Of a stretch of 64,000 nt of DNA, positions 1-64,000 are shown piece after piece (within the stretch, counting starts at the first letter, position 1; each line of letters opens with the position of its first letter). The position numbers were made by a program, and so were the translations under genes. Below the pieces are notes generated by a model. That model saw only the letters and a program-made list of their open reading frames with translations. It made no database searches and was not told the DNA's origin. The stretch is taken from positions 1 through 64,000 of the forward strand of contig JAITVV010000006.1 of the NCBI GenBank assembly GCA_031285625.1. Direction: 5' to 3'. This stretch comes from Prevotella sp. GTDB taxonomy: Bacteria; Bacteroidota; Bacteroidia; Bacteroidales; Dysgonomonadaceae.

Positions 1-1178
1 TCCATATCCCGGCTTATTTTCTGATTGGTTATCTTCGCATAAATCTGGGTGGTCTTTATATTCGTGTGTCCTAGTATGCGACTTACAGTTTCGATGGGTA
101 CGCCATGCGATAACAAAATGGTCGTTGCTGCACTGTGCCTACTGACATGGTAGGTCATTCGGGTCTTGATACCGCACTGTTCGCCTATCTTTTTCAGCTT
201 CTGATTGCAACAATTGTTGCTCGGAACAGGGAAAACAAGGTTACCCTTTGCCAAACCTTTATACTTTTCTATTATCCGTTTGGGAACGTCCAACAATCGG
301 ATATTGGAATCGGTGTTGGTCTTTTTCCTGCGGGTAATAATCCACAGGTTGCCGTCAAAGAATGTTTGCAGATTGTCGGTGGTAAGGCTTTTCACGTCCG
401 CATACGACAAGCCTGTGAACGTAGAAAAGACGAAAAGGTCTCGTACCAGCTCGTATGTTTTGTTTTTCATCGGAGTCTCTATCAGTGTTTGGATTTCTTC
501 CTCTGTGAGGTAGCCCCTGTCCACGTGTTCGGGACTGTTGATATATCCCGCAAAGGGATTGAACGGCAACAGTCCTGTGTTCCTCGCTATGGAGATGATA
601 TGCTTTAAGACTATCATATATCCCCATACGGTATTGGTACGGCATCCTTTCTCTGTACGCAGGAAATACTCAAAGTCATTGATGAAGCTAAGGCTAAGTT
701 CCTTGAGCGGTATATCTTCCCGATGATAGGTCAGGGGCAGGAACTCCCGGATGTGCTTGCAGACGGTACGGTAACGGGAGTATGTACCCTTTGCCCTGCT
801 GTACCCCACCTTCTTTTCAAACTCGGCATTGTGTTGCTCGAAGAGTTTCAGCAGGGTTTCCTGCTTTACACCGATACCAAGATAGGCGTTTTTCAGTTTC
901 TCGGCGGTAACATAGCCGTCCGCCTGCATCAGTTCCTGATAACGGCGGTTTACATCTACACGTATTCTGTCGATGGCGAGATTGATTTTCTGTGCCTCCG
1001 TACTCTTTCCCGATGCCCGGTTGTTCTTTACATCCCACAGGCGGAGCGGAATATCCGTCTTGCAACTGAACTGTTTAACCTCGCCGTCCACAGTCACCCG
1101 GCACATTAAAGGCAGGTTTCCGTTGGGCTTCTCGCTGCCTTTCTTCACATAAAATAAGACCTTGAATGTTGACCTCAT
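1..1178 (-). CDS. IntDOT-like tyrosine recombinase (integrase), 3' end off the left edge
   Basis: Reading the minus strand from the ATG at 1178 gives 392 residues with no stop, so the C-terminus lies outside the window; IntDOT is 411 aa as I recall, so only about 20 residues should be missing. The order is an N-terminal arm-binding/SAM-like part (residues 1-110), a core-binding part (about 105-215) and the catalytic domain (from about 220). Visible catalytic residues are Lys285/286 after the beta turn, HVSR (His344, Arg347), LGH (His371) and Tyr380 in QIYAK. The position of Arg I holds Ser258 (FTGLSYAD), a hallmark of IntDOT rather than of most tyrosine recombinases. Base composition is visibly richer in G+C than the flanking chromosome, so this is probably the integrase of a CTnDOT-type conjugative element extending leftward. 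Confident in the family; the identity of the element is inferred. Confidence 0.93.
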   Translation of the reverse strand, partial: MRSTFKVLFYVKKGSEKPNGNLPLMCRVTVDGEVKQFSCKTDIPLRLWDVKNNRASGKSTEAQKINLAIDRIRVDVNRRYQELMQADGYVTAEKLKNAYLGIGVKQETLLKLFEQHNAEFEKKVGYSRAKGTYSRYRTVCKHIREFLPLTYHREDIPLKELSLSFINDFEYFLRTEKGCRTNTVWGYMIVLKHIISIARNTGLLPFNPFAGYINSPEHVDRGYLTEEEIQTLIETPMKNKTYELVRDLFVFSTFTGLSYADVKSLTTDNLQTFFDGNLWIITRRKKTNTDSNIRLLDVPKRIIEKYKGLAKGNLVFPVPSNNCCNQKLKKIGEQCGIKTRMTYHVSRHSAATTILLSHGVPIETVSRILGHTNIKTTQIYAKITNQKISRDM

Positions 1179-1223
1179 AACTCAATGTTTTTTTGATTAC
1201 AAAATTAGTTGTCATTGAGTTAT
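1177..1223. promoter_or_regulatory. 11-bp inverted repeat around the integrase start
   Basis: ATAACTCAATG (1177-1187) and CATTGAGTTAT (1213-1223) are perfect reverse complements separated by 25 AT-rich bases. The left arm touches the integrase start codon and the right arm lies 10 bp from the putative att core. It may be a regulator site or an arm-type integrase site; the role is inferred. Confidence 0.45.
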
Positions 1224-1233
1224 AAGACGGTAT

Positions 1234-1243
1234 GCAAATTTAC
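1234..1243 (-). other. Putative CTnDOT-type att core (element/chromosome junction)
   Basis: GCAAATTTAC on the plus strand is GTAAATTTGC on the minus strand, an exact match to the GTANNTTTGC core sequence known for CTnDOT attachment sites. It lies 55 bp upstream of an IntDOT-like integrase and at the point where base composition drops to the chromosomal level. Sequence to the right is therefore read as host chromosome. The exact crossover point cannot be seen from one end alone. Confidence 0.6.
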
Positions 1244-1662
1244 GCAAACCACTGAATAAGAATCGTGTAGCAAAATTATTCCGCTCTACTCCAAGTAACG
1301 GGATAGTAACGTATCTCTTGCTTTACTCTGCCGAAATATGGTTTTTCATGGATAACCATACAAAGCAAAACAGAGCGTAACGAACACTCTGTCAGTTAAT
1401 TCGCCACGCTCTGCTGATTCCTGCTTTTTTATTGGAAGTTTATTTTAGTTTTCCATAAAATGATACTATCGGCTGCAATTCACATATATTAACTGTATTT
1501 AGTTAAAAGGTGACAAAAGTAACAAGTTTCGCATGCTTTTTATTGTTACTTTTTTAAGAAGCGATGAGAATAAAATGTTCATAAAGATTCTTTACCTATC
1601 TATTTTCTCTCTCAATTAAAAAATAGTATAGAGTATATATTTAGATAAAATTTAGATATAAA
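1244..1662. other. Gene-free junction region between att core and antiporter gene
   Basis: I see no supported gene here. It holds an 8-bp inverted repeat (CAGAGCGT at 1371-1378, ACGCTCTG at 1406-1413) of unknown meaning and one copy of the window's GTAAC dyad repeat (1505-1557). The 3' end is the AT-rich trailer of the minus-strand antiporter gene. Confidence 0.6.
1505..1557. repeat. GTAAC dyad intergenic repeat, copy A
   Basis: AAAAGTAACA (1515-1524) and TGTTACTTTT (1544-1553) form a perfect 10-bp dyad, preceded by AAAAGGTGAC. Related copies lie at 18799-18853, 22183-22242 and 51122-51180, all between genes. Confidence 0.55.
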
Positions 1663-4035
1663 TTATGGTATAATAGGGTTTAAATCTGTAATGTTTTCCT
1701 CAAAAGAATTCAGTTTATCCTTTTCGCCCGCTAACCATATAATATCTCCCTCCTCAAACATGAAACTAGGAGTAAAATTTATAATAGATTCTTCTCCGCG
1801 GTCTATACCAATAACCATACATTCGGTCTTTTCGCGAATGCCCGCTCCTGCAATAGTCTCTCCAATCAATGGACATTCCGGTTCGATAAGGAACTGAGAC
1901 AGACTTATATGATATTGGGCTTCTTCTTCCATATGAGAGGCTTGTTCTCTCTTATCTTCCAAATATTGGGAAAGTTTTTGCATTTCCTCATCAGATCCCG
2001 AAACAACAAGTTTATCGAAAGGGTATATGCGATCATTACCATCCGGTATATTTATTTTCTTACTACCCCTTATGATAGTTACAATATTTACTCCTGTTTT
2101 TTGTCTGAAATTTAGCTCTCTCAGAGTTTTTCCAATACTTGGTGAAGACTGGGAAATTTCAAATTCCTCGATATGGATATTCTTAGACCGTAAGTCATTA
2201 GCAACTGTAGGCAATATAGCTGCTTTCTTTTCATCCAGTTTCTGTTTCAAATTCAGATTCTCCAGAAAACGAGCCTCTATTCTACGTGATTGCGTTTTAA
2301 ATCCTTGAGAGAATATTATCAATGTTACCACTATCAGTGATATGATAACCATTAATACTGTCAATCTTGGGAATAACGGAATAAGCACCATTAATACTAA
2401 CGTAATACAGATTATTATACGGAAGACTATAAGGGAAATTAAAGCGCCTCTGTTAAGCCTGTTATCTTTCCACAAGTTTTTAAACTCTTCCGAACGGTTT
2501 TTCTTCATCATAATAGCTCGCAGGAAAGGAGCCATCAATGTTAACGTTATTGCCGCTGCTAATATTGGTCCCCAAATACTTCCCGGAACATATTCAACAA
2601 TATATGGATTAATGAAATTTTGGAATACAAGTAATATTGCAATTGAAATAGTAAAATAAATAGCAACAAGGCTTAGAATACTTTTTAATAGCTTTTTCCA
2701 GTCATTTTGCTTGTTTACTGTATTATAGCCTGAAGCACTATAACCATCTATCAATTTACTCCATTTGTCAGGAACACGTTTTGCCAGCCAGTCGTAAGCC
2801 GGCTCGGAATATTTTATGCAGTATGGTGTAGTAAATGTAGTAACTACAGATACTGCGACAATTATAGGATAAAGTGTTTCAGATATAACGCCTAGACTAA
2901 CACCTAATGTAGCAATAATAAAGGAGAACTCACCGATCTGTGCCAAGCTGAGCCCCGACTGAACAGCGACTTTGAGGCCTTCTCCCGATGCTAGTACTCC
3001 TATTGCAGCAAAGAAAGGCCTTCCGATAAGTATCACTAATGTGAGAATAAGAATTAGCACTCCATAATCAATAATAACCACCGGATCGATCATCATACCC
3101 ACTGAAACAAAGAATACGGCACCAAATAAATTTTTCAATGGCTCCATCAGATGTTCTATATGTTTTGATTCTACTGTTTCGGCTAGTATAGATCCCATGA
3201 TAAACGCTCCTAATGCAGCTGAAAATCCTACAGCCGTAGCAAAATATACCATACCAAGGCAAAGTCCGATAGCAACAATAAGAAGAGTTTCATCATTCAG
3301 ATACTTCTTCAGCTTTTTCAGCATGGTTGGAATCATATAAATACCAACAACAAACCAAATTAACATAAAGAACAAAAGCTTGACAATGCTATTTGCCAAC
3401 TCACCTCCTTCGAAATGCCGGCTGACAGCAAATGTAGAAAGTAATACCATCATTACAATTGCTGCTAAATCTTCCACGATAAGCATACCAAATACAATAC
3501 CTGCAAATTTCTTTTTTTGCAGTCCCATATCATTAAACGCCTTTATAATAATGGTAGTGGAAGACATAGACAACATACATCCCAGATATATACTGTCCAT
3601 CGAGGTCCAGCCCTCAATTAGGTTTGAAATAAAAATTTGTCCGGCCAGATAACCTATTATTATCATCGATCCCAGATTAATAAGGGTAGCAATAGATGCT
3701 TTTCCTCCTACATCCATCAACTTTTTAAAGCTGAATTCCAGTCCAAGAGCGAATAAAAGAAATATAACCCCGATCTCAGCCCATATACTGACATTACCCA
3801 TATCGGATATTTCAGGCAGAACGCGGAAAATATTGGAAACCTGTTGTTCTGAAGCTCCGGATATATCAAGTACAAGTTTTTCTACAAAATTTTTAAAATG
3901 CAAACTTGCTAAAAAACCAGCAACAATATAACCCAGAACTACAGGCTGCTTTAGCCATTTGAATATAATCGTTATTACTCCGGCCGTTATTAATATAATT
4001 GCCAGATCACTTATAAAATCAGGTAAATGCGCCAT
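1663..4035 (-). CDS. CPA2-family monovalent cation:proton antiporter (Kef-type)
   Basis: This 790-aa membrane protein should exchange K+ or Na+ for H+ across the inner membrane. Residues 1-400 carry the roughly 12 hydrophobic segments of a Na_H_Exchanger domain, including the glycine-rich LGYIVAGF stretch of TM2. A further hydrophobic block follows at about 455-590. The soluble tail has two TrkA_C/RCK_C-like modules (about 620-700 and 715-785) but no Rossmann RCK_N domain, so it lacks the usual NAD-binding gate of KefB/KefC. The gene stands alone, convergent with the element junction and divergent from the OmpA-like gene at 4355. The exact ion cannot be told from sequence. Confidence 0.88.
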   Translation of the reverse strand: MAHLPDFISDLAIILITAGVITIIFKWLKQPVVLGYIVAGFLASLHFKNFVEKLVLDISGASEQQVSNIFRVLPEISDMGNVSIWAEIGVIFLLFALGLEFSFKKLMDVGGKASIATLINLGSMIIIGYLAGQIFISNLIEGWTSMDSIYLGCMLSMSSTTIIIKAFNDMGLQKKKFAGIVFGMLIVEDLAAIVMMVLLSTFAVSRHFEGGELANSIVKLLFFMLIWFVVGIYMIPTMLKKLKKYLNDETLLIVAIGLCLGMVYFATAVGFSAALGAFIMGSILAETVESKHIEHLMEPLKNLFGAVFFVSVGMMIDPVVIIDYGVLILILTLVILIGRPFFAAIGVLASGEGLKVAVQSGLSLAQIGEFSFIIATLGVSLGVISETLYPIIVAVSVVTTFTTPYCIKYSEPAYDWLAKRVPDKWSKLIDGYSASGYNTVNKQNDWKKLLKSILSLVAIYFTISIAILLVFQNFINPYIVEYVPGSIWGPILAAAITLTLMAPFLRAIMMKKNRSEEFKNLWKDNRLNRGALISLIVFRIIICITLVLMVLIPLFPRLTVLMVIISLIVVTLIIFSQGFKTQSRRIEARFLENLNLKQKLDEKKAAILPTVANDLRSKNIHIEEFEISQSSPSIGKTLRELNFRQKTGVNIVTIIRGSKKINIPDGNDRIYPFDKLVVSGSDEEMQKLSQYLEDKREQASHMEEEAQYHISLSQFLIEPECPLIGETIAGAGIREKTECMVIGIDRGEESIINFTPSFMFEEGDIIWLAGEKDKLNSFEENITDLNPIIP

Positions 4036-4354
4036 ATAATTTTATTTACTAAAATATGTTTAAGTATGTTTCTATATATTGTTGTGTATCCTTGTTATAC
4101 CACATAACAAGCTTGTGGATTTTGATGCCTAAAATTATCAAAAAAAAATGATTTATGAAAATTTATTGTCAAAAAGTAAACCAGTACACGTTTTCTTTTC
4201 TTTTATTTATTTTATCATTTTTTTTGTATCAATAGTATATTTATAATATCTTTGGCCCATCTTTTTATGTTAAAAAAGATGCAACTTATATGTCAAAACT
4301 GAACAATGTATAAAACGAATTGTTCTATATGATGAAACTTAAAAAAAGCACAAG
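4036..4354. other. Divergent intergenic region between antiporter and OmpA-like gene
   Basis: It contains the promoter of the OmpA-like gene (4223-4254) and, closer to the antiporter, overlapping inverted repeats: CTTGTTAT (4091-4098) pairs with ATAACAAG (4104-4111), while ACAAGCTTGT (4107-4116) is itself a palindrome. On the minus strand these would lie in the leader of the antiporter mRNA. No gene is seen. Confidence 0.5.
4223..4254 (+). promoter_or_regulatory. Bacteroidetes-type promoter of the OmpA-like gene
   Basis: TTTG (4223-4226), a 20-nt spacer and TATCTTTG (4247-4254) match the Bacteroidetes -33/-7 consensus (TTTG and TAnnTTTG) exactly. The predicted start near 4261 leaves a leader of about 95 nt before the ATG at 4355. 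Confidence 0.65.
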
Positions 4355-5527
4355 ATGAAAAAATTAACATTAATTATTGCAACAGCATTCCTAGCTGTTA
4401 CATCTGGTTATGCCCAAGAAAAGGCTTATGAACCAACTAAGTTTTGGGATCATTGGTTTTTTCAAGCTCAGGTTGGAGGTTCATACACTATTAGTGAATT
4501 CCACAGCGAAGCTTCATTTGGCGACCTGATTACTCCTCATGTAGCACTTTCTGCAGGTAAGTATTTCTCACCAGTAGCAGGAGCAAGATTTCAAGTTGGT
4601 GGCTGGTCTTCAAAAAACTATTATGAGTACACAGTCAGTACACAGAAAAAAGATGGAACATATAAAATAAATTATATCCAGACCAGCCTTGACGGATTAC
4701 TTAATTTAACAAATCTATTCATGCCTTATAGCCCTGAAAGAGGCTTTAACTTGATTGGTATTGCTGGTATTGGTTATGCACATGGATTCAGTAAAGATGA
4801 TGTGGATGGTATGGGTAAAATAAGTAGAACTAATAGTATCGTTCCTCGTATAGGTTTACAAGGTGATTTCCGTATTAATGAAGCTGTTAACCTAAACTTA
4901 GAAGTTATGGGAAATCTTTACCCTGATGGCTTCAATGGAATCAGTAAAGGTAAAAAATATGATGGTATCGTAAATGCTATGGTAGGTCTTACTTATAACT
5001 TTACTCGCGGTGGATTTAAAACTGTAGATGCTGCAGATCCTGCTGCAATGAAAGCTTTAAATGACAGAGTTAACGAACAAAGATCTCAACTAGCTAATAA
5101 AGATTCTGAAATCAGCAGATTGAAAGACGAATTAGCTAGAAAACCAGAACCTCAGGTTGTAGTTGAAAAAACTAAAGAAATCAAAGAACAAACTGAAGTG
5201 TTAATGAATGCAGTTGTTGTATTCCGTATCGGTAGCGCCAAACTTGAGCAAAACCAGGATATCAACATCTTTAATGCTGCCCGTTATTTGAAAGATAATC
5301 CACAGGTAAACGTAATTGTTACCGGATATGCTGATAAGAGCACTGGTACAGCTGCAATCAACCAAAGACTTTCTGAACAACGCGCTGAAGCTGTAGCTAA
5401 AGTACTTATTGAAAAATATGGTATCGCAGCTAGCCGCATTACGAAAAAAGCTAGCGGAGACAAAGAACAACTATTCCCTACAGACCAATGGAATCGTGTA
5501 GTTGTGTTTACTGCTGTTACTAAATAA
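4355..5527 (+). CDS. OmpA-family outer membrane protein
   Basis: The 390-aa protein starts with a clear Sec signal peptide ending near VTSGYAQ. Residues 25-215 look like an outer-membrane beta-barrel, with alternating hydrophobic strands and many aromatic residues. A short coiled-coil-like, charged linker follows (about 225-280: DRVNEQRSQLANKDSEI), and residues 285-390 form an OmpA C-terminal peptidoglycan-binding domain with the typical VTGYADKSTG and NQRLSEQRAEAV motifs. It probably ties the outer membrane to the cell wall and is likely abundant, given its consensus promoter and strong terminator. It is monocistronic. Confidence 0.93.
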   Translation: MKKLTLIIATAFLAVTSGYAQEKAYEPTKFWDHWFFQAQVGGSYTISEFHSEASFGDLITPHVALSAGKYFSPVAGARFQVGGWSSKNYYEYTVSTQKKDGTYKINYIQTSLDGLLNLTNLFMPYSPERGFNLIGIAGIGYAHGFSKDDVDGMGKISRTNSIVPRIGLQGDFRINEAVNLNLEVMGNLYPDGFNGISKGKKYDGIVNAMVGLTYNFTRGGFKTVDAADPAAMKALNDRVNEQRSQLANKDSEISRLKDELARKPEPQVVVEKTKEIKEQTEVLMNAVVVFRIGSAKLEQNQDINIFNAARYLKDNPQVNVIVTGYADKSTGTAAINQRLSEQRAEAVAKVLIEKYGIAASRITKKASGDKEQLFPTDQWNRVVVFTAVTK

Positions 5528-5546
5528 AAATAGTAATACTCAAAAT

Positions 5547-5584
5547 AAAATAAGGATACCTAATTTTAGGTATCCTTATTTTTT
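5547..5584. terminator. Bidirectional Rho-independent terminator
   Basis: Stem AATAAGGATACCTAA (5549-5563) pairs perfectly with 5566-5580 around a TT loop, flanked by A and T runs that extend it on both sides. It lies between the convergent OmpA-like gene and the minus-strand gene ending at 5602, so it can serve both. Confidence 0.85.
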
Positions 5585-5601
5585 ATATTGATTATTCGCC
5601 T

Positions 5602-6000
5602 TTATTTAATCTGTTTTTCAGCTAATAGTTTATCATCTCTATCAATATGTGTTATATCTTCAGCTTTGTTCCATCTATTGTTTAGCTTGTCCCAGCTGTT
5701 ATAAACAATGATTGATAATTGATTATCATTATTATATCCATACTCATACAGTTGCGATCCTATCCATCCTTTTTCGGCATTCCAGATATAAGATGTCTTG
5801 CTCATTCTGTTCCCGCTTCCATCATATTGATATATAGTCTTTGATAAAGCTATCGATTCTGCATTATCATACACTATATATTCTTTTGTAAAAGTTTCTT
5901 CATTATGATTACTAAATACAGTTAGATTATTGTTTTGTGAAAACATATTGATTGTTACTAAAAAAGAAACAAGAGCTGTGATTAAACCAGTTGCATTCAT
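5602..6000 (-). CDS. Small secreted protein, DUF3836-like paralogue 1
   Basis: This is one of four related small proteins in the window (others at 6170, 6765 and 24256). I start it at 6000 rather than at the upstream ATG at 6027 because this gives a proper signal peptide and because the leader AAAAATTACAATTATG just before it is identical to that of the paralogue starting at 7199. The mature part carries the family pattern: EYIVYDN, then TIYQYDGSGNRMSKTSY, then a Trp-rich KGWIGSQLYEYGYNNDNQ stretch and a final YNSWDK..NRWN. The pattern resembles DUF3836, a Bacteroidales family of unknown function, and recalls single YD-type repeats. It should be periplasmic or surface exposed. Function unknown. 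Confidence 0.72.
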   Translation of the reverse strand: MNATGLITALVSFLVTINMFSQNNNLTVFSNHNEETFTKEYIVYDNAESIALSKTIYQYDGSGNRMSKTSYIWNAEKGWIGSQLYEYGYNNDNQLSIIVYNSWDKLNNRWNKAEDITHIDRDDKLLAEKQIK

Positions 6001-6113
6001 AATTGTAATTTTTATATTGTTAAACATTTATTACTTTGATGAAACAAAGCTAGTCTTAACTTATCGCAAACTATGTTTCCATTTTGCTATCTAGTGTTAC
6101 CGAGTGTTATCAA

Positions 6114-6147
6114 CAAAAAAAAATCCTGCTTTATTACAAAGCAGGAT
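6114..6147 (-). terminator. Terminator of the paralogue-2 gene
   Basis: ATCCTGCTTT (6123-6132) pairs with AAAGCAGGAT (6138-6147) around a 5-nt loop. Eight A's on the plus strand (6115-6122) give a U-run on the minus-strand transcript, so it ends the gene whose stop is at 6170. Confidence 0.75.
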
Positions 6148-6169
6148 CTTAGTAATCACCACATCTAAT

Positions 6170-6571
6170 CTAATCTCTGGAAGTATTCCTTTTTACAACC
6201 ATATATCTTTCGGTATTATTATATAAGTATACCAACATTTCAGATTCATTATTCCATCTTCTTGCTCTTTTATCCCATTTTGTATAGACAATATTAGCTA
6301 TTTTATTAGCACTGTCATACTGATACTCATGCATTTGAATAGGTATCCACTCACTATCCTTATTTTGTTTGTAAGAAATCTGACGAATTCTATTTCCAAG
6401 ATCGTCATATTTGTATTCTGTTTTCCATGTTATTTTGCTTTTTTTATCGTAAGTATGGTATTCACGACTACGTTCATTTTCTATTTTTGCCGTTCTTCCA
6501 CTATTCTGTGCATAAATACCGATTGATATAAGGGAAATAATTATGGTTAATATTAATTTCTTTGTTTTCAT
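6170..6571 (-). CDS. Small secreted protein, DUF3836-like paralogue 2
   Basis: The 133-aa product has an N-terminal signal peptide ending at GIYAQ. The mature part shares the family pattern with its neighbours: EYHTYDKKSKITWKTEYKY, DDLGNRIRQISYKQ, then SEWIPIQMHEYQYDSANK, and VYTKWDKRARRWNNESE. It has its own terminator on the 3' side and a long AT-rich leader, so it is probably transcribed separately from its neighbours despite the tandem order. The leader AAAAACTACAGTCATGAAAAC-like context resembles that of the paralogue at 7199. Function unknown; export to the envelope is inferred from the signal peptide. Confidence 0.72.
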   Translation of the reverse strand: MKTKKLILTIIISLISIGIYAQNSGRTAKIENERSREYHTYDKKSKITWKTEYKYDDLGNRIRQISYKQNKDSEWIPIQMHEYQYDSANKIANIVYTKWDKRARRWNNESEMLVYLYNNTERYMVVKRNTSRD

Positions 6572-6665
6572 GACTGTAGTTTTTATGATTGTTTATATTT
6601 TTAATTACTATCTTACTATATTCAATCATTGTGCCACGATGATTAAATAATTAATAAACAGTATA

Positions 6666-6681
6666 TTATAAGTATAACGTA
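6666..6681 (-). promoter_or_regulatory. Shared upstream motif of paralogue 2
   Basis: TTATAAGTATAACGTA (plus strand) recurs with a single change (TTATAAGTATGACGTA) at 7248-7263, upstream of paralogue 3. The motif reads TACGTYATACTTATAA in the direction of the genes. A common regulator site or promoter part is inferred. Confidence 0.4.
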
Positions 6682-6764
6682 AATGTATTTGTGTTCGTAA
6701 ACGGACAGACTGTACGAAAAAGTCCAGTTATTGAACCGGGCCTTCTGTTCAGAAATTATTGGTC

Positions 6765-7199
6765 TTATCTTTTTGAGATAAATTTATACTTACTATCAAT
6801 TTGGATTTTAGTAACAGATAAAAAGTCTCCATTTTTATCATACGAATGAAGAATTAAATCTGAGGTATTCTCCCAATCTTTTACTTTATCGTTCCATTTT
6901 GTAAATACAATATATAGAGGCTTTTTGTCGCTATTATAGGTATATTCATATTTCTTAGAGTCTACCCATTGTCCTTTTTTAAAAATATAACTATTTCTTT
7001 TTACCCTATTGTTGTCTTCATTGTATTCATATACGGTTCTATACAATGGATTCTTATTGTTCTTGTCGTAAACAATGTATTCTTTAGTATGATTATTGTC
7101 ATCCACACTAACAGTCTTCACTATGTTATTCTCTTGTGCAAAAAGAGCGATTGATGAAAAAAATAATATACATATTGTAATTAAAACCTTTGTTTTCAT
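6765..7199 (-). CDS. Small secreted protein, DUF3836-like paralogue 3
   Basis: The 144-aa product has a signal peptide ending near ALFAQ and then the same family pattern as the genes at 5602 and 6170: KEYIVYDKNNKNPLYRTVYEY, NEDNNRVKRNSYIFK, KGQWVDSKKYEYTYNSDK and VFTKWNDKVKDWENTSD. The stretch IVYDKNN..TVYEYNEDNN makes it closest to paralogue 1, with which it also shares the leader AAAAATTACAATTATG. It is the first gene of the tandem trio. Function unknown; I would expect an exported, perhaps surface or stress-related, small protein. Confidence 0.72.
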   Translation of the reverse strand: MKTKVLITICILFFSSIALFAQENNIVKTVSVDDNNHTKEYIVYDKNNKNPLYRTVYEYNEDNNRVKRNSYIFKKGQWVDSKKYEYTYNSDKKPLYIVFTKWNDKVKDWENTSDLILHSYDKNGDFLSVTKIQIDSKYKFISKR

Positions 7200-7247
7200 A
7201 ATTGTAATTTTTAATACAGACTTTATTAATAATAATTTATCAGCGCT

Positions 7248-7263
7248 TTATAAGTATGACGTA
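7248..7263 (-). promoter_or_regulatory. Shared upstream motif of paralogue 3
   Basis: TTATAAGTATGACGTA on the plus strand, 15 of 16 bases identical to the motif at 6666-6681, lies at a comparable place upstream of the gene start (about 50 nt against about 95 nt). Role inferred. Confidence 0.4.
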
Positions 7264-7295
7264 TTATTAGATAATATGTTACAATAATTATATAA

Positions 7296-7328
7296 AATAA
7301 AAAATCCTGCATACATGTGTGTGCAGGA
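7296..7328 (-). terminator. Terminator of the FucP-like gene
   Basis: TCCTGCATACA (7305-7315) pairs with TGTGTGCAGGA (7318-7328) with one mismatch. The A-run to its left on the plus strand becomes a U-run on the minus-strand transcript coming from the gene that stops at 7353. Confidence 0.7.
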
Positions 7329-7352
7329 CTCTTACTTATTTGATATCTGTAA

Positions 7353-8678
7353 TTACTTGGTTTTACTACCTACAAAACCATAGAATGAAATATAAAGAAA
7401 ACAAATCAGAGGAATTATAAATCCGAGGTTCATACTATTTTCACCGATAAGACCCATCAGAACAGGAGCTATAGCGCCACCAACAATAGTAAGTACTAAT
7501 ATTGATGAGGCAGTCTTCGTCTTATCTCCCAAGCCCCTCAGCCCGAGGGCAAATATGGATGGGAACATAATGGACATAAACAGATAGCAGGATATCAGGG
7601 CAATAATACCAAACCGATTATGATTCATTATAACAAACAACATAAGTAAGGAATTTATGATAGCAAACAAACCAAGCAGAGATTCTGCTTTCACTCTTCG
7701 CATCACCATTCCCCCTGCAAAGCGACCTACAGCAAATAGTGTCATACTGCCTAAGCCAAGTAGTAATCCTGCCTGTAATTCGTTTAATTGCAATTCATTT
7801 ATCTCGACAGCATAATTGATGAAAAAACTATTTATTCCCGTTTGTGCTGCTACATACAGAAATTGAGCTATAACGGCCAATACAAAATGGCGTTGACGGA
7901 TCAAAGGGCGACTTATCGAGAGAGTATCCCCGTCGTTTACACTGTTATCCGATTTTATCTCCGGTAATTTGGTAAATAAAAATAGAACAAGCACTAAAAC
8001 AACCAATCCCCCAAGACCTACATAAGGTAATATCAGATTTGAATTATCGGTTTGAGTCTTTGCTATTTCCGTTATATCTTGTATAGCTGTATTAGCACCC
8101 AGAAACACTTTATCCAGAGCTTCGGCTAACAGTTCCAACATCGATTTATCGGATTCATTTCCAAAGATAAGTATCGAACCTACCAGAGGGCCAAGTATCC
8201 AACCTATGGCATTAAATGTTTGAGCCAGATTAATCCGGGTGGCAGCAGTTTCCGCGGGTCCCAGAACAGTGGTATAAGGATTAGCAACCGTTTCGAGGCA
8301 TGTGAGTCCACAAAATAGGATTAGTAAACCAAGTAAAAATGCCCAAAAAGTATTGATTTCAACTGCCGGTACAAACCAGAAGGCTCCTAATGCAAAAAGG
8401 ATTAAACCCACTATAATACCTGCTTTATATCCGAACTTCTTTGCTATAAATCCGGCAGGAAGAGCCATCAGAAAATATGCACCGTAGGCAGATGCCTGTA
8501 CTGCTGCTGATTCTGTTTTTGTCAGATCCAGTGAGTTCTGAAAATGCTTGTTTAATACATCAAGCAGACTGTGTGCGAATCCCCACATGAAGAACAGGCT
8601 GGTAACCAGGATGAATGGGAATAAGTAGTTCTGTCCGTAGTTCCCTGCAAACAGGGATTTTTGAGATTTATTTTTCAT
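7353..8678 (-). CDS. fucP: FucP-type sugar:H+ symporter (MFS)
   Basis: A 441-aa inner-membrane protein with about 12 hydrophobic segments. The N-terminal FILVTSLFFMWGFAHSLLDVLNKHFQ and the LETVANPYTTVLGP stretch are characteristic of the FucP branch of the major facilitator superfamily, which brings L-fucose (and in some members other hexoses) in with protons. It is followed upstream on the same strand by a sugar mutarotase of the RhaM/DUF718 family (8738-9124), 59 bp away, so the two form an operon for uptake and anomer conversion of a 6-deoxyhexose. No fucose isomerase or kinase is seen nearby, so the substrate is inferred from the family. Confidence 0.85.
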   Translation of the reverse strand: MKNKSQKSLFAGNYGQNYLFPFILVTSLFFMWGFAHSLLDVLNKHFQNSLDLTKTESAAVQASAYGAYFLMALPAGFIAKKFGYKAGIIVGLILFALGAFWFVPAVEINTFWAFLLGLLILFCGLTCLETVANPYTTVLGPAETAATRINLAQTFNAIGWILGPLVGSILIFGNESDKSMLELLAEALDKVFLGANTAIQDITEIAKTQTDNSNLILPYVGLGGLVVLVLVLFLFTKLPEIKSDNSVNDGDTLSISRPLIRQRHFVLAVIAQFLYVAAQTGINSFFINYAVEINELQLNELQAGLLLGLGSMTLFAVGRFAGGMVMRRVKAESLLGLFAIINSLLMLFVIMNHNRFGIIALISCYLFMSIMFPSIFALGLRGLGDKTKTASSILVLTIVGGAIAPVLMGLIGENSMNLGFIIPLICFLYISFYGFVGSKTK

Positions 8679-8737
8679 GTAACGATTCTATATTGTATAC
8701 AAAAAGTCTAAAGGTAATTTTTTAGAACAACATATCC

Positions 8738-9124
8738 TTACTCCAAAGCCTCTTTTAATGAAAATATACGTTCCATCAGGTGCCATTTTTCTTCTGATCG
8801 TTGTCCTTTTTCCCCTTCCTGAAATTTTGATACAAAATCTTCCCATTCAGCCTGTCTTTCATACGTAGCTAAACGCCCGAAGGCTTCATCCCAGTTAAAA
8901 TCGACAGGAGTATCAATCAACATAAAGGCCATATCATTGAATATATAGATTTCCATATTCAGTATGCCGGCTTTTCGAATACCTTCCGGAATTTCTTTCC
9001 ATATATTTTTACTGCTATGCCAATACTTATACTGCTCCAGAGTATTCGGGTTTAATTTTAGATATTGACAATATCGCTTTGTCTCGCCGGATGTTTTCTG
9101 AATATACCCTTCTTTTAGATTCAT
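8738..9124 (-). CDS. RhaM/DUF718-family sugar mutarotase
   Basis: The 128-aa protein belongs to the L-rhamnose mutarotase family (DUF718), small alpha/beta-barrel dimers that interconvert the anomers of 6-deoxyhexoses in the cytoplasm. Family landmarks are YKYWHSSKNIWKEIPEGIRKAGI, where the conserved Tyr/His residues sit, followed by MEIYIFNDMAFMLIDT and the C-terminal WEDFVSKFQ region. It is cotranscribed with the FucP-like symporter that follows it, which suggests that the substrate here is L-fucose rather than rhamnose; this is an inference from context. Its upstream region is shared with the divergent GH2 gene at 9295. Confidence 0.82.
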   Translation of the reverse strand: MNLKEGYIQKTSGETKRYCQYLKLNPNTLEQYKYWHSSKNIWKEIPEGIRKAGILNMEIYIFNDMAFMLIDTPVDFNWDEAFGRLATYERQAEWEDFVSKFQEGEKGQRSEEKWHLMERIFSLKEALE

Positions 9125-9183
9125 TATTTCAGACTAATAATTTATTAATTTACTCAAATTTAGTTTTTTATTAAATATTATCG

Positions 9184-9191
9184 CAAATATA
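9184..9191 (-). promoter_or_regulatory. Possible -7 element for the mutarotase-fucP operon
   Basis: CAAATATA on the plus strand reads TATATTTG on the minus strand, a full match to TAnnTTTG, 60 bp upstream of the mutarotase start. No good TTTG lies at the right distance further upstream, so this is only half a promoter. Confidence 0.3.
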
Positions 9192-9288
9192 TGCTGAATA
9201 CGTTAAATTAAACTTTACAATTTGATAAATAAGGATTATCTTTAACACTTCAAAGAACACCTAAATGTCATAAAAAACCTAAAATTAA

Positions 9289-12873
<3,585 letters not shown>

Positions 12874-12891
12874 GTATTCTTTAATATATTA

Positions 12892-12932
12892 TTGAAAGCG
12901 AAAAGAAATATTTCTTTTCGCTTTCTTTTTTG
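12892..12932 (+). terminator. Terminator of the first GH2 gene
   Basis: A perfect 15-bp stem, GAAAGCGAAAAGAAA with its complement ending CGCTTTC (12894-12925, minimal loop), is followed by a T-run. Confidence 0.85.
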
Positions 12933-13042
12933 TTAAAAACTTCCGGGAGAATACCCTTCATCAAACAATATGTATAACAACTTGTTTATTCCATAACGAA
13001 CACTCACAAATTAGGTTAGTCACAAATAATTATATAAAACTT

Positions 13043-14743
13043 ATGGATTGGATAATAAAAACACTGCAAGGCACACCCGAACTTGCAATTTTTTTAACCC
13101 TTGCCCTTGGATTTGCTATCGGAAGGATTAAAATTAAGGGTTTCAGCTTAGGCTCTGTCACAGGGGTTCTATTGATGGGGGTTCTGGTAGGCCAGTTAGG
13201 TATTGTTATTTCTCCTACCGTAAAATCCACATTTTTCTTAATATTCTTGTTTGCAGTAGGATATAGTGTTGGTCCACAGTTTATACATGGACTAAAAAAA
13301 GATGGTCTTCCTCAAATAGCTTTTGCAGCAATAGTTTGCGTTGCCTGTTTGGTTGTAGCATGGGTTGCTGCTATTATCGCTGGATTCGATTTAGGCAATG
13401 CAGCCGGATTATTAGCCGGAGCTAATACTATTTCCGCTGTTATTGGTGTTGCCAGTGACACTATTAATCAGCTGGCTATAGGTGATGATCAGAAACATAC
13501 TTTTATCAATCAGATACCCGTAGCATATGCAGTTACTTATATTTTTGGAACAGCAGGCACAGCATGGTTTCTGGCATCAGTCGGACCTAAATTGTTAGGT
13601 AAAAACGTTATAGAGAAAACTAAGGAATATGAAAAGACACTAGGAGGCTCTATCAACGAAGAAGATTCCAGTATGGAATATGCTTATGATGGTACTACAT
13701 TCAGATCGATAGAAGTAACGAATGATTTCTTTAATGGAGGAAAGACGGTTCAGGAACTGGAAGATGCTCTCGTTCGAAAAGGGTGGCCTGTTTATGTAGA
13801 ACGTATTCGTCCGGTAAAGGGGGAAATAATTCAGGAACCTACTCCTGATATAAAAATTAATAAAGGTGATCGCCTTGTTCTCAATGGTCCTGTAGACGCT
13901 CTGATCTCAGATGAGAACTCAATAGGTGTAGAAGTTGCCGATATTGAACTTCTGGATTTTAAGGCTGAAGCTATCAGGGTAATCGTATCCAATAAGGAAG
14001 TTGTCGGAAAAACGCTGTTAGAACTCAAAACAAGTAAAGAACGCCATGGGGCAATAATAAGAAAAATTCATAGGGGTAAAGTTACAATCCCTCTTCTGAA
14101 AAATGTAAAACTACAACGGGGTGATATCATTGAGGTTGAGGGTCGCAAAGCTGATGTAGACCGCTTTGCCAATTATCTTGGTATAGCCGAACGTCCTACT
14201 AATGTAACCGACTTACTATATGTGGGCTTGGGTATCTTTTTAGGGGGAATTATCGGCTCCCTGACCATACGCACCGGAAATATTCCTCTAAGCCTGAGTG
14301 CCAGTGGAGGAGTCCTCATTATGGGAATCATATTTGGCTGGGTACGTTCCCTGCGTCCTACATTTGGTGCTATTCCCGAACCGTCTATCTGGTTGATGAA
14401 CAATATGGGATTAAACATATTCATCGCAGTGGTGGGTATCAATGCCGGGCCGGATTTTATTGCCGGACTTAAAGCTGCCGGGGTGAGCTTGTTCATCGCA
14501 GGTATATTTGTCAGTCTGGTACCAATGTTTATAGGTCTTCTGCTCGGACGGTTTGTCTTCAAATTTCAACCTGCAATCACATTGGGAGCCTGTGCCGGAG
14601 CCCGTACTACGACAGCTGCTTTAGGGGCGCTGGAAGACTCTCTGCAAAGTAAAGTACCTGCCCTTTCATATACAACGACTTATGCTGTCGGCAACACACT
14701 TCTTATTATCTGGGGTGTAGTCATTGTGTTACTGATGAGTTAA
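13043..14743 (+). CDS. Aspartate:alanine exchanger family transporter (AspT/YidE-like)
   Basis: A 566-aa inner-membrane protein of the AAE family. Two blocks of hydrophobic helices (about 1-190 and 385-566) flank two soluble TrkA_C/RCK_C domains (about 205-375; PDIKINKGDRLVLNGP and RGDIIEVEGRKADVDRF). Both membrane blocks end in a related motif, GLLAGANTISAVIGVASD in the first and GACAGARTTTAALGALED in the second, the signature of the inverted repeat in this family. It is followed 22 nt later by aspartate 4-decarboxylase, the classic AspT-AspD pairing in which aspartate enters and alanine leaves. That pair consumes a cytoplasmic proton and so builds proton-motive force. The substrate assignment rests on this neighbour. 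Confidence 0.87.
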   Translation: MDWIIKTLQGTPELAIFLTLALGFAIGRIKIKGFSLGSVTGVLLMGVLVGQLGIVISPTVKSTFFLIFLFAVGYSVGPQFIHGLKKDGLPQIAFAAIVCVACLVVAWVAAIIAGFDLGNAAGLLAGANTISAVIGVASDTINQLAIGDDQKHTFINQIPVAYAVTYIFGTAGTAWFLASVGPKLLGKNVIEKTKEYEKTLGGSINEEDSSMEYAYDGTTFRSIEVTNDFFNGGKTVQELEDALVRKGWPVYVERIRPVKGEIIQEPTPDIKINKGDRLVLNGPVDALISDENSIGVEVADIELLDFKAEAIRVIVSNKEVVGKTLLELKTSKERHGAIIRKIHRGKVTIPLLKNVKLQRGDIIEVEGRKADVDRFANYLGIAERPTNVTDLLYVGLGIFLGGIIGSLTIRTGNIPLSLSASGGVLIMGIIFGWVRSLRPTFGAIPEPSIWLMNNMGLNIFIAVVGINAGPDFIAGLKAAGVSLFIAGIFVSLVPMFIGLLLGRFVFKFQPAITLGACAGARTTTAALGALEDSLQSKVPALSYTTTYAVGNTLLIIWGVVIVLLMS

Positions 14744-14765
14744 TAAATTACTAAAACATATAAAT

Positions 14766-16406
14766 ATGGATATTGATAAATTAAGGACTTCACGAAAACG
14801 TGAACAACAATTAGAACAGTTAAGCCCATTTGAGCTAAAAGATAATCTGATAGCATTAGCTTCAGACCAACAAAAGAAACCTGTAAAAACAATGCTGAAT
14901 GCAGGTCGTGGTAATCCCAATTGGACAGCAACAGTTCCGCGCGAAGCATTTTTTGCTCTCGGTCAGTTTGGTATTGAAGAAAGTAAACGTGCTATGAATA
15001 AACCTTCGGGGCTCAGTGGAATTCCACAAATTGACGGGATAGCCAAACGCTTTGAAGATTTTCTGGAAAAGAACAAGCAGCAACCGGGAGCTGAGCTTCT
15101 AAGAGGCTTATACAATTACGGAATTAAAAAACATAACTTCACTCCTGACAAATGGGTGTTCGAATTGGCAGAAGGTATAATTGGCGATCAGTATCCAAGT
15201 CCTGTGCGCATGTTGAAGCAAACAGAAATAATTGTACATGATTATCTGATTCAGGAGATGTGTGGCAACGACCCTGTGCGTAATGGTAAATATGACCTCT
15301 TTGCTGTAGAGGGAGGCACAGCAGCAATGTGTTATATCTTCGATTCGCTTGTTGAAAATTGCTTACTGAAGAAAGGAGACCGGATAGCCTTAGGTGTCCC
15401 TGTATTTACACCTTATTTAGAGATTCCGGAATTAGCAAGGTATGACTTTAAAGTAACTTATATACATGGTTCGGCTAAGGATAAAGATGGTAATTCTACC
15501 TTCCAGTATCCAGATGAAGAACTAGACAAGCTGGGAGACAAGTCAATAAAGGCATTCTTTATTGTAAACCCTAGTAACCCTACATCAGTGGAAATATCTG
15601 ACCATAGCCGAAAGTATCTGGTAAAGGTGGTGAAAAATCTGAATCCTAATCTGATGATATTAACCGATGATGTATATGGTACGTTTGTTCCGGGATTCAA
15701 CTCCCTTATGAACGAACTTCCTCAAAACACATTATGCGTTTACTCCTTCTCAAAATATTTTGGTGCTACAGGATGGAGGTTAGGTGTAATTGCCTTGTAT
15801 GAGGATAATATCTACGACGATATGTTGTCTGCCATTCCTGAAAAAGACAAGCAACGTTTGGCTAAACTATATGAAAGCCTGACATTATATCCATCTAAAC
15901 TTAAATTTATAGACAGGCTTGTAGCCGATAGCCGACAGGTTGCATTGAATCATACAGCAGGATTATCTACGCCACAACAGATACAGATGTTGTTATTTGC
16001 TGCTTTTGCTCTTCTTGATACTGAGAATAAGTACAAAAAAGATTGTATCGACCTTCTTCAGCACCGTTATTCTTTACTATGGGAAGGTATAAATATTCCG
16101 CTTACTCCCGATCCTGAGCGTGCTGCTTACTATTGTGAGATAGACATTCATGAATGGGCAATGAAAAACTATGGAAAAGAGTTTGTACAGTTCCTTGAAA
16201 AGAATTTTGAACCTGTAGATATTGTTTTCCGCTTGGCTGAAAAATCTTCTATTGTACTACTCAATGGTGGTGGTTTTGCCGGTCCGGAGTGGTCCGTACG
16301 TGTATCGCTCGCTAATCTCGAAGACGAAGACTATAGTGTAATAGGTAAAGAACTATCGGAAACTATGCAGGATTATGTAGAAGCCTGGGAGAGTACAAAG
16401 AAGTAA
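14766..16406 (+). CDS. aspD: Aspartate 4-decarboxylase / bifunctional aspartate aminotransferase
   Basis: This 546-aa PLP enzyme converts L-aspartate to L-alanine and CO2. It has the aminotransferase class I fold with the long N-terminal extension of L-aspartate beta-decarboxylases (KTMLNAGRGNPNWTATVPREAF), the cofactor-phosphate and sheet motifs VEGGTAAM and NPSNPTS, and the Schiff-base lysine Lys330 in YSFSKYFGATGWR. The length fits the decarboxylase (about 530-545 aa) rather than ordinary aspartate aminotransferases (about 400 aa). It sits between the AspT-like exchanger and a periplasmic asparaginase with gaps of 22 and 16 nt, so the three are surely one operon. Confidence 0.93.
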   Translation: MDIDKLRTSRKREQQLEQLSPFELKDNLIALASDQQKKPVKTMLNAGRGNPNWTATVPREAFFALGQFGIEESKRAMNKPSGLSGIPQIDGIAKRFEDFLEKNKQQPGAELLRGLYNYGIKKHNFTPDKWVFELAEGIIGDQYPSPVRMLKQTEIIVHDYLIQEMCGNDPVRNGKYDLFAVEGGTAAMCYIFDSLVENCLLKKGDRIALGVPVFTPYLEIPELARYDFKVTYIHGSAKDKDGNSTFQYPDEELDKLGDKSIKAFFIVNPSNPTSVEISDHSRKYLVKVVKNLNPNLMILTDDVYGTFVPGFNSLMNELPQNTLCVYSFSKYFGATGWRLGVIALYEDNIYDDMLSAIPEKDKQRLAKLYESLTLYPSKLKFIDRLVADSRQVALNHTAGLSTPQQIQMLLFAAFALLDTENKYKKDCIDLLQHRYSLLWEGINIPLTPDPERAAYYCEIDIHEWAMKNYGKEFVQFLEKNFEPVDIVFRLAEKSSIVLLNGGGFAGPEWSVRVSLANLEDEDYSVIGKELSETMQDYVEAWESTKK

Positions 16407-16422
16407 AAAATAAACTAATTAT

Positions 16423-17493
16423 ATGATTATGAGAACAAATATCAAAAGAGTATTCGGCTTGTTAATGATGATGATGGTAATATCCATCGCATCAAATGCG
16501 CAAGCGAAAAAGACCGTATATATCCTTGCCACCGGAGGTACTATTGCCGGACAAGGAGCAACAGAAGTCACAGCCGGATACAAAGCCGGAGCAATTACCG
16601 TTGATGAATTATTAAGTGCTGTTCCTGAAATTAAAGATATTGCAAACATCAAAGCGGAGCAGGTTGCCAATATTGGTAGTCAGGATATGAATGATCAGGT
16701 ATGGCTAAAATTAAGCAAACGTGTGAATGAACTGCTAAATCAGGATGCAGATGCAATTGTAATTACACATGGTACAGATACACAAGAAGAAACGGCATAT
16801 TTTTTGAATCTTACAGTCAAAAGCGATAAACCGGTTATCCTGGTAGGTTCTATGCGTCCATCTACTGCCATCAGTGCAGATGGCCCACGTAATATTTATA
16901 ATGCCGTGGCTACAGCAGTAGCTCCCGAATCGGTTGGTAAAGGAGTAACAGTAGTTATGGATGATAAGATATTGGGTGCGGATGATCTGGCAAAGACCAA
17001 TACATTGAGTGTGGGTACATTTCAAAATCCGAATTACGGTCCCTTAGGTATTGTATATAACGGAAAGCCAATTTATACACGCCAGTCGTTGAAACGCCAT
17101 ACTATAAATTCTGAATTTGATGTAACCAATCTCTCTGAGTTGCCCAGAGTAGAGATCATATTGAGTTATTCGAATGCAACTTCTTTGTTTGTAGATGCAG
17201 CTGTTAAGGCTCATGTAAAGGGAATTGTTACAGCAGGAGTAGGTAATGGTAATCTAACTACTGATTTGCAAAATGCACTCGAAAAAGCTGTAAAGAATCA
17301 TGGTATAGCTGTTGTACGTTCATCCCGTATAATGACAGGCCCGACTGCCCAATGGGACGAAATAAATGATGATCAACTTGGTTTTTCTGCATCATGGTTT
17401 AATAACCCGTACAGATCACGGGTATTACTCATGCTGGCATTAACCAAAACCAAGGATTATAAAGAGATACAGCGTATGTTCTCTGAATATTAA
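16423..17493 (+). CDS. ansB: Periplasmic L-asparaginase, type II
   Basis: The 356-aa protein has a signal peptide (hydrophobic LLMMMMVISIA, cleavage near SNAQA) and then the full asparaginase fold. Both catalytic threonines are visible: Thr40 in ATGGTIAG and Thr115 in ITHGTDTQEETAYF, with Asp119 alongside. It hydrolyses asparagine to aspartate and ammonia in the periplasm. The start could be the ATG at 16423 or that at 16429; both leave the signal peptide intact. Cotranscribed with the exchanger and the decarboxylase, it supplies aspartate to them. A terminator-like hairpin follows before the porin gene. Confidence 0.94.
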   Translation: MIMRTNIKRVFGLLMMMMVISIASNAQAKKTVYILATGGTIAGQGATEVTAGYKAGAITVDELLSAVPEIKDIANIKAEQVANIGSQDMNDQVWLKLSKRVNELLNQDADAIVITHGTDTQEETAYFLNLTVKSDKPVILVGSMRPSTAISADGPRNIYNAVATAVAPESVGKGVTVVMDDKILGADDLAKTNTLSVGTFQNPNYGPLGIVYNGKPIYTRQSLKRHTINSEFDVTNLSELPRVEIILSYSNATSLFVDAAVKAHVKGIVTAGVGNGNLTTDLQNALEKAVKNHGIAVVRSSRIMTGPTAQWDEINDDQLGFSASWFNNPYRSRVLLMLALTKTKDYKEIQRMFSEY

Positions 17494-17503
17494 ATCTATA
17501 TAA

Positions 17504-17549
17504 AAAAGAGACTATTTAAAACTATGTTACTTTTTAGATAGTCTCTTTT
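17504..17549 (+). terminator. Terminator or attenuator between asparaginase and porin genes
   Basis: AAAAGAGACTAT pairs with ATAGTCTCTTTT across a loop of about 22 nt and ends in T's. It is only 15 nt before the porin ATG, so it may set a lower level for the porin rather than end the operon fully. Confidence 0.65.
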
Positions 17550-17564
17550 CAAAATCACATCTAC

Positions 17565-18650
17565 ATGAAGAAGTTATATATAATGTTAGGGGCTTTATTT
17601 CTAAGCCTCGGGGCATTTGCACAACATAAGGAAAGTCAGAATATACTGGATAAACTCTTGTGGGACGACAAAATGCTGAATATAATGTTGGATACACGTG
17701 TCGATTTTCAGACTACCCTCAATAATGGAGACTTAGATGAAGCTACTTTTCGTGGGCAAACAGTTAAAATATGGCTGGTTGGTGAAATTATACCGGGTAT
17801 CAGGTATCGGGTAAGGCATCGTTTAAATAAACCTCAAGCTCCTCTCAGAGAAGGCTATTCCGCTGCTACAGACCAGGCGTGGCTGGCTTTTGACCTTGGA
17901 ACAAAATGGACAATAACAGCCGGAAAACAATCGGTGCAGTTTGGTACATTCGAGTACGATTACAATCCGGCTGATATATATCAGCCAACAATGGCCTTCG
18001 ACGATCTGGATGCATACAAAACCGGAGTCAATTTTGCTTACAAGTTTTTGGGGCAAACGATGAATCTGCAAGTAGTAAACTCCGATGCGCCTCAGTTTGC
18101 AAGCGACGACTATAAAAATAAGGCTTTAGCTATAAATGTTTTATGGGAAGGTAATCTGTTTAAAGATGTTCTAAAAACAAGATGGGGATATGGTGTATTC
18201 CAACATAGTAAGACAAAGTTTTATCACTGGCTTACTGCCGGAACACAGTTGAATGTAGGTAAATTCACCACCGAATTGGATTATTATTTCGGAAATCGTA
18301 ATATGGATTACAGTTCACTTGTAGAAGACGTAGACCTAGGAATAAGATACGTACGGGATCAATCAGTGTCTCTGAATTTCAAATATGATTTTGGAAAATG
18401 GAAACCTTTTATAAAAGGTACATGGAACCAGCGCCACGATAAAGAATTTGACAGTAATGCATATGAAAGTATGGGTATACAGGCCGTTATGGAATTTTAT
18501 CCTTTTACAAACTCCTTAGCTAAAGACTTGCGCTTTCATGCTATGTATGCTTATAGCAATACAAATTTTGAAGGAGAGTTCGCCGGATTACATAATAAAG
18601 ATACTCATAGCTTATTGGTAGGGACACGATGGTTGTTCAAAGCCAAATAG
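17565..18650 (+). CDS. Outer-membrane porin, phosphate-selective O/P type
   Basis: A 361-aa protein with a signal peptide (ending LGAFAQ) and a long run of amphipathic beta strands with frequent aromatic girdle residues, ending in the outer-membrane insertion signal WLFKAK-like C-terminus. The SVQFGTFEYDYNPADIYQP region matches the porin O/P family, where names imply phosphate but substrates vary. Placed immediately behind the asparaginase operon, it more likely admits asparagine, aspartate or other anions to the periplasm. The 16-plus-strand barrel is inferred from pattern only. Confidence 0.8.
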   Translation: MKKLYIMLGALFLSLGAFAQHKESQNILDKLLWDDKMLNIMLDTRVDFQTTLNNGDLDEATFRGQTVKIWLVGEIIPGIRYRVRHRLNKPQAPLREGYSAATDQAWLAFDLGTKWTITAGKQSVQFGTFEYDYNPADIYQPTMAFDDLDAYKTGVNFAYKFLGQTMNLQVVNSDAPQFASDDYKNKALAINVLWEGNLFKDVLKTRWGYGVFQHSKTKFYHWLTAGTQLNVGKFTTELDYYFGNRNMDYSSLVEDVDLGIRYVRDQSVSLNFKYDFGKWKPFIKGTWNQRHDKEFDSNAYESMGIQAVMEFYPFTNSLAKDLRFHAMYAYSNTNFEGEFAGLHNKDTHSLLVGTRWLFKAK

Positions 18651-18680
18651 TGCTTTTGTTTTATATTTTAGGTAAGGACG

Positions 18681-18716
18681 ACCGCTCGAGATTTATATTT
18701 TGAGCGGTTTCTTTTA
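18681..18716 (+). terminator. Terminator of the porin gene
   Basis: ACCGCTC (18681-18687) pairs with GAGCGGT (18702-18708) and is followed by TTTCTTTT. Confidence 0.7.
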
Positions 18717-18798
18717 TAGCATTAATAAGTTGAGAAATTGTCTTATTAATGAAAGAACTAAAATAAGGAGGCTTTTGTTTGTTAAGAAACTGGCAGAA

Positions 18799-18853
18799 TA
18801 AAAAAGTAACCAATAAAAAACTATTATAAAGTTGTTACTTTTGTTACTTTTTA
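18799..18853. repeat. GTAAC dyad intergenic repeat, copy B
   Basis: AAAAGTAAC (18802-18810) and GTTACTTTT (18834-18842) form a dyad, with a second GTTACTTTTT directly behind. It ends about 35 bp before rpiA, and its TTTTG could act as the -33 box for a TAATTTTA at 18860-18867. Confidence 0.55.
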
Positions 18854-18887
18854 TTTCTGTAATTTTACAAAAAAAATAGATTAAGAG

Positions 18888-19586
18888 ATGGATTGGGGAG
18901 ATAATATAATCAGTGGATTGGAATGGTCAGCCGAAATTACCAACAGGGAAGGAAAAGAACGTGTTGGTATGAATATTGCGAACAAAATGAAAGATAGGGA
19001 TATTATCGGTGTGGGATCCGGCTCTACTGTATACATTGCTCTACTGGCTATGGCAAAAAGGATAAGGCATGAGAGTCTGCATATTCAGGTTATCCCATCT
19101 TCAATGGAAATATCTATGACTTGTATTCAACTGGGAATTCCTCAAACCACCCTTTTGGATAAGAAACCTGACTGGACTTTTGACGGAGCAGACGAAGTAG
19201 ACCCGAATAACAACCTGATAAAGGGAAGAGGTGGAGCTATGTTCAAGGAGAAACTTTTGATATGTAACAGTAAAGAGACTTACATTATTATTGATGAATC
19301 AAAGTTTGTAGACAAATTAGGGTCTAAATTTCCCGTTCCGATTGAAGTTTTTCCAATCTCATTGCCTTATGTAGAACAGGAGGTAAGAGCACTGGGGGCA
19401 ACTGATGTAATTCTGAGACTAGCCAAAGGGAAAGATGGTCCTATCCTTACCGAAAACGGTAATTTTATTATTGATGCCTGGTTTAGTTTAATTGATAACG
19501 GGTTGGAGAACCGGATAAAATCAATCACAGGAGTGATTGAGAGCGGGCTGTTTATTGGGTATGATGTAAAGATAATAAAGTCCTGA
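18888..19586 (+). CDS. rpiA: Ribose-5-phosphate isomerase A
   Basis: The 232-aa cytoplasmic enzyme interconverts ribose 5-phosphate and ribulose 5-phosphate in the pentose phosphate pathway. Family motifs are GVGSGSTV (phosphate loop), WTFDGADEVD with the catalytic Asp/Glu region, KGRGGAMFKEKL with the conserved lysine, and ENGNFIIDAWF. Length is typical. It is monocistronic, with a GTAAC dyad repeat in its promoter region. Confidence 0.95.
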   Translation: MDWGDNIISGLEWSAEITNREGKERVGMNIANKMKDRDIIGVGSGSTVYIALLAMAKRIRHESLHIQVIPSSMEISMTCIQLGIPQTTLLDKKPDWTFDGADEVDPNNNLIKGRGGAMFKEKLLICNSKETYIIIDESKFVDKLGSKFPVPIEVFPISLPYVEQEVRALGATDVILRLAKGKDGPILTENGNFIIDAWFSLIDNGLENRIKSITGVIESGLFIGYDVKIIKS

Positions 19587-19800
19587 TCCGTAATGTGATA
19601 TATGTTTGTTACAAGAATAAGATACTAGATTTGGAAGAAAATCAGCCTGTAACCTTTAAAGGTATGGTGCTGGAGATATTATATGGCAATTTCAAAAGAA
19701 TATATTGATGAACGCTGATGGAATAAGCGATATAGAATATATAAATCAACTATCATAACTGTTTCTTAATACAAAATTTACGAGATAAGTGTTATTTACT

Positions 19801-19831
19801 TTTCCTTATTTACGTTAAAAAGTTATCTTTG
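19801..19831 (+). promoter_or_regulatory. Promoter of the nucleotidyltransferase gene
   Basis: TTTC (19801-19804), a 19-nt spacer and TATCTTTG (19824-19831) fit the Bacteroidetes promoter with one mismatch in the -33 box. The predicted start near 19838 leaves a leader of about 28 nt. Confidence 0.5.
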
Positions 19832-19865
19832 CACTGGGAAAAATTAATCTAAAAATAATTATATT

Positions 19866-20771
19866 ATGAAACCAACTTTGTATGTACTTGCTGCTGGCAT
19901 GGGGAGTCGTTATGGCGGTCTGAAACAGCTTGACGGACTTGGCCCTAACGGTGAAACAATTATGGACTATTCTATCTATGATGCTCTTAGAGCCGGATTT
20001 GGTAAAATAGTTTTTGTAATTAGAAAATCTTTTGATAAAGAATTTCGTGAAAAAATAATCTCCAAGTACGATAAACATGTTCCGGTAGAAGTAGTTTATC
20101 AGGAACTGGATAATTTACCAAAAGGTTTTGAATTACATCCCGACAGGCAAAAACCATGGGGTACTAACCATGCAGTAATGATGGCTAAGGATGTTATTCA
20201 CGAACCGTTTGCTGTAATCAATGCAGATGATTTTTATGGACGTGAGAGTTATGCTATTCTTGCCGATCAATTGAAAGCAATGGAAGGTAAAGAAAACCAT
20301 TATTGTATGGTTGGTTACCGTCTTCACAATACATTATCAGAGAGTGGTGCTGTTGCCAGAGGCGTTTGCGAAACAGATGATGATCATTTCTTGACAAGCA
20401 TTGTTGAACGTACTCATATTGAACGTAAAGATGGTACTATACAATATAAAGATGCAGAAAATTATTGGTTCGAACTGGCTGAGAATACTCCTGTGTCAAT
20501 GAATATGTGGGGCTTTACTCCTGACTATTTCGAGCACTCGGATAAATACTTCGTTAAGTTCCTCGAAATGAATGAGGGAAATCATAAAGCTGAGTATTTT
20601 ATTCCATTGATGGTCGATCATCTTATTATTAATAAAACAGCCGATGTGAAAGTGTTGGATACTCCTTCTAAATGGTTTGGCGTAACTTACGCTGAAGATA
20701 GAGAAGGTGTGGTACAAAAAATACAAAATCTGGTTGATAAAGGGGAATATCCAACTCCTTTATGGAAATGA
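19866..20771 (+). CDS. Sugar-phosphate nucleotidyltransferase family protein
   Basis: A 301-aa protein with the GT-A-like nucleotidyltransferase fold. The N-terminal LAAGMGSRYGGLKQLDGLGPNGE is the nucleotide-binding loop and the IVINADDFYG-type sequence (AVINADDFYGRESY) carries the metal-binding aspartates. The family joins a sugar 1-phosphate to an NTP. It is a stand-alone gene of a type conserved in Bacteroidales, and the natural sugar is not known to me. Residues after 200 diverge from the UDP-glucose and dTDP-glucose enzymes. Confidence 0.8.
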   Translation: MKPTLYVLAAGMGSRYGGLKQLDGLGPNGETIMDYSIYDALRAGFGKIVFVIRKSFDKEFREKIISKYDKHVPVEVVYQELDNLPKGFELHPDRQKPWGTNHAVMMAKDVIHEPFAVINADDFYGRESYAILADQLKAMEGKENHYCMVGYRLHNTLSESGAVARGVCETDDDHFLTSIVERTHIERKDGTIQYKDAENYWFELAENTPVSMNMWGFTPDYFEHSDKYFVKFLEMNEGNHKAEYFIPLMVDHLIINKTADVKVLDTPSKWFGVTYAEDREGVVQKIQNLVDKGEYPTPLWK

Positions 20772-20882
20772 TATCCAAAAGGTTATTTTATTAATTTTTG
20801 AAACCTTTTATCATAGATTTTTGTTATTTTTGCAGGAGAAATCCATTGGCACTACACAAAATAGTCGCCTTTGTACACTAGG

Positions 20883-20905
20883 GATGACAAAAATGGATAA
20901 AATGA
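20883..20905. repeat. GGATGACAA-type intergenic repeat, copy 1
   Basis: A 23-bp stretch starting GGATGACAA and ending GATAAAATG matches 22136-22158 with two mismatches. The two copies flank the aldolase gene. Confidence 0.45.
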
Positions 20906-20947
20906 TAAATAAATCACATTTATATTATAAATAAAATTTCAAAAACA

Positions 20948-21943
20948 ATGGTTAATTACAAAGACTTAGGCTTAGTTAACACTAAAGAAATGTTTGCGAA
21001 AGCAGTTGAGGGAGGATATGCAATCCCTGCTTTCAATTTTAACAATATGGAGCAATTGCAGGCTATCGTTTCTGCCGCTTCTGAAACTAAATCTCCAGTA
21101 ATCCTTCAGGTATCTAAAGGAGCTCGCGAATATGCTAACCCAATCTTATTACGTTATATGGCTCAGGGCGCTGTTGCATATGCTAAAAGCCTTGGATGGG
21201 AAAATCCTCAGATAGTATTACACCTTGACCATGGTGATACATTCGAAACATGTAAATCTTGTATCGATTCAGGTTTTTCTTCAGTTATGATCGATGGTTC
21301 TCATCTTCCATATGAAGAAAATATCGCTATGACTAAAAAAGTAGTAGAATACGCACACCAATTTGACGTAACAGTTGAAGGTGAACTTGGTGTATTAGCC
21401 GGAGTAGAAGACGAAGTTGTTGCAGAACATCATACATATACAAGACCTGAAGAAGTAGTAGATTTTGCTACAAGAACAGGTTGCGACTCTCTTGCTATTT
21501 CTATCGGTACTTCTCACGGAGCAAACAAATTTACTCCTGAACAATGTACCAGAGATGCTAACGGTATGTTAGTTCCTCCTCCATTACGTTTCGATATACT
21601 TGAAGCTATTGAGAAAGAACTTCCAGGATTCCCTATCGTTCTTCATGGTGCATCTTCTGTACCTCAGGAAGAAGTTGCCACTATCAATAAATATGGTGGT
21701 GCATTGAAAGATGCTATTGGTATTCCAGAAGAGCAATTGCGCAGAGCTGCAAAATCAGCAGTATGTAAAATTAATATTGACTCTGATAGCCGCTTAGCAA
21801 TGACTGCTGCAATCCGCGAAGTATTTGCAACTAAACCTGCAGAATTTGACCCTCGTAAATACCTAGGGCCAGCTCGTGAAAATGCTAAGAAACTATATAA
21901 GCATAAAATCGAAAAAGTACTTGGTAGTGCAGGTAAAGCATAA
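20948..21943 (+). CDS. fba: Class II fructose-bisphosphate aldolase
   Basis: A 331-aa zinc enzyme of glycolysis and gluconeogenesis, cleaving fructose 1,6-bisphosphate to dihydroxyacetone phosphate and glyceraldehyde 3-phosphate. LHLDHGD holds the catalytic Asp94 and zinc ligand His95; later zinc/phosphate motifs are VEGELGVLAG, IGTSHGA and VLHGASS. It is the long class II form with the EEVATINKYGG insertion. Codon choice looks optimised, as expected for a highly expressed gene. It fits with the PPi-PFK at 24995. Confidence 0.95.
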   Translation: MVNYKDLGLVNTKEMFAKAVEGGYAIPAFNFNNMEQLQAIVSAASETKSPVILQVSKGAREYANPILLRYMAQGAVAYAKSLGWENPQIVLHLDHGDTFETCKSCIDSGFSSVMIDGSHLPYEENIAMTKKVVEYAHQFDVTVEGELGVLAGVEDEVVAEHHTYTRPEEVVDFATRTGCDSLAISIGTSHGANKFTPEQCTRDANGMLVPPPLRFDILEAIEKELPGFPIVLHGASSVPQEEVATINKYGGALKDAIGIPEEQLRRAAKSAVCKINIDSDSRLAMTAAIREVFATKPAEFDPRKYLGPARENAKKLYKHKIEKVLGSAGKA

Positions 21944-21962
21944 TCAAGTTATTCAAGAATAG

Positions 21963-21997
21963 AAAAGGGTTGCTGATAAAGCAACCCTTTTTGTTTT
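21963..21997 (+). terminator. Terminator of the aldolase gene
   Basis: AAAAGGGTTGCT (21963-21974) pairs perfectly with AGCAACCCTTTT (21980-21991) and is followed by T's. Confidence 0.88.
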
Positions 21998-22135
21998 TGT
22001 AATATTTCTTTATCTAATTATGAACTACGAATAAGTTATGGTAAATATTTGTTGACGTATTTTTGTTATGCTGACAATAGGAAGCATCCTGATCCATTTA
22101 TCAAGGACAAAGGAGAAGAGATCCTTCGTTCCTCA

Positions 22136-22158
22136 GGATGACAAGAATGGAGAAAATG
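22136..22158. repeat. GGATGACAA-type intergenic repeat, copy 2
   Basis: Matches 20883-20905 with two mismatches in 23 bp. Here it is joined to ATCCTTCGTTCCTCAGGAT, which can fold and resembles the TTCG..CTCAGGATGACA repeats scattered through many bacterial genomes. Confidence 0.45.
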
Positions 22159-22182
22159 TACCAATAAATACTTTTAACTGAA

Positions 22183-22242
22183 TAGGTGACAGTAATAACG
22201 ATTTAAAAGCTGTTACTTTTGTCACCTTTGTCACTTTTTTAA
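22183..22242. repeat. GTAAC dyad intergenic repeat, copy C
   Basis: It begins with AGGTGACAGTAATAAC and ends with TGTTACTTTTGTCACC plus a further GTCAC unit. The left arm is less exact than in copies A and B. Confidence 0.5.
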
Positions 22243-22256
22243 CAATAATAACAGTA

Positions 22257-22283
22257 ACGTCTAGTTTTTTAGACGTATATTTG
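22257..22283 (+). promoter_or_regulatory. Operator palindrome overlapping a -7 box, upstream of the BlaI-like gene
   Basis: ACGTCTA (22257-22263) and TAGACGT (22270-22276) are perfect inverted arms around GTTTTT. The right arm touches TATATTTG (22276-22283), a full match to the -7 consensus, 19 bp before the repressor ATG. GTCTA/TAGAC arms recall BlaI/MecI operators, so autoregulation is likely. Confidence 0.55.
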
Positions 22284-22301
22284 TTTTTTAACTAATATAT
22301 T

Positions 22302-22685
22302 ATGCAGCTAACGAAAGCAGAAGAACAAGTGATGCAGATACTCTGGACGATGGAGGAGGGGACTGTTCAGGATATCTTAAAAGGGTTTACCGAAAGTAAA
22401 CCGGCAAGAACTACTATTGCTACAGTCCTTAGTATTCTTGAAAATAAGAATTTTGTAGAGCATCGTACAGAAGGGCGTGTGAATATATATAAAGCGCTTA
22501 TACTAAAAGAAGAATACTCTAAAAAACAACTTTTCGGCTTTGTAAAAGATTATTTTAATGGCTCTTTCTCGTCGATGATTTCTTTTTTTGCCAAAGAGAC
22601 CAATCTTAGTATAGAGGAAATGGATACACTTTTGGAAGAGACCCGTCAGGCTCTGGAAGAAGAAAGTGATAATAAGAAAGAATAA
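22302..22685 (+). CDS. BlaI/MecI-family transcriptional repressor
   Basis: The 127-aa protein has the winged-helix DNA-binding domain of the penicillinase repressor family: LTKAEEQVMQILWTMEEGTVQDILK, then the recognition region ARTTIATVLSILENKNFVEHRTEGR. The C-terminal half (80-127) is the dimerisation and cleavage-prone part. It should bind the palindrome at 22257-22276 and be inactivated by the M56 protein encoded 2 nt downstream. In Bacteroidales such pairs are often not linked to beta-lactamases, and none is seen here. Confidence 0.9.
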   Translation: MQLTKAEEQVMQILWTMEEGTVQDILKGFTESKPARTTIATVLSILENKNFVEHRTEGRVNIYKALILKEEYSKKQLFGFVKDYFNGSFSSMISFFAKETNLSIEEMDTLLEETRQALEEESDNKKE

Positions 22686-22687
22686 CT

Positions 22688-24145
22688 ATGGAAACATTCA
22701 TTATTTATATAGCGAAATCGGGTATATGTCTGGGTGCATTTGTTATTATATATGCTCTATTTCTCCGTTCTACAACTTTTTACAGATTTAATAGGTTTTT
22801 CTTAATCGCAGGATTTATATTATCGCTTGTCGTTCCTGCTATTCGTTATTCTTATGAAGTATTAATCCCTTCTACCATTATTGATACAGAGCCGGTTACC
22901 GGTTCAAATGATATTGCAACAGCTGATACTTCGCTAAGTATATGGCCTATACTCTTTGTATTATATAGTTTAGGTATAGTTGTACTGGTGGTTCGTAATA
23001 TAATGTCATATAGGAAGTTGAATTCTTTGGTGAGAAACGGAGTCAAGTTTGATAATGAGAGATATAAATTGATAGAAAATGAAAATATTAAGTCTCCATT
23101 CACGGTATTAAACTATATATTATTGAATTCTCAGAATCTGAGCGAAACTGAAAAAGAACTTATTTTGAAACATGAGTTGACTCACATCAAACAGAAACAT
23201 TGGCTGGATTTGTTGTGCAGCGAGTGTATCTTAATATTACAATGGTTCAACCCATTAGCTTGGCTACACGTTCATTTATTAAAAGAGAACCATGAGTTTC
23301 TTGCAGATAAGGCTGTGATAGATTCAGGGGTGTCACCAGCTCTGTATCAGGCCGTTTTGATCAATCAGCGGTTTCAGGGACCGGTCTTTTCTTTTTCCAA
23401 TTCTTTTAATCATTCAAAACCTTTGAATCGGCTCAACATGATAAAAAGAGCTAAGAGTTCTCCATGGAAGCGTATTAGTGCTTTGCTTATTATTCCGGTT
23501 TTTGGCTTATTCATATGGGCTTCGGCAGTACCCCGGTATGTGTTGCTTATGGATGAGCCTGTTTCTCTATTGGAGCAGTCTGTAGATGGTAGAGGACTAA
23601 ATGATACAATAAAAAATAAGTCTCAGGTTTATGTAATTGGGGCAAAAGAAAATGTAAAAATCAAGTTGAATGATAATGCTGCAGATGCAGAGCGATTGCA
23701 GAGCCCATTATATATTGTTGATGGGAAAAGGTCAGCCAATGGTATTGAAAATATAAAACCTGACGACATCGAAAGTATGAGTGTTCTTAAGGATGAAATA
23801 AGCAAAGGGATTTATGGCGAAGGAGCCGAAAATGGTGTTGTCCTCATTACCACTAAGAAAAGTTCGGAGTTCTCACCTACTGGCTTATTGAGAGTTACTG
23901 ATTCATTAAATCAAAGAAATAATTCAGATCAAAGGAAAGGTCAGGTAACAATTCGTTCTACAAATAAAGATCTTAGTAATGTATTGCTTATTGTAGACGG
24001 CAAAATGGAGCCTGCGGAGAAAATAGAGACTCTTGATCCAAATACAATAGATGCTATTGAAGTGCTGAAGGATGAATCGGCGATTGCGATTTATGGTGAT
24101 TTAGGTAAGAATGGTGTTATAAAGGTGACAACAAAAAAGAAATAG
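22688..24145 (+). CDS. BlaR1-like M56 metallopeptidase with two TonB-plug-like domains
   Basis: The 485-aa protein has membrane helices at about 5-26, 37-52, 86-105 and 258-278, and a zinc peptidase motif HELTH (162-166) with downstream Glu203 in NHEFLADKAV. In BlaR1 proteins this domain cuts the partner repressor. In place of the penicillin-binding sensor domain the C-terminus carries two repeats related to the plug of SusC/TonB receptors: residues about 343-393 (LYIVDGKRSANGI..IESMSVLKD..ISKGIYGE..NGVVLITTKK) and about 432-485 (LLIVDGKMEPAEK..IDAIEVLKDE..AIYGDLGKNGVIKVTTKK). The second may bind a ligand or partner in the periplasm. Translationally linked to the BlaI-like gene. Confidence 0.88.
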   Translation: METFIIYIAKSGICLGAFVIIYALFLRSTTFYRFNRFFLIAGFILSLVVPAIRYSYEVLIPSTIIDTEPVTGSNDIATADTSLSIWPILFVLYSLGIVVLVVRNIMSYRKLNSLVRNGVKFDNERYKLIENENIKSPFTVLNYILLNSQNLSETEKELILKHELTHIKQKHWLDLLCSECILILQWFNPLAWLHVHLLKENHEFLADKAVIDSGVSPALYQAVLINQRFQGPVFSFSNSFNHSKPLNRLNMIKRAKSSPWKRISALLIIPVFGLFIWASAVPRYVLLMDEPVSLLEQSVDGRGLNDTIKNKSQVYVIGAKENVKIKLNDNAADAERLQSPLYIVDGKRSANGIENIKPDDIESMSVLKDEISKGIYGEGAENGVVLITTKKSSEFSPTGLLRVTDSLNQRNNSDQRKGQVTIRSTNKDLSNVLLIVDGKMEPAEKIETLDPNTIDAIEVLKDESAIAIYGDLGKNGVIKVTTKKK

Positions 24146-24156
24146 ATTAACTATAA

Positions 24157-24198
24157 AAATAAGAATCCTGCAATCTCAATGACTGCAGGATTCTATTA
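24157..24198. terminator. Bidirectional terminator between M56 gene and paralogue 4
   Basis: AGAATCCTGCA (24162-24172) pairs perfectly with TGCAGGATTCT (24184-24194), with A-rich and T-rich flanks. It lies between convergent genes. Confidence 0.78.
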
Positions 24199-24255
24199 TT
24201 TGAATAACACGTTGAAAACTAAATTATTTACCGTAAGTTTAAAATAGTGTAATAA

Positions 24256-24603
24256 TTATTTTTCTGACCAGTCGTTCGTTTTATTATTCCATTTATAAAT
24301 AATAGGAGTTGCTGGTTGATTATCAGAATTATATGTGTATTCATATTTTTGAATTCCGGTCCACCCCTTGTCCCCTTTCCATTCATATGTCGCTTTTTCC
24401 TGCATATGTCCGGCTGCATTATAACGGTAGATTGTTTTTGTTAAAGGCGCGTTTGTATCCTTGTCACAAAATAAGAATTCTTTTACACAACCTGTTTCTG
24501 TAGTTTCAACATTACTAAACATAACTGTTTCTGGATCATTAGCATAAATACTTAATGATAAGAATAAAATAGCAAATAATGAAAATAATTTTCTTGAGTT
24601 CAT
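24256..24603 (-). CDS. Small secreted protein, DUF3836-like paralogue 4
   Basis: The 115-aa product has a signal peptide (LFSLFAILFLSLSIYAN) followed by the same family pattern as the trio at 5602-7199: CVKEFLFCDKDTNAPLTKTIYRY, NAAGHMQEKATYEWK, KGWTGIQKYEYTYNSDNQ and IIYKWNNKTNDWSEK. It is the shortest of the four and stops right after the last motif. It stands alone between the M56 gene and the PPi-PFK gene. Function unknown. Confidence 0.72.
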   Translation of the reverse strand: MNSRKLFSLFAILFLSLSIYANDPETVMFSNVETTETGCVKEFLFCDKDTNAPLTKTIYRYNAAGHMQEKATYEWKGDKGWTGIQKYEYTYNSDNQPATPIIYKWNNKTNDWSEK

Positions 24604-24994
24604 GGCTTTAATTATTTAGTACAACAAAGGTAATACAGTTTCTTGTTATATAAGACGGAAATATTGTCAAAATGTCACTATATTATAGTTAAATATGGTT
24701 AAATCTATTGTATTGACTACTATTTTACTTTTTATATTTGTATATAATCTATCAAAATGATATAATTCTTTCATTCTTCAATAAGAAAGAGTAGAAAAAG
24801 ATATTTGAGCGAGAAAAGAGTAATAAAAAGCTTTAAAAAGTTACCAAAAAATTAAAATATGAGAAAAACTATGATATATGACTCAAAAAACGATATCAAA
24901 GGCTTTTCTTCTCTTTTATATTTCAAAAAAAATGACGAAATTTGCGTGCCTTAAAATTGGGAATTTTAAACTATATATAAATCAATAGAAACAA
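24604..24994 (+). promoter_or_regulatory. AT-rich region upstream of PPi-PFK with a promoter candidate
   Basis: No gene is seen in this 391-bp stretch. TTTT (24914-24917), 19 nt and GAAATTTG (24937-24944) give a one-off -33 and one-off -7 box about 50 bp before the PPi-PFK ATG, a weak promoter candidate. A partial match to the GTAAC repeat (AAAAAGTTACC) lies near 24836. Confidence 0.35.
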
Positions 24995-26641
24995 ATGAAA
25001 AAAAGCGCATTACAAATTGCACGAGCTGCTTACAAACCTAAGATGCCTAAAGCATTGTATGGTTCAGTTAAGATTGAGGAAGGGGCAGCTACACAGTCTG
25101 TAGCAGATCAGGAAGAGGTGAAAAAGCTATTCCCTAATACTTATGGAATGCCTACACTTAAATTTGTAGAGACCTCTGAAAAAGTAAATCATCCTGCTAT
25201 TAATGTTGGTGTTATTCTATCAGGCGGACAAGCTCCGGGTGGACACAATGTTATAGCCGGAATTTTCGATGGTATCAAGAACCTCAATGTTAGCAGCCGT
25301 CTTTTTGGTTTCCTTATGGGACCTGGTGGTTTGGTTGATCATGATTATAAAGAACTGACAGCTGATATTATAGACGAATATCGTAATACGGGTGGTTTTG
25401 ATATAATCGGTTCTGGTCGTACAAAACTGGAAACAAAAGAGCAGTTTGATAAAGGACTCGAGATATTAAAGAAATTAGATATTAAAGCCTTAGTAATTAT
25501 CGGAGGCGATGACTCAAATACTAATGCTTGTGTGTTGGCAGAATATTACAAAGAGATAAATGCAGGCGTGCAGGTAATCGGCTGCCCTAAAACAATCGAT
25601 GGTGACCTGAAGAATGAAATGATAGAAACTTCTTTTGGTTTCGATACTGCATGTAAAGTCTATGCTGAGGTTATTGGTAATATACAGCGCGACTGTAATT
25701 CTGCCCGTAAATATTGGCATTTCATCAAATTGATGGGCCGTTCGGCTTCGCATATTGCTTTAGAATGTGCTTTACAAGTACAACCCAACATTTGTATTAT
25801 ATCTGAAGAAGTGGAGGCTAAAAAGTTGTCTCTTGACGATATAGTTACTGATATTGCTAATATTGTAGCAAAACGTGCTGAAGCTGGTAACAATTTTGGA
25901 ACTGTTCTTATTCCGGAAGGCCTTATTGAGTTTATTCCGGCAATGAAAGGACTTATTGCAGAACTGAATGACTTCTTGGCTCACCATCAACGTGAATTTA
26001 ATGCTGTGCCTAAGGATGACCAACTAGCATATATCCAAAAGAATTTATCAGGTGAAAATGCTCGAATATTTGCTAGTTTACCTTCCGGTGTAGCTCGTCA
26101 GTTGACATTAGATCGTGATCCACATGGAAATGTACAGGTCTCCCTTATCGAAACAGAAAAGCTGTTGGCTGAAATGGTTGGCAATAAACTTGCAGAAATG
26201 AAAGCTACCGGAAAATATAAAGGTAAGTTCGCAGCACAAGAACATTTCTTCGGATATGAAGGTCGTTGCGCTACTCCTTCAAATTATGATTCAGATTACT
26301 GTTATTCATTAGGATATACTGCATCTGCTCTTATAGCGGCAGGAAAAACAGGTTATATGTCATCTGTGCGCAATACTACTGCACCTGCGAGTGAATGGAT
26401 TGCTGGTGGTGTTCCGGTAACGATGATGATGAACATGGAACGTCGCCATGGCGAAATGAAACCTGTAATCCAAAAAGCTTTGGTATTATTGGATGGTGCT
26501 CCATTCAAATACCTTCAGGCCAATCGTGAAGCTTGGGCTATTGGTACAGAATTTGTTTATCCTGGTCCTATACAGTTTTTCGGGCCGACAGAGGTTTGTG
26601 ATCAACCTACAGTAACATTGAAACTGGAACAAGGAAGATAA
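24995..26641 (+). CDS. pfp: Pyrophosphate-dependent 6-phosphofructokinase
   Basis: The 548-aa enzyme phosphorylates fructose 6-phosphate reversibly using pyrophosphate instead of ATP. The motif at 170-174 is GGDDS; the second Asp, where ATP enzymes have Gly (GGDGS), is the known marker of PPi use. PKTIDGD (198-204) provides the catalytic Asp pair. The length and the N-terminal extension fit the long PFP-beta-like clade of Bacteroidales and plants. The gene is followed by a strong terminator. Confidence 0.95.
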   Translation: MKKSALQIARAAYKPKMPKALYGSVKIEEGAATQSVADQEEVKKLFPNTYGMPTLKFVETSEKVNHPAINVGVILSGGQAPGGHNVIAGIFDGIKNLNVSSRLFGFLMGPGGLVDHDYKELTADIIDEYRNTGGFDIIGSGRTKLETKEQFDKGLEILKKLDIKALVIIGGDDSNTNACVLAEYYKEINAGVQVIGCPKTIDGDLKNEMIETSFGFDTACKVYAEVIGNIQRDCNSARKYWHFIKLMGRSASHIALECALQVQPNICIISEEVEAKKLSLDDIVTDIANIVAKRAEAGNNFGTVLIPEGLIEFIPAMKGLIAELNDFLAHHQREFNAVPKDDQLAYIQKNLSGENARIFASLPSGVARQLTLDRDPHGNVQVSLIETEKLLAEMVGNKLAEMKATGKYKGKFAAQEHFFGYEGRCATPSNYDSDYCYSLGYTASALIAAGKTGYMSSVRNTTAPASEWIAGGVPVTMMMNMERRHGEMKPVIQKALVLLDGAPFKYLQANREAWAIGTEFVYPGPIQFFGPTEVCDQPTVTLKLEQGR

Positions 26642-26660
26642 TTTTTTATAATATTGTGAG

Positions 26661-26690
26661 AGAGGCTATATATTTATATAGCCTCTTTTT
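26661..26690 (+). terminator. Terminator of the PPi-PFK gene
   Basis: AGAGGCTATATA (26661-26672) pairs perfectly with its complement at 26675-26686, followed by TTTT. Confidence 0.88.
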
Positions 26691-26829
26691 ATTTGGTATT
26701 GAAAGCATTAGATTTGTTAATCCGTTTGCTGGAACAGGCTTTTCTAGGTTTTCTTATAAAAACATGGTGAAATCTTTTGTTTTTTAATAAAAATCTTATA
26801 CTTTTACACTGCTTTTGAAGCAAAAGGAT

Positions 26830-26900
26830 TGTCTCATGGTGTAATGGTAGCACTGCAGATTTTGGTTCTGCCTGTCAAAGTTCGAATCTTTGTGAGACAA
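26830..26900 (+). tRNA. tRNA-Gln (anticodon UUG)
   Basis: The acceptor arms TGTCTCA (26830-26836) and TGAGACA (26893-26899) pair perfectly. The anticodon arm is GCAGA, loop TTTTGGT, TCTGC, giving anticodon TTG for glutamine, and the T arm is CAAAG, TTCGAAT, CTTTG. CCA is not encoded. It stands alone. Confidence 0.93.
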
Positions 26901-26924
26901 CATTTAAAAAAAATAAAGAAATTT

Positions 26925-26957
26925 AAAAGTCACTAAGCCGGTGACTTTTTCTTTTTA
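26925..26957 (+). terminator. Terminator of the tRNA-Gln gene
   Basis: AAAAGTCAC (26925-26933) pairs with GTGACTTTT (26941-26949), followed by TTCTTTTTA. Confidence 0.8.
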
Positions 26958-27185
26958 TATGGGTAAATGAGCCGATGTCTAAGGATTATTATGTAAAAAT
27001 AAATCTGGTATTTGCTATTAATATATTTTGACTGTTAACCTTGGTTGGGTTATTTTCCCATTTAAATATTATGATAAGTTAAATATTCTTTTGTAATTTG
27101 CACCAATCTTATGTAAAAGGAATGTCGCACTCTGACGTAAGGAATAGAGCTATTGAAAAACTTGCAGAATAACTAATGAATAGTC

Positions 27186-27740
27186 ATGGATCTAAATAAT
27201 CTGAACTTTGATGATATATATTCCAAATATTATTCGAAGTTAGTTCGCTTCTCTAAAGAGTATGTTTTGACAAAAGCAGATGCTGAAAATATTGTTCAGG
27301 ATGTTTTTTTGTTCATATGGGAGAAGAGAGATTCATTAGATACGATACAAAATATAAACGCATTCTTATTTAGACTGGTAAAAAATAAATGTGTGGATTT
27401 CTTGAGGCGTAAAATAAATACCGAGGCCAAAAATAAGGAAATACAGGATGCACTCCTTAAAGAATACAATTTCAAACTATACTCTATCCAACAATTTGAT
27501 GATTCTTTACTTTCAGATGAAGAAATAGACCATATCATCTATAAAGCAATAGACACCTTACCTGAAAAATGTCGGGAGATATTTATTCTTTGCAAGATTG
27601 AAGGCTTGAAATATGAAGAAGTAGCAGAAAAAATGAATATTTCACCTAACACTGTGAAAAACCAAGTAGTTATTGCCCTCAAAAAAATGAAAAAAGAATT
27701 AAAAGATTTTATGCCGCTGCTGACTTTCTTAATTGTTTGA
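27186..27740 (+). CDS. ECF-type RNA polymerase sigma factor, PUL1
   Basis: The 184-aa protein has the two-domain ECF layout: sigma region 2 at about 10-75 (FDDIYSKYYSKLVRFSKEYV, AENIVQDVFLFIWEKR) and region 4 at about 120-172, with the helix-turn-helix LKYEEVAEKMNISPNTVKNQVVIALKKMKK. It starts PUL1 and is followed after 117 bp by its FecR-type anti-sigma factor. It should direct transcription of the susC-susD operon at 28989 when the SusC protein signals that its glycan is present. Confidence 0.93.
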   Translation: MDLNNLNFDDIYSKYYSKLVRFSKEYVLTKADAENIVQDVFLFIWEKRDSLDTIQNINAFLFRLVKNKCVDFLRRKINTEAKNKEIQDALLKEYNFKLYSIQQFDDSLLSDEEIDHIIYKAIDTLPEKCREIFILCKIEGLKYEEVAEKMNISPNTVKNQVVIALKKMKKELKDFMPLLTFLIV

Positions 27741-27857
27741 TTATTAATATTTATGCTGTGTGAGACTTGCCATTTATTTTTCAAGAAGATATATTTTTTT
27801 AATTCTTTTAGTCCGAAAATTCTTTTCAAACGACCTATAAATATAAAATGAAATCTG

Positions 27858-28802
27858 ATGGATGAAAGATTAACAAATTATCTTTTAGGATTATTATCTG
27901 ATAAGGAAAAGGTGACTCTGTTTGAAGAAATGGAGAGCAATGAATCCTTGAAAGCTAAATATGCTGAGGCACAAAATCTCATGTCATTAGCACAAATGGT
28001 GGAAGAGCATGATGATGATAAATATACTGCTAATAAACTCAATGAATTTAAAAGAAAAACCCATACTTTACTAATTCGTAAAATAGCTTTCAGGGTATCA
28101 AAATATGCAGCAGCAATTCTTATTTTGATTGGTGTAGGCTTCATTTTCAATAAATATATTCTTGATGATAGATATATAGAATATACTTCTCCTGTGGGAA
28201 AACGCACTGAAATTACTTTATCTGATGGTACTACAGTACACTTGGCACCATCCTCAAAGATTAGAGTGCCTAAGAAATTTGAAGGAAAAGAACGTTTGGT
28301 AAAATTAGATGGAGAGGGGCTCTTTGATGTTACTAAAAATAAAGAGATGCCATTTATTGTGGAAACAGGCAAATATAATATTCAGGTTTTAGGAACAAAG
28401 TTTAATGTACGGGCATATTCGAAAGACTCCAATTTTGAAACTTTCCTTCTCGAAGGCTCTGTGAATGTGTATAATGATATTGAAAAAGTACAACTGCGGC
28501 CAAACGAAGGAGTTACTTTAGTTGATAATCGATTGATAAAGACTTCAGTGGATATTACCAATGTGAATTATATGCAAACAGGTGTATATACATTTGAGAA
28601 TAAGTCGTTAAGGGAGATATTAAGCAAGTTGGAAACTTGGTATGGTATCGAATTCAGAGTCAAAAATAAGAAACTTGAAAACTTTTCTTTATCGGGTAAG
28701 TTTATAGAAAATGATAAAATAGAACATATATTATTGGCTATTCAACAAATATACCCCTTCCGGTATAAGAAAATATCAGAAAATGTAATTGAAATATATT
28801 AA
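27858..28802 (+). CDS. FecR-type anti-sigma factor, PUL1
   Basis: The 314-aa protein has a cytoplasmic sigma-binding N-terminus (1-75), a single membrane helix at about 85-103 (YAAAILILIGVGFIF), a periplasmic FecR domain (about 110-215; ITLSDGTTVHLAPSSKIRVPKKF, then VLGTKFNVRAYSKD) and a C-terminal DUF4974 domain (about 240-314; FENKSLREILSKLETWYGIEF). It should hold the sigma factor until the STN domain of the PUL1 SusC touches the C-terminal domain. Gene order sigma-FecR-SusC supports this. Confidence 0.92.
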   Translation: MDERLTNYLLGLLSDKEKVTLFEEMESNESLKAKYAEAQNLMSLAQMVEEHDDDKYTANKLNEFKRKTHTLLIRKIAFRVSKYAAAILILIGVGFIFNKYILDDRYIEYTSPVGKRTEITLSDGTTVHLAPSSKIRVPKKFEGKERLVKLDGEGLFDVTKNKEMPFIVETGKYNIQVLGTKFNVRAYSKDSNFETFLLEGSVNVYNDIEKVQLRPNEGVTLVDNRLIKTSVDITNVNYMQTGVYTFENKSLREILSKLETWYGIEFRVKNKKLENFSLSGKFIENDKIEHILLAIQQIYPFRYKKISENVIEIY

Positions 28803-28879
28803 CCAAATTAACCTTATTAGTATTAACCTTTAAAACCTGATCTATGAAAATACACAGTGGATAATAACCGACTTATGAG

Positions 28880-28976
28880 AAAAAATCAGAGGAATGTTGC
28901 ACCACTCCTCTGACAATAAGGTGTATACCTTCTTTCTCTCTAACTTATTGATAAATCTAGTATTAACACCAAATTC
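28880..28976 (-). ncRNA. Candidate cis-antisense RNA opposite the susC leader, PUL1
   Basis: On the minus strand a -7-like box TATTTTTG (28989 to 28982) overlaps the susC start codon. About 97 nt downstream of the implied start comes a hairpin, TCAGAGGA (28906-28913 read in reverse) with TCCTCTGA, followed directly by six T's. The hairpin has no T-run on the plus strand, so it is oriented as an antisense terminator. I see no TTTG at -33. The layout is shared with PUL2 and PUL3 and resembles the DonS-type RNAs of Bacteroides fragilis PULs. Confidence 0.45.
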
Positions 28977-28988
28977 ATTAGCAAAAAT

Positions 28989-31900
28989 ATGAAAAAATAT
29001 GTTTTGCAGCCTTATTTATTATTAAAAGATTTCAATTTTAGGTACTTACGACAGCTTATGAGATTGTCTTTATTCTTACCAATGGTAATGAGCCTGCAAT
29101 TATTTGCCGCTACTACCCATTCTCAAACATCAAAAGTACATATAGATAAAGGAGATATAAGCTTGGGTAAATTGATTAACGAGATCGAAGCCCAAACTAA
29201 TTATCTTTTTATTTATAGCAGGAATGATGTAGATCTTAATCAAAAAGTCAAAATAAATACTAATGAAAAACAAGTTAGTAAAATCCTTGACAATGTACTA
29301 AAGCCTATTAATATAGACTACATACTATCTAATAGCTACATATCTCTTAAAAAAATGAAAAAGCCTATTCCTGTTATCGAACAACAACAGTTGTTGAAAC
29401 AGGTAAAAGGGAAAATACTCGATAATTTGGGACAGCCTCTGATAGGAGTAGTAATTACACTTAAAGACACAAAAATCGGAACAGTGTCCGATGTAGACGG
29501 CAATTATATTATTGATGCCGATCCCGGGCAGACACTGGTTTTCTCATATGTTGGCTTTCAAACTATAGAGAAAGAGATTCCAACATCTCTAGTTCTTGAT
29601 ATTATTATGAATGAAGATGTAAAAGCTCTCGAAGAAGTAGTTGTTATTGGATATGGTACTACAAAGAAAGCATCCCTTACGGCATCCGTTGCTTCTATAA
29701 AGGGACAGGAAACCGCACTCAAACCAGTTGCCAATGTCAGCCAGAATCTGGTTGGCCGTATGCCGGGTCTTATTGCCCGTCAAGGTAATGGTGAAATCGG
29801 CTACGACAGTCCTGATATTTTTATTCGTGGTAAAGGAACGACAGGCAGCGCCGGGGCAATGGTAGTTATTGATGGGGTGCCCCGTGATAATTATGGACAG
29901 CTTGATCCTGCCAGTATAGAAACGATAACCATACTTAAAGATGCTGCAGCCGTTGCACCTTACGGAATTGGAGGAGCAAATGGGGTTATCCTGATAACTA
30001 CAAAAAAAGGTAAGACCGGAGCACCTACTGTTTCTTATAATGGATATATCGGCTTTCAAAATCCTACTCGTATGCCGGAAATGGTTAACTCTTATGAGTA
30101 TGCAACTTTACTGAATGAAGGAGCCCGAAATAGCGGACTTACAAACATGCCTTATTCAGATGAACAAGTGGCCATGTTTAAAAAAACGGTGGATGGAGCT
30201 GCTGATACCGACCGTGACCGTTATCCCAATAGCCGTGGTATAAGGGATATCATACGACGTAATACTGTATTAACTTATCATAACCTCGAAATATCAGGAG
30301 GATCAGACTTTGTTAACTATTATGTATCATTGGCTTATACTGCACAGGACGGAATGTTTAAAGGTACCGATATGAAACGTTATAATGTATCTAGCCGTTT
30401 GGATATGAAAGCTACAAAAACAACTGATATATCGTTATCATTAAGTGGATATGTTGCTGACCATAACTATCCGGGCGAAGGTGCAGGAAGTATTGCTTAT
30501 GCAGCCGTACGCCAACCGGCTACTGAGGCTATATGGTATTCCAACGGACTGTGGGGTAATTATCTTGGACGCTCTCCGGTGGCTTTGGGTAGCAACCTGA
30601 GCGGATATACGAAAGAAGAACGTACTCAGCTTTACACGACTCTTACGATAGAGCAAAAACTACCTTTCCTGGAAGGTTTAAGCATAAAAGGGTTAGTGAG
30701 TTATGATCCATATACTCTTTTTAAGAAAGAATGGAGAAAACCTAGGTTGTCTTATACTCCTGATTTTTCTACTACACCTTATACATTCAATGAAACATAT
30801 GAGGGTGATTATAGTCTTTATGAAAAAGATGAAAATAATAAAAGATTCACTTTTCAGGGATATATCAATTATCAACATCGTTTCAACGAATTACATGACG
30901 TGAGCTTTCTGGGAGTAGCCGAACGTAAAGAAAGAAAAAAACGATGGTTCGATGCCAAACGTACAGGTTTCCCTATCGATATAGACGAGATGGATCAGGG
31001 AAGTACTGAGGCTGGAAAAATAGCTAATAGTGGTTCATCAGAGCGGGACACCTCTGTGGGATTCTTATACAGGATCGGATATACATATAACAACAGGTAT
31101 ATGCTTGAAACTTCCGGCAGGTATGATGGACATTACTATTTTGCCCCTGGTAAAAGATGGGCATTCTTCCCTTCTGTTTCAGCCGGATGGAATATATCCG
31201 AAGAGAATTTTATGAAAAATACATTTCCGAATCTGGAAATGTTAAAACTGAGGACATCATATGGAGAATCCGGTAATTTAGCTGGTGAGCCTTTCCAATA
31301 TATGTCAGGTTACAAAACGTCTTCTAATTCTGCCTATTTTGGAAATCCAACTACCGGAGTATATGAAATGAAACAAAACAATCCGTTTATTACCTGGGAA
31401 AAAGCTAAAAAGTTTGATGTGGGTGTTGATGGAGTTTTATGGAGAGGAAAACTATCTTTCTCTGTAGATTATTTTTACGATAAACGTGACAATATGTTAG
31501 TCGATCCTTTTGTTACTGTTCCGTTAGAGTATGGTATTGAATTACCACAGGTAAATGGTGGAAAAATGAGTAACCAGGGGATAGAGATAATGCTTTCCAG
31601 TGCACATACATTTGCTAATGGTATGAGATTGGACTTATCTGGTAATTTTACCTATACACACAATAAATTGTTAGAAAATTTCGAGACAGCCAGTACGTAC
31701 AATAATCCAAACAGAAGACGTACAGGACGACCTTTTGAAACACAGTTCGGTTATGAGGCTTTAGGCTATTATACTACTGATGATTTCAATGCTGATGGTA
31801 GCTTAAAATCGGGTATTGCGTCTATTTCTGATGCTCCTGTACAACCAGGTGATATTAAATATGCCGATTTGAGTGGCCCGGACGGTGTACCTGATGGCAT

Positions 31901-32429
31901 TATCAATTCGTATGACGAAACAGTAATCGGACGACCCAAAAATACACCACAGATCATCTACGGATTTGCGCCAACTCTTTCTTGGAAAGGTTTTGATTTT
32001 AACATGCTCATACAGGGTGCTGCAATGAACAGCTTATATCTTGATGGTACGATGGCACATCCATTCGAAAGCCAGGGATCAGCTACCAAACTGCAATATA
32101 AAGATCATTGGACTCCTGAGAATGTAAATGCAAAATATCCACGTGTATATAATGCTCCTGTAGAACACAATAAGGTAGTATCATCTCATTGGATGCGTAA
32201 TGCAGCTTATCTGCGCTTGAGAAGTTTAGAGTTTGGATATACTTTGCCCCGATACATTACCGAAAAAGTGGCTATGCAAAGAGTTCGTTTCTACTTTGCC
32301 GGGCAGAATCTGTTTACATGGACTCCTTATATGAAAGAAAAGATTGATCCGGAAGCGGGTAACACTGATGGACGTTACTACTATCAGCAACAGGCGTTCT
32401 CTTTTGGTATAAACGTAACTTTTAAATAA
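28989..32429 (+). CDS. SusC-type TonB-dependent receptor with STN domain, PUL1
   Basis: The 1146-aa outer-membrane transporter imports oligosaccharides with TonB energy. After the signal sequence (about 20-45) comes an STN signalling domain (about 55-115), a carboxypeptidase-D-like domain (about 133-205, VKGKILDNLGQPLIGV), the TonB plug (about 215-330, with EEVVVIGYGTTKKASLT and TILKDAAAVAPYGIGGANGVILITTKKG) and a 22-strand barrel to the C-terminus ending FGINVTFK. STN marks it as a transducer that signals to FecR as well as a transporter. It begins 186 bp after fecR, and susD follows after 12 bp. Confidence 0.95.
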   Translation: MKKYVLQPYLLLKDFNFRYLRQLMRLSLFLPMVMSLQLFAATTHSQTSKVHIDKGDISLGKLINEIEAQTNYLFIYSRNDVDLNQKVKINTNEKQVSKILDNVLKPINIDYILSNSYISLKKMKKPIPVIEQQQLLKQVKGKILDNLGQPLIGVVITLKDTKIGTVSDVDGNYIIDADPGQTLVFSYVGFQTIEKEIPTSLVLDIIMNEDVKALEEVVVIGYGTTKKASLTASVASIKGQETALKPVANVSQNLVGRMPGLIARQGNGEIGYDSPDIFIRGKGTTGSAGAMVVIDGVPRDNYGQLDPASIETITILKDAAAVAPYGIGGANGVILITTKKGKTGAPTVSYNGYIGFQNPTRMPEMVNSYEYATLLNEGARNSGLTNMPYSDEQVAMFKKTVDGAADTDRDRYPNSRGIRDIIRRNTVLTYHNLEISGGSDFVNYYVSLAYTAQDGMFKGTDMKRYNVSSRLDMKATKTTDISLSLSGYVADHNYPGEGAGSIAYAAVRQPATEAIWYSNGLWGNYLGRSPVALGSNLSGYTKEERTQLYTTLTIEQKLPFLEGLSIKGLVSYDPYTLFKKEWRKPRLSYTPDFSTTPYTFNETYEGDYSLYEKDENNKRFTFQGYINYQHRFNELHDVSFLGVAERKERKKRWFDAKRTGFPIDIDEMDQGSTEAGKIANSGSSERDTSVGFLYRIGYTYNNRYMLETSGRYDGHYYFAPGKRWAFFPSVSAGWNISEENFMKNTFPNLEMLKLRTSYGESGNLAGEPFQYMSGYKTSSNSAYFGNPTTGVYEMKQNNPFITWEKAKKFDVGVDGVLWRGKLSFSVDYFYDKRDNMLVDPFVTVPLEYGIELPQVNGGKMSNQGIEIMLSSAHTFANGMRLDLSGNFTYTHNKLLENFETASTYNNPNRRRTGRPFETQFGYEALGYYTTDDFNADGSLKSGIASISDAPVQPGDIKYADLSGPDGVPDGIINSYDETVIGRPKNTPQIIYGFAPTLSWKGFDFNMLIQGAAMNSLYLDGTMAHPFESQGSATKLQYKDHWTPENVNAKYPRVYNAPVEHNKVVSSHWMRNAAYLRLRSLEFGYTLPRYITEKVAMQRVRFYFAGQNLFTWTPYMKEKIDPEAGNTDGRYYYQQQAFSFGINVTFK

Positions 32430-32441
32430 TTATCGATAAGT

Positions 32442-34154
32442 ATGAAATCTAAAATAATATATATAGGCCTATTTATGCTTTTGGCCTTAACCTACAGTTG
32501 TTCGGATTTTCTGGAAGTTGAAAACAGAAACTCTGTTACCGATGATGATATTTGGACTAAGGAGGCAACTACAGATTTGTTCCTTAACGATATGTATAAT
32601 GATTTGCTACCAGATGCTAATAAAGTAACACAACATCTCGACCAGTATTCTGACAATTCGGATGTAGGTACAAACTGGATGTCCGGTTATGCAAATATAG
32701 GAAATGCTCAAATCACCCCTGAAAATTATCCGAAAGGATTCAGTGATGTGTGGGACTGGGAAAAAGCATATAGAAAAATTCGGAAATGCAATCTTTTTAT
32801 AAAAAAAGTAACAGAATCGGAACTATCGGATACTTACAAACAACAACGGATATCAGAAGCCAGATTCTTGCGTGCTTTTATCTATCATTGGCTGTGGATG
32901 ACATATGGTGGGATGCCGCTTATTACAGTGCCTCTGAATAATGAGGATCAGACAATACCATTGGAAAATCCCAGAGCAACAGCACAAGAGACGTTTGATT
33001 TTATTGTCACAGAGTTAGGAGAAATTGCTCCATTACTGAATGACACAGAAACCGGAAGTAATGCAGGTCGGGCTACAAAAGGAGCCGCCCTGACACTAAA
33101 AGGTTGGTGCGAATTATATCATGCCAGTATTCAACGTAATCCTACAAATGATATCGAAAGATGGAAAAAAGCTTCTGCTACTAACAAATCGGTAATGCAA
33201 TTGGGTGTCTATACTCTGACTTCAGATTTCAATGAACTGTTTATGGAGAATAATAACAGCGAATCAATTTTTGCACGTCAATATGGACCGGATAAAGGGA
33301 ATAATAAAGAGATGCATTTTGGGCCTCCAGCTATTGGACCTGCCAGATCAGGATGGGGTAACTTCCAACCAACACAACAATTGGTAGATGATTTTTGTAT
33401 GGCAAATGGATTACCAATAACCGATCCGGCTTCAGGATATGATCCAAATAATCCATATGTAGGTCGTGAGAAAAGATTTTATGAAACCATTATATATAAT
33501 GGCTCCAAATGGAGAAATGAATTTGAGATCACAACAAAGGTTGGCGGTGACAACTCAATAGACTTAGGCTATTCAAACGACAATACTCATACTGGTTATT
33601 ATGCCCGTAAAAGGTTGAATGAAAACAAAGACCTTTCCTTATTCGGTAATGAAACTTCGTACGAAAATTATATGTTTTTTCGCTATGGAGAAGTATTACT
33701 CAATTTTGCAGAGGCCGAGAATGAAGTAAACGGACCGACAAAAGAAGTCCTGGACGCTGTAAATATGGTTCGTACCAGGAATGGTAATATGCCGAAAGTA
33801 GAGGATACTTTTGCTTCTTTAAATAAAGATAAAATGAGAGAGATTATCCGTCGAGAAAGGCGTGTGGAATTATGCTTCGAAGATAAACGCTGGTGGGATA
33901 TCCGTCGCTGGCAGATAGCCGATAAGTTACCTGACGGTAGTCCTGGTGTGATGAGCGTACCACTGAAGGGTATGTTGATCGAAGATAAAAACGGAGTGCT
34001 TACTTATACTATCGTAAATGTAAGAAACCGTACATTTTTACCAAAAATGTATTTGATGCCGGTTCCTCAGGCTGCTATCGACCGTAATTCAATAATTGCG
34101 GCGCAAAACGGAGGTCCTGATAACTGGAAAAACGGACAAAATCCGGGTTATTGA
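32442..34154 (+). CDS. SusD-type glycan-binding lipoprotein, PUL1
   Basis: The 570-aa protein has a lipoprotein signal with lipobox TYSC, Cys20 becoming the lipidated N-terminus. SusD landmarks follow: an early TPR-like helical bundle (SEARFLRAFIYHWLWMTYGGMPLI), the central GRATKGAALTLKGWCELYHAS motif and the C-terminal MREIIRRERRVELCFEDKRWWDIRRW. It forms the lid on the SusC barrel and holds the glycan at the cell surface. Transcribed with susC. Confidence 0.95.
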   Translation: MKSKIIYIGLFMLLALTYSCSDFLEVENRNSVTDDDIWTKEATTDLFLNDMYNDLLPDANKVTQHLDQYSDNSDVGTNWMSGYANIGNAQITPENYPKGFSDVWDWEKAYRKIRKCNLFIKKVTESELSDTYKQQRISEARFLRAFIYHWLWMTYGGMPLITVPLNNEDQTIPLENPRATAQETFDFIVTELGEIAPLLNDTETGSNAGRATKGAALTLKGWCELYHASIQRNPTNDIERWKKASATNKSVMQLGVYTLTSDFNELFMENNNSESIFARQYGPDKGNNKEMHFGPPAIGPARSGWGNFQPTQQLVDDFCMANGLPITDPASGYDPNNPYVGREKRFYETIIYNGSKWRNEFEITTKVGGDNSIDLGYSNDNTHTGYYARKRLNENKDLSLFGNETSYENYMFFRYGEVLLNFAEAENEVNGPTKEVLDAVNMVRTRNGNMPKVEDTFASLNKDKMREIIRRERRVELCFEDKRWWDIRRWQIADKLPDGSPGVMSVPLKGMLIEDKNGVLTYTIVNVRNRTFLPKMYLMPVPQAAIDRNSIIAAQNGGPDNWKNGQNPGY

Positions 34155-34167
34155 TAATAGAAATAAA

Positions 34168-34206
34168 AAGAAGGGCTAAGCCTGACATGGTTAAGCCCTT
34201 TTATTA
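34168..34206 (+). terminator. Attenuator-like terminator between susD and GH2, PUL1
   Basis: AAGGGCTAA pairs with TTAAGCCCTT (imperfect beyond seven bp), followed by TTATTAAAAA. It lies inside the PUL, so it may lower the level of the hydrolase relative to susCD rather than end transcription. Confidence 0.6.
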
Positions 34207-34234
34207 AAAAAATAACTACTAATAATTCACTTAA

Positions 34235-37837
<3,603 letters not shown>

Positions 37838-37841
37838 TTAT

Positions 37842-37875
37842 AATAAAAAATCCCTGATTATCAGGGATTTTTATT
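37842..37875. terminator. Bidirectional terminator between PUL1 and PUL2
   Basis: AAAAATCCCTGA (37846-37857) pairs perfectly with TCAGGGATTTTT (37861-37872), loop TTA. Flanking A and T runs let it work for the convergent GH2 and DUF5107 genes. Confidence 0.88.
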
Positions 37876-39680
37876 TATTCAAATTCTCTGTATGCACCGA
37901 ATGTGGCCAGATTATCTTCGCCTAACTGAACAGGAACTGGATAATATGGTTCGTTTAAACGGTCACATATTTGTTTCCACAATGCTGTGCGGTTGTATGT
38001 TTGGTGTACAAGCTGAAAATGTGTTCCAAGCAGTAGCTTTTTTGCTGCCATTATATCCCCTTTATCAATAAGGAGTTGTACTCTTCTTTCTATCAACCAT
38101 TCATCATCAAGGGCATCGACCATCGACAACCATTTTTCTCGCTCGGCAATCGATTTGTCTTTTGTATTCCTTAATAATTTATCCCTTTCTATTATGACTT
38201 GAGGATGTAGTTGCAACCATTTTTCTTTTACTCCCAATATCATTTTCAGAGCCTGATCATTATATCCTTTAGTATTAAGTAATCTGGCGCAGACTACTTT
38301 GGCAATACCTATATTTGATCGTTCTAATACTTTTATTGCATCGCCGGGTCTATCTCTTCCTGCCAACCATGTTCCATAATAGAATTTCCATAGTTCCGAT
38401 TCTTTACCCGATGTTGAATTAATAACCCATTTGAATGCTTCATCCATATCTTCTATACCTGATGAAGCCCATAGGTTTTCGGCAATAGAAGGAGGGGTAT
38501 GGGGGGCGCTTTTCATTTGGAAAGCATTTTTGAGCTGCTCCCAAATCGAAATCTCAGATTCCCTGCTCCAGTTGAAGAGAGGGATCTCGTTTACAGAACG
38601 CAATTTTATATTGGGTACTTTTAATGAATAAAGATTCAATCTTTGATCAGTAGGTATCCAATATTCTGTATGCCAACGGGTTTCATCGGGTTTCATTTCA
38701 AGCTTGATAGACTGGTCTCCAATGGGGCCACCTTGTATTTCTGCATATGTTTGTTTCTTTGCAGTGCTTAATACAGACCAAATCGTATCTTTATCAACAC
38801 CATAGCTCCATAACTTTATACCACCAGCTATCTTTTCATCTGCAATATGATATAAGCCTGTACCAGTTGAAGGAGTGTATGAACCAAATGCATTTACATC
38901 TTTCGTTTTCCAGAAATAGCCTGTCATTTCTTTTATATCAGCTTCGTATTTAGGTCCACTTTTCTCCCAGTCTATGGTATCCATAATGGAAGAATGTACA
39001 AGTACTTCACCCTTTGGAAAATCATATTGTGTGTCTGGTGCTGATGGTATTGCTGCATTTGACCATGACATCCACGGATATGTTCCCTTACCGGGATTAT
39101 GAAAAATAACGCGCTGAGTGAGGGCTATATCATTCTTTCCTAAAGAATACTCAACAGACCATTGCATACCAAAACGTAGTTCGCGTTCACCACATGTCAC
39201 GTATATCCTCTCATCTGTCTTATCTATTTTATAAAGTATCGATTCGTTTTGCGTAGGCGTGTGTGAGATTGGAAAACTGACCTCTATACCTCCTGCCACA
39301 AAATAGAATCGGGGAAGGATGCGTGTATATCGGATTACATCCGGAACATACAAAACCTCTCTGCCTGAACCTTTGTGAATCATTGAATATACCTTTCCTC
39401 CCAGATCGGGACATATTATCACTTTCATATATTCATTTTCAAGTGAGATAAACCGGTATTTTTTCAATACCGGCCTATTCGAAGTCTCACTAAAACTTAA
39501 ATATGGATAAACGCCATTTGAATCATAAACAGTAGGTATCGGCCCTGCAGGAGTAAGTACATGTGTGAGTACATATTCGCAATATTCTTCACACAGCACT
39601 TCTTCAGATTTGTTTGTTACTGCTGTTGCATATATACTACAAACGAATGCAGCCCAAAGCAGGAAAATACTATTTTTCAT
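37875..39680 (-). CDS. DUF5107 protein, PUL2
   Basis: The 601-aa protein has a signal peptide (cleaved near YATAVT). The family DUF5107 is common in carbohydrate loci; its N-terminal part (about 30-370) looks like a galactose-mutarotase-type beta-sandwich, with conserved stretches LENEYMKVIICPDLGGKVYSMI, HNPGKGTYPWMSWSNAAIP and EYWIPT. The C-terminal third (about 400-600) is helical, TPR-like. No enzyme activity is established to my knowledge for the class; a sugar-binding or hydrolytic role on the PUL2 substrate is inferred from position, 33 bp after the DUF4091 gene. Confidence 0.83.
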   Translation of the reverse strand: MKNSIFLLWAAFVCSIYATAVTNKSEEVLCEEYCEYVLTHVLTPAGPIPTVYDSNGVYPYLSFSETSNRPVLKKYRFISLENEYMKVIICPDLGGKVYSMIHKGSGREVLYVPDVIRYTRILPRFYFVAGGIEVSFPISHTPTQNESILYKIDKTDERIYVTCGERELRFGMQWSVEYSLGKNDIALTQRVIFHNPGKGTYPWMSWSNAAIPSAPDTQYDFPKGEVLVHSSIMDTIDWEKSGPKYEADIKEMTGYFWKTKDVNAFGSYTPSTGTGLYHIADEKIAGGIKLWSYGVDKDTIWSVLSTAKKQTYAEIQGGPIGDQSIKLEMKPDETRWHTEYWIPTDQRLNLYSLKVPNIKLRSVNEIPLFNWSRESEISIWEQLKNAFQMKSAPHTPPSIAENLWASSGIEDMDEAFKWVINSTSGKESELWKFYYGTWLAGRDRPGDAIKVLERSNIGIAKVVCARLLNTKGYNDQALKMILGVKEKWLQLHPQVIIERDKLLRNTKDKSIAEREKWLSMVDALDDEWLIERRVQLLIDKGDIMAAKKLLLGTHFQLVHQTYNRTALWKQICDRLNEPYYPVPVQLGEDNLATFGAYREFE

Positions 39681-39713
39681 GGGTTATAGTCTATTTAAGT
39701 AAAAAATTAGAGC

Positions 39714-41528
39714 TTATTTCAATTCTTCACTAATTGCGTCTATTAATGTCTTTCCTTTACTTACATCATTCGCAATTTTTACTTCATCAAATGCTTTTTC
39801 TTTTGTGAATATTACTAATTGATCATCAAGTTGTTTTACTAATTGATTGACTCTCGAATTAGTAGGATATTTCAAAGCTTTCTCTTTTATTATTCTTATC
39901 TTTTCATAATCAACAATACCTTCACGTAGCTTTTCAAAGCGGATACAACTACGTCCTCCCGGATAGATCAGGAAACAGTCTCCGGCAGCCCATGAGCCAT
40001 GGCGGGCATCCCTGTTGGGATCTTCTGGCCATGCATCGTATGCCCAACGGAGAAAACCATCATATCCTCGTGCCGCAGAATACCAGCTTATCCAACGTCC
40101 TTCTATCGGAGGCGAGAACAGGAAATTGTTCGGTACAGGAGGGTTGCAACACACATAGTATGTAGATAGTGCACCTCTTGTTTTTCTTGCTTTTAATTCT
40201 GCATCTGTAGGTTCATTCGGATGCAGATAACTATAGTCGTCTAACAGAGAGTCCAGTTCTTTGTGCCAGTCTCCGGCGTAAGTTATTTTCCAATCTTTCG
40301 AATGATCCTTTGTTGCCTTAATGGCAGCTAATGTTTGTGGCATAGGGTTCTCATTTATCCCAATATATGTTATATCAAACCAGCCTTTTTGTTGTAAATG
40401 TTTTTTCAGGTCTGTAAGGAATAAATGCCAGTGTTTTACAAAATCATCCGTTCCAGGTTCCCAAGACTGATATACATAGTTACCAGTTGCTTCGTCCATA
40501 TACCGGAATCTGTTGCCCCATGGTATGGCTGTATATACAGTAATAGCTCTGTTAATTCCGCACTCCATAGCAAGTTGAACATACTCATCGAATATCTTGA
40601 AATCAAACTTCCATGCACCATTCTTTTGTTTTATCCACTCTATCATTCCTCCTTCTATCATATATGAATTGTCAGACCATGGTGAATGAACTGCATATGT
40701 AGTGATATAAGTACCTTCCGCTTCGGCATATGGTTTCAGATGCTGTTTTAACAGAACTTTATGTTCTTCAGACCATGGCTCCAGATGATTATACCACGCT
40801 ACTGCCCAAGGGTTTTGCCAGAGATCGAGACGATGCTTCCAATCTTTTGGCTCAGGTAAGATCTGATTTTGTACATTTATGCTGATACTAAGATCTTTAC
40901 TATATGCGGAGGTCTGTATTGTCAGATTCCCGCTATATACACCTGCTTCTGTATCAGCCGGAATATCTACAGATACCCATATCGGTCTGGTACTTCTGGC
41001 CGGCAGATCGAACCGCTCGAAAGGCTCGAACCTGTCGGGCATCATAAATCCGTTACCATAAGGAGTATTTCCACAGATAGCATTTTTTGTTGCATATGGA
41101 TAATTTGCAATAACATAGCGCACCATATTGACATCGAAATTATTGGATGGAATCGCTTTGTTTCCATCTTTTTTTAAGTCAGTCAATTTTACCCGCACTT
41201 GTTCCAAAGCATCGGACGACCATACTAATACCTGCATATTCACACGCTCTCCGCGCCATGCTGTGTAGTTATAGTGTGTAGAACTTTTTTCCACATCGGG
41301 CTTTTCACGTCTGAAATATAATTTGTCTGTCGTGCCGAATGCAGCATTCAATCCAGCCTGCCCCACCCATAGTAACGGATTTATAACTTCCTCCAAATCA
41401 TACTCATGCTGATAATGATGATCAGGAATAGGCAATAGTTTAGAATTAATCTCACCTCGTTTATCGTAAGTCTGTGCCAGAATATTTCCGGCACAGATGA
41501 ATAAAATACATATTAATAATTTTCTCAT
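39714..41528 (-). CDS. DUF4091 / GH123-like secreted glycosidase, PUL2
   Basis: The 604-aa protein has a signal peptide (ending GNILAQ). An N-terminal beta-sandwich (about 40-225; VRVKLTDLKKDG, AGVYSGNLTIQ) precedes a TIM barrel (about 230-530) of the GH123/DUF4091 type, the class of N-acetyl-beta-galactosaminidases that work with a neighbouring Asp-Glu pair and the substrate's own acetamido group. Here the expected pair reads Asn392-Glu393 (GINENP). If the alignment holds, the enzyme lacks the helper Asp and may not be an ordinary GH123. SAARGYDGFLRWAYDAWPEDP and the PGGRSCIRFEKLREGIVDYEK ending are typical of the family. Operon with susD 24 bp upstream. Confidence 0.83.
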   Translation of the reverse strand: MRKLLICILFICAGNILAQTYDKRGEINSKLLPIPDHHYQHEYDLEEVINPLLWVGQAGLNAAFGTTDKLYFRREKPDVEKSSTHYNYTAWRGERVNMQVLVWSSDALEQVRVKLTDLKKDGNKAIPSNNFDVNMVRYVIANYPYATKNAICGNTPYGNGFMMPDRFEPFERFDLPARSTRPIWVSVDIPADTEAGVYSGNLTIQTSAYSKDLSISINVQNQILPEPKDWKHRLDLWQNPWAVAWYNHLEPWSEEHKVLLKQHLKPYAEAEGTYITTYAVHSPWSDNSYMIEGGMIEWIKQKNGAWKFDFKIFDEYVQLAMECGINRAITVYTAIPWGNRFRYMDEATGNYVYQSWEPGTDDFVKHWHLFLTDLKKHLQQKGWFDITYIGINENPMPQTLAAIKATKDHSKDWKITYAGDWHKELDSLLDDYSYLHPNEPTDAELKARKTRGALSTYYVCCNPPVPNNFLFSPPIEGRWISWYSAARGYDGFLRWAYDAWPEDPNRDARHGSWAAGDCFLIYPGGRSCIRFEKLREGIVDYEKIRIIKEKALKYPTNSRVNQLVKQLDDQLVIFTKEKAFDEVKIANDVSKGKTLIDAISEELK

Positions 41529-41552
41529 GTCTAAATCTTTATTTTTTATACA

Positions 41553-43211
41553 TTATTCCCAACCGTCGTTCTGTATTAGTGAACCTTTCGATAATTGAAC
41601 CTGTTGAGAAGGAATAGGATCGAGATAATGTTTAGGACTGACAAATCTTCGTGCAGTAGATTGGTCAGCAACAATAAATCCCTCAGCATCTACCTGTATA
41701 TCTGTTCCCGGTCTTAAGTCTGGATTTCTGGTTTGGAATTCCGTACCCACAAATTTTATACCTTTTAGTGATTGAGGCAGGACAGTTTCTGCTGTTTTCC
41801 ATCGTCTCAAATCTTCACGTCTGAATCCTTCGAATGCAAGTTCAACAGTACGTTCTCTGCGTATTTCTTCCTGCATATTCAATCCGTTGGTTGTAGCGAA
41901 GCTATTGGTCAGATCAGGCATATTAACCCGTTTTCGCAATTCGTTGATCGTACGTCCCAGATCCGTATCGGATACTCCTCCGTTTTTTTCATATAATGCC
42001 TCTGCCAGAATCAGCAGAACCTCACCATAACGAAATTCCTTAAAGTCATACTCGCCATTGAATTGTCCGGAATTGATATCTTCACCTAAAAATTTTCGTA
42101 ACATATAACCGGTCAACGTCGCATTAGATCCCATAAATCCCGGATATGTAATCTGAGGAGTACCACCTTCGAAAATTATTGAACTTCCCGGGATAATAAA
42201 TGTCATACCCATGCGGGGATCTCTGTTCTCGAATTCACTTGCCATCTCATTGTATCCTTTAAATCTGGATGATTTGGTAATAGGAAGCCCATCGGTTGCC
42301 AAGTACATGTCTGCCAGGTTTTTTGTAGGTACCATAGCATTAAACCATAATTCCCGGGTCCAGTTGTGAGTAATCCACTGTGAATAATAGTATCTTCTAG
42401 CTAGTATAACTTCGTTAGAATCATCACCTTCGAGTATAAACAGATATTTGTAACTTTCATCACCTTTACCTTTAAACAAGCCGTATTCACCAGAAGTGAC
42501 AACTTTATCAGCTGCGTCGATAGCTTTATCCAAATACGAATCGGAATTGGCTTCTCCGCGTGACTTTGCCCATGTTCCCTGATAAAGGGCTGCACGTGCT
42601 TTTAATGCCAATGCAGCACCTCTTGTTGTACGGCCTAGTTCGTCAGCAGTTAGTTCACTTTGTAACGGAAGTTTATCTATAGCGTTATCAAGATCGGCTA
42701 TAATAAAATCTATAATTTCCGATTGAGATGACTTGGGTGTATATAATTCAGGCGAACTTACATCCAATACCACTGTTATTTTAGGTACACCTCCATATTT
42801 TTTGACAAGATTCCAATAATTATATGCCCTAAAAAATAATGCTTCGCCTACCCAACGATCTATCTCTTCTCCCAGTCCGGATTCTTCAGCTTTCAACAAC
42901 AGATAGTTTGCTGTCCTGATAAATTCATAAGACTTATCCCATATATTATCATTAGCAGGTACCAGATATGAACCGTTGCTGACCTCGTTGGGGCTGCCAC
43001 CAAATGCAATATCTGAGTTTCTATCTATATACTGGGATACTTCCATCAAGCTGAAATAAAAGTCATTTGCAGCTAATTTAAAATCATCCGAAGACTTCCA
43101 GTATTCAGGATCCGATACCTGATCTTTTGGATTGAGATCCAAATCTTTTTCACAAGCAGAAAAGGTAATGACTACCAGTATCAATATGATTATATTTATA
43201 TATTTTTTCAT
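41553..43211 (-). CDS. SusD-type glycan-binding lipoprotein, PUL2
   Basis: The 552-aa protein has a lipobox FSAC, lipidated at Cys20, then the SusD fold: WVGEALFFRAYNYWNLVKKYGGVPKI in the helical part, GRTTRGAALALKARAALYQGTW in the centre and EEIRRERTVELAFEGFRREDLRRWK in the C-terminal conserved block. It caps the PUL2 SusC barrel, from which it is separated by 11 bp. The sequence is clearly different from the PUL1 and PUL3 SusD proteins, so the substrate is different too. Confidence 0.95.
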   Translation of the reverse strand: MKKYINIIILILVVITFSACEKDLDLNPKDQVSDPEYWKSSDDFKLAANDFYFSLMEVSQYIDRNSDIAFGGSPNEVSNGSYLVPANDNIWDKSYEFIRTANYLLLKAEESGLGEEIDRWVGEALFFRAYNYWNLVKKYGGVPKITVVLDVSSPELYTPKSSQSEIIDFIIADLDNAIDKLPLQSELTADELGRTTRGAALALKARAALYQGTWAKSRGEANSDSYLDKAIDAADKVVTSGEYGLFKGKGDESYKYLFILEGDDSNEVILARRYYYSQWITHNWTRELWFNAMVPTKNLADMYLATDGLPITKSSRFKGYNEMASEFENRDPRMGMTFIIPGSSIIFEGGTPQITYPGFMGSNATLTGYMLRKFLGEDINSGQFNGEYDFKEFRYGEVLLILAEALYEKNGGVSDTDLGRTINELRKRVNMPDLTNSFATTNGLNMQEEIRRERTVELAFEGFRREDLRRWKTAETVLPQSLKGIKFVGTEFQTRNPDLRPGTDIQVDAEGFIVADQSTARRFVSPKHYLDPIPSQQVQLSKGSLIQNDGWE

Positions 43212-43222
43212 AGCATTAATCT

Positions 43223-46200
43223 TTAAAAGGTTATATCGATACCGAATGAATAATAACGCTGGAATGGGTAATTACCGCCCCAATCGGCAGATTCAGGGTC
43301 CCAACCTCCTTTAACATTGTGATGTTCCCAAAGATCCTGACCACTAAAGTACACTCTGGCTTTAGAAATGGCTATTTTCTTGGTCAGTTCGGAAGGAATT
43401 GTATATCCTATCTGAAGGTTCTTCAACCTGATATAAGAGGCATCAACTTTTTGTAAGGTAGACTGCTGATAGTTCCAGTAACGGATATCTCCATGTGACA
43501 ATCGTGGATAATATGCATCCGGACGATCTTCATTCCATGTTTGCTGATAATAGAATTGTGGTGGTTGTCTCCACCAATCACTCCAAGGCATTGAATATTC
43601 CCCGGTTCTGAATAGTGTTCTTTTACCCACTCCCTGGAAGAATGCTGAAAAATCAAATCCTTTTAAGCTGGCTCCTATTGTTATACCATAATTATAACGT
43701 GGGGTCATATTTCCTACATATTTTACATCACCATCATCATTTGTTCCATAGGTAGATATTTTGCCATCACCATTCAGGTCTTTAAATCGTGCATCACCTA
43801 TACCAATATTACTTGGTACTCCTTCCAGTTTCTTATATTCGTCCAGTTCGGCCTGATTACGAATTAGTCCGTCAAACTCATAAGCAAAATAACTATTAAC
43901 AGGATATCCTTCACGGATTCTATTATGTCCTAATACATAGGTATCGAGTCCTCCATAATTTGTTACTTTATTATGAGCATCGCTTACTACAACTTTAGCA
44001 AAATATTCTACAGGTCCGGCTTTGTCTCTCCATCCTATACTAGCCTCAAAACCCCATGTTTTTAATTCTCCGGAATTAGAAGAAGGGGCTGTTGCACCCA
44101 TCAGGCTTGGATAGGTAACAGGTATCAGCATATCTTTATTCCGTTTCCAGAAATAATCGAATGATATATCCAGCCGGTTTCTGAGAATTGTAGCATCCAG
44201 ACCGATATTCTGATTGATAATAGTTTCCCAGCTCCGTTCGCGGGCGACCATTCCATCAAGTCGGAGAGACTGTGTACGTGTTCCAGCCCCGAAAGGATAA
44301 ATTAAGATATCTCCCCATCCTCCTTTTCTTGGTGTAAGTTTTTGTATGAAATCGTATAATCCGATTCCTTCCTGGTTTCCTGTTTCTCCGTATGATGCAC
44401 GTAATTTGAGTTCGTTTACAAATTCAACTGATTTCATAAATCCTTCTTTCGATATGCGCCATCCAGCTGAAACTCCGGGGAAGAATCCCCAGCGTTTATC
44501 CGCTCCCGAGAACCGGGAACTTCCGTCATACCTGAGATTAGTCTCAAATAAATATTTTTCATCATATACATAGCCAAACCTGCCAAAGAAAGAGTTTATA
44601 CTCCAGTGACTGCCGCCGCCGGAATTTCTCATGTTATTAGTATTACCTAATTCCATATCCCAGATATCGTTCTTGAAACCATCACGCCATGCACTGAAAG
44701 TATCATAGTTGTTTTCTTCATGTGCAGCACCTCCCATTACATCGATAGTATGTTTACTTCCGAAGTTTTTATTGTATTGGAAATAGGCAGTATAGTTGCG
44801 ATATTGTGTTTCGGCATTTGTCTGTGTCAGATTAGCTTCGTCGGGATTTACATCATAGTATGCAATCTGATCATCCCATGTGTATAAAGGAACCGATTTG
44901 GCGGGATCTTTTGAATTCATGGATGTTTGTATAATACCTGCCTGCAATATCAATTTGAATCCGTCGAAGACATCTGTAATCAATCTGAAATTGGTATTCA
45001 ACTGATTGGTTTTATACTTTGATACAGCTTTTTCTTTAGCTAATGCCACAGAATTACTCCATCCTCCTTGTGTAAAATAATTTCCTGAAGGAGTGTAAAC
45101 CGGATGGTTCGACATATCGAATATACCTTCTCCGATAACCCAGTCGCCAACTCCACCTATACTGCTGCGAATCTGGCTTTCGAAAGATACTTTGGCTTCC
45201 AGTTTAACTCTGTTGAAGAAGAAATAGTCATAGTTCAATCTGAGATTATACCTTTTGTTATTATCATCTGCATATCTGACAACACCCCTCTGGTCTATAT
45301 ATCCGGCTGACAAGTAGTAATTCGAGTTTTCTCCTCCGCCTGATACACTCAAATTGTGTTTCTGTTGAAATCCGTTACCCAGTAGTTCTTTCATCCAGTC
45401 AGTATTGGTAAAGAATAACATCCATCCTCCGTATAGAGGGTGTGGTATCGGGTTAGGATCATTTTTTAATATCCTGTTCAGGTAATCTTCAGTGTACATT
45501 GGCGTAACCCCGTTATGAATATTAGCCTCATTATCCATGATTGCCATTTCGTAAGTAGTAGGGCTTTTCATCATACCTGCACTCTTGGTGACAGCGAAAT
45601 TTCCATTATAATTAATTCTGGGCTTGCCGCGTTTACCGCTTTTGGTAGTCACCAGAAACACACCGCCTGACGCCCTTGCCCCATAGATAGAAGCCTGAGC
45701 ATCTTTCAATATGCTTATCGATTCTATATCATCCGGTCCTAACAGGTTAATATCTCCTGCTATTCCGTCAATAATAACGAGTGGCCCGATTTTACCATCA
45801 TCATCATTCGTTGAAGAAAGACCACGTACCTTCATGGTGAAAGATTCATTACCTGGTTCTCCGCCATATCTTGTAATAAGCATACCCGGTATTTCGCCCT
45901 GTAAGGCAGAGAGCGGATTGTTTACTGGTTTAGCTTGCATGACTTCACCGGACACTGTTGCCACCGCACCTGTCAGATTGGCTCTTTTCTGGGTACTATA
46001 ACCTACTACTACCACTTCATCTAATAGTTTGAGATCTTCTTGCAATACTATTTGTAAAGCATCTTTAGTACCTACGGTTTGCTCTTGGCTGATATACCCT
46101 ATGTAGGAGAATTCAAGGATATCCTTACTATTATTGATACTGATTTCGAAATGCCCGTTTATATCGGTTATCGTACCAATCTGTGTACCTTTAATTTTTA

Positions 46201-46669
46201 CAGTTACTCCGATCAGAGGCTCTTCCTTTTCGTCGATAACGGTACCTGTTATTTTTCTTGATTGATTAATAATTTGGGTATCGGTTACTTCTTTATTGCC
46301 TTCTTTATATAATACAATATGTTTTCCATCAATAGTATATCCGATGCTATTCTCATCGAATATTGTATTCAGTATGTAAGGAACATTCTCGTCTTTTGCA
46401 TCAAGAGAAATCTTCTTTATAACATTTATCTCCTGTGGATTGTATGTGAAATAAAAGTCAGTTTTCTGCTCAATGATCGAGATCACTTCTCTTATAGTTT
46501 TATCCTTTACATTCAGTGATATTTTTGTTTTCTGAGAATATGAAACCGAAGTGAAAGAGAAAAAACTTAAGAATAATAGAAATAGTATAAGACTTTTCAT
46601 TACCGCAAAAATTTTATCTAGCCTCCAAGTTTTAAAACCCGGAGGAATGTTTTTCATAATATAATTCAT
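43223..46669 (-). CDS. SusC-type TonB-dependent receptor with STN domain, PUL2
   Basis: The 1148-aa protein has an N-terminal signal helix (about 22-45), an STN domain (about 50-120; LNVKDKTIREVISIIEQKTDFYFTYN), a carboxypeptidase-like domain (about 138-205), the plug (about 215-330; LLDEVVVVGYSTQKRANLTGA) and a 22-strand barrel. The first ATG (46669) or the one at 46657, giving MKNIPPGFKTWRLDK, may be the true start; the latter fits SusC proteins better. STN links it to the FecR gene upstream. It imports the PUL2 glycan. Confidence 0.94.
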   Translation of the reverse strand: MNYIMKNIPPGFKTWRLDKIFAVMKSLILFLLFLSFFSFTSVSYSQKTKISLNVKDKTIREVISIIEQKTDFYFTYNPQEINVIKKISLDAKDENVPYILNTIFDENSIGYTIDGKHIVLYKEGNKEVTDTQIINQSRKITGTVIDEKEEPLIGVTVKIKGTQIGTITDINGHFEISINNSKDILEFSYIGYISQEQTVGTKDALQIVLQEDLKLLDEVVVVGYSTQKRANLTGAVATVSGEVMQAKPVNNPLSALQGEIPGMLITRYGGEPGNESFTMKVRGLSSTNDDDGKIGPLVIIDGIAGDINLLGPDDIESISILKDAQASIYGARASGGVFLVTTKSGKRGKPRINYNGNFAVTKSAGMMKSPTTYEMAIMDNEANIHNGVTPMYTEDYLNRILKNDPNPIPHPLYGGWMLFFTNTDWMKELLGNGFQQKHNLSVSGGGENSNYYLSAGYIDQRGVVRYADDNNKRYNLRLNYDYFFFNRVKLEAKVSFESQIRSSIGGVGDWVIGEGIFDMSNHPVYTPSGNYFTQGGWSNSVALAKEKAVSKYKTNQLNTNFRLITDVFDGFKLILQAGIIQTSMNSKDPAKSVPLYTWDDQIAYYDVNPDEANLTQTNAETQYRNYTAYFQYNKNFGSKHTIDVMGGAAHEENNYDTFSAWRDGFKNDIWDMELGNTNNMRNSGGGSHWSINSFFGRFGYVYDEKYLFETNLRYDGSSRFSGADKRWGFFPGVSAGWRISKEGFMKSVEFVNELKLRASYGETGNQEGIGLYDFIQKLTPRKGGWGDILIYPFGAGTRTQSLRLDGMVARERSWETIINQNIGLDATILRNRLDISFDYFWKRNKDMLIPVTYPSLMGATAPSSNSGELKTWGFEASIGWRDKAGPVEYFAKVVVSDAHNKVTNYGGLDTYVLGHNRIREGYPVNSYFAYEFDGLIRNQAELDEYKKLEGVPSNIGIGDARFKDLNGDGKISTYGTNDDGDVKYVGNMTPRYNYGITIGASLKGFDFSAFFQGVGKRTLFRTGEYSMPWSDWWRQPPQFYYQQTWNEDRPDAYYPRLSHGDIRYWNYQQSTLQKVDASYIRLKNLQIGYTIPSELTKKIAISKARVYFSGQDLWEHHNVKGGWDPESADWGGNYPFQRYYSFGIDITF

Positions 46670-46682
46670 ACATTTGTGATGT

Positions 46683-46765
46683 TTAGTTAATAATAAACTT
46701 AGACTGTCTCTAAAAGATTATTGCTAAATCTACCGGGAGAAGTTGCCTCTTCTTCCGGTTTTTAT
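46683..46765 (+). ncRNA. Candidate cis-antisense RNA opposite the susC leader, PUL2
   Basis: On the plus strand TACATTTG (46669-46676), a full -7 match, overlaps the susC start codon in the same register as in PUL1. About 50 nt past the implied start comes a hairpin, ACCGGGAGAAG (46732-46742) with CTTCTTCCGGT (46749-46759, one G-T pair), then TTTTTATTTTT. The T-run lies on the plus strand only, opposite to all genes around it, so this is an orphan terminator unless an antisense RNA exists. No clear -33 TTTG. Confidence 0.5.
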
Positions 46766-46817
46766 TTTTCTGATTTTATTTCATAGGCTCTGGGAATTAA
46801 TAAGGTTAATCAATTGG

Positions 46818-47828
46818 TCAATTATGTTCTTTCAGGTATATTTGCTTTTCATCGATGCTATAATCTAATTTTCGGGTTTCTTTCAGTATATTTAAAATAT
46901 CAACTAATGAGGCATCCTTTTGTATCCGGGAATTGAAAATTGTATTTCCTAATTGTTCGCTTTGTATATCGATGTTGATATTAAATTTTCGTTCTAAAGT
47001 ATTTGCTATATTTACTAATGGCTCATCAACAAAATATAACTCTCCGGTAATCCATTGTGATAGTATCTGAGCATCAACAAATCCTTTTCTTATAAATCCT
47101 TTTTGGGATACTGCAATCTGTTGGTTGGGTCTGTCAAGCCTTACTTTGTCTTCTAATTTATCTCTGGAAACTTCAATTATACCTTCCAGTAATGTTATCG
47201 CAATTTGTTCACCTTGATAAGCTTTCACATTAAATTTTGTCCCCAGTACGGTGGTACTGATATCTCCTGATTGTACAATAAATGGAGACTCTTTATTATG
47301 TTCTACTTCAAAAAAGCCTTCGCCAATTATTTTTACGCTTCTGTTTTGGGATGAGAACCTTGACGGGTAAATAAATTTTGTATCTGCATTCAACCATACT
47401 TTGGTTCCATCCGATAGGGTTAAAGTTACAGTTTGTCCTCTTGGTACATTTATTTCGTTTACATTTATATTTGCATTGATATTGTAATATCCGCTTTCTA
47501 ATGAAGACATTTTAAATAGGTTCACGGATAAAAGTGCTATTATAAGTATTGCAGCTGCTGTTGCAGCAATCTTCCAATAAATAGGTTTTATCCTTCTTTC
47601 AGCTTGATGCTTTTGAGTTTGGTTACCTCTCTCTAAGAATGAATGATATGCCTTCTCAATCTGTTCTTTATCAGAATATTTTATTTCGGTTTTTAAACTC
47701 CATATTTCTTCCATACCGAAAAGCCACTTAGCATTTTCGTCGGATTCGGATATCCATTTGTCTATTTCCAGAAGGTCGTTGTCATCGGCTTTCTTGTTGA
47801 GGAAACGGAGTAATATATCTTCGTTCAT
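46818..47828 (-). CDS. FecR-type anti-sigma factor, PUL2
   Basis: The 336-aa protein has a cytoplasmic N-terminus (1-82), one membrane helix (about 84-104; WKIAATAAAILIIALLSV), a FecR domain (about 125-230; VTLTLSDGTKVWLNADTKF, VLGTKFNVKAY) and a DUF4974 tail (about 262-334). It should hold the sigma factor encoded 56 bp upstream and release it on contact with the STN domain of the PUL2 SusC. Confidence 0.92.
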   Translation of the reverse strand: MNEDILLRFLNKKADDNDLLEIDKWISESDENAKWLFGMEEIWSLKTEIKYSDKEQIEKAYHSFLERGNQTQKHQAERRIKPIYWKIAATAAAILIIALLSVNLFKMSSLESGYYNINANINVNEINVPRGQTVTLTLSDGTKVWLNADTKFIYPSRFSSQNRSVKIIGEGFFEVEHNKESPFIVQSGDISTTVLGTKFNVKAYQGEQIAITLLEGIIEVSRDKLEDKVRLDRPNQQIAVSQKGFIRKGFVDAQILSQWITGELYFVDEPLVNIANTLERKFNINIDIQSEQLGNTIFNSRIQKDASLVDILNILKETRKLDYSIDEKQIYLKEHN

Positions 47829-47884
47829 AGCATTAAATTGTCTCGTTTATATATACGACAATTCAGCCGGAAAGAACTACGTAG

Positions 47885-48496
47885 TCAATAATGAAAAAAA
47901 TGATCGGTGTTGTGTAAAACCAGTATTAATAATAGGGATATGAAATGAAAATCTTTTTTTAATTGCTTCAACGCTTTCTGTACATGGACTTCAACTGTAC
48001 GGTGAGAGATATTCATAACCTGCGCTATCTCTTTATAGTTGAGTTCTTCGAAGTAGCATAACATAAATGCCTCTTTACATTTTGGCGGTAATTTGTTCAG
48101 TGCACTTTGCAGCGCAGCTTGAATATCCTTGTGTTCCAGTTCCCTTAATATGTCATTCTCATCAGACATTTCATTGAGGTATTGTATCCTGGCTTCAGCA
48201 ATACGCATACGGCTTTCGTAGTTGGCTACAACTTTATTATGCTTAATATAGTTAAGACAATTGTTTTGGACACTTTTATAGAGGTAAGACAGGATATTAG
48301 ATACCTTCAGTATCTCTTTTTGTTCCCAGAGGGAGGTAAATGCTTCCTGTACCATATCTTTAGCTACATCATCATCTTCATCATCTACAAACCTGCATGC
48401 CAAGGACATCATTCTGGGATAAATCTCTTCAAAGAATTGCTGGAAGACTTCTCTGTCTCCTTCTTTAATTTTTTCTATGTTAATTAATTGCAGCAT
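47885..48496 (-). CDS. ECF-type RNA polymerase sigma factor, PUL2
   Basis: The 203-aa protein has sigma region 2 (about 14-80; DDVAKDMVQEAFTSLWEQKE) and region 4 (about 130-185; LNYKEIAQVMNISHRTVEVHVQKALKQLKK). It is the first gene of the PUL2 regulatory cassette and belongs to the same Bacteroidetes ECF group as those at 27186 and 51468, although its recognition helix differs (NISHRTVEVH against NISPNTVKNQ and KISKRTVEAH). It should control susC at 46669. Confidence 0.92.
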   Translation of the reverse strand: MLQLINIEKIKEGDREVFQQFFEEIYPRMMSLACRFVDDEDDDVAKDMVQEAFTSLWEQKEILKVSNILSYLYKSVQNNCLNYIKHNKVVANYESRMRIAEARIQYLNEMSDENDILRELEHKDIQAALQSALNKLPPKCKEAFMLCYFEELNYKEIAQVMNISHRTVEVHVQKALKQLKKDFHFISLLLILVLHNTDHFFHY

Positions 48497-48639
48497 AAAG
48501 TGAAGGTGTATTTGTCTGATCGGAATAATGACATGTTAGCTAAAGTAAATCTACATAAATATTTATTACAAAATAGTTAAACATTCGTTTTTTTGAAAAC
48601 GGTGAGCGATGTATACCGGGAAATACCTTGACAAATGTT

Positions 48640-48678
48640 TTATACAAGCCTCTCACAATACGTGAGAGGCTTGTATAA
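48640..48678 (-). terminator. Terminator of the GH3 gene
   Basis: TATACAAGCCTCTCAC (48641-48656) pairs perfectly over 16 bp with 48662-48677, loop AATAC. The T-run is weak, but the stem is the strongest in the window. It separates the GH3 gene from the PUL2 sigma gene downstream. Confidence 0.72.
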
Positions 48679-48687
48679 TTCCTTGTT

Positions 48688-50916
48688 TTAATGAATTAAT
48701 TCGAATTCGCCTTCTAATCGGATATCATCCGAGGCAGAACCTATCATTACATCGAATTCTCCCGGTTCGGACTTGTATTCTAGTTTTTGATTATAAAAAC
48801 ATAGTTTATCATTCGTGATAGTAAACCTTATAACTTTACTCTCATTTGGATTCAATCTTATTTTTTTGAAATCCTTCAACTCTTTTACAGGTCTTACTAC
48901 CGAGCCAACTCTGTCTCTTAAATATAATTGTACCACTTCATCACCTGTATACTTTCCTATATTTTTGATAACAAATGAAACTTCTGTAGATTCAGTATTT
49001 TTCATTTTGCCCTTCGACAGCTTAATATCTGAATATTCAAATTCGGTATAACTGAGCCCGTGACCAAACGCAAATTTAGGGCTTGTTTTCAGGTCAATAT
49101 AAGCAGTGGTATAAAATAATGTCGAGTCTGTTGCAGCAGGATGCCCGGTATTGAAATGATTGTAATATATAGGGATTTGTCCAACTTCACGTGGAAAAGT
49201 CATTGGCAGTTTTCCCGAAGGATTTACATCTCCGAACAGTATATCGGCAATAGCATTCCCAGCTTCATTCCCAAGCCACCATGTATAAAGAATGGAAGGT
49301 ACATTATCTGCTATCCAGTTGAATACTAATGGACGCCCTGCATTTATCATCACCACTATAGGTTTACCTGTAGCTTGTATGGCTTTTACCAGTTCCTCCT
49401 GAACGCCCGGAATATGTATATCACTTCTGCTTTTAGCCTCTCCGCTCATATCCCATCTCTCACCTATACTCATTATGACTATATCTGCTTGCCTGGCTAC
49501 CGAAACAGCTTCGGCAAAGCCGTCTTTGTTATCACCATCTATATCACAGCCTTTAGCATACAAAAGTTTTGTTCCCTTACTTATCCTGTTTTGTACGCCA
49601 TCCCATTGGGAAACTATAAATTTATCATAATTCACCTCAGGTAATTCAATGGCCCAGAAACCCAGATTTGGTTTATATTCTTTTACCATCGGGCCTATGA
49701 ATGCAATGGTTTTAACATCAGGTGAAATTGGGAGCAGATTATTCTCATTTTTCAATAACACGATGCTTTTCGATGCTATCTCCCTACTGGCTTTTGTATG
49801 TTCGGGATTATTGAATGCGTCATGTTCCCTTTGTATATCGCAAAACTTATAAGGATCGTCAAATAGTCCCATTTCAAACTTCTTATACAGGATACGTCTT
49901 ACTGCATCATCGATCAGAGCAATATTCACTCTGCCTTCTTTTACCAGTTCAACTAAGTTGTTTTTGTAAGAGCGGCTTTCCATGTCCATATCACAACCGG
50001 CTGTAATAGCTGCATATGCTGCTTCTTTTCCATCCTTTACATACCCATGTTTGATCATTTGTCCTACAGAGCCCCAGTCTGATACAACAAATCCTTCGAA
50101 ATTCCATTTCCCTTTCAAGATATCCCGTTGCAGGTAGCTACTTCCTGTTGCCGGGATTCCATTCAGATCGTTAAAAGCATTCATGAATGTAGAGACACCT
50201 GCATCTACAGCTGCTTTGAACGGAGGAAGATATGTTTCCCACAGCATACGGTCACTCATATCCACAGAATTATAGTCTCTGCCTCCTTCTACCGCTCCGT
50301 AAGCTACAAAGTGTTTAGCACATGTCATCACAGCATCCGTATTACCTAGCCCATTTCCCATAAATCCTTCAACTCTGGCTTTTGCAATTAATGAACCCAG
50401 GTATGTATCTTCACCAGCGCCTTCCATCACTCTGCCCCAACGAGGATCACGGCCAATGTCTATCATAGGTGCAAATGTCCAGTGCACACCTCCTGCCGCA
50501 GCTTCTGTTGCTGCTATACGGGCACTTAGTTTCATAGCTTTCAGATCCCAACTGGCTGCTTCCCCGAGTGGTATAGGGAAAGTCGTTTTATATCCATGGA
50601 TCACATCCTGACCAAAAATTAAAGGAATTCTTAGCCGCGATTGCATTGCTATGTCCTGAAACTGGCGTACACGTTCTACGCCTATCACATTCAGCATAGA
50701 GCCGAGCTCTCCCCGCCTTATTTGTCCCTCTTTGTCTCCATCCGGAGTTACGGGGCCTGTGGCAATGCCGTCATCATTATACTGATTCAGTTGCCCTACT
50801 TTTTCTTCAAGGGTCATTTGATTCAGTAGATTTTCGACCCGTGTATCTATATTTTCTTTTTGAGCTATTACATTCAGTGTGATGAATGCAAATAGCAACA
50901 AACAATTTATTTTCAT
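48688..50916 (-). CDS. Secreted GH3 beta-glucosidase, BglX-type
   Basis: The 742-aa protein has a signal peptide (ending NVIAQ), the GH3 TIM-barrel domain (about 25-360), the alpha/beta sandwich (about 385-620) and a fibronectin-like FnIII domain (about 650-735). The nucleophile is Asp280 in GFVVSDWGS; RDPRWGRVMEGAGEDTYL and KHFVAYGAVEGGRDYN are the substrate loop motifs of periplasmic BglX enzymes. It removes terminal beta-glucose from oligosaccharides. It is transcribed away from the PUL3 sigma factor across 551 bp, and the strong terminator isolates it from PUL2, so I assign it to PUL3, where a GH16 also occurs. Confidence 0.93.
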   Translation of the reverse strand: MKINCLLLFAFITLNVIAQKENIDTRVENLLNQMTLEEKVGQLNQYNDDGIATGPVTPDGDKEGQIRRGELGSMLNVIGVERVRQFQDIAMQSRLRIPLIFGQDVIHGYKTTFPIPLGEAASWDLKAMKLSARIAATEAAAGGVHWTFAPMIDIGRDPRWGRVMEGAGEDTYLGSLIAKARVEGFMGNGLGNTDAVMTCAKHFVAYGAVEGGRDYNSVDMSDRMLWETYLPPFKAAVDAGVSTFMNAFNDLNGIPATGSSYLQRDILKGKWNFEGFVVSDWGSVGQMIKHGYVKDGKEAAYAAITAGCDMDMESRSYKNNLVELVKEGRVNIALIDDAVRRILYKKFEMGLFDDPYKFCDIQREHDAFNNPEHTKASREIASKSIVLLKNENNLLPISPDVKTIAFIGPMVKEYKPNLGFWAIELPEVNYDKFIVSQWDGVQNRISKGTKLLYAKGCDIDGDNKDGFAEAVSVARQADIVIMSIGERWDMSGEAKSRSDIHIPGVQEELVKAIQATGKPIVVMINAGRPLVFNWIADNVPSILYTWWLGNEAGNAIADILFGDVNPSGKLPMTFPREVGQIPIYYNHFNTGHPAATDSTLFYTTAYIDLKTSPKFAFGHGLSYTEFEYSDIKLSKGKMKNTESTEVSFVIKNIGKYTGDEVVQLYLRDRVGSVVRPVKELKDFKKIRLNPNESKVIRFTITNDKLCFYNQKLEYKSEPGEFDVMIGSASDDIRLEGEFELIH

Positions 50917-51121
50917 AAGTTATGGCTATTAGTAAACTACAAAATATATAAAATGAATTATGAATGAATCAGGAATTGACTCATTTCAGGAAAGTATCGA
51001 GTAGCACAAATTTATGAAAATATTTGATAATTCAACTTTTTTGTTTCTTTTTTATGAAATTCAGAATAAGAAGTAGCAATTTGTTTATGTTGTAAGTGGT
51101 TTATTGCTATGGCCTTAAAAT

Positions 51122-51180
51122 AAAAAGGTGACAAAAGTGACACTTTTTATCTGTTTTTACACTGTTACTTTTTTATTTTG
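51122..51180. repeat. GTAAC dyad intergenic repeat, copy D
   Basis: It begins AAAAAGGTGACAAAAGTGAC and ends TGTTACTTTTTTATTTTG, running in the same orientation as copy A. The GTGAC arm replaces GTAAC, so the dyad is imperfect. Confidence 0.5.
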
Positions 51181-51424
51181 ATTATTTGTTTACTTACCAC
51201 CTGTTATATCAAAGATCTCTTCTATTAGATAATTTAAACTTTAAATAAATAGCTTATTATCAGCTTATATTGGTAAAATACACATTTAACACAAAAAAAT
51301 ATAACATATTGATTATAATTCTATACATTTATGGCCGAAAGCTGCTACATTTTAATTTTAAAACTAACATTTACTAAAGTTTCAAGTATAATACTATTTT
51401 GCTCTGAATGGAGTTAAAGTTAAC

Positions 51425-51459
51425 ACAGAATTAATATTCTGTTTTGTCGGATTAATCCG
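51425..51459. promoter_or_regulatory. Tandem palindromes before the PUL3 sigma gene
   Basis: ACAGAAT/ATTCTGT (51425-51442, loop TAAT) is followed after 5 bp by the perfect 12-bp palindrome CGGATTAATCCG (51448-51459). Together they end 8 bp before the sigma start codon, so a bound protein would block transcription or translation. No regulator is identified. Confidence 0.5.
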
Positions 51460-51467
51460 GTTATAGT

Positions 51468-52007
51468 ATGGAAAAACACTGGCTGCGGGCTATAGCTTGC
51501 GGAGATCAGAAAGCTTTCGATGAATTATTTATTGAATATTTTCCGAAGATCAAAAAGTTCCTTTTTGGATTTCTTGAGTCAGATGCTGAAGCTGAAGATT
51601 TGGCGCAGGATGTTTTTGTCAAATTATGGCAGAACAGATCTTTTTTGGAAAATGTAGACAATCTGAATGCCTATCTGTATCGCATGTCTAAAAATATGCT
51701 ATTCAATTATCTGAAACATCCACAAATTAAAGAGCTTACCTCTATTTCTAATTTTCTCGAAATACCTACTATGGAAAAATTGGAAGAGATAATCTTTGCA
51801 AAAGAACTGGAGGTACTTATCGATACTACGATAGACAGAATGCCCACCCAACGTAAAACAATCTTCAATTTAAGCAGAAAAGAGAAACTCACAAATACCG
51901 AAATCGCTACACGTCTCAAAATAAGTAAACGCACTGTGGAAGCCCATATTTCCGCCGCTCTTTCCGATCTGAGAAAAGTTTTATACATATTTTTTATATT
52001 TTTTTGA
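51468..52007 (+). CDS. ECF-type RNA polymerase sigma factor, PUL3
   Basis: The 179-aa protein has region 2 (about 10-75; FDELFIEYFPKIKKFLFGFL, AEDLAQDVFVKLWQNR) and region 4 (about 120-172; LTNTEIATRLKISKRTVEAHISAALSDLRK). It opens PUL3, with a pair of palindromes immediately upstream, and is followed by FecR after 56 bp. It should activate susC at 53200 and the genes beyond. Confidence 0.92.
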   Translation: MEKHWLRAIACGDQKAFDELFIEYFPKIKKFLFGFLESDAEAEDLAQDVFVKLWQNRSFLENVDNLNAYLYRMSKNMLFNYLKHPQIKELTSISNFLEIPTMEKLEEIIFAKELEVLIDTTIDRMPTQRKTIFNLSRKEKLTNTEIATRLKISKRTVEAHISAALSDLRKVLYIFFIFF

Positions 52008-52063
52008 AATATGACTACGTGAGATAGTCTGTTTTGTTGTCATATTATTAAAGACCCTATTTT

Positions 52064-53080
52064 ATGGAACAAAACAAAGCATATCGTATTCTTCAGCATT
52101 TGATCAGTAAGATGCCTTCTTCTGAGCATAGGAATCTAATACGCCGCTGGCTTATTGGAGAAGAAAATGCTGAAGAGAAAGATAGTGCGATACAGCATAT
52201 ATGGAATAATACAAATGCAGCAGCAGATGAGTCTATATATATGTCTTTGGCTGATACCCATTCTAAAATAAAGCAGGTAAAGAAACAAAAATCCAGAAGA
52301 CGTTTTATAAAACTCTTAACCCGCTATACCGCTATTCTTATCTTACCCATCATATCCGGACTTACTGTTTGGTTTATATCAGATCAGAGGCAGGTTGATG
52401 TTGAGTTAGTTGAATGTTATGTTGCAAATGGGGAACGGAGGACAATAGAATTGCCTGATGGGTCTCAGGTACAGGTAAATTCCGGTTCATTATTCATATA
52501 CCCCAAAGAGTTTATTGGAAAAGAGCGCATTGTTTACCTGGCAGGAGAAGCTAATTTCTCGGTAGAGAGCAATCACAAGAAACCTTTTATCGTTGAGTCC
52601 AAGTCTTTACAGGTACGTGTTGTGGGTACTAAATTCAATGTAGAATCCTATCCCGAAAATGATCAAACGATCGTTACACTGGAACATGGCGCTGTAAAAG
52701 TATACAAGGATAAAAATCCTCGAAAATCCATCCTGATGAATCCAAACGAACAATTGACCTATTCTTCTATAGAGAACCGTTTTACCCTTTCTCAGGTCGA
52801 AGCTTCATCTTTTGCAACATGGACTTCAGGCGAATTATATTTTAGTAAGAAAACACTTAACCAGATACTGGAAACGCTTGAGCGTCATTATAATGTAGAT
52901 ATACACACAGATCCTCTTATAAACTATACAGACCATTATACGATGAGGATAAGGTCACATGAAACTATCGAAGATGCCCTCAATGTATTAATTCAAATTG
53001 TAGATAGTAAAAAAATAACATATAAAACAGCAGGTCAGACTATATACTTGCTCCCAAAAGGAAAGGAGGTGAGGCGATAA
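52064..53080 (+). CDS. FecR-type anti-sigma factor, PUL3
   Basis: The 338-aa protein has a charged cytoplasmic N-terminus (1-83), one membrane helix (about 88-108; LLTRYTAILILPIISGLTVWF), a FecR domain (about 118-230; RTIELPDGSQVQVNSGSLFIY, VVGTKFNVESY) and a DUF4974 tail (about 260-330). Its stop codon lies right at the end of the candidate antisense RNA of this PUL. It should restrain the sigma factor encoded upstream. Confidence 0.92.
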   Translation: MEQNKAYRILQHLISKMPSSEHRNLIRRWLIGEENAEEKDSAIQHIWNNTNAAADESIYMSLADTHSKIKQVKKQKSRRRFIKLLTRYTAILILPIISGLTVWFISDQRQVDVELVECYVANGERRTIELPDGSQVQVNSGSLFIYPKEFIGKERIVYLAGEANFSVESNHKKPFIVESKSLQVRVVGTKFNVESYPENDQTIVTLEHGAVKVYKDKNPRKSILMNPNEQLTYSSIENRFTLSQVEASSFATWTSGELYFSKKTLNQILETLERHYNVDIHTDPLINYTDHYTMRIRSHETIEDALNVLIQIVDSKKITYKTAGQTIYLLPKGKEVRR

Positions 53081-53187
53081 AAAAGGATTAGGAAAGAGTC
53101 TGCTACACTATCTGCCTACATCTGAAATCATTCTGATTTATATTCAGGAAATATTCGAGTTAACTAAAAATCTATACATTAAATCTG
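53079..53187 (-). ncRNA. Candidate cis-antisense RNA opposite the susC leader, PUL3
   Basis: TAGCATTG (minus strand, 53200 to 53193) is a one-off -7 box in the same register over the susC ATG as in PUL1 and PUL2, and here TTTG lies 21 nt upstream of it (53225 to 53222). About 70-100 nt on, an imperfect hairpin pairs 53086-53092 with 53115-53122 (one bulge) and 53095-53097 with 53111-53113, and is followed by C and six T's. It is the weakest hairpin of the three. Confidence 0.35.
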
Positions 53188-53199
53188 ATACACAATGCT

Positions 53200-56100
53200 A
53201 TGAAAATCAATCGTATCAAAACAAAGCACGTATCAATAAAAATAGGCAGACTATTTATTCTTGCATGCTTTATCTTTGCTTCAGTCAGTATTGGAGCTCA
53301 GAATCAAACAATCAACTTGCCTACTGGTAATCTGACAATAAAAAAGATTTTCCAGGAAATTGAAAAACAAACCAATTTATCTATTGACTATAATCAAACC
53401 CGGCTGAATACCTCTCAAAGAGTGACAATTCAGACCAAGGAAAATACTCTTTCATCTCTGTTAACAGAAGTATTGAATGAGTCTGGTTTTGAATATACTA
53501 TCGAAAATGATCATATCATTATAAAACAAGAAAATGAAAGATCCGAAAGGCCTGAAAGAGCTCAACGGACATCACCAAAAAAAATTACAGGAAAAATTAC
53601 AGATGAGGCAGGAGAACCTCTTATTGGAGCAAATGTGCAGGTAAAAGGAACAACACATGGAACGCTCACAGATGAAGATGGTAATTACGAACTAGATGTG
53701 CCGCAATCCGCTACTTTACAAATATCATATATCGGTTACCTTAATCAGGATATTAATACCGGTAATAAAACCGTCTTAAATATAAAGCTTTCGGAAGATG
53801 CTCATAATCTGGATGAAGTTGTTGTCGTAGGATATGGAACAATGACCAGGAGAGAAATTACCGGATCGGTTACAAATATCACAACTAAAGATTTTAACAA
53901 AGGATTCTCTAAAGATGCTGCCGGACTGTTGCAGGGTAAAGTGGCCGGACTGGAAATTAATAATGGTTCAGGCGATGTTACATCGAATGCTTCTATAAGG
54001 CTGAGAGGGGTTTCTACATTACAGAATGACCAGGGGCCATTCATTGTGATCGATAATGTGCCGGGGGCTGATTTATCTACTGTTGCACCTCAGGATATAG
54101 AATCCATTTCTATACTGAAAGACGCTTCTTCTGCCGCTATATACGGCTCAAGATCAGCGGGTGGAGTTATCCTCATTACCACTAAAAGAGGTACTGCAAA
54201 TCAACCGAGAATAAGTTATGCAGGATCAGTTGGTATCTCTACTCTGGCTAATAAGCCTAAATTGATGAAGGCGGGTAAGTGGAGACAATATACTGCTGAA
54301 AATTATGGGGAGGATGCCAAATCTTTCGATCTGGGTGCAAATACCGATTGGTTTGATGAAATCACGCGTACCGGCTTCCAGCAGGAACACAATGTTTCAC
54401 TTTCAGGAGGAGGTACAGGGCATACCTATAGAGGTTCTGTTTCGTATATGCAAAGAGACGGATTGGCGCGCGACAATACTATGAAACGCTACAATGTACG
54501 TTTACAATTTACACAATGGGCCTTAAATAATAAATTGAAAATAGATTTGACGGGAGTTACCACATTGACGGATAATGCTCCTACTAATGGAAGGAACTTT
54601 GTATTGGCATATAATATGATCCCCGTACGTCTTGTCAGACTAGAGAATGGCGACTGGTTCGATACACGTGAGTATGATCAGGGTAATCCGGTGCGTAACC
54701 AGGATGAAAATACTTATATGAATAAAATCAATAATTTTTATGGAACCGGAAACCTTACTTTCTCTCCTATTGAAGGGCTGGACCTGAAAGCAATGTTTTC
54801 TAAGATTCGTAATAATGAGGATTATTCGGAATACAGGAGTATTGGTTCTGAAGCCGGTTATTCCGACGGAGGTTACGGACAGCGCACAGGACGTATTACT
54901 GATAAAGAATTGACTGAATGGACTGCCAATTATTCAACACAGATACAGAAACATAAAATTAATGCTTTAGTTGGTTATTCATGGGAACAAGAAGATTATT
55001 CAGCTCATACAGCTGAGCGTAGAGGCTTTATTACCGACTTATTAGGTGCTAATGATCTGGCTTCGGGACAGAACGCGCGAAATTCGGATGTAGGTTCTGA
55101 GAAAAACAGGAACAGGCTTATTTCATTTTATGGCAGATTAAATTATAGCTTCGATGAGAAATATCTTCTTACTGCCACAATCCGTCGTGACGGTTCGACC
55201 AAATTCGGGAAAAATAATAAATGGGGAACATTCCCATCTGTTTCTGCAGCATGGAATATTTCACAGGAAGAATTTATGAAAGGTGCAAGATGGCTGAATG
55301 ATCTGAAACTTCGCGTTGGTTATGGAGTTACAGGTAATCAGTCGGGACTAGATCCGTATAAGACCCTCGAACTATATGGATCCGGTGAACGGTATTATGA
55401 CAATGGATCGTGGCTATCTGCCTACAAGATACACCAGAATGCAAATCCTGACCTGAAATGGGAACAAACAGCGATGTTGAATATTGGAGTAGATTTTTCT
55501 ATGTTTTCAAACCGTTTGAGTGCCAGAGTCGAATGGTATGATAAAAAAACTTCTGATATGTTGTATAGTTATCCTGTGCCTACACCTCCTTATCTCTATC
55601 CGGAAATCATGGCTAATGTAGGAGATATGAGTAATAAAGGGATTGAAGTGACTATAAACTACAATGCCGTACGTACAAAAGATTTTGACTGGGATATTTC
55701 CCTTAATATGGCACATAACAAGAATAAAGTAACAAAGTTGTCCAATGACTTTTATACAGCCGACTATGTACTTGTCGGAGGTGCATTTATTCGTGGAGGT
55801 AGTTCTACAACTCATATTCTTGAGGTTGGGCGTCCTGTTGGACAATTTTATGGCTTGGTATGTAACGGACTTGACGAAAATGGGAAGTATATATTTGTAG
55901 ACCAGAATGATGATGGAGAAATATCAGATCCGGCCGATTTGGATTATATCGGAAGTGCACAGCCTAAACTTACTTATGGTCTTACTAATACTTTCAGGTA
56001 TAAGAATTTCGACTTATCCATATTTGTTCGTGGCTCTATAGGTAATAAAATATTGAATATGCCAAGGATGGCTTATGCTCAATCGGGTTTCTTACCGGGA

Positions 56101-56406
56101 ACAAATGCACTGGACGATCCTTTAACTTATGAACTTAAAGAAACGACCCCGCGGTATTCTTCATTCTATCTGGAAAACGGTTCATATCTACGCCTCGACA
56201 ACATGTCTTTAGGCTATAAGATTAATAAATGGCATGGTATGAGAGTCTATGTAACAGCTCAAAACCTCTTTGTTATAACCAAATACAAAGGACTGGATCC
56301 GGAAGTGCCAATCACTGATAATGACGGATTAAGTCCGGGTATCGAGCAACGTGAATTCTATCCGAAAGCCAGAACTTTCTCTATCGGTCTGAACCTTAAT
56401 TTTTAA
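53200..56406 (+). CDS. SusC-type TonB-dependent receptor with STN domain, PUL3
   Basis: The 1068-aa protein has a signal sequence (ending SIGAQ), an STN domain (about 40-108), a carboxypeptidase-like domain (about 127-200; KITGKITDEAGEPLIGANV), the plug (about 208-325; NLDEVVVVGYGTMTRREITGS, SILKDASSAAIYGSRSAGGVILITTKRG) and a barrel ending SIGLNLNF. It is about 80 residues shorter than those of PUL1 and PUL2, mostly in barrel loops. It imports the PUL3 glycan and signals through FecR. susD follows 11 bp later. Confidence 0.95.
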   Translation: MKINRIKTKHVSIKIGRLFILACFIFASVSIGAQNQTINLPTGNLTIKKIFQEIEKQTNLSIDYNQTRLNTSQRVTIQTKENTLSSLLTEVLNESGFEYTIENDHIIIKQENERSERPERAQRTSPKKITGKITDEAGEPLIGANVQVKGTTHGTLTDEDGNYELDVPQSATLQISYIGYLNQDINTGNKTVLNIKLSEDAHNLDEVVVVGYGTMTRREITGSVTNITTKDFNKGFSKDAAGLLQGKVAGLEINNGSGDVTSNASIRLRGVSTLQNDQGPFIVIDNVPGADLSTVAPQDIESISILKDASSAAIYGSRSAGGVILITTKRGTANQPRISYAGSVGISTLANKPKLMKAGKWRQYTAENYGEDAKSFDLGANTDWFDEITRTGFQQEHNVSLSGGGTGHTYRGSVSYMQRDGLARDNTMKRYNVRLQFTQWALNNKLKIDLTGVTTLTDNAPTNGRNFVLAYNMIPVRLVRLENGDWFDTREYDQGNPVRNQDENTYMNKINNFYGTGNLTFSPIEGLDLKAMFSKIRNNEDYSEYRSIGSEAGYSDGGYGQRTGRITDKELTEWTANYSTQIQKHKINALVGYSWEQEDYSAHTAERRGFITDLLGANDLASGQNARNSDVGSEKNRNRLISFYGRLNYSFDEKYLLTATIRRDGSTKFGKNNKWGTFPSVSAAWNISQEEFMKGARWLNDLKLRVGYGVTGNQSGLDPYKTLELYGSGERYYDNGSWLSAYKIHQNANPDLKWEQTAMLNIGVDFSMFSNRLSARVEWYDKKTSDMLYSYPVPTPPYLYPEIMANVGDMSNKGIEVTINYNAVRTKDFDWDISLNMAHNKNKVTKLSNDFYTADYVLVGGAFIRGGSSTTHILEVGRPVGQFYGLVCNGLDENGKYIFVDQNDDGEISDPADLDYIGSAQPKLTYGLTNTFRYKNFDLSIFVRGSIGNKILNMPRMAYAQSGFLPGTNALDDPLTYELKETTPRYSSFYLENGSYLRLDNMSLGYKINKWHGMRVYVTAQNLFVITKYKGLDPEVPITDNDGLSPGIEQREFYPKARTFSIGLNLNF

Positions 56407-56417
56407 TATCTACAGTC

Positions 56418-57965
56418 ATGAAAAAAATAATATATATACTCGCAGCATTTTTCTTTTTTTCCTGTACCGACCTGGATGAGGATGTATATGATAAACTTCC
56501 CAAAGAGGACTTTGGCTATACTATCGAACAGTTAAATGCTATTGTAGGACCTGCATATAACTCTTTGAAGGGAGTGATGTCTTATGATCTATCTTGGGGT
56601 ATGTCCAGTATTACTGCTGATGCTATGATAGCACCTACCCGACTGGGAGGAGACTGGTGGGACGGAGGTATGTACATGGAGCAGACAATGCACACATGGG
56701 ATGCAAGGTCGTATACTGTGGAAAATCTTTGGAACCGGACTATGGAGGGTTTAACCACCGTAAACTCTATTTATACTATTGTAGATGAGAGCGAACTGCT
56801 GACACCAGAATTAAAAGCCAGGTATTTGGGAGAACTTCGCGGACTTCGGGCATTCTGGTATTACCAGTTGATCGACTACTTTGGAAATGTGCCTTTAGTT
56901 ACCGACTATAAGGATACAAATTTACCATCGATAACAAAAAGGGCAGAAGTCTATAAATTTATTGTGGATGAACTGAATGAAATCTTACCGGCACTAAGAG
57001 CAGATGTGTCTGACGAGAGTTATGGAAAGTTTACAAAAGGTGCTGCCCATATGTTATTAGCGAAAATGTACTTAAATGCAGAAGAATGGATTGGTACACC
57101 GAACTGGCAAGGCGTAATTGACCAATGTGATGAAATAATGAAGCTCGATTACGTTATAGAGCCTGAATGGAAAGTAAACTTTGCCGTACATAATGAGGTA
57201 TCCCGCGAAATAATACTTCCTATATGTTTCAATGCTACCGATGGAGGTAACTCTATACACTTGTTTACGCTCCATTATCTCGATCCGGTTACTCTGGGGT
57301 TTAAAGGCGGTATGTGGAACGGGATATGCGCTGTGCCTGATTTTGTAAAAGCATTTGATGATGCCGATAAGCGTAAAGAAGCAACTTTTCTTATCGGACC
57401 AATGATTGATCCGGCTACCGGCCTGGTACAAATTACTACAGCCAATCGTCCTTTGATACACACAGTTGACCTGAATATCATACCTGGAACTGAAAAGCAA
57501 GATGCTGCAGGAAACCTGACAGGTTGGGGTGAAGTGCATCAGGAAGATGGTGCCCGTATCAAGAAATGGGAATTTGAGAAAGGTATGGCTAATACCGATA
57601 TGGAGAATGACGTAGCCATATTCAGACTGGCAGATGTCTATCTGATGAAAGCTGAGGCTCTTACCCGTTTAGCACGGAGTGGAGAAGGTCTTTCTTTAGT
57701 TAACGAAATTCGTCAGAGAGCATTTGGTGGTTTCGATCATAATTTGACGGCTCTTACATTAAATGATATTTATAATGAACGCCGTTTTGAATTGGCTTAT
57801 GAATTTACTGAACGCCAGGATATGATCAGGTTCGGAACATACCTTAATCCTAAATTTATGAAACCTAAACCTACAGATAGTTATCGTAAACTGATGCCTA
57901 TACCGTTTACTGCATGGCAAAAAAATAACAATCTGACCCAGAATCAGGGATATCCGGGTTTCTAA
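56418..57965 (+). CDS. SusD-type glycan-binding lipoprotein, PUL3
   Basis: The 515-aa protein has a lipobox FFSC (lipidated Cys16) and the SusD fold: LGELRGLRAFWYYQLIDYFGNVPLVT, then YGKFTKGAAHMLLAKMYLNAEEW, and the conserved C-terminal DIYNERRFELAYEFTERQDMIRFGTY. It pairs with the SusC above and presents the glycan at the surface. The downstream genes run on in the same direction without a strong terminator. Confidence 0.94.
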   Translation: MKKIIYILAAFFFFSCTDLDEDVYDKLPKEDFGYTIEQLNAIVGPAYNSLKGVMSYDLSWGMSSITADAMIAPTRLGGDWWDGGMYMEQTMHTWDARSYTVENLWNRTMEGLTTVNSIYTIVDESELLTPELKARYLGELRGLRAFWYYQLIDYFGNVPLVTDYKDTNLPSITKRAEVYKFIVDELNEILPALRADVSDESYGKFTKGAAHMLLAKMYLNAEEWIGTPNWQGVIDQCDEIMKLDYVIEPEWKVNFAVHNEVSREIILPICFNATDGGNSIHLFTLHYLDPVTLGFKGGMWNGICAVPDFVKAFDDADKRKEATFLIGPMIDPATGLVQITTANRPLIHTVDLNIIPGTEKQDAAGNLTGWGEVHQEDGARIKKWEFEKGMANTDMENDVAIFRLADVYLMKAEALTRLARSGEGLSLVNEIRQRAFGGFDHNLTALTLNDIYNERRFELAYEFTERQDMIRFGTYLNPKFMKPKPTDSYRKLMPIPFTAWQKNNNLTQNQGYPGF

Positions 57966-58019
57966 AAAGTTATATGACGAATCTGAAAAAATATATTATC
58001 AACTTCTAAAGATATTGTT

Positions 58020-59555
58020 ATGAAAGAGAATTCTAATGAAAATGCAAAAAGTATGTCGCGAAGAAAATTTCTCGGAGTAGCGGCTACCGGAGCAGCTGCA
58101 TTTACGATCCTTCCGAGTTTTACAGTTTCTGGGTTGGGACATGTGGCTCCAAGTGATAAGCTGTATATCGCAAAAATCGGTTGTGGAGGAATGGGAGCTG
58201 CCGATCTCGACAGTCTGGTGAATACACCGAGAAAAAATGCTGTTATAGCTTACTTATGCGATGTGGATATGCGGATGGCTGCAGATGCTAAGAAGAAATT
58301 CCCTAAAGCTCCTTTCTATGAAGATTTCCGCGAATTATACGATAAGGAGTATAAGAAATTTGATGCGGTATGTATATCTACTCCCGATCATAACCACGCT
58401 ATACAGGCCTTTGGAGCTATGCGTATGGGAAAACATGTATATCTGCAAAAACCACTTTCGCACGATATATACGAAGCCCGTATACTGACAGAAGCAGCAA
58501 AGAAGTATAACGTGGTAACTCAGATGGGTGATCAGGGTAATTCGTGTGATGGTATGAAAACAATGCGTGAGTGGTTCGAAGCCGATCTCATAGGTGATAT
58601 CACTAAGGTTTATTGCTGGACAAACCGTCCTGTATGGCCTCAGGGAATTCCGTGGCCTGATGCAAAATCATCTGTTCCTAAAGAGCTCAACTGGGATTTA
58701 TGGCTGGGAACAGCGCCGTATGTAGATTATATCGAAAATCTTGTTCCTTTCAACTGGCGTGGTTGGTGGGATTATGGTACAGGAGCACTAGGTGATATGG
58801 GGTGCCATATTATAGGACCTCCGTTTAAATTACTAGGACTGGAATATCCGTCTGAAGTATCGTGCAGCGTAACCAATCAGTATACTGGTATATTTAAGGA
58901 AGCATACTACCCTGAAAGTCCGCCTGTAGCATGTTCTATTCGCTTTAAGTTTAAACAACAAAACGGAAAGGATCTTGATCTGGTTTGGATGGATGGTGGT
59001 ATTATGCCTGAACGTTTCGATGAGATCGATCCGGATTCTGATATGACACATACAATGGGTGATCTTGATCCTAATGATATCGAGGGTGCTACCGTTTTTG
59101 TAGGAACAAAAGGTAAAGTATCATGCGGATGGGGTGGTTCTGATCCTCGTCTATGGGTAAACGATGGCAGTAGAAAACCTAAATTCGAAAAAGATGTCAA
59201 TATTCCGAAGAAGTATAAGCGTATAGAAGGAGGAGCCAATGGGCACTACTGGTCGTGGGTGGATGCTTGTATAGCCGGATATGGAAAACAGGAAATAGAA
59301 TCGCCATTTGAAGGTTATGCCGGACCTCTTACCGAAGCTGTATTGATGGGTAATCTTCTTTTGAGATGTTACAATATCAGAGAGAAAATCAATGTGAATG
59401 ATGTTGTATACGGAGAAATGGATGCTTACAAATATCCGGGAAGAAACATCACTTATAAATGGGATGGTAAAAATATGAGGATTACCAATTTCGATGCGGC
59501 TAATCAATTTGTGCGCAGAACATACCGAAATGGTTGGGAAGAATTAAAGCTATAA
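58020..59555 (+). CDS. Tat-exported Gfo/Idh/MocA oxidoreductase, PUL3
   Basis: The 511-aa protein starts with a twin-arginine signal, MSRRKFLGVAATGAAAFT (Arg14-Arg15), so it is folded with its cofactor in the cytoplasm and then exported. The Rossmann motif GCGGMG is at 54-59. The conserved Lys144 sits in YLQKPLS, where the family usually has EKP, and the C-terminal domain carries HIIGPPFKLLG and the GHYWSWVDACIAGYG stretch. Family members oxidise sugars or glycosides, often at C3. Together with the DUF1080 protein encoded next, a 3-keto-glycoside route is a strong guess. Cofactor and substrate are inferred. Confidence 0.9.
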   Translation: MKENSNENAKSMSRRKFLGVAATGAAAFTILPSFTVSGLGHVAPSDKLYIAKIGCGGMGAADLDSLVNTPRKNAVIAYLCDVDMRMAADAKKKFPKAPFYEDFRELYDKEYKKFDAVCISTPDHNHAIQAFGAMRMGKHVYLQKPLSHDIYEARILTEAAKKYNVVTQMGDQGNSCDGMKTMREWFEADLIGDITKVYCWTNRPVWPQGIPWPDAKSSVPKELNWDLWLGTAPYVDYIENLVPFNWRGWWDYGTGALGDMGCHIIGPPFKLLGLEYPSEVSCSVTNQYTGIFKEAYYPESPPVACSIRFKFKQQNGKDLDLVWMDGGIMPERFDEIDPDSDMTHTMGDLDPNDIEGATVFVGTKGKVSCGWGGSDPRLWVNDGSRKPKFEKDVNIPKKYKRIEGGANGHYWSWVDACIAGYGKQEIESPFEGYAGPLTEAVLMGNLLLRCYNIREKINVNDVVYGEMDAYKYPGRNITYKWDGKNMRITNFDAANQFVRRTYRNGWEELKL

Positions 59556-59587
59556 CAAACAATATATTTAACTAAAAAAAGAATAGT

Positions 59588-60385
59588 ATGAAAAAAATGT
59601 ATCGTAATGTCATTATTGCTCTTGTAGCGGTTTTGGCAATATCCTGTACTCCAAGTGAAAACAAACCTCAACAGGGAGCTAAAGAAACTGCATGTGCAGA
59701 AGATGCAATTCCTGAAGGCGGAGAATGGATCACAATGTTTGATGGAAAAACCTTGAACGGATGGCGTGGCTACTGCCGCAAAGATGTTCCTAAAGGATGG
59801 GTTGTAGAAGATGGTGTTATCACCTATAAGGGTAGTGAAAGCACTATTGATCCGGGTGGAGGCGACCTTATTTATGATAAGCAGTTTAAAAACTTCCGTT
59901 TCGAAGTAGAATGGAAAATAGATAAAGCTGGAAACAGTGGTATTTTCTATACAGCACAAGAGATAGAGGGTAAGCCTATTTACTATTCCAGCCCTGAATA
60001 TCAATTGCTTGATAATGAAAATATGCCCGATGCATGGGAAGGTGTGGGCGGTAATCGTCAGGCCGGATCAGTATATGATATGATACCTCCGGTACCTCAA
60101 CCTGTAAAACCTTATGGAAACTGGAATACAACGGCTATTGTTGTTTATAACGGACATGCATATCATTATATGAATGATGTTCTTATTCTGGATTTTAAAT
60201 TTGGTACGCCTGTTTGGAAAGCATTAGTTGATAAAAGTAAATTCAGCAAATTCAGCGATAGTCCTGAAAAATGTCCTGATGCTTACGAGTTTATGCTTGA
60301 ATGTGGAAAAAATCCTGGTTATATTGGTTTGCAGGATCATGGTTATGGTGTTTGTTTCCGTAATATTCGTATTAAAGAGCTATGA
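59588..60385 (+). CDS. DUF1080 lipoprotein, probable 3-keto-glycoside hydrolase, PUL3
   Basis: The 265-aa protein has a lipobox AISC (lipidated at about Cys20), so it is periplasmic or surface-anchored. The DUF1080 domain, now called 3-keto-disaccharide hydrolase, fills residues 45-265 with a concanavalin-like beta-jelly roll: WITMFDGKTLNGWRG, DLIYDKQFKNFRFEVEWKI, AGNSGIFYTAQE, EYQLLDNE and the C-terminal GYIGLQDHGYGVCFRNIRIKEL. Such proteins split glycosides after oxidation at C3. The preceding oxidoreductase gene could make that substrate. The next gene starts 4 bp before this stop (ATGA). Confidence 0.9.
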   Translation: MKKMYRNVIIALVAVLAISCTPSENKPQQGAKETACAEDAIPEGGEWITMFDGKTLNGWRGYCRKDVPKGWVVEDGVITYKGSESTIDPGGGDLIYDKQFKNFRFEVEWKIDKAGNSGIFYTAQEIEGKPIYYSSPEYQLLDNENMPDAWEGVGGNRQAGSVYDMIPPVPQPVKPYGNWNTTAIVVYNGHAYHYMNDVLILDFKFGTPVWKALVDKSKFSKFSDSPEKCPDAYEFMLECGKNPGYIGLQDHGYGVCFRNIRIKEL

Positions 60386-61098
60386 TAATAGATATTTGTG
60401 ATTCATATGAAGAAATGAGTCGCAAGGCTACTGATATTGTTGTAGAAAACCTCCGGCAACACAGAGATTTGATGCTCTGTGCTGCCACAGGAGGTACTCC
60501 TACCCGGATGTACGAGCTCTTAGCTGATGAATATACAGATAATCCCGATTTATTTTCCGGCTTGAACGTTATCAAACTGGACGAATGGGGTGGAATACCA
60601 ATGAATCATGTCGGAACCTGTGAGTCTTATATGCAGGAGTATGTCATTTACCCTTTAACGGTTTCCAGCAAACGGTATATTTCGTTTCAGAGTGATCCGG
60701 ATAATCCTAAAGAAGAGTGTTTGAGAGTGCAGTCTTTATTGAATAATAGGGTGATAGATATCTGTATACTTGGGATTGGAATAAACGGCCATATTGCGTT
60801 TAACGAACCTGCCGATTTTCTACATACAGGATGCCATGTGGCAGAACTTTCCGAAAAATCATTGCAACATCCTATGGTTTCGGCAGAAGAGGAAAAACCA
60901 AAATATGGACTGACACTGGGTATGAGGGATATTCTCAATTCTAGACTTATAATTCTGTTGATCAATGGGATAAGAAAGAAAGAGATAACAAAGGCATTAT
61001 TATCAGAAAAGATAACCACACAGCTACCCGCATCGTTTTTGTGGCTACATCCTAATGTAATATGTCTGATAGATAAAGATGCGGTTGATACCGCTTAA
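60382..61098 (+). CDS. AgaI/NagB-like hexosamine-6-phosphate isomerase, PUL3
   Basis: The 238-aa protein belongs to the glucosamine/galactosamine-6-phosphate isomerase superfamily, cytoplasmic enzymes that convert an aminosugar phosphate to a keto sugar phosphate. CAATGGTPTRMY is the phosphate loop, KLDEWGG (Asp67) the first catalytic region, and GIGINGHIAFNEP the main motif. That motif has Asn135 where NagB has its catalytic Asp141, while His137 and Glu142 are kept; AgaI of E. coli also has Asn there. GTCESYMQEYVIYPL and LPASFLWLHPNVICLI also follow AgaI rather than NagB. Translation is coupled to the DUF1080 gene (ATGA). Substrate uncertain. Confidence 0.83.
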   Translation: MIIDICDSYEEMSRKATDIVVENLRQHRDLMLCAATGGTPTRMYELLADEYTDNPDLFSGLNVIKLDEWGGIPMNHVGTCESYMQEYVIYPLTVSSKRYISFQSDPDNPKEECLRVQSLLNNRVIDICILGIGINGHIAFNEPADFLHTGCHVAELSEKSLQHPMVSAEEEKPKYGLTLGMRDILNSRLIILLINGIRKKEITKALLSEKITTQLPASFLWLHPNVICLIDKDAVDTA

Positions 61099-61116
61099 TC
61101 GAATACGAATAATACT

Positions 61117-62058
61117 ATGAAGCACGCTGTTGCACTGGATATTGGGGGAACCAGCATCAAATATGCCCTGGTAGCTGAGAATGGGAAGATTGCCTATGAA
61201 TCTGCTAAACCGGCCAAATCTGCAGATGCTGGATGTACCCTGATAGACCAGTTGAAGACTATTATCCGGGAAGTAATAAATTTTGCCTCTTCTGTAAACC
61301 TTGATATCTGTGGGATAGGAATCGGAGTTCCGTCTGTTATAGATAATGGGGTTGTCCTTTTTGCCAACAATTTACCGGAATTGGATAATAAAAACTTAAG
61401 AGATATTATCTATGAAGATTTCCGAATGCCTGTTTTTGTTGACAATGATGCTAATATGATGGGGCTGGGCGAAGTCCGGTTTGGATTTGCCCATAATATT
61501 TCTGATGCTGTGTTCCTCACCATAGGCACAGGTATAGGAGGCGCACTGATACTGAACGGAAAGCTGTACGGAGGATATCATAACCGTGGTACCGAACTCG
61601 GGCATATAATAGTCAATTGCAACGGAAACGCTTGTTCTTGTGGAGCCAAAGGCTGTCTTGAAGCACATGCATCGGTAAATGTATTGATAGAAGAGTATAA
61701 AAGCCTTCTCCACAAGGATAAGCTATATAACGACATACTGATTGATGGCAAATATATAATTGCCCAATATCTGAAAAACGAAAAAAATGCACTGGCTGTA
61801 ATGGAAAACCATTTTCACTATCTGGCTGTGGGGATAATCAGTTTTATAAATGTATTTGCACCACAAAAAATAATTATTGGTGGGGGAATTTCCGAATCAG
61901 GAGATTTCTATATAGAAAAAATAAGAAGCCTGGTAGAAACACAGGTAATGAAAGAAACATCTTGCTATACTACTATTGAACGGGCCTCACTCGGCAACAA
62001 AGCGGGATTTTTGGGTGCAGCAGCTTTGGTATTCAGTAATAACCTTAATAAATCATGA
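61117..62058 (+). CDS. ROK-family sugar kinase, PUL3
   Basis: The 313-aa protein has the ROK layout: an ATP-binding phosphate loop LDIGGTSIKYAL, the hexose-binding GIGIGVPSVID, catalytic VDNDANMMGLGE, GTGIGGALILNG and the zinc motif with three cysteines, CNGNACSCGAKGCLEAH. Such kinases phosphorylate glucose, allose, N-acetylglucosamine or N-acetylmannosamine at O6. With an isomerase before it and a sugar MFS after it (ATGA overlap), it supplies the phosphorylated form of the imported sugar. Which hexose is not clear from sequence. Confidence 0.92.
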   Translation: MKHAVALDIGGTSIKYALVAENGKIAYESAKPAKSADAGCTLIDQLKTIIREVINFASSVNLDICGIGIGVPSVIDNGVVLFANNLPELDNKNLRDIIYEDFRMPVFVDNDANMMGLGEVRFGFAHNISDAVFLTIGTGIGGALILNGKLYGGYHNRGTELGHIIVNCNGNACSCGAKGCLEAHASVNVLIEEYKSLLHKDKLYNDILIDGKYIIAQYLKNEKNALAVMENHFHYLAVGIISFINVFAPQKIIIGGGISESGDFYIEKIRSLVETQVMKETSCYTTIERASLGNKAGFLGAAALVFSNNLNKS

Positions 62059-63329
62059 AAAAGAATCATTTTATAGTCATACTGATACTATGTATCTGGT
62101 TTGTCATTTCCTTTGTTACCAATATATTAGGGCCTATGTTGCCCATGATAATCAATGACTTCAAACTAACACTTACACTTGCGGCTTTTCTCCCTTTCTC
62201 ATTCTTTTTGGCATATGGTATTATGTCTATTCCTTCGGGAATGATGATAGAACGTTATGGAGGAAAGTTCTCTTTATTGGCTGCTTTCAGCCTTGCTTTT
62301 ATTGGTGCATCGTTGTTTGTCCTTTTTCCCGGATATAGCGTTGTATTGGTTTCATTATTTATTATTGGTATGGGCATGGCAATGCTGCAGGTTATCATTT
62401 TACCACTTATGCGGGAAGCTGGAGGAGAGGTCAACTATGCATTTTATGCGGTACTGGCACAGATTGTATTTGGCTCAGCTTCATTCCTAAGCCCGTTTGT
62501 TCTTACCAAAGTAATGCATCTGTTATCAGAAGATCCTTCTCTGGATTCTGCTCTCATTGGAATTCTTCGCAAAGTTGCTCCGGAAGGTTTGTCATGGGGA
62601 GCATTCTATTTTATTTTTGCTATTGTATTTGCGCTGATGTTGGTTGTAATATCATGTATCAAATTTCCTAAAGTAGTGCTGAAAGATGATGAAAAAACAG
62701 GGACATTTCAGAATTATATCGACCTGCTAAAAAAGGAACACGTTATTCTATTCTTCTTGGGTATAGTAGCCTATGTAGGCACCGAACAAGGACTTGCTAC
62801 ATGGATGAGCCAGTTCTTAAAAACATATCATCAGGTTGATCCGGCAGGGGCAGGAGCTACTGCTGTTGCCTGGTTTTGGGGATTAATGTCATTAGGCTGT
62901 CTGTTGGGACTGATTATAGTAAAATTGATCGATTCTAAAATAATGTTGCGTATATTCGCTGTTCTGGCTATTGCAAATCTGGCTATAGCTTTATTTGGGC
63001 CAAGAGAGGTATCTGTCATAGCATTTCCTTGTTGTGGATTTTCCATATCTATTATGTTTTCTGTTATCTTTTCTTTGGCTCTCAATTCTGAAGAAAAACA
63101 TCACGGAGTATTCTCCGGCATCTTATGTACAGGTATTTTTGGAGGTGCATTAGTGCCGTTTATTATTGGTTGGATGGGAGATTACATTGGCTTACGCCTG
63201 GCTATGCTGTTCTTGTTTATTACATTAGGATATATCTTAAGCGTTTCATTTTTCGCCAAACCATTAGTAAAGAACAGGACAATACGTATATGTGATTGGT
63301 TAATGAGTATTACCCAAAGGAGAAATTGA
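62055..63329 (+). CDS. MFS sugar transporter, PUL3
   Basis: The 424-aa protein has about 12 hydrophobic helices of the major facilitator superfamily. The MFS signature lies between TM2 and TM3 (MSIPSGMMIERYGGKFSLL), and AWFWGLMSLGCLLG and EEKHHGVFSGILCTGIFGGALVPF recall the FucP/GlcP-like sugar porters of Bacteroidales. It should carry the monosaccharide released in the periplasm into the cytoplasm. The start codon overlaps the ROK stop by 4 bp (ATGA), so the two are translationally coupled. Confidence 0.88.
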   Translation: MKKNHFIVILILCIWFVISFVTNILGPMLPMIINDFKLTLTLAAFLPFSFFLAYGIMSIPSGMMIERYGGKFSLLAAFSLAFIGASLFVLFPGYSVVLVSLFIIGMGMAMLQVIILPLMREAGGEVNYAFYAVLAQIVFGSASFLSPFVLTKVMHLLSEDPSLDSALIGILRKVAPEGLSWGAFYFIFAIVFALMLVVISCIKFPKVVLKDDEKTGTFQNYIDLLKKEHVILFFLGIVAYVGTEQGLATWMSQFLKTYHQVDPAGAGATAVAWFWGLMSLGCLLGLIIVKLIDSKIMLRIFAVLAIANLAIALFGPREVSVIAFPCCGFSISIMFSVIFSLALNSEEKHHGVFSGILCTGIFGGALVPFIIGWMGDYIGLRLAMLFLFITLGYILSVSFFAKPLVKNRTIRICDWLMSITQRRN

Positions 63330-63387
63330 TTAAAGAAAAATAATTTATCTTATTTTAACATATGCGGTTACCTTAAATTATAAAACT

Positions 63388-64000
63388 ATGAAAAACCTGT
63401 TATACATATTTTTAATTTCAAATGCTTTACTTATTTCATGTTCAGGATCTCTTACCAAAGTTTCAGAGGAAGATATCTCAGTGAGTGTGGATGACATAAA
63501 TCGGCCAAACTTTATTACTCTGAATAATAATGTTGTAAATGATGGTAAATTTGATGATGTAAAGTGGCAATTACCGTCAGGCGAAATTATTGATTCATTA
63601 CGTTCATTCACCACATATTTTCCTCAAAAAGGAGATTATAAAGTTCTGATACATTTTACAAAAGGAAATAAAAAGACTGTTGTTACAAAAAATATAACAA
63701 TAGAATCGGATGATCCTTATTATTCTAAAGGCGAGGTTCTGGTTTGGAATGATGAGTTTGATGGTAATAGTCTGAACGAAAACTGGTGGTTCAATGAAAC
63801 AGATATTCATGTAAATGATGAGTGGCAGATATATACTCCCGGTAAAAATATCAATATATCGGATGGAATATTGACTATCACAGCTAAAAAGGAAGGTGAA
63901 GGACAGAAGTATGGGGATTATACTTCGGGCCGTCTTAACACTGAGGGGAAAAAAGAATTTCTGTATGGACGCATGGAAATCAGAGCAAAGTTGCCGGACG
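63388..64000 (+). CDS. GH16 glycoside hydrolase lipoprotein, 3' end off the right edge, PUL3
   Basis: The ATG at 63388 opens 204 residues with no stop before the window ends. A lipobox LISC (about residue 17) is followed by a PKD-like domain (about 25-108; PKKGDYKV-type FPQKGDYKVLIHFTKG) and then the beginning of a GH16 jelly roll (about 113 on; VLVWNDEFDGNSLNENWWF, NISDGILTITAKKE, SGRLNTEGKKEFLYGRMEIRAKLPD). GH16 lipoproteins of this type are surface endo-beta-1,3-glucanases (laminarinases) or related agarase-like enzymes; the catalytic ExDxxE lies beyond the edge. Confidence 0.85.
   Translation, partial: MKNLLYIFLISNALLISCSGSLTKVSEEDISVSVDDINRPNFITLNNNVVNDGKFDDVKWQLPSGEIIDSLRSFTTYFPQKGDYKVLIHFTKGNKKTVVTKNITIESDDPYYSKGEVLVWNDEFDGNSLNENWWFNETDIHVNDEWQIYTPGKNINISDGILTITAKKEGEGQKYGDYTSGRLNTEGKKEFLYGRMEIRAKLPD

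Follow-up and report, generated by a model that had tools for sequence, protein, structure and literature searches.

PULs determine which glycans Bacteroidota can eat, and one PUL in the 64,000-nucleotide stretch of DNA analyzed here (the window) raises the question of what occupies the minus strand of the 186-bp gap between its fecR and susC genes. Downstream of this susC (whose STN domain scored under the Pfam cut-off) lie susD and then a gene for a GH2 beta-galactosidase with a ricin-type lectin domain. The plus-strand features around the gap are as follows.

27186..27740, plus strand: ECF sigma factor gene (Sigma70_r2 and Sigma70_r4_2 domains)
27858..28802, plus strand: anti-sigma factor gene (FecR, PF04773; FecR_C, PF16344)
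28823..28846, plus strand: putative ECF promoter of susC, inferred from sequence, with TTAACC (28823-28828), 13 nt, and CTATG (28842-28846)
28989..32429, plus strand: susC gene, the presumed target (PF13715, PF07715, and a weak PF07660; TIGR04056)

We consider it likely that positions 28976-28880 of the minus strand are a DonS-type cis-antisense RNA gene that would silence susC-susD, with a proposed kissing-loop start and an antisense promoter that would be occluded on induction. The comparisons of loci presented below show that an element on the antisense strand, both structured and conserved, goes with FecR-susC junctions; for the window, we infer its transcription, the repression, the kissing start, and the occlusion. 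The elements concerned, including a further copy elsewhere in the window, are these.

28982..28989, minus strand: antisense -7 box TATTTTTG, which takes in the A of the susC ATG (register CATANNTTT[GA])
28880..28976, minus strand: predicted antisense RNA of ~97 nt, its ends inferred from the box and the T-run
28959..28970, minus strand: 5' arm of stem-loop 1 (GGTGT-TA-ATACT) in the fold of the 97-mer; helix 1 of alignment A2
28920..28929, minus strand: 3' arm of stem-loop 1 (GGTAT-ACACC) in the same fold; helix 1 of A2
28885..28914, minus strand: stem-loop 2, the intrinsic terminator hairpin, from the energy fold; helix 2 of A2, with an apex motif of type B
28880..28885, minus strand: T6 run of the terminator, on this strand only; the first T doubles as the U of the G.U pair that closes the hairpin
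46667..46768, plus strand: another antisense RNA of this family (model match of 52.1 bits, outside the training set)

The original prediction had placed a minus-strand -7 box across the susC ATG and, beyond it, a perfect 8-bp hairpin followed by six T residues on that strand only, and both were found as described. Read from 28991 downward, the minus strand is CATATTTTTGC, in which CATATTTTTG (28991-28982) lays the -7 box over the susC start codon and the first T of TATTTTTG faces the A of the ATG (28989-28991). No -33 TTTG was visible upstream of the window antisense box or in the logo of the junction set. The sequence CAAANNTATG alone was not rare (7 occurrences in the window versus 5.0 expected); the box is raised above chance by the recurrence of the box and terminator combination at homologous junctions. 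About 70 nt beyond the box, the perfect arms TCAGAGGA/TCCTCTGA (28913-28906 and 28893-28886) enclose the loop GTGCAA (28897-28902; sense-strand reading UUGCAC), and the stem reaches 12 bp once G.U and inner pairs are counted. Five terminator-like sites were found in 27400-30400, with 1.8 ± 1.5 expected, and the stems of the others had 5 or 6 pairs. The hairpin energy was -15.7 kcal/mol on the antisense strand versus -11.3 kcal/mol on the sense strand. A 98-nt minus-strand segment (28973-28876) folded with -32 kcal/mol and a z of -4.9, which none of 200 shuffles equaled, and the plus strand of the gap gave a fold z of only -1.3. The covariance model described below matched 28991-28877 at 58.5 bits, the window copy being part of its training set, and flagged non-standard pairs in stem-loop 1 of this copy. 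Reading frames in the 97-mer were all short, and a coding antisense RNA was rejected on this ground. A search of positions 26000-30000 of the window against Rfam 15 (E up to 1) returned the tRNA at 26830-26900 as its sole match.

The second antisense RNA lies opposite the leader of a minus-strand susC (43223-46669). At another window PUL with a FecR gene (52064-53080), both the box and the terminator were absent. The second copy goes beyond the original prediction, as do the folding of the RNA body and the hairpin loop that recurs among junctions.

We surveyed junctions, defined as gaps of 80-350 bp after a FecR_C gene, of which 158 came from sampled Bacteroidia. The FecR_C places were the better-scoring matches listed plus genus relatives of the window FecR rather than a random draw, and the gene after FecR_C was the next long ORF, its identity as susC not being confirmed case by case. 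The loci entered numbered 139 + 89; removal of those without an ORF (L262, L301, L326, and L335) and of two duplicates left 222, of which 42 with a gap under 80 bp and 5 with a gap over 350 bp were excluded from the counts. L107, L130, L131, L132, and L289 (Segatella copri) were left out of the survey. The junctions include orthologues and are thus not independent, and G005 and G183 are apparently one assembly. Terminators were scored by an energy-based scanner; an earlier scanner had overlooked hairpins with long loops or mismatches.

An antisense terminator was found at 128/158 in-class junctions and was not detected at the other 30, compared with a sense terminator at 13/158 and a terminator in 8/350 dinucleotide shuffles; at junctions from other classes of the phylum, the antisense terminator was present in 3/17. 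The relaxed box CATANNTTT[GA] occupied the identical register at the start codon in 100/158 in-class junctions, and the strict box CATANNTTTG was seen in 70/158. The genome that holds the window contained 24 FecR_C loci taken as FecR genes, 20 of them with a gap of 80-350 bp, and these 20 junctions included 15 with an antisense terminator, 14 with the relaxed box, and 12 with its strict form. Box and terminator occurred together at one or more junctions in 41 of the 51 in-class genome handles, the named hosts being Bacteroides, Phocaeicola, Parabacteroides, Seramator, Tannerella, Dysgonomonas, Salegentibacter, Chitinophaga, Parapedobacter, Runella, and Flexithrix; 8/11 junctions in Bacteroides oleiciplenus and 4/7 in Phocaeicola vulgatus carried both, and Flammeovirga had no gap within the 80-350 bp range. 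Terminators were common and in-register boxes rare in Parapedobacter (9/9 and 1) and in Chitinophaga (7/9 and 2), so that the promoter may lie elsewhere in these hosts. The original prediction had made conservation of the box and T-run at related PULs a test, and such conservation was observed: locus L108, identical to L282 (FecR 48% identical), carries both, and L039 (SusC 70% identical) has CATATCTTTG together with a hairpin and T-run. The element is not a product of chance, and the observation of box, hairpin, and T-run is confirmed.

The sense strand upstream of the hairpin carried the motif GYYWATG at 55/158 junctions, compared with 4.8% of shuffles. The motif stood 110-135 nt before the ATG in 40/59 occurrences, and 20/25 instances of AACC preceded the motif by 11-16 nt. 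We read this motif as the probable ECF promoter of susC; the window copy is a loose, not a strict, match to GYYWATG. By eye, the sense CTATG starts ORFs of 3-6 codons in eight loci. A mini-ORF reading of these was rejected, as the ATG is part of the promoter-like GYYWATG and would, in addition, fall upstream of the inferred start.

Alignment A2 comprised 24 elements, namely the window copy and 23 of 27 candidates (L113, L118, L121, and L125 were omitted); helix 1 had been noticed before its rows were chosen, and helix 2 is the terminator that was used to pick the loci. The alignment contained two helices in which 17/21 pairs were changed on both sides, and 0/500 shuffles reached any of the measures. 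Pairing was seen in 95% of the cells and dropped to 38-45% in slid structures. Helix 1 corresponded to GTTAATAC...GTATTGAT. With all 28 rows (A3), RNAalifold retained helix 2 and lost helix 1, and 11/12 pairs of helix 2 were changed on both sides. An alignment-free test of the RNA bodies, with the terminator excluded, was applied to the 91 junctions with box and terminator; it gave a mean z of -2.8 on the antisense strand (below -1 in 85/91) versus -0.6 on the sense strand (below -1 in 31/91; paired p = 9e-16). A strand-neutral search for inverted repeats over the 158 junctions yielded 107 distinct repeats, which in the antisense orientation held 170 G.U versus 30 A.C pairs (the latter being sense-strand wobble); a T-run followed 89 of the repeats on the antisense side versus 1 on the sense side. 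The G.U bias, the side of the T-runs, and the body z values all favor the antisense strand and argue for selection on the fold of the antisense RNA. Judged by these comparisons, it is the structure of the antisense RNA, not that of the sense strand, that evolution keeps.

These results bear on the possibility that the antisense RNA is real but acts by its transcription, with convergent promoters ~100 bp apart causing polymerase collision and occlusion and with the RNA as a by-product. The layout of the window suits mutual occlusion, as the antisense box on the start codon faces the putative ECF promoter and the terminator lies just inside it. An RNA fold is not needed for such interference; the terminator stem nevertheless covaries, the antisense body folds, and wobble favors the antisense strand. 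Interference also leaves the recurrence of the hairpin loop (see below) unneeded. We regard interference without a function for the RNA as unlikely. The same data make it improbable that the hairpin works on the sense strand as an attenuator, 5' stabilizer, or riboswitch-like element of the susC mRNA. The sense strand can indeed form 8 + 2 bp with the loop UUGCAC at the weaker of the two energies given above, and sense bodies score slightly better than shuffles (the mean z of -0.6), but the distribution of T-runs (1/107 versus 89/107), the wobble ratio of 170 to 30, and the body z all point to the antisense strand.

The box and terminator can also be viewed as unconnected, with the CAAANNTATG context serving as a sense translation signal and the hairpin as an unrelated terminator that keeps antisense noise out of fecR. 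An A-rich stretch before the ATG is plausible for translation in Bacteroidota, and 9/100 box-bearing junctions were without a detected terminator. Against this reading, the two features co-occur: in the own genome both were present at 14 junctions, the box only at 0, the terminator only at 1, and neither at 5 (p = 4e-4), and the corresponding numbers in the class were 91, 9, 37, and 21 (p = 5e-5). The stem ended at a median of 94 nt from the ATG across junctions, with a folded antisense body in between. Furthermore, the box was rare at susC genes of the own genome that adjoin no FecR_C place. Of 56 SusC places in the own genome, 50 were read (34 without an adjoining FecR_C place, 15 with a long N-terminus, and L186 without a start), the other 6 being FecR loci. 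The strict box was present in 0/34 and the relaxed box in 2/34 of the FecR-less susC genes; three of the same 34 had an antisense terminator (score of 17 or more), each of them also terminator-like on the sense strand, and a further one, L151, had an antisense terminator score of 16.1. We consider the translation signal very improbable.

A covariance model, R1, was built from A2. In the own genome (4.84 Mb, 94% complete), where scores were computed for 150 out of 4939 initial candidates, R1 gave 8 matches at E up to 1, and 8/8 were at FecR-susC junctions; five were training sequences and three were not, one of the latter being the plus-strand copy at 46667-46768 of the window. The model missed 7 of the 15 own-genome elements that the scanner detects. 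Over 148 genomes of the phylum, searched with stricter filters, 7 genomes had matches including the own genome, with 7 matches outside it, and 9 named genomes gave 39 matches, 10 of which were training sequences. R1 matched Bacteroides and Phocaeicola junctions, having been trained partly on such loci. The loci of 45 of the 54 matches in total were read, 15 of the 45 being training sequences. Among these 45, a FecR_C domain on the opposite strand adjoined 42, two (L392 and L410) were at susC leaders without a nearby FecR, and L376 lay between the malate synthase and isocitrate lyase genes; after removal of the training loci, these three types accounted for 27, 2, and 1 of 30. No Rfam 15 family reached its gathering score at the element in positions 26000-30000 of the window and 14 own loci (E up to 1) or in L191, where a MicX match overlapping the junction was at chance level (24 of 75 bits, E of 0.28). 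With the covariance model, such RNA genes could be annotated; at the sites tested, Rfam 15 had nothing that matched them.

The hairpins share a loop. The apex motif RUG-UU-N3-4-S-CAY, or its reverse complement, was present in 45/130 distinct junction hairpins versus 2/622 other terminators (p = 3e-35, the junctions not being independent); it was missing in 85/130, and Flexithrix had it in 0/10. The first 62 hairpins supplied the motif, and its wider form was set after later genomes had been seen. The sole clean figure is the held-out test of the strict motif, which occurred in 8/59 hairpins of later-fetched genomes (p = 8e-8 versus control). Loops of six letters, 30 in number, had G, S, M, G as the consensus behind the fixed UU (UUGSMG), and a UUGSMG-like loop was found in about a third of hairpins, on either strand. 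The arm sequences varied freely between junctions with complementarity alone kept, and the two apex orientations were near equal (25 versus 20), even at related junctions such as L123 (UUGCCG) and L124 (CUGCAA). Equal use of both orientations is as expected of a DNA dyad; an operator for a DNA-binding protein is nevertheless extremely improbable, given that the arms differ in sequence and that the T-run and the G.U bias are strand-specific.

The loops point to loop-loop (kissing) recognition between sense and antisense RNA, which is preferred over a single-strand-binding protein because the apex occurs in both orientations at related junctions. Among the motif loops, 22/45 fit YUNR and 44/45 fit UNR. 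The window pair, GUGCAA (antisense) and UUGCAC (sense), is complementary over 6 nt, as follows from the antisense arrangement itself, and is UNR, not YUNR. A more tentative proposal, which we put forward as possible, is that the hexaloop pair UUNNNG/CNNNAA joins the RNAs, with the middle letters as the private address of a PUL, and that the module may also be used outside PULs, e.g., before isocitrate lyase (L376). Identical loop pairs numbered 0/29 within genomes, where about 2 were expected, and 63/961 between genomes, a comparison that is suggestive only. Genome-wide, TGTTNNNGCA-N7-13-TTTTT occurred at 24 places, some of which overlap, versus 7 for the backward control, and two of the 24 are junction hairpins (C29:52579 and C33:15263).

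In the simplest account, the antisense RNA would silence leaky transcription of susC until release of the ECF sigma factor, upon which it would be overrun. The housekeeping sigma factor would start the RNA from the -7 box across the susC start codon; the transcript would cross the susC leader backward and end at the intrinsic terminator just downstream of the putative susC ECF promoter. Most of the leader would thus be covered by complementary RNA, with the start codon and the ~12 nt in front of it left free. While FecR holds the ECF sigma factor, the RNA would keep susC-susD and the enzyme gene behind them silent. First contact may be made when the antisense terminator hairpin meets the susC leader hairpin via the 6-nt loops GUGCAA/UUGCAC, after which the RNAs would zip up and translation would be blocked or the leader exposed to cleavage. 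Release of the ECF sigma factor would then bring on strong sense transcription, which would pass over the antisense promoter at the ATG and switch the antisense RNA off.

DonS and PUL-associated cis-antisense RNAs of Bacteroides were reportedly described by Cao et al. in 2016. According to PMC7366714, DonS stands for a group of antisense RNAs of 78-128 nt that lie opposite susC, and ten RNAs of this orientation were detected in B. thetaiotaomicron, northern blots confirming five of them. In B. fragilis, DonS acts as a repressor of its PUL 'albeit through an unknown mechanism', in the wording of PMC11697453. A later B. thetaiotaomicron set of 32 PUL antisense RNAs, as given in PMC10994844, showed mixed correlations, some pairs correlating positively with the PUL. 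The window RNA likewise is antisense to the susC leader, lies between the anti-sigma and susC genes, and is predicted to be short; its position, -7 box, terminator, and predicted length of ~97 nt, which would lie inside the range for DonS, fit the DonS-type assignment of the original prediction, which had also correctly placed the host outside the genus Bacteroides. Of the sigma-ABfr-type promoter expected for a DonS-type RNA, the -7 box is present and no -33 element was recognized. DonS has a reported negative effect on susC, and the same effect would be expected of the window RNA, which differs from DonS in its host and in being known from sequence alone. The start-codon box, stem 1, and the UUGSMG-like apex are features of the present set, whose likeness to DonS is one of description, not sequence; the intrinsic terminator at the 3' end was seen throughout the present junction set.

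Other systems are more distant. The plasmid antisense RNAs that act by loop-loop contact (CopA of R1 and relatives) follow a U-turn (YUNR) rule, according to PMC4485353. The window resembles these systems in having complementary hairpins on the antisense and leader RNAs; it differs in that the RNA is at a chromosomal transporter operon rather than at replication genes and in that its loop lacks a strict YUNR, and we liken it to the CopA type in its possible mode of action, without classing it as a member. UUGGCG, which fits the consensus UUGSMG, is the loop of IncI/IncFII-type control RNAs. A literature search for a UUGGCG loop in antisense RNAs, with most subscription journals outside its reach, found none. 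FopS binds susC translation starts and represses PUL72, and trans-encoded FopS paralogues share one seed, as stated in PMC11697453; FopS and GibS are small RNAs like the window RNA but are trans-acting, whereas the latter is cis-encoded. The Flavo-1 RNA (RF01705) is likewise a structured RNA of Bacteroidota; with E up to 1, it matched neither positions 26000-30000 of the window nor any of 14 own loci, and in L191 a sub-threshold match (25.8 of 42 bits) fell outside the junction. For Flavobacterium psychrophilum, the available text of PMC9723704 gives 287 antisense regions in the transcriptome and reports none at susC.

If the proposed silencing is correct, the same control would operate at most sampled ECF-type PULs of the class, including those of hosts only distantly related to the Bacteroides of the gut. 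The loop that recurs, the fold of the antisense strand, and the layout with the promoter on the start codon suggest a mechanism that could be tested by compensatory loop changes. The present analysis contributes a survey across the class, a covariance model, tests of the strand, and a rule for the loop, together with the lack of an Rfam family at the site and the fusion of the promoter to the start codon; the element itself is most likely of the DonS kind.

The window holds a further element at another of its ECF/FecR/susC junctions, with a hairpin loop of UUGCCU:

46667-46768, plus strand: second predicted member of this antisense RNA family, facing the leader of a susC gene on the minus strand (43223-46669).

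The window's third such junction (53081-53199) lacks both the box and the antisense terminator, so that antisense control differs among the PULs of one genome.

At locus L010 (G000:C90), the terminator-to-ATG distance was 131 nt and the box was shifted by ∼36 nt; this locus is a longer variant of the predicted module. Six in-frame stops interrupt the susC gene at G000:C21:61993-64440, and the predicted antisense element alongside it (L013) looks intact. In two pairs of related junctions (L123 versus L124 and L113 versus L125), the hairpin arms were similar and the loops were oppositely oriented, a pattern resembling inversion of the apex. By eye, many FecR-linked SusC proteins appeared to begin with ∼20 to 25 residues ahead of another Met and a hydrophobic segment, with the box positioned at the first ATG.

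The covariance model matched the susC leaders of two loci (L392 and L410) within which no FecR_C domain was found. In genome G081, the module recurred at positions 1501-1586 of locus L376, with its start-codon box, TGTTGCCGCA apex, and T-run. There it is antisense to the leader of a gene for isocitrate lyase that is preceded by a malate synthase gene, consistent with possible use of the module outside PULs.
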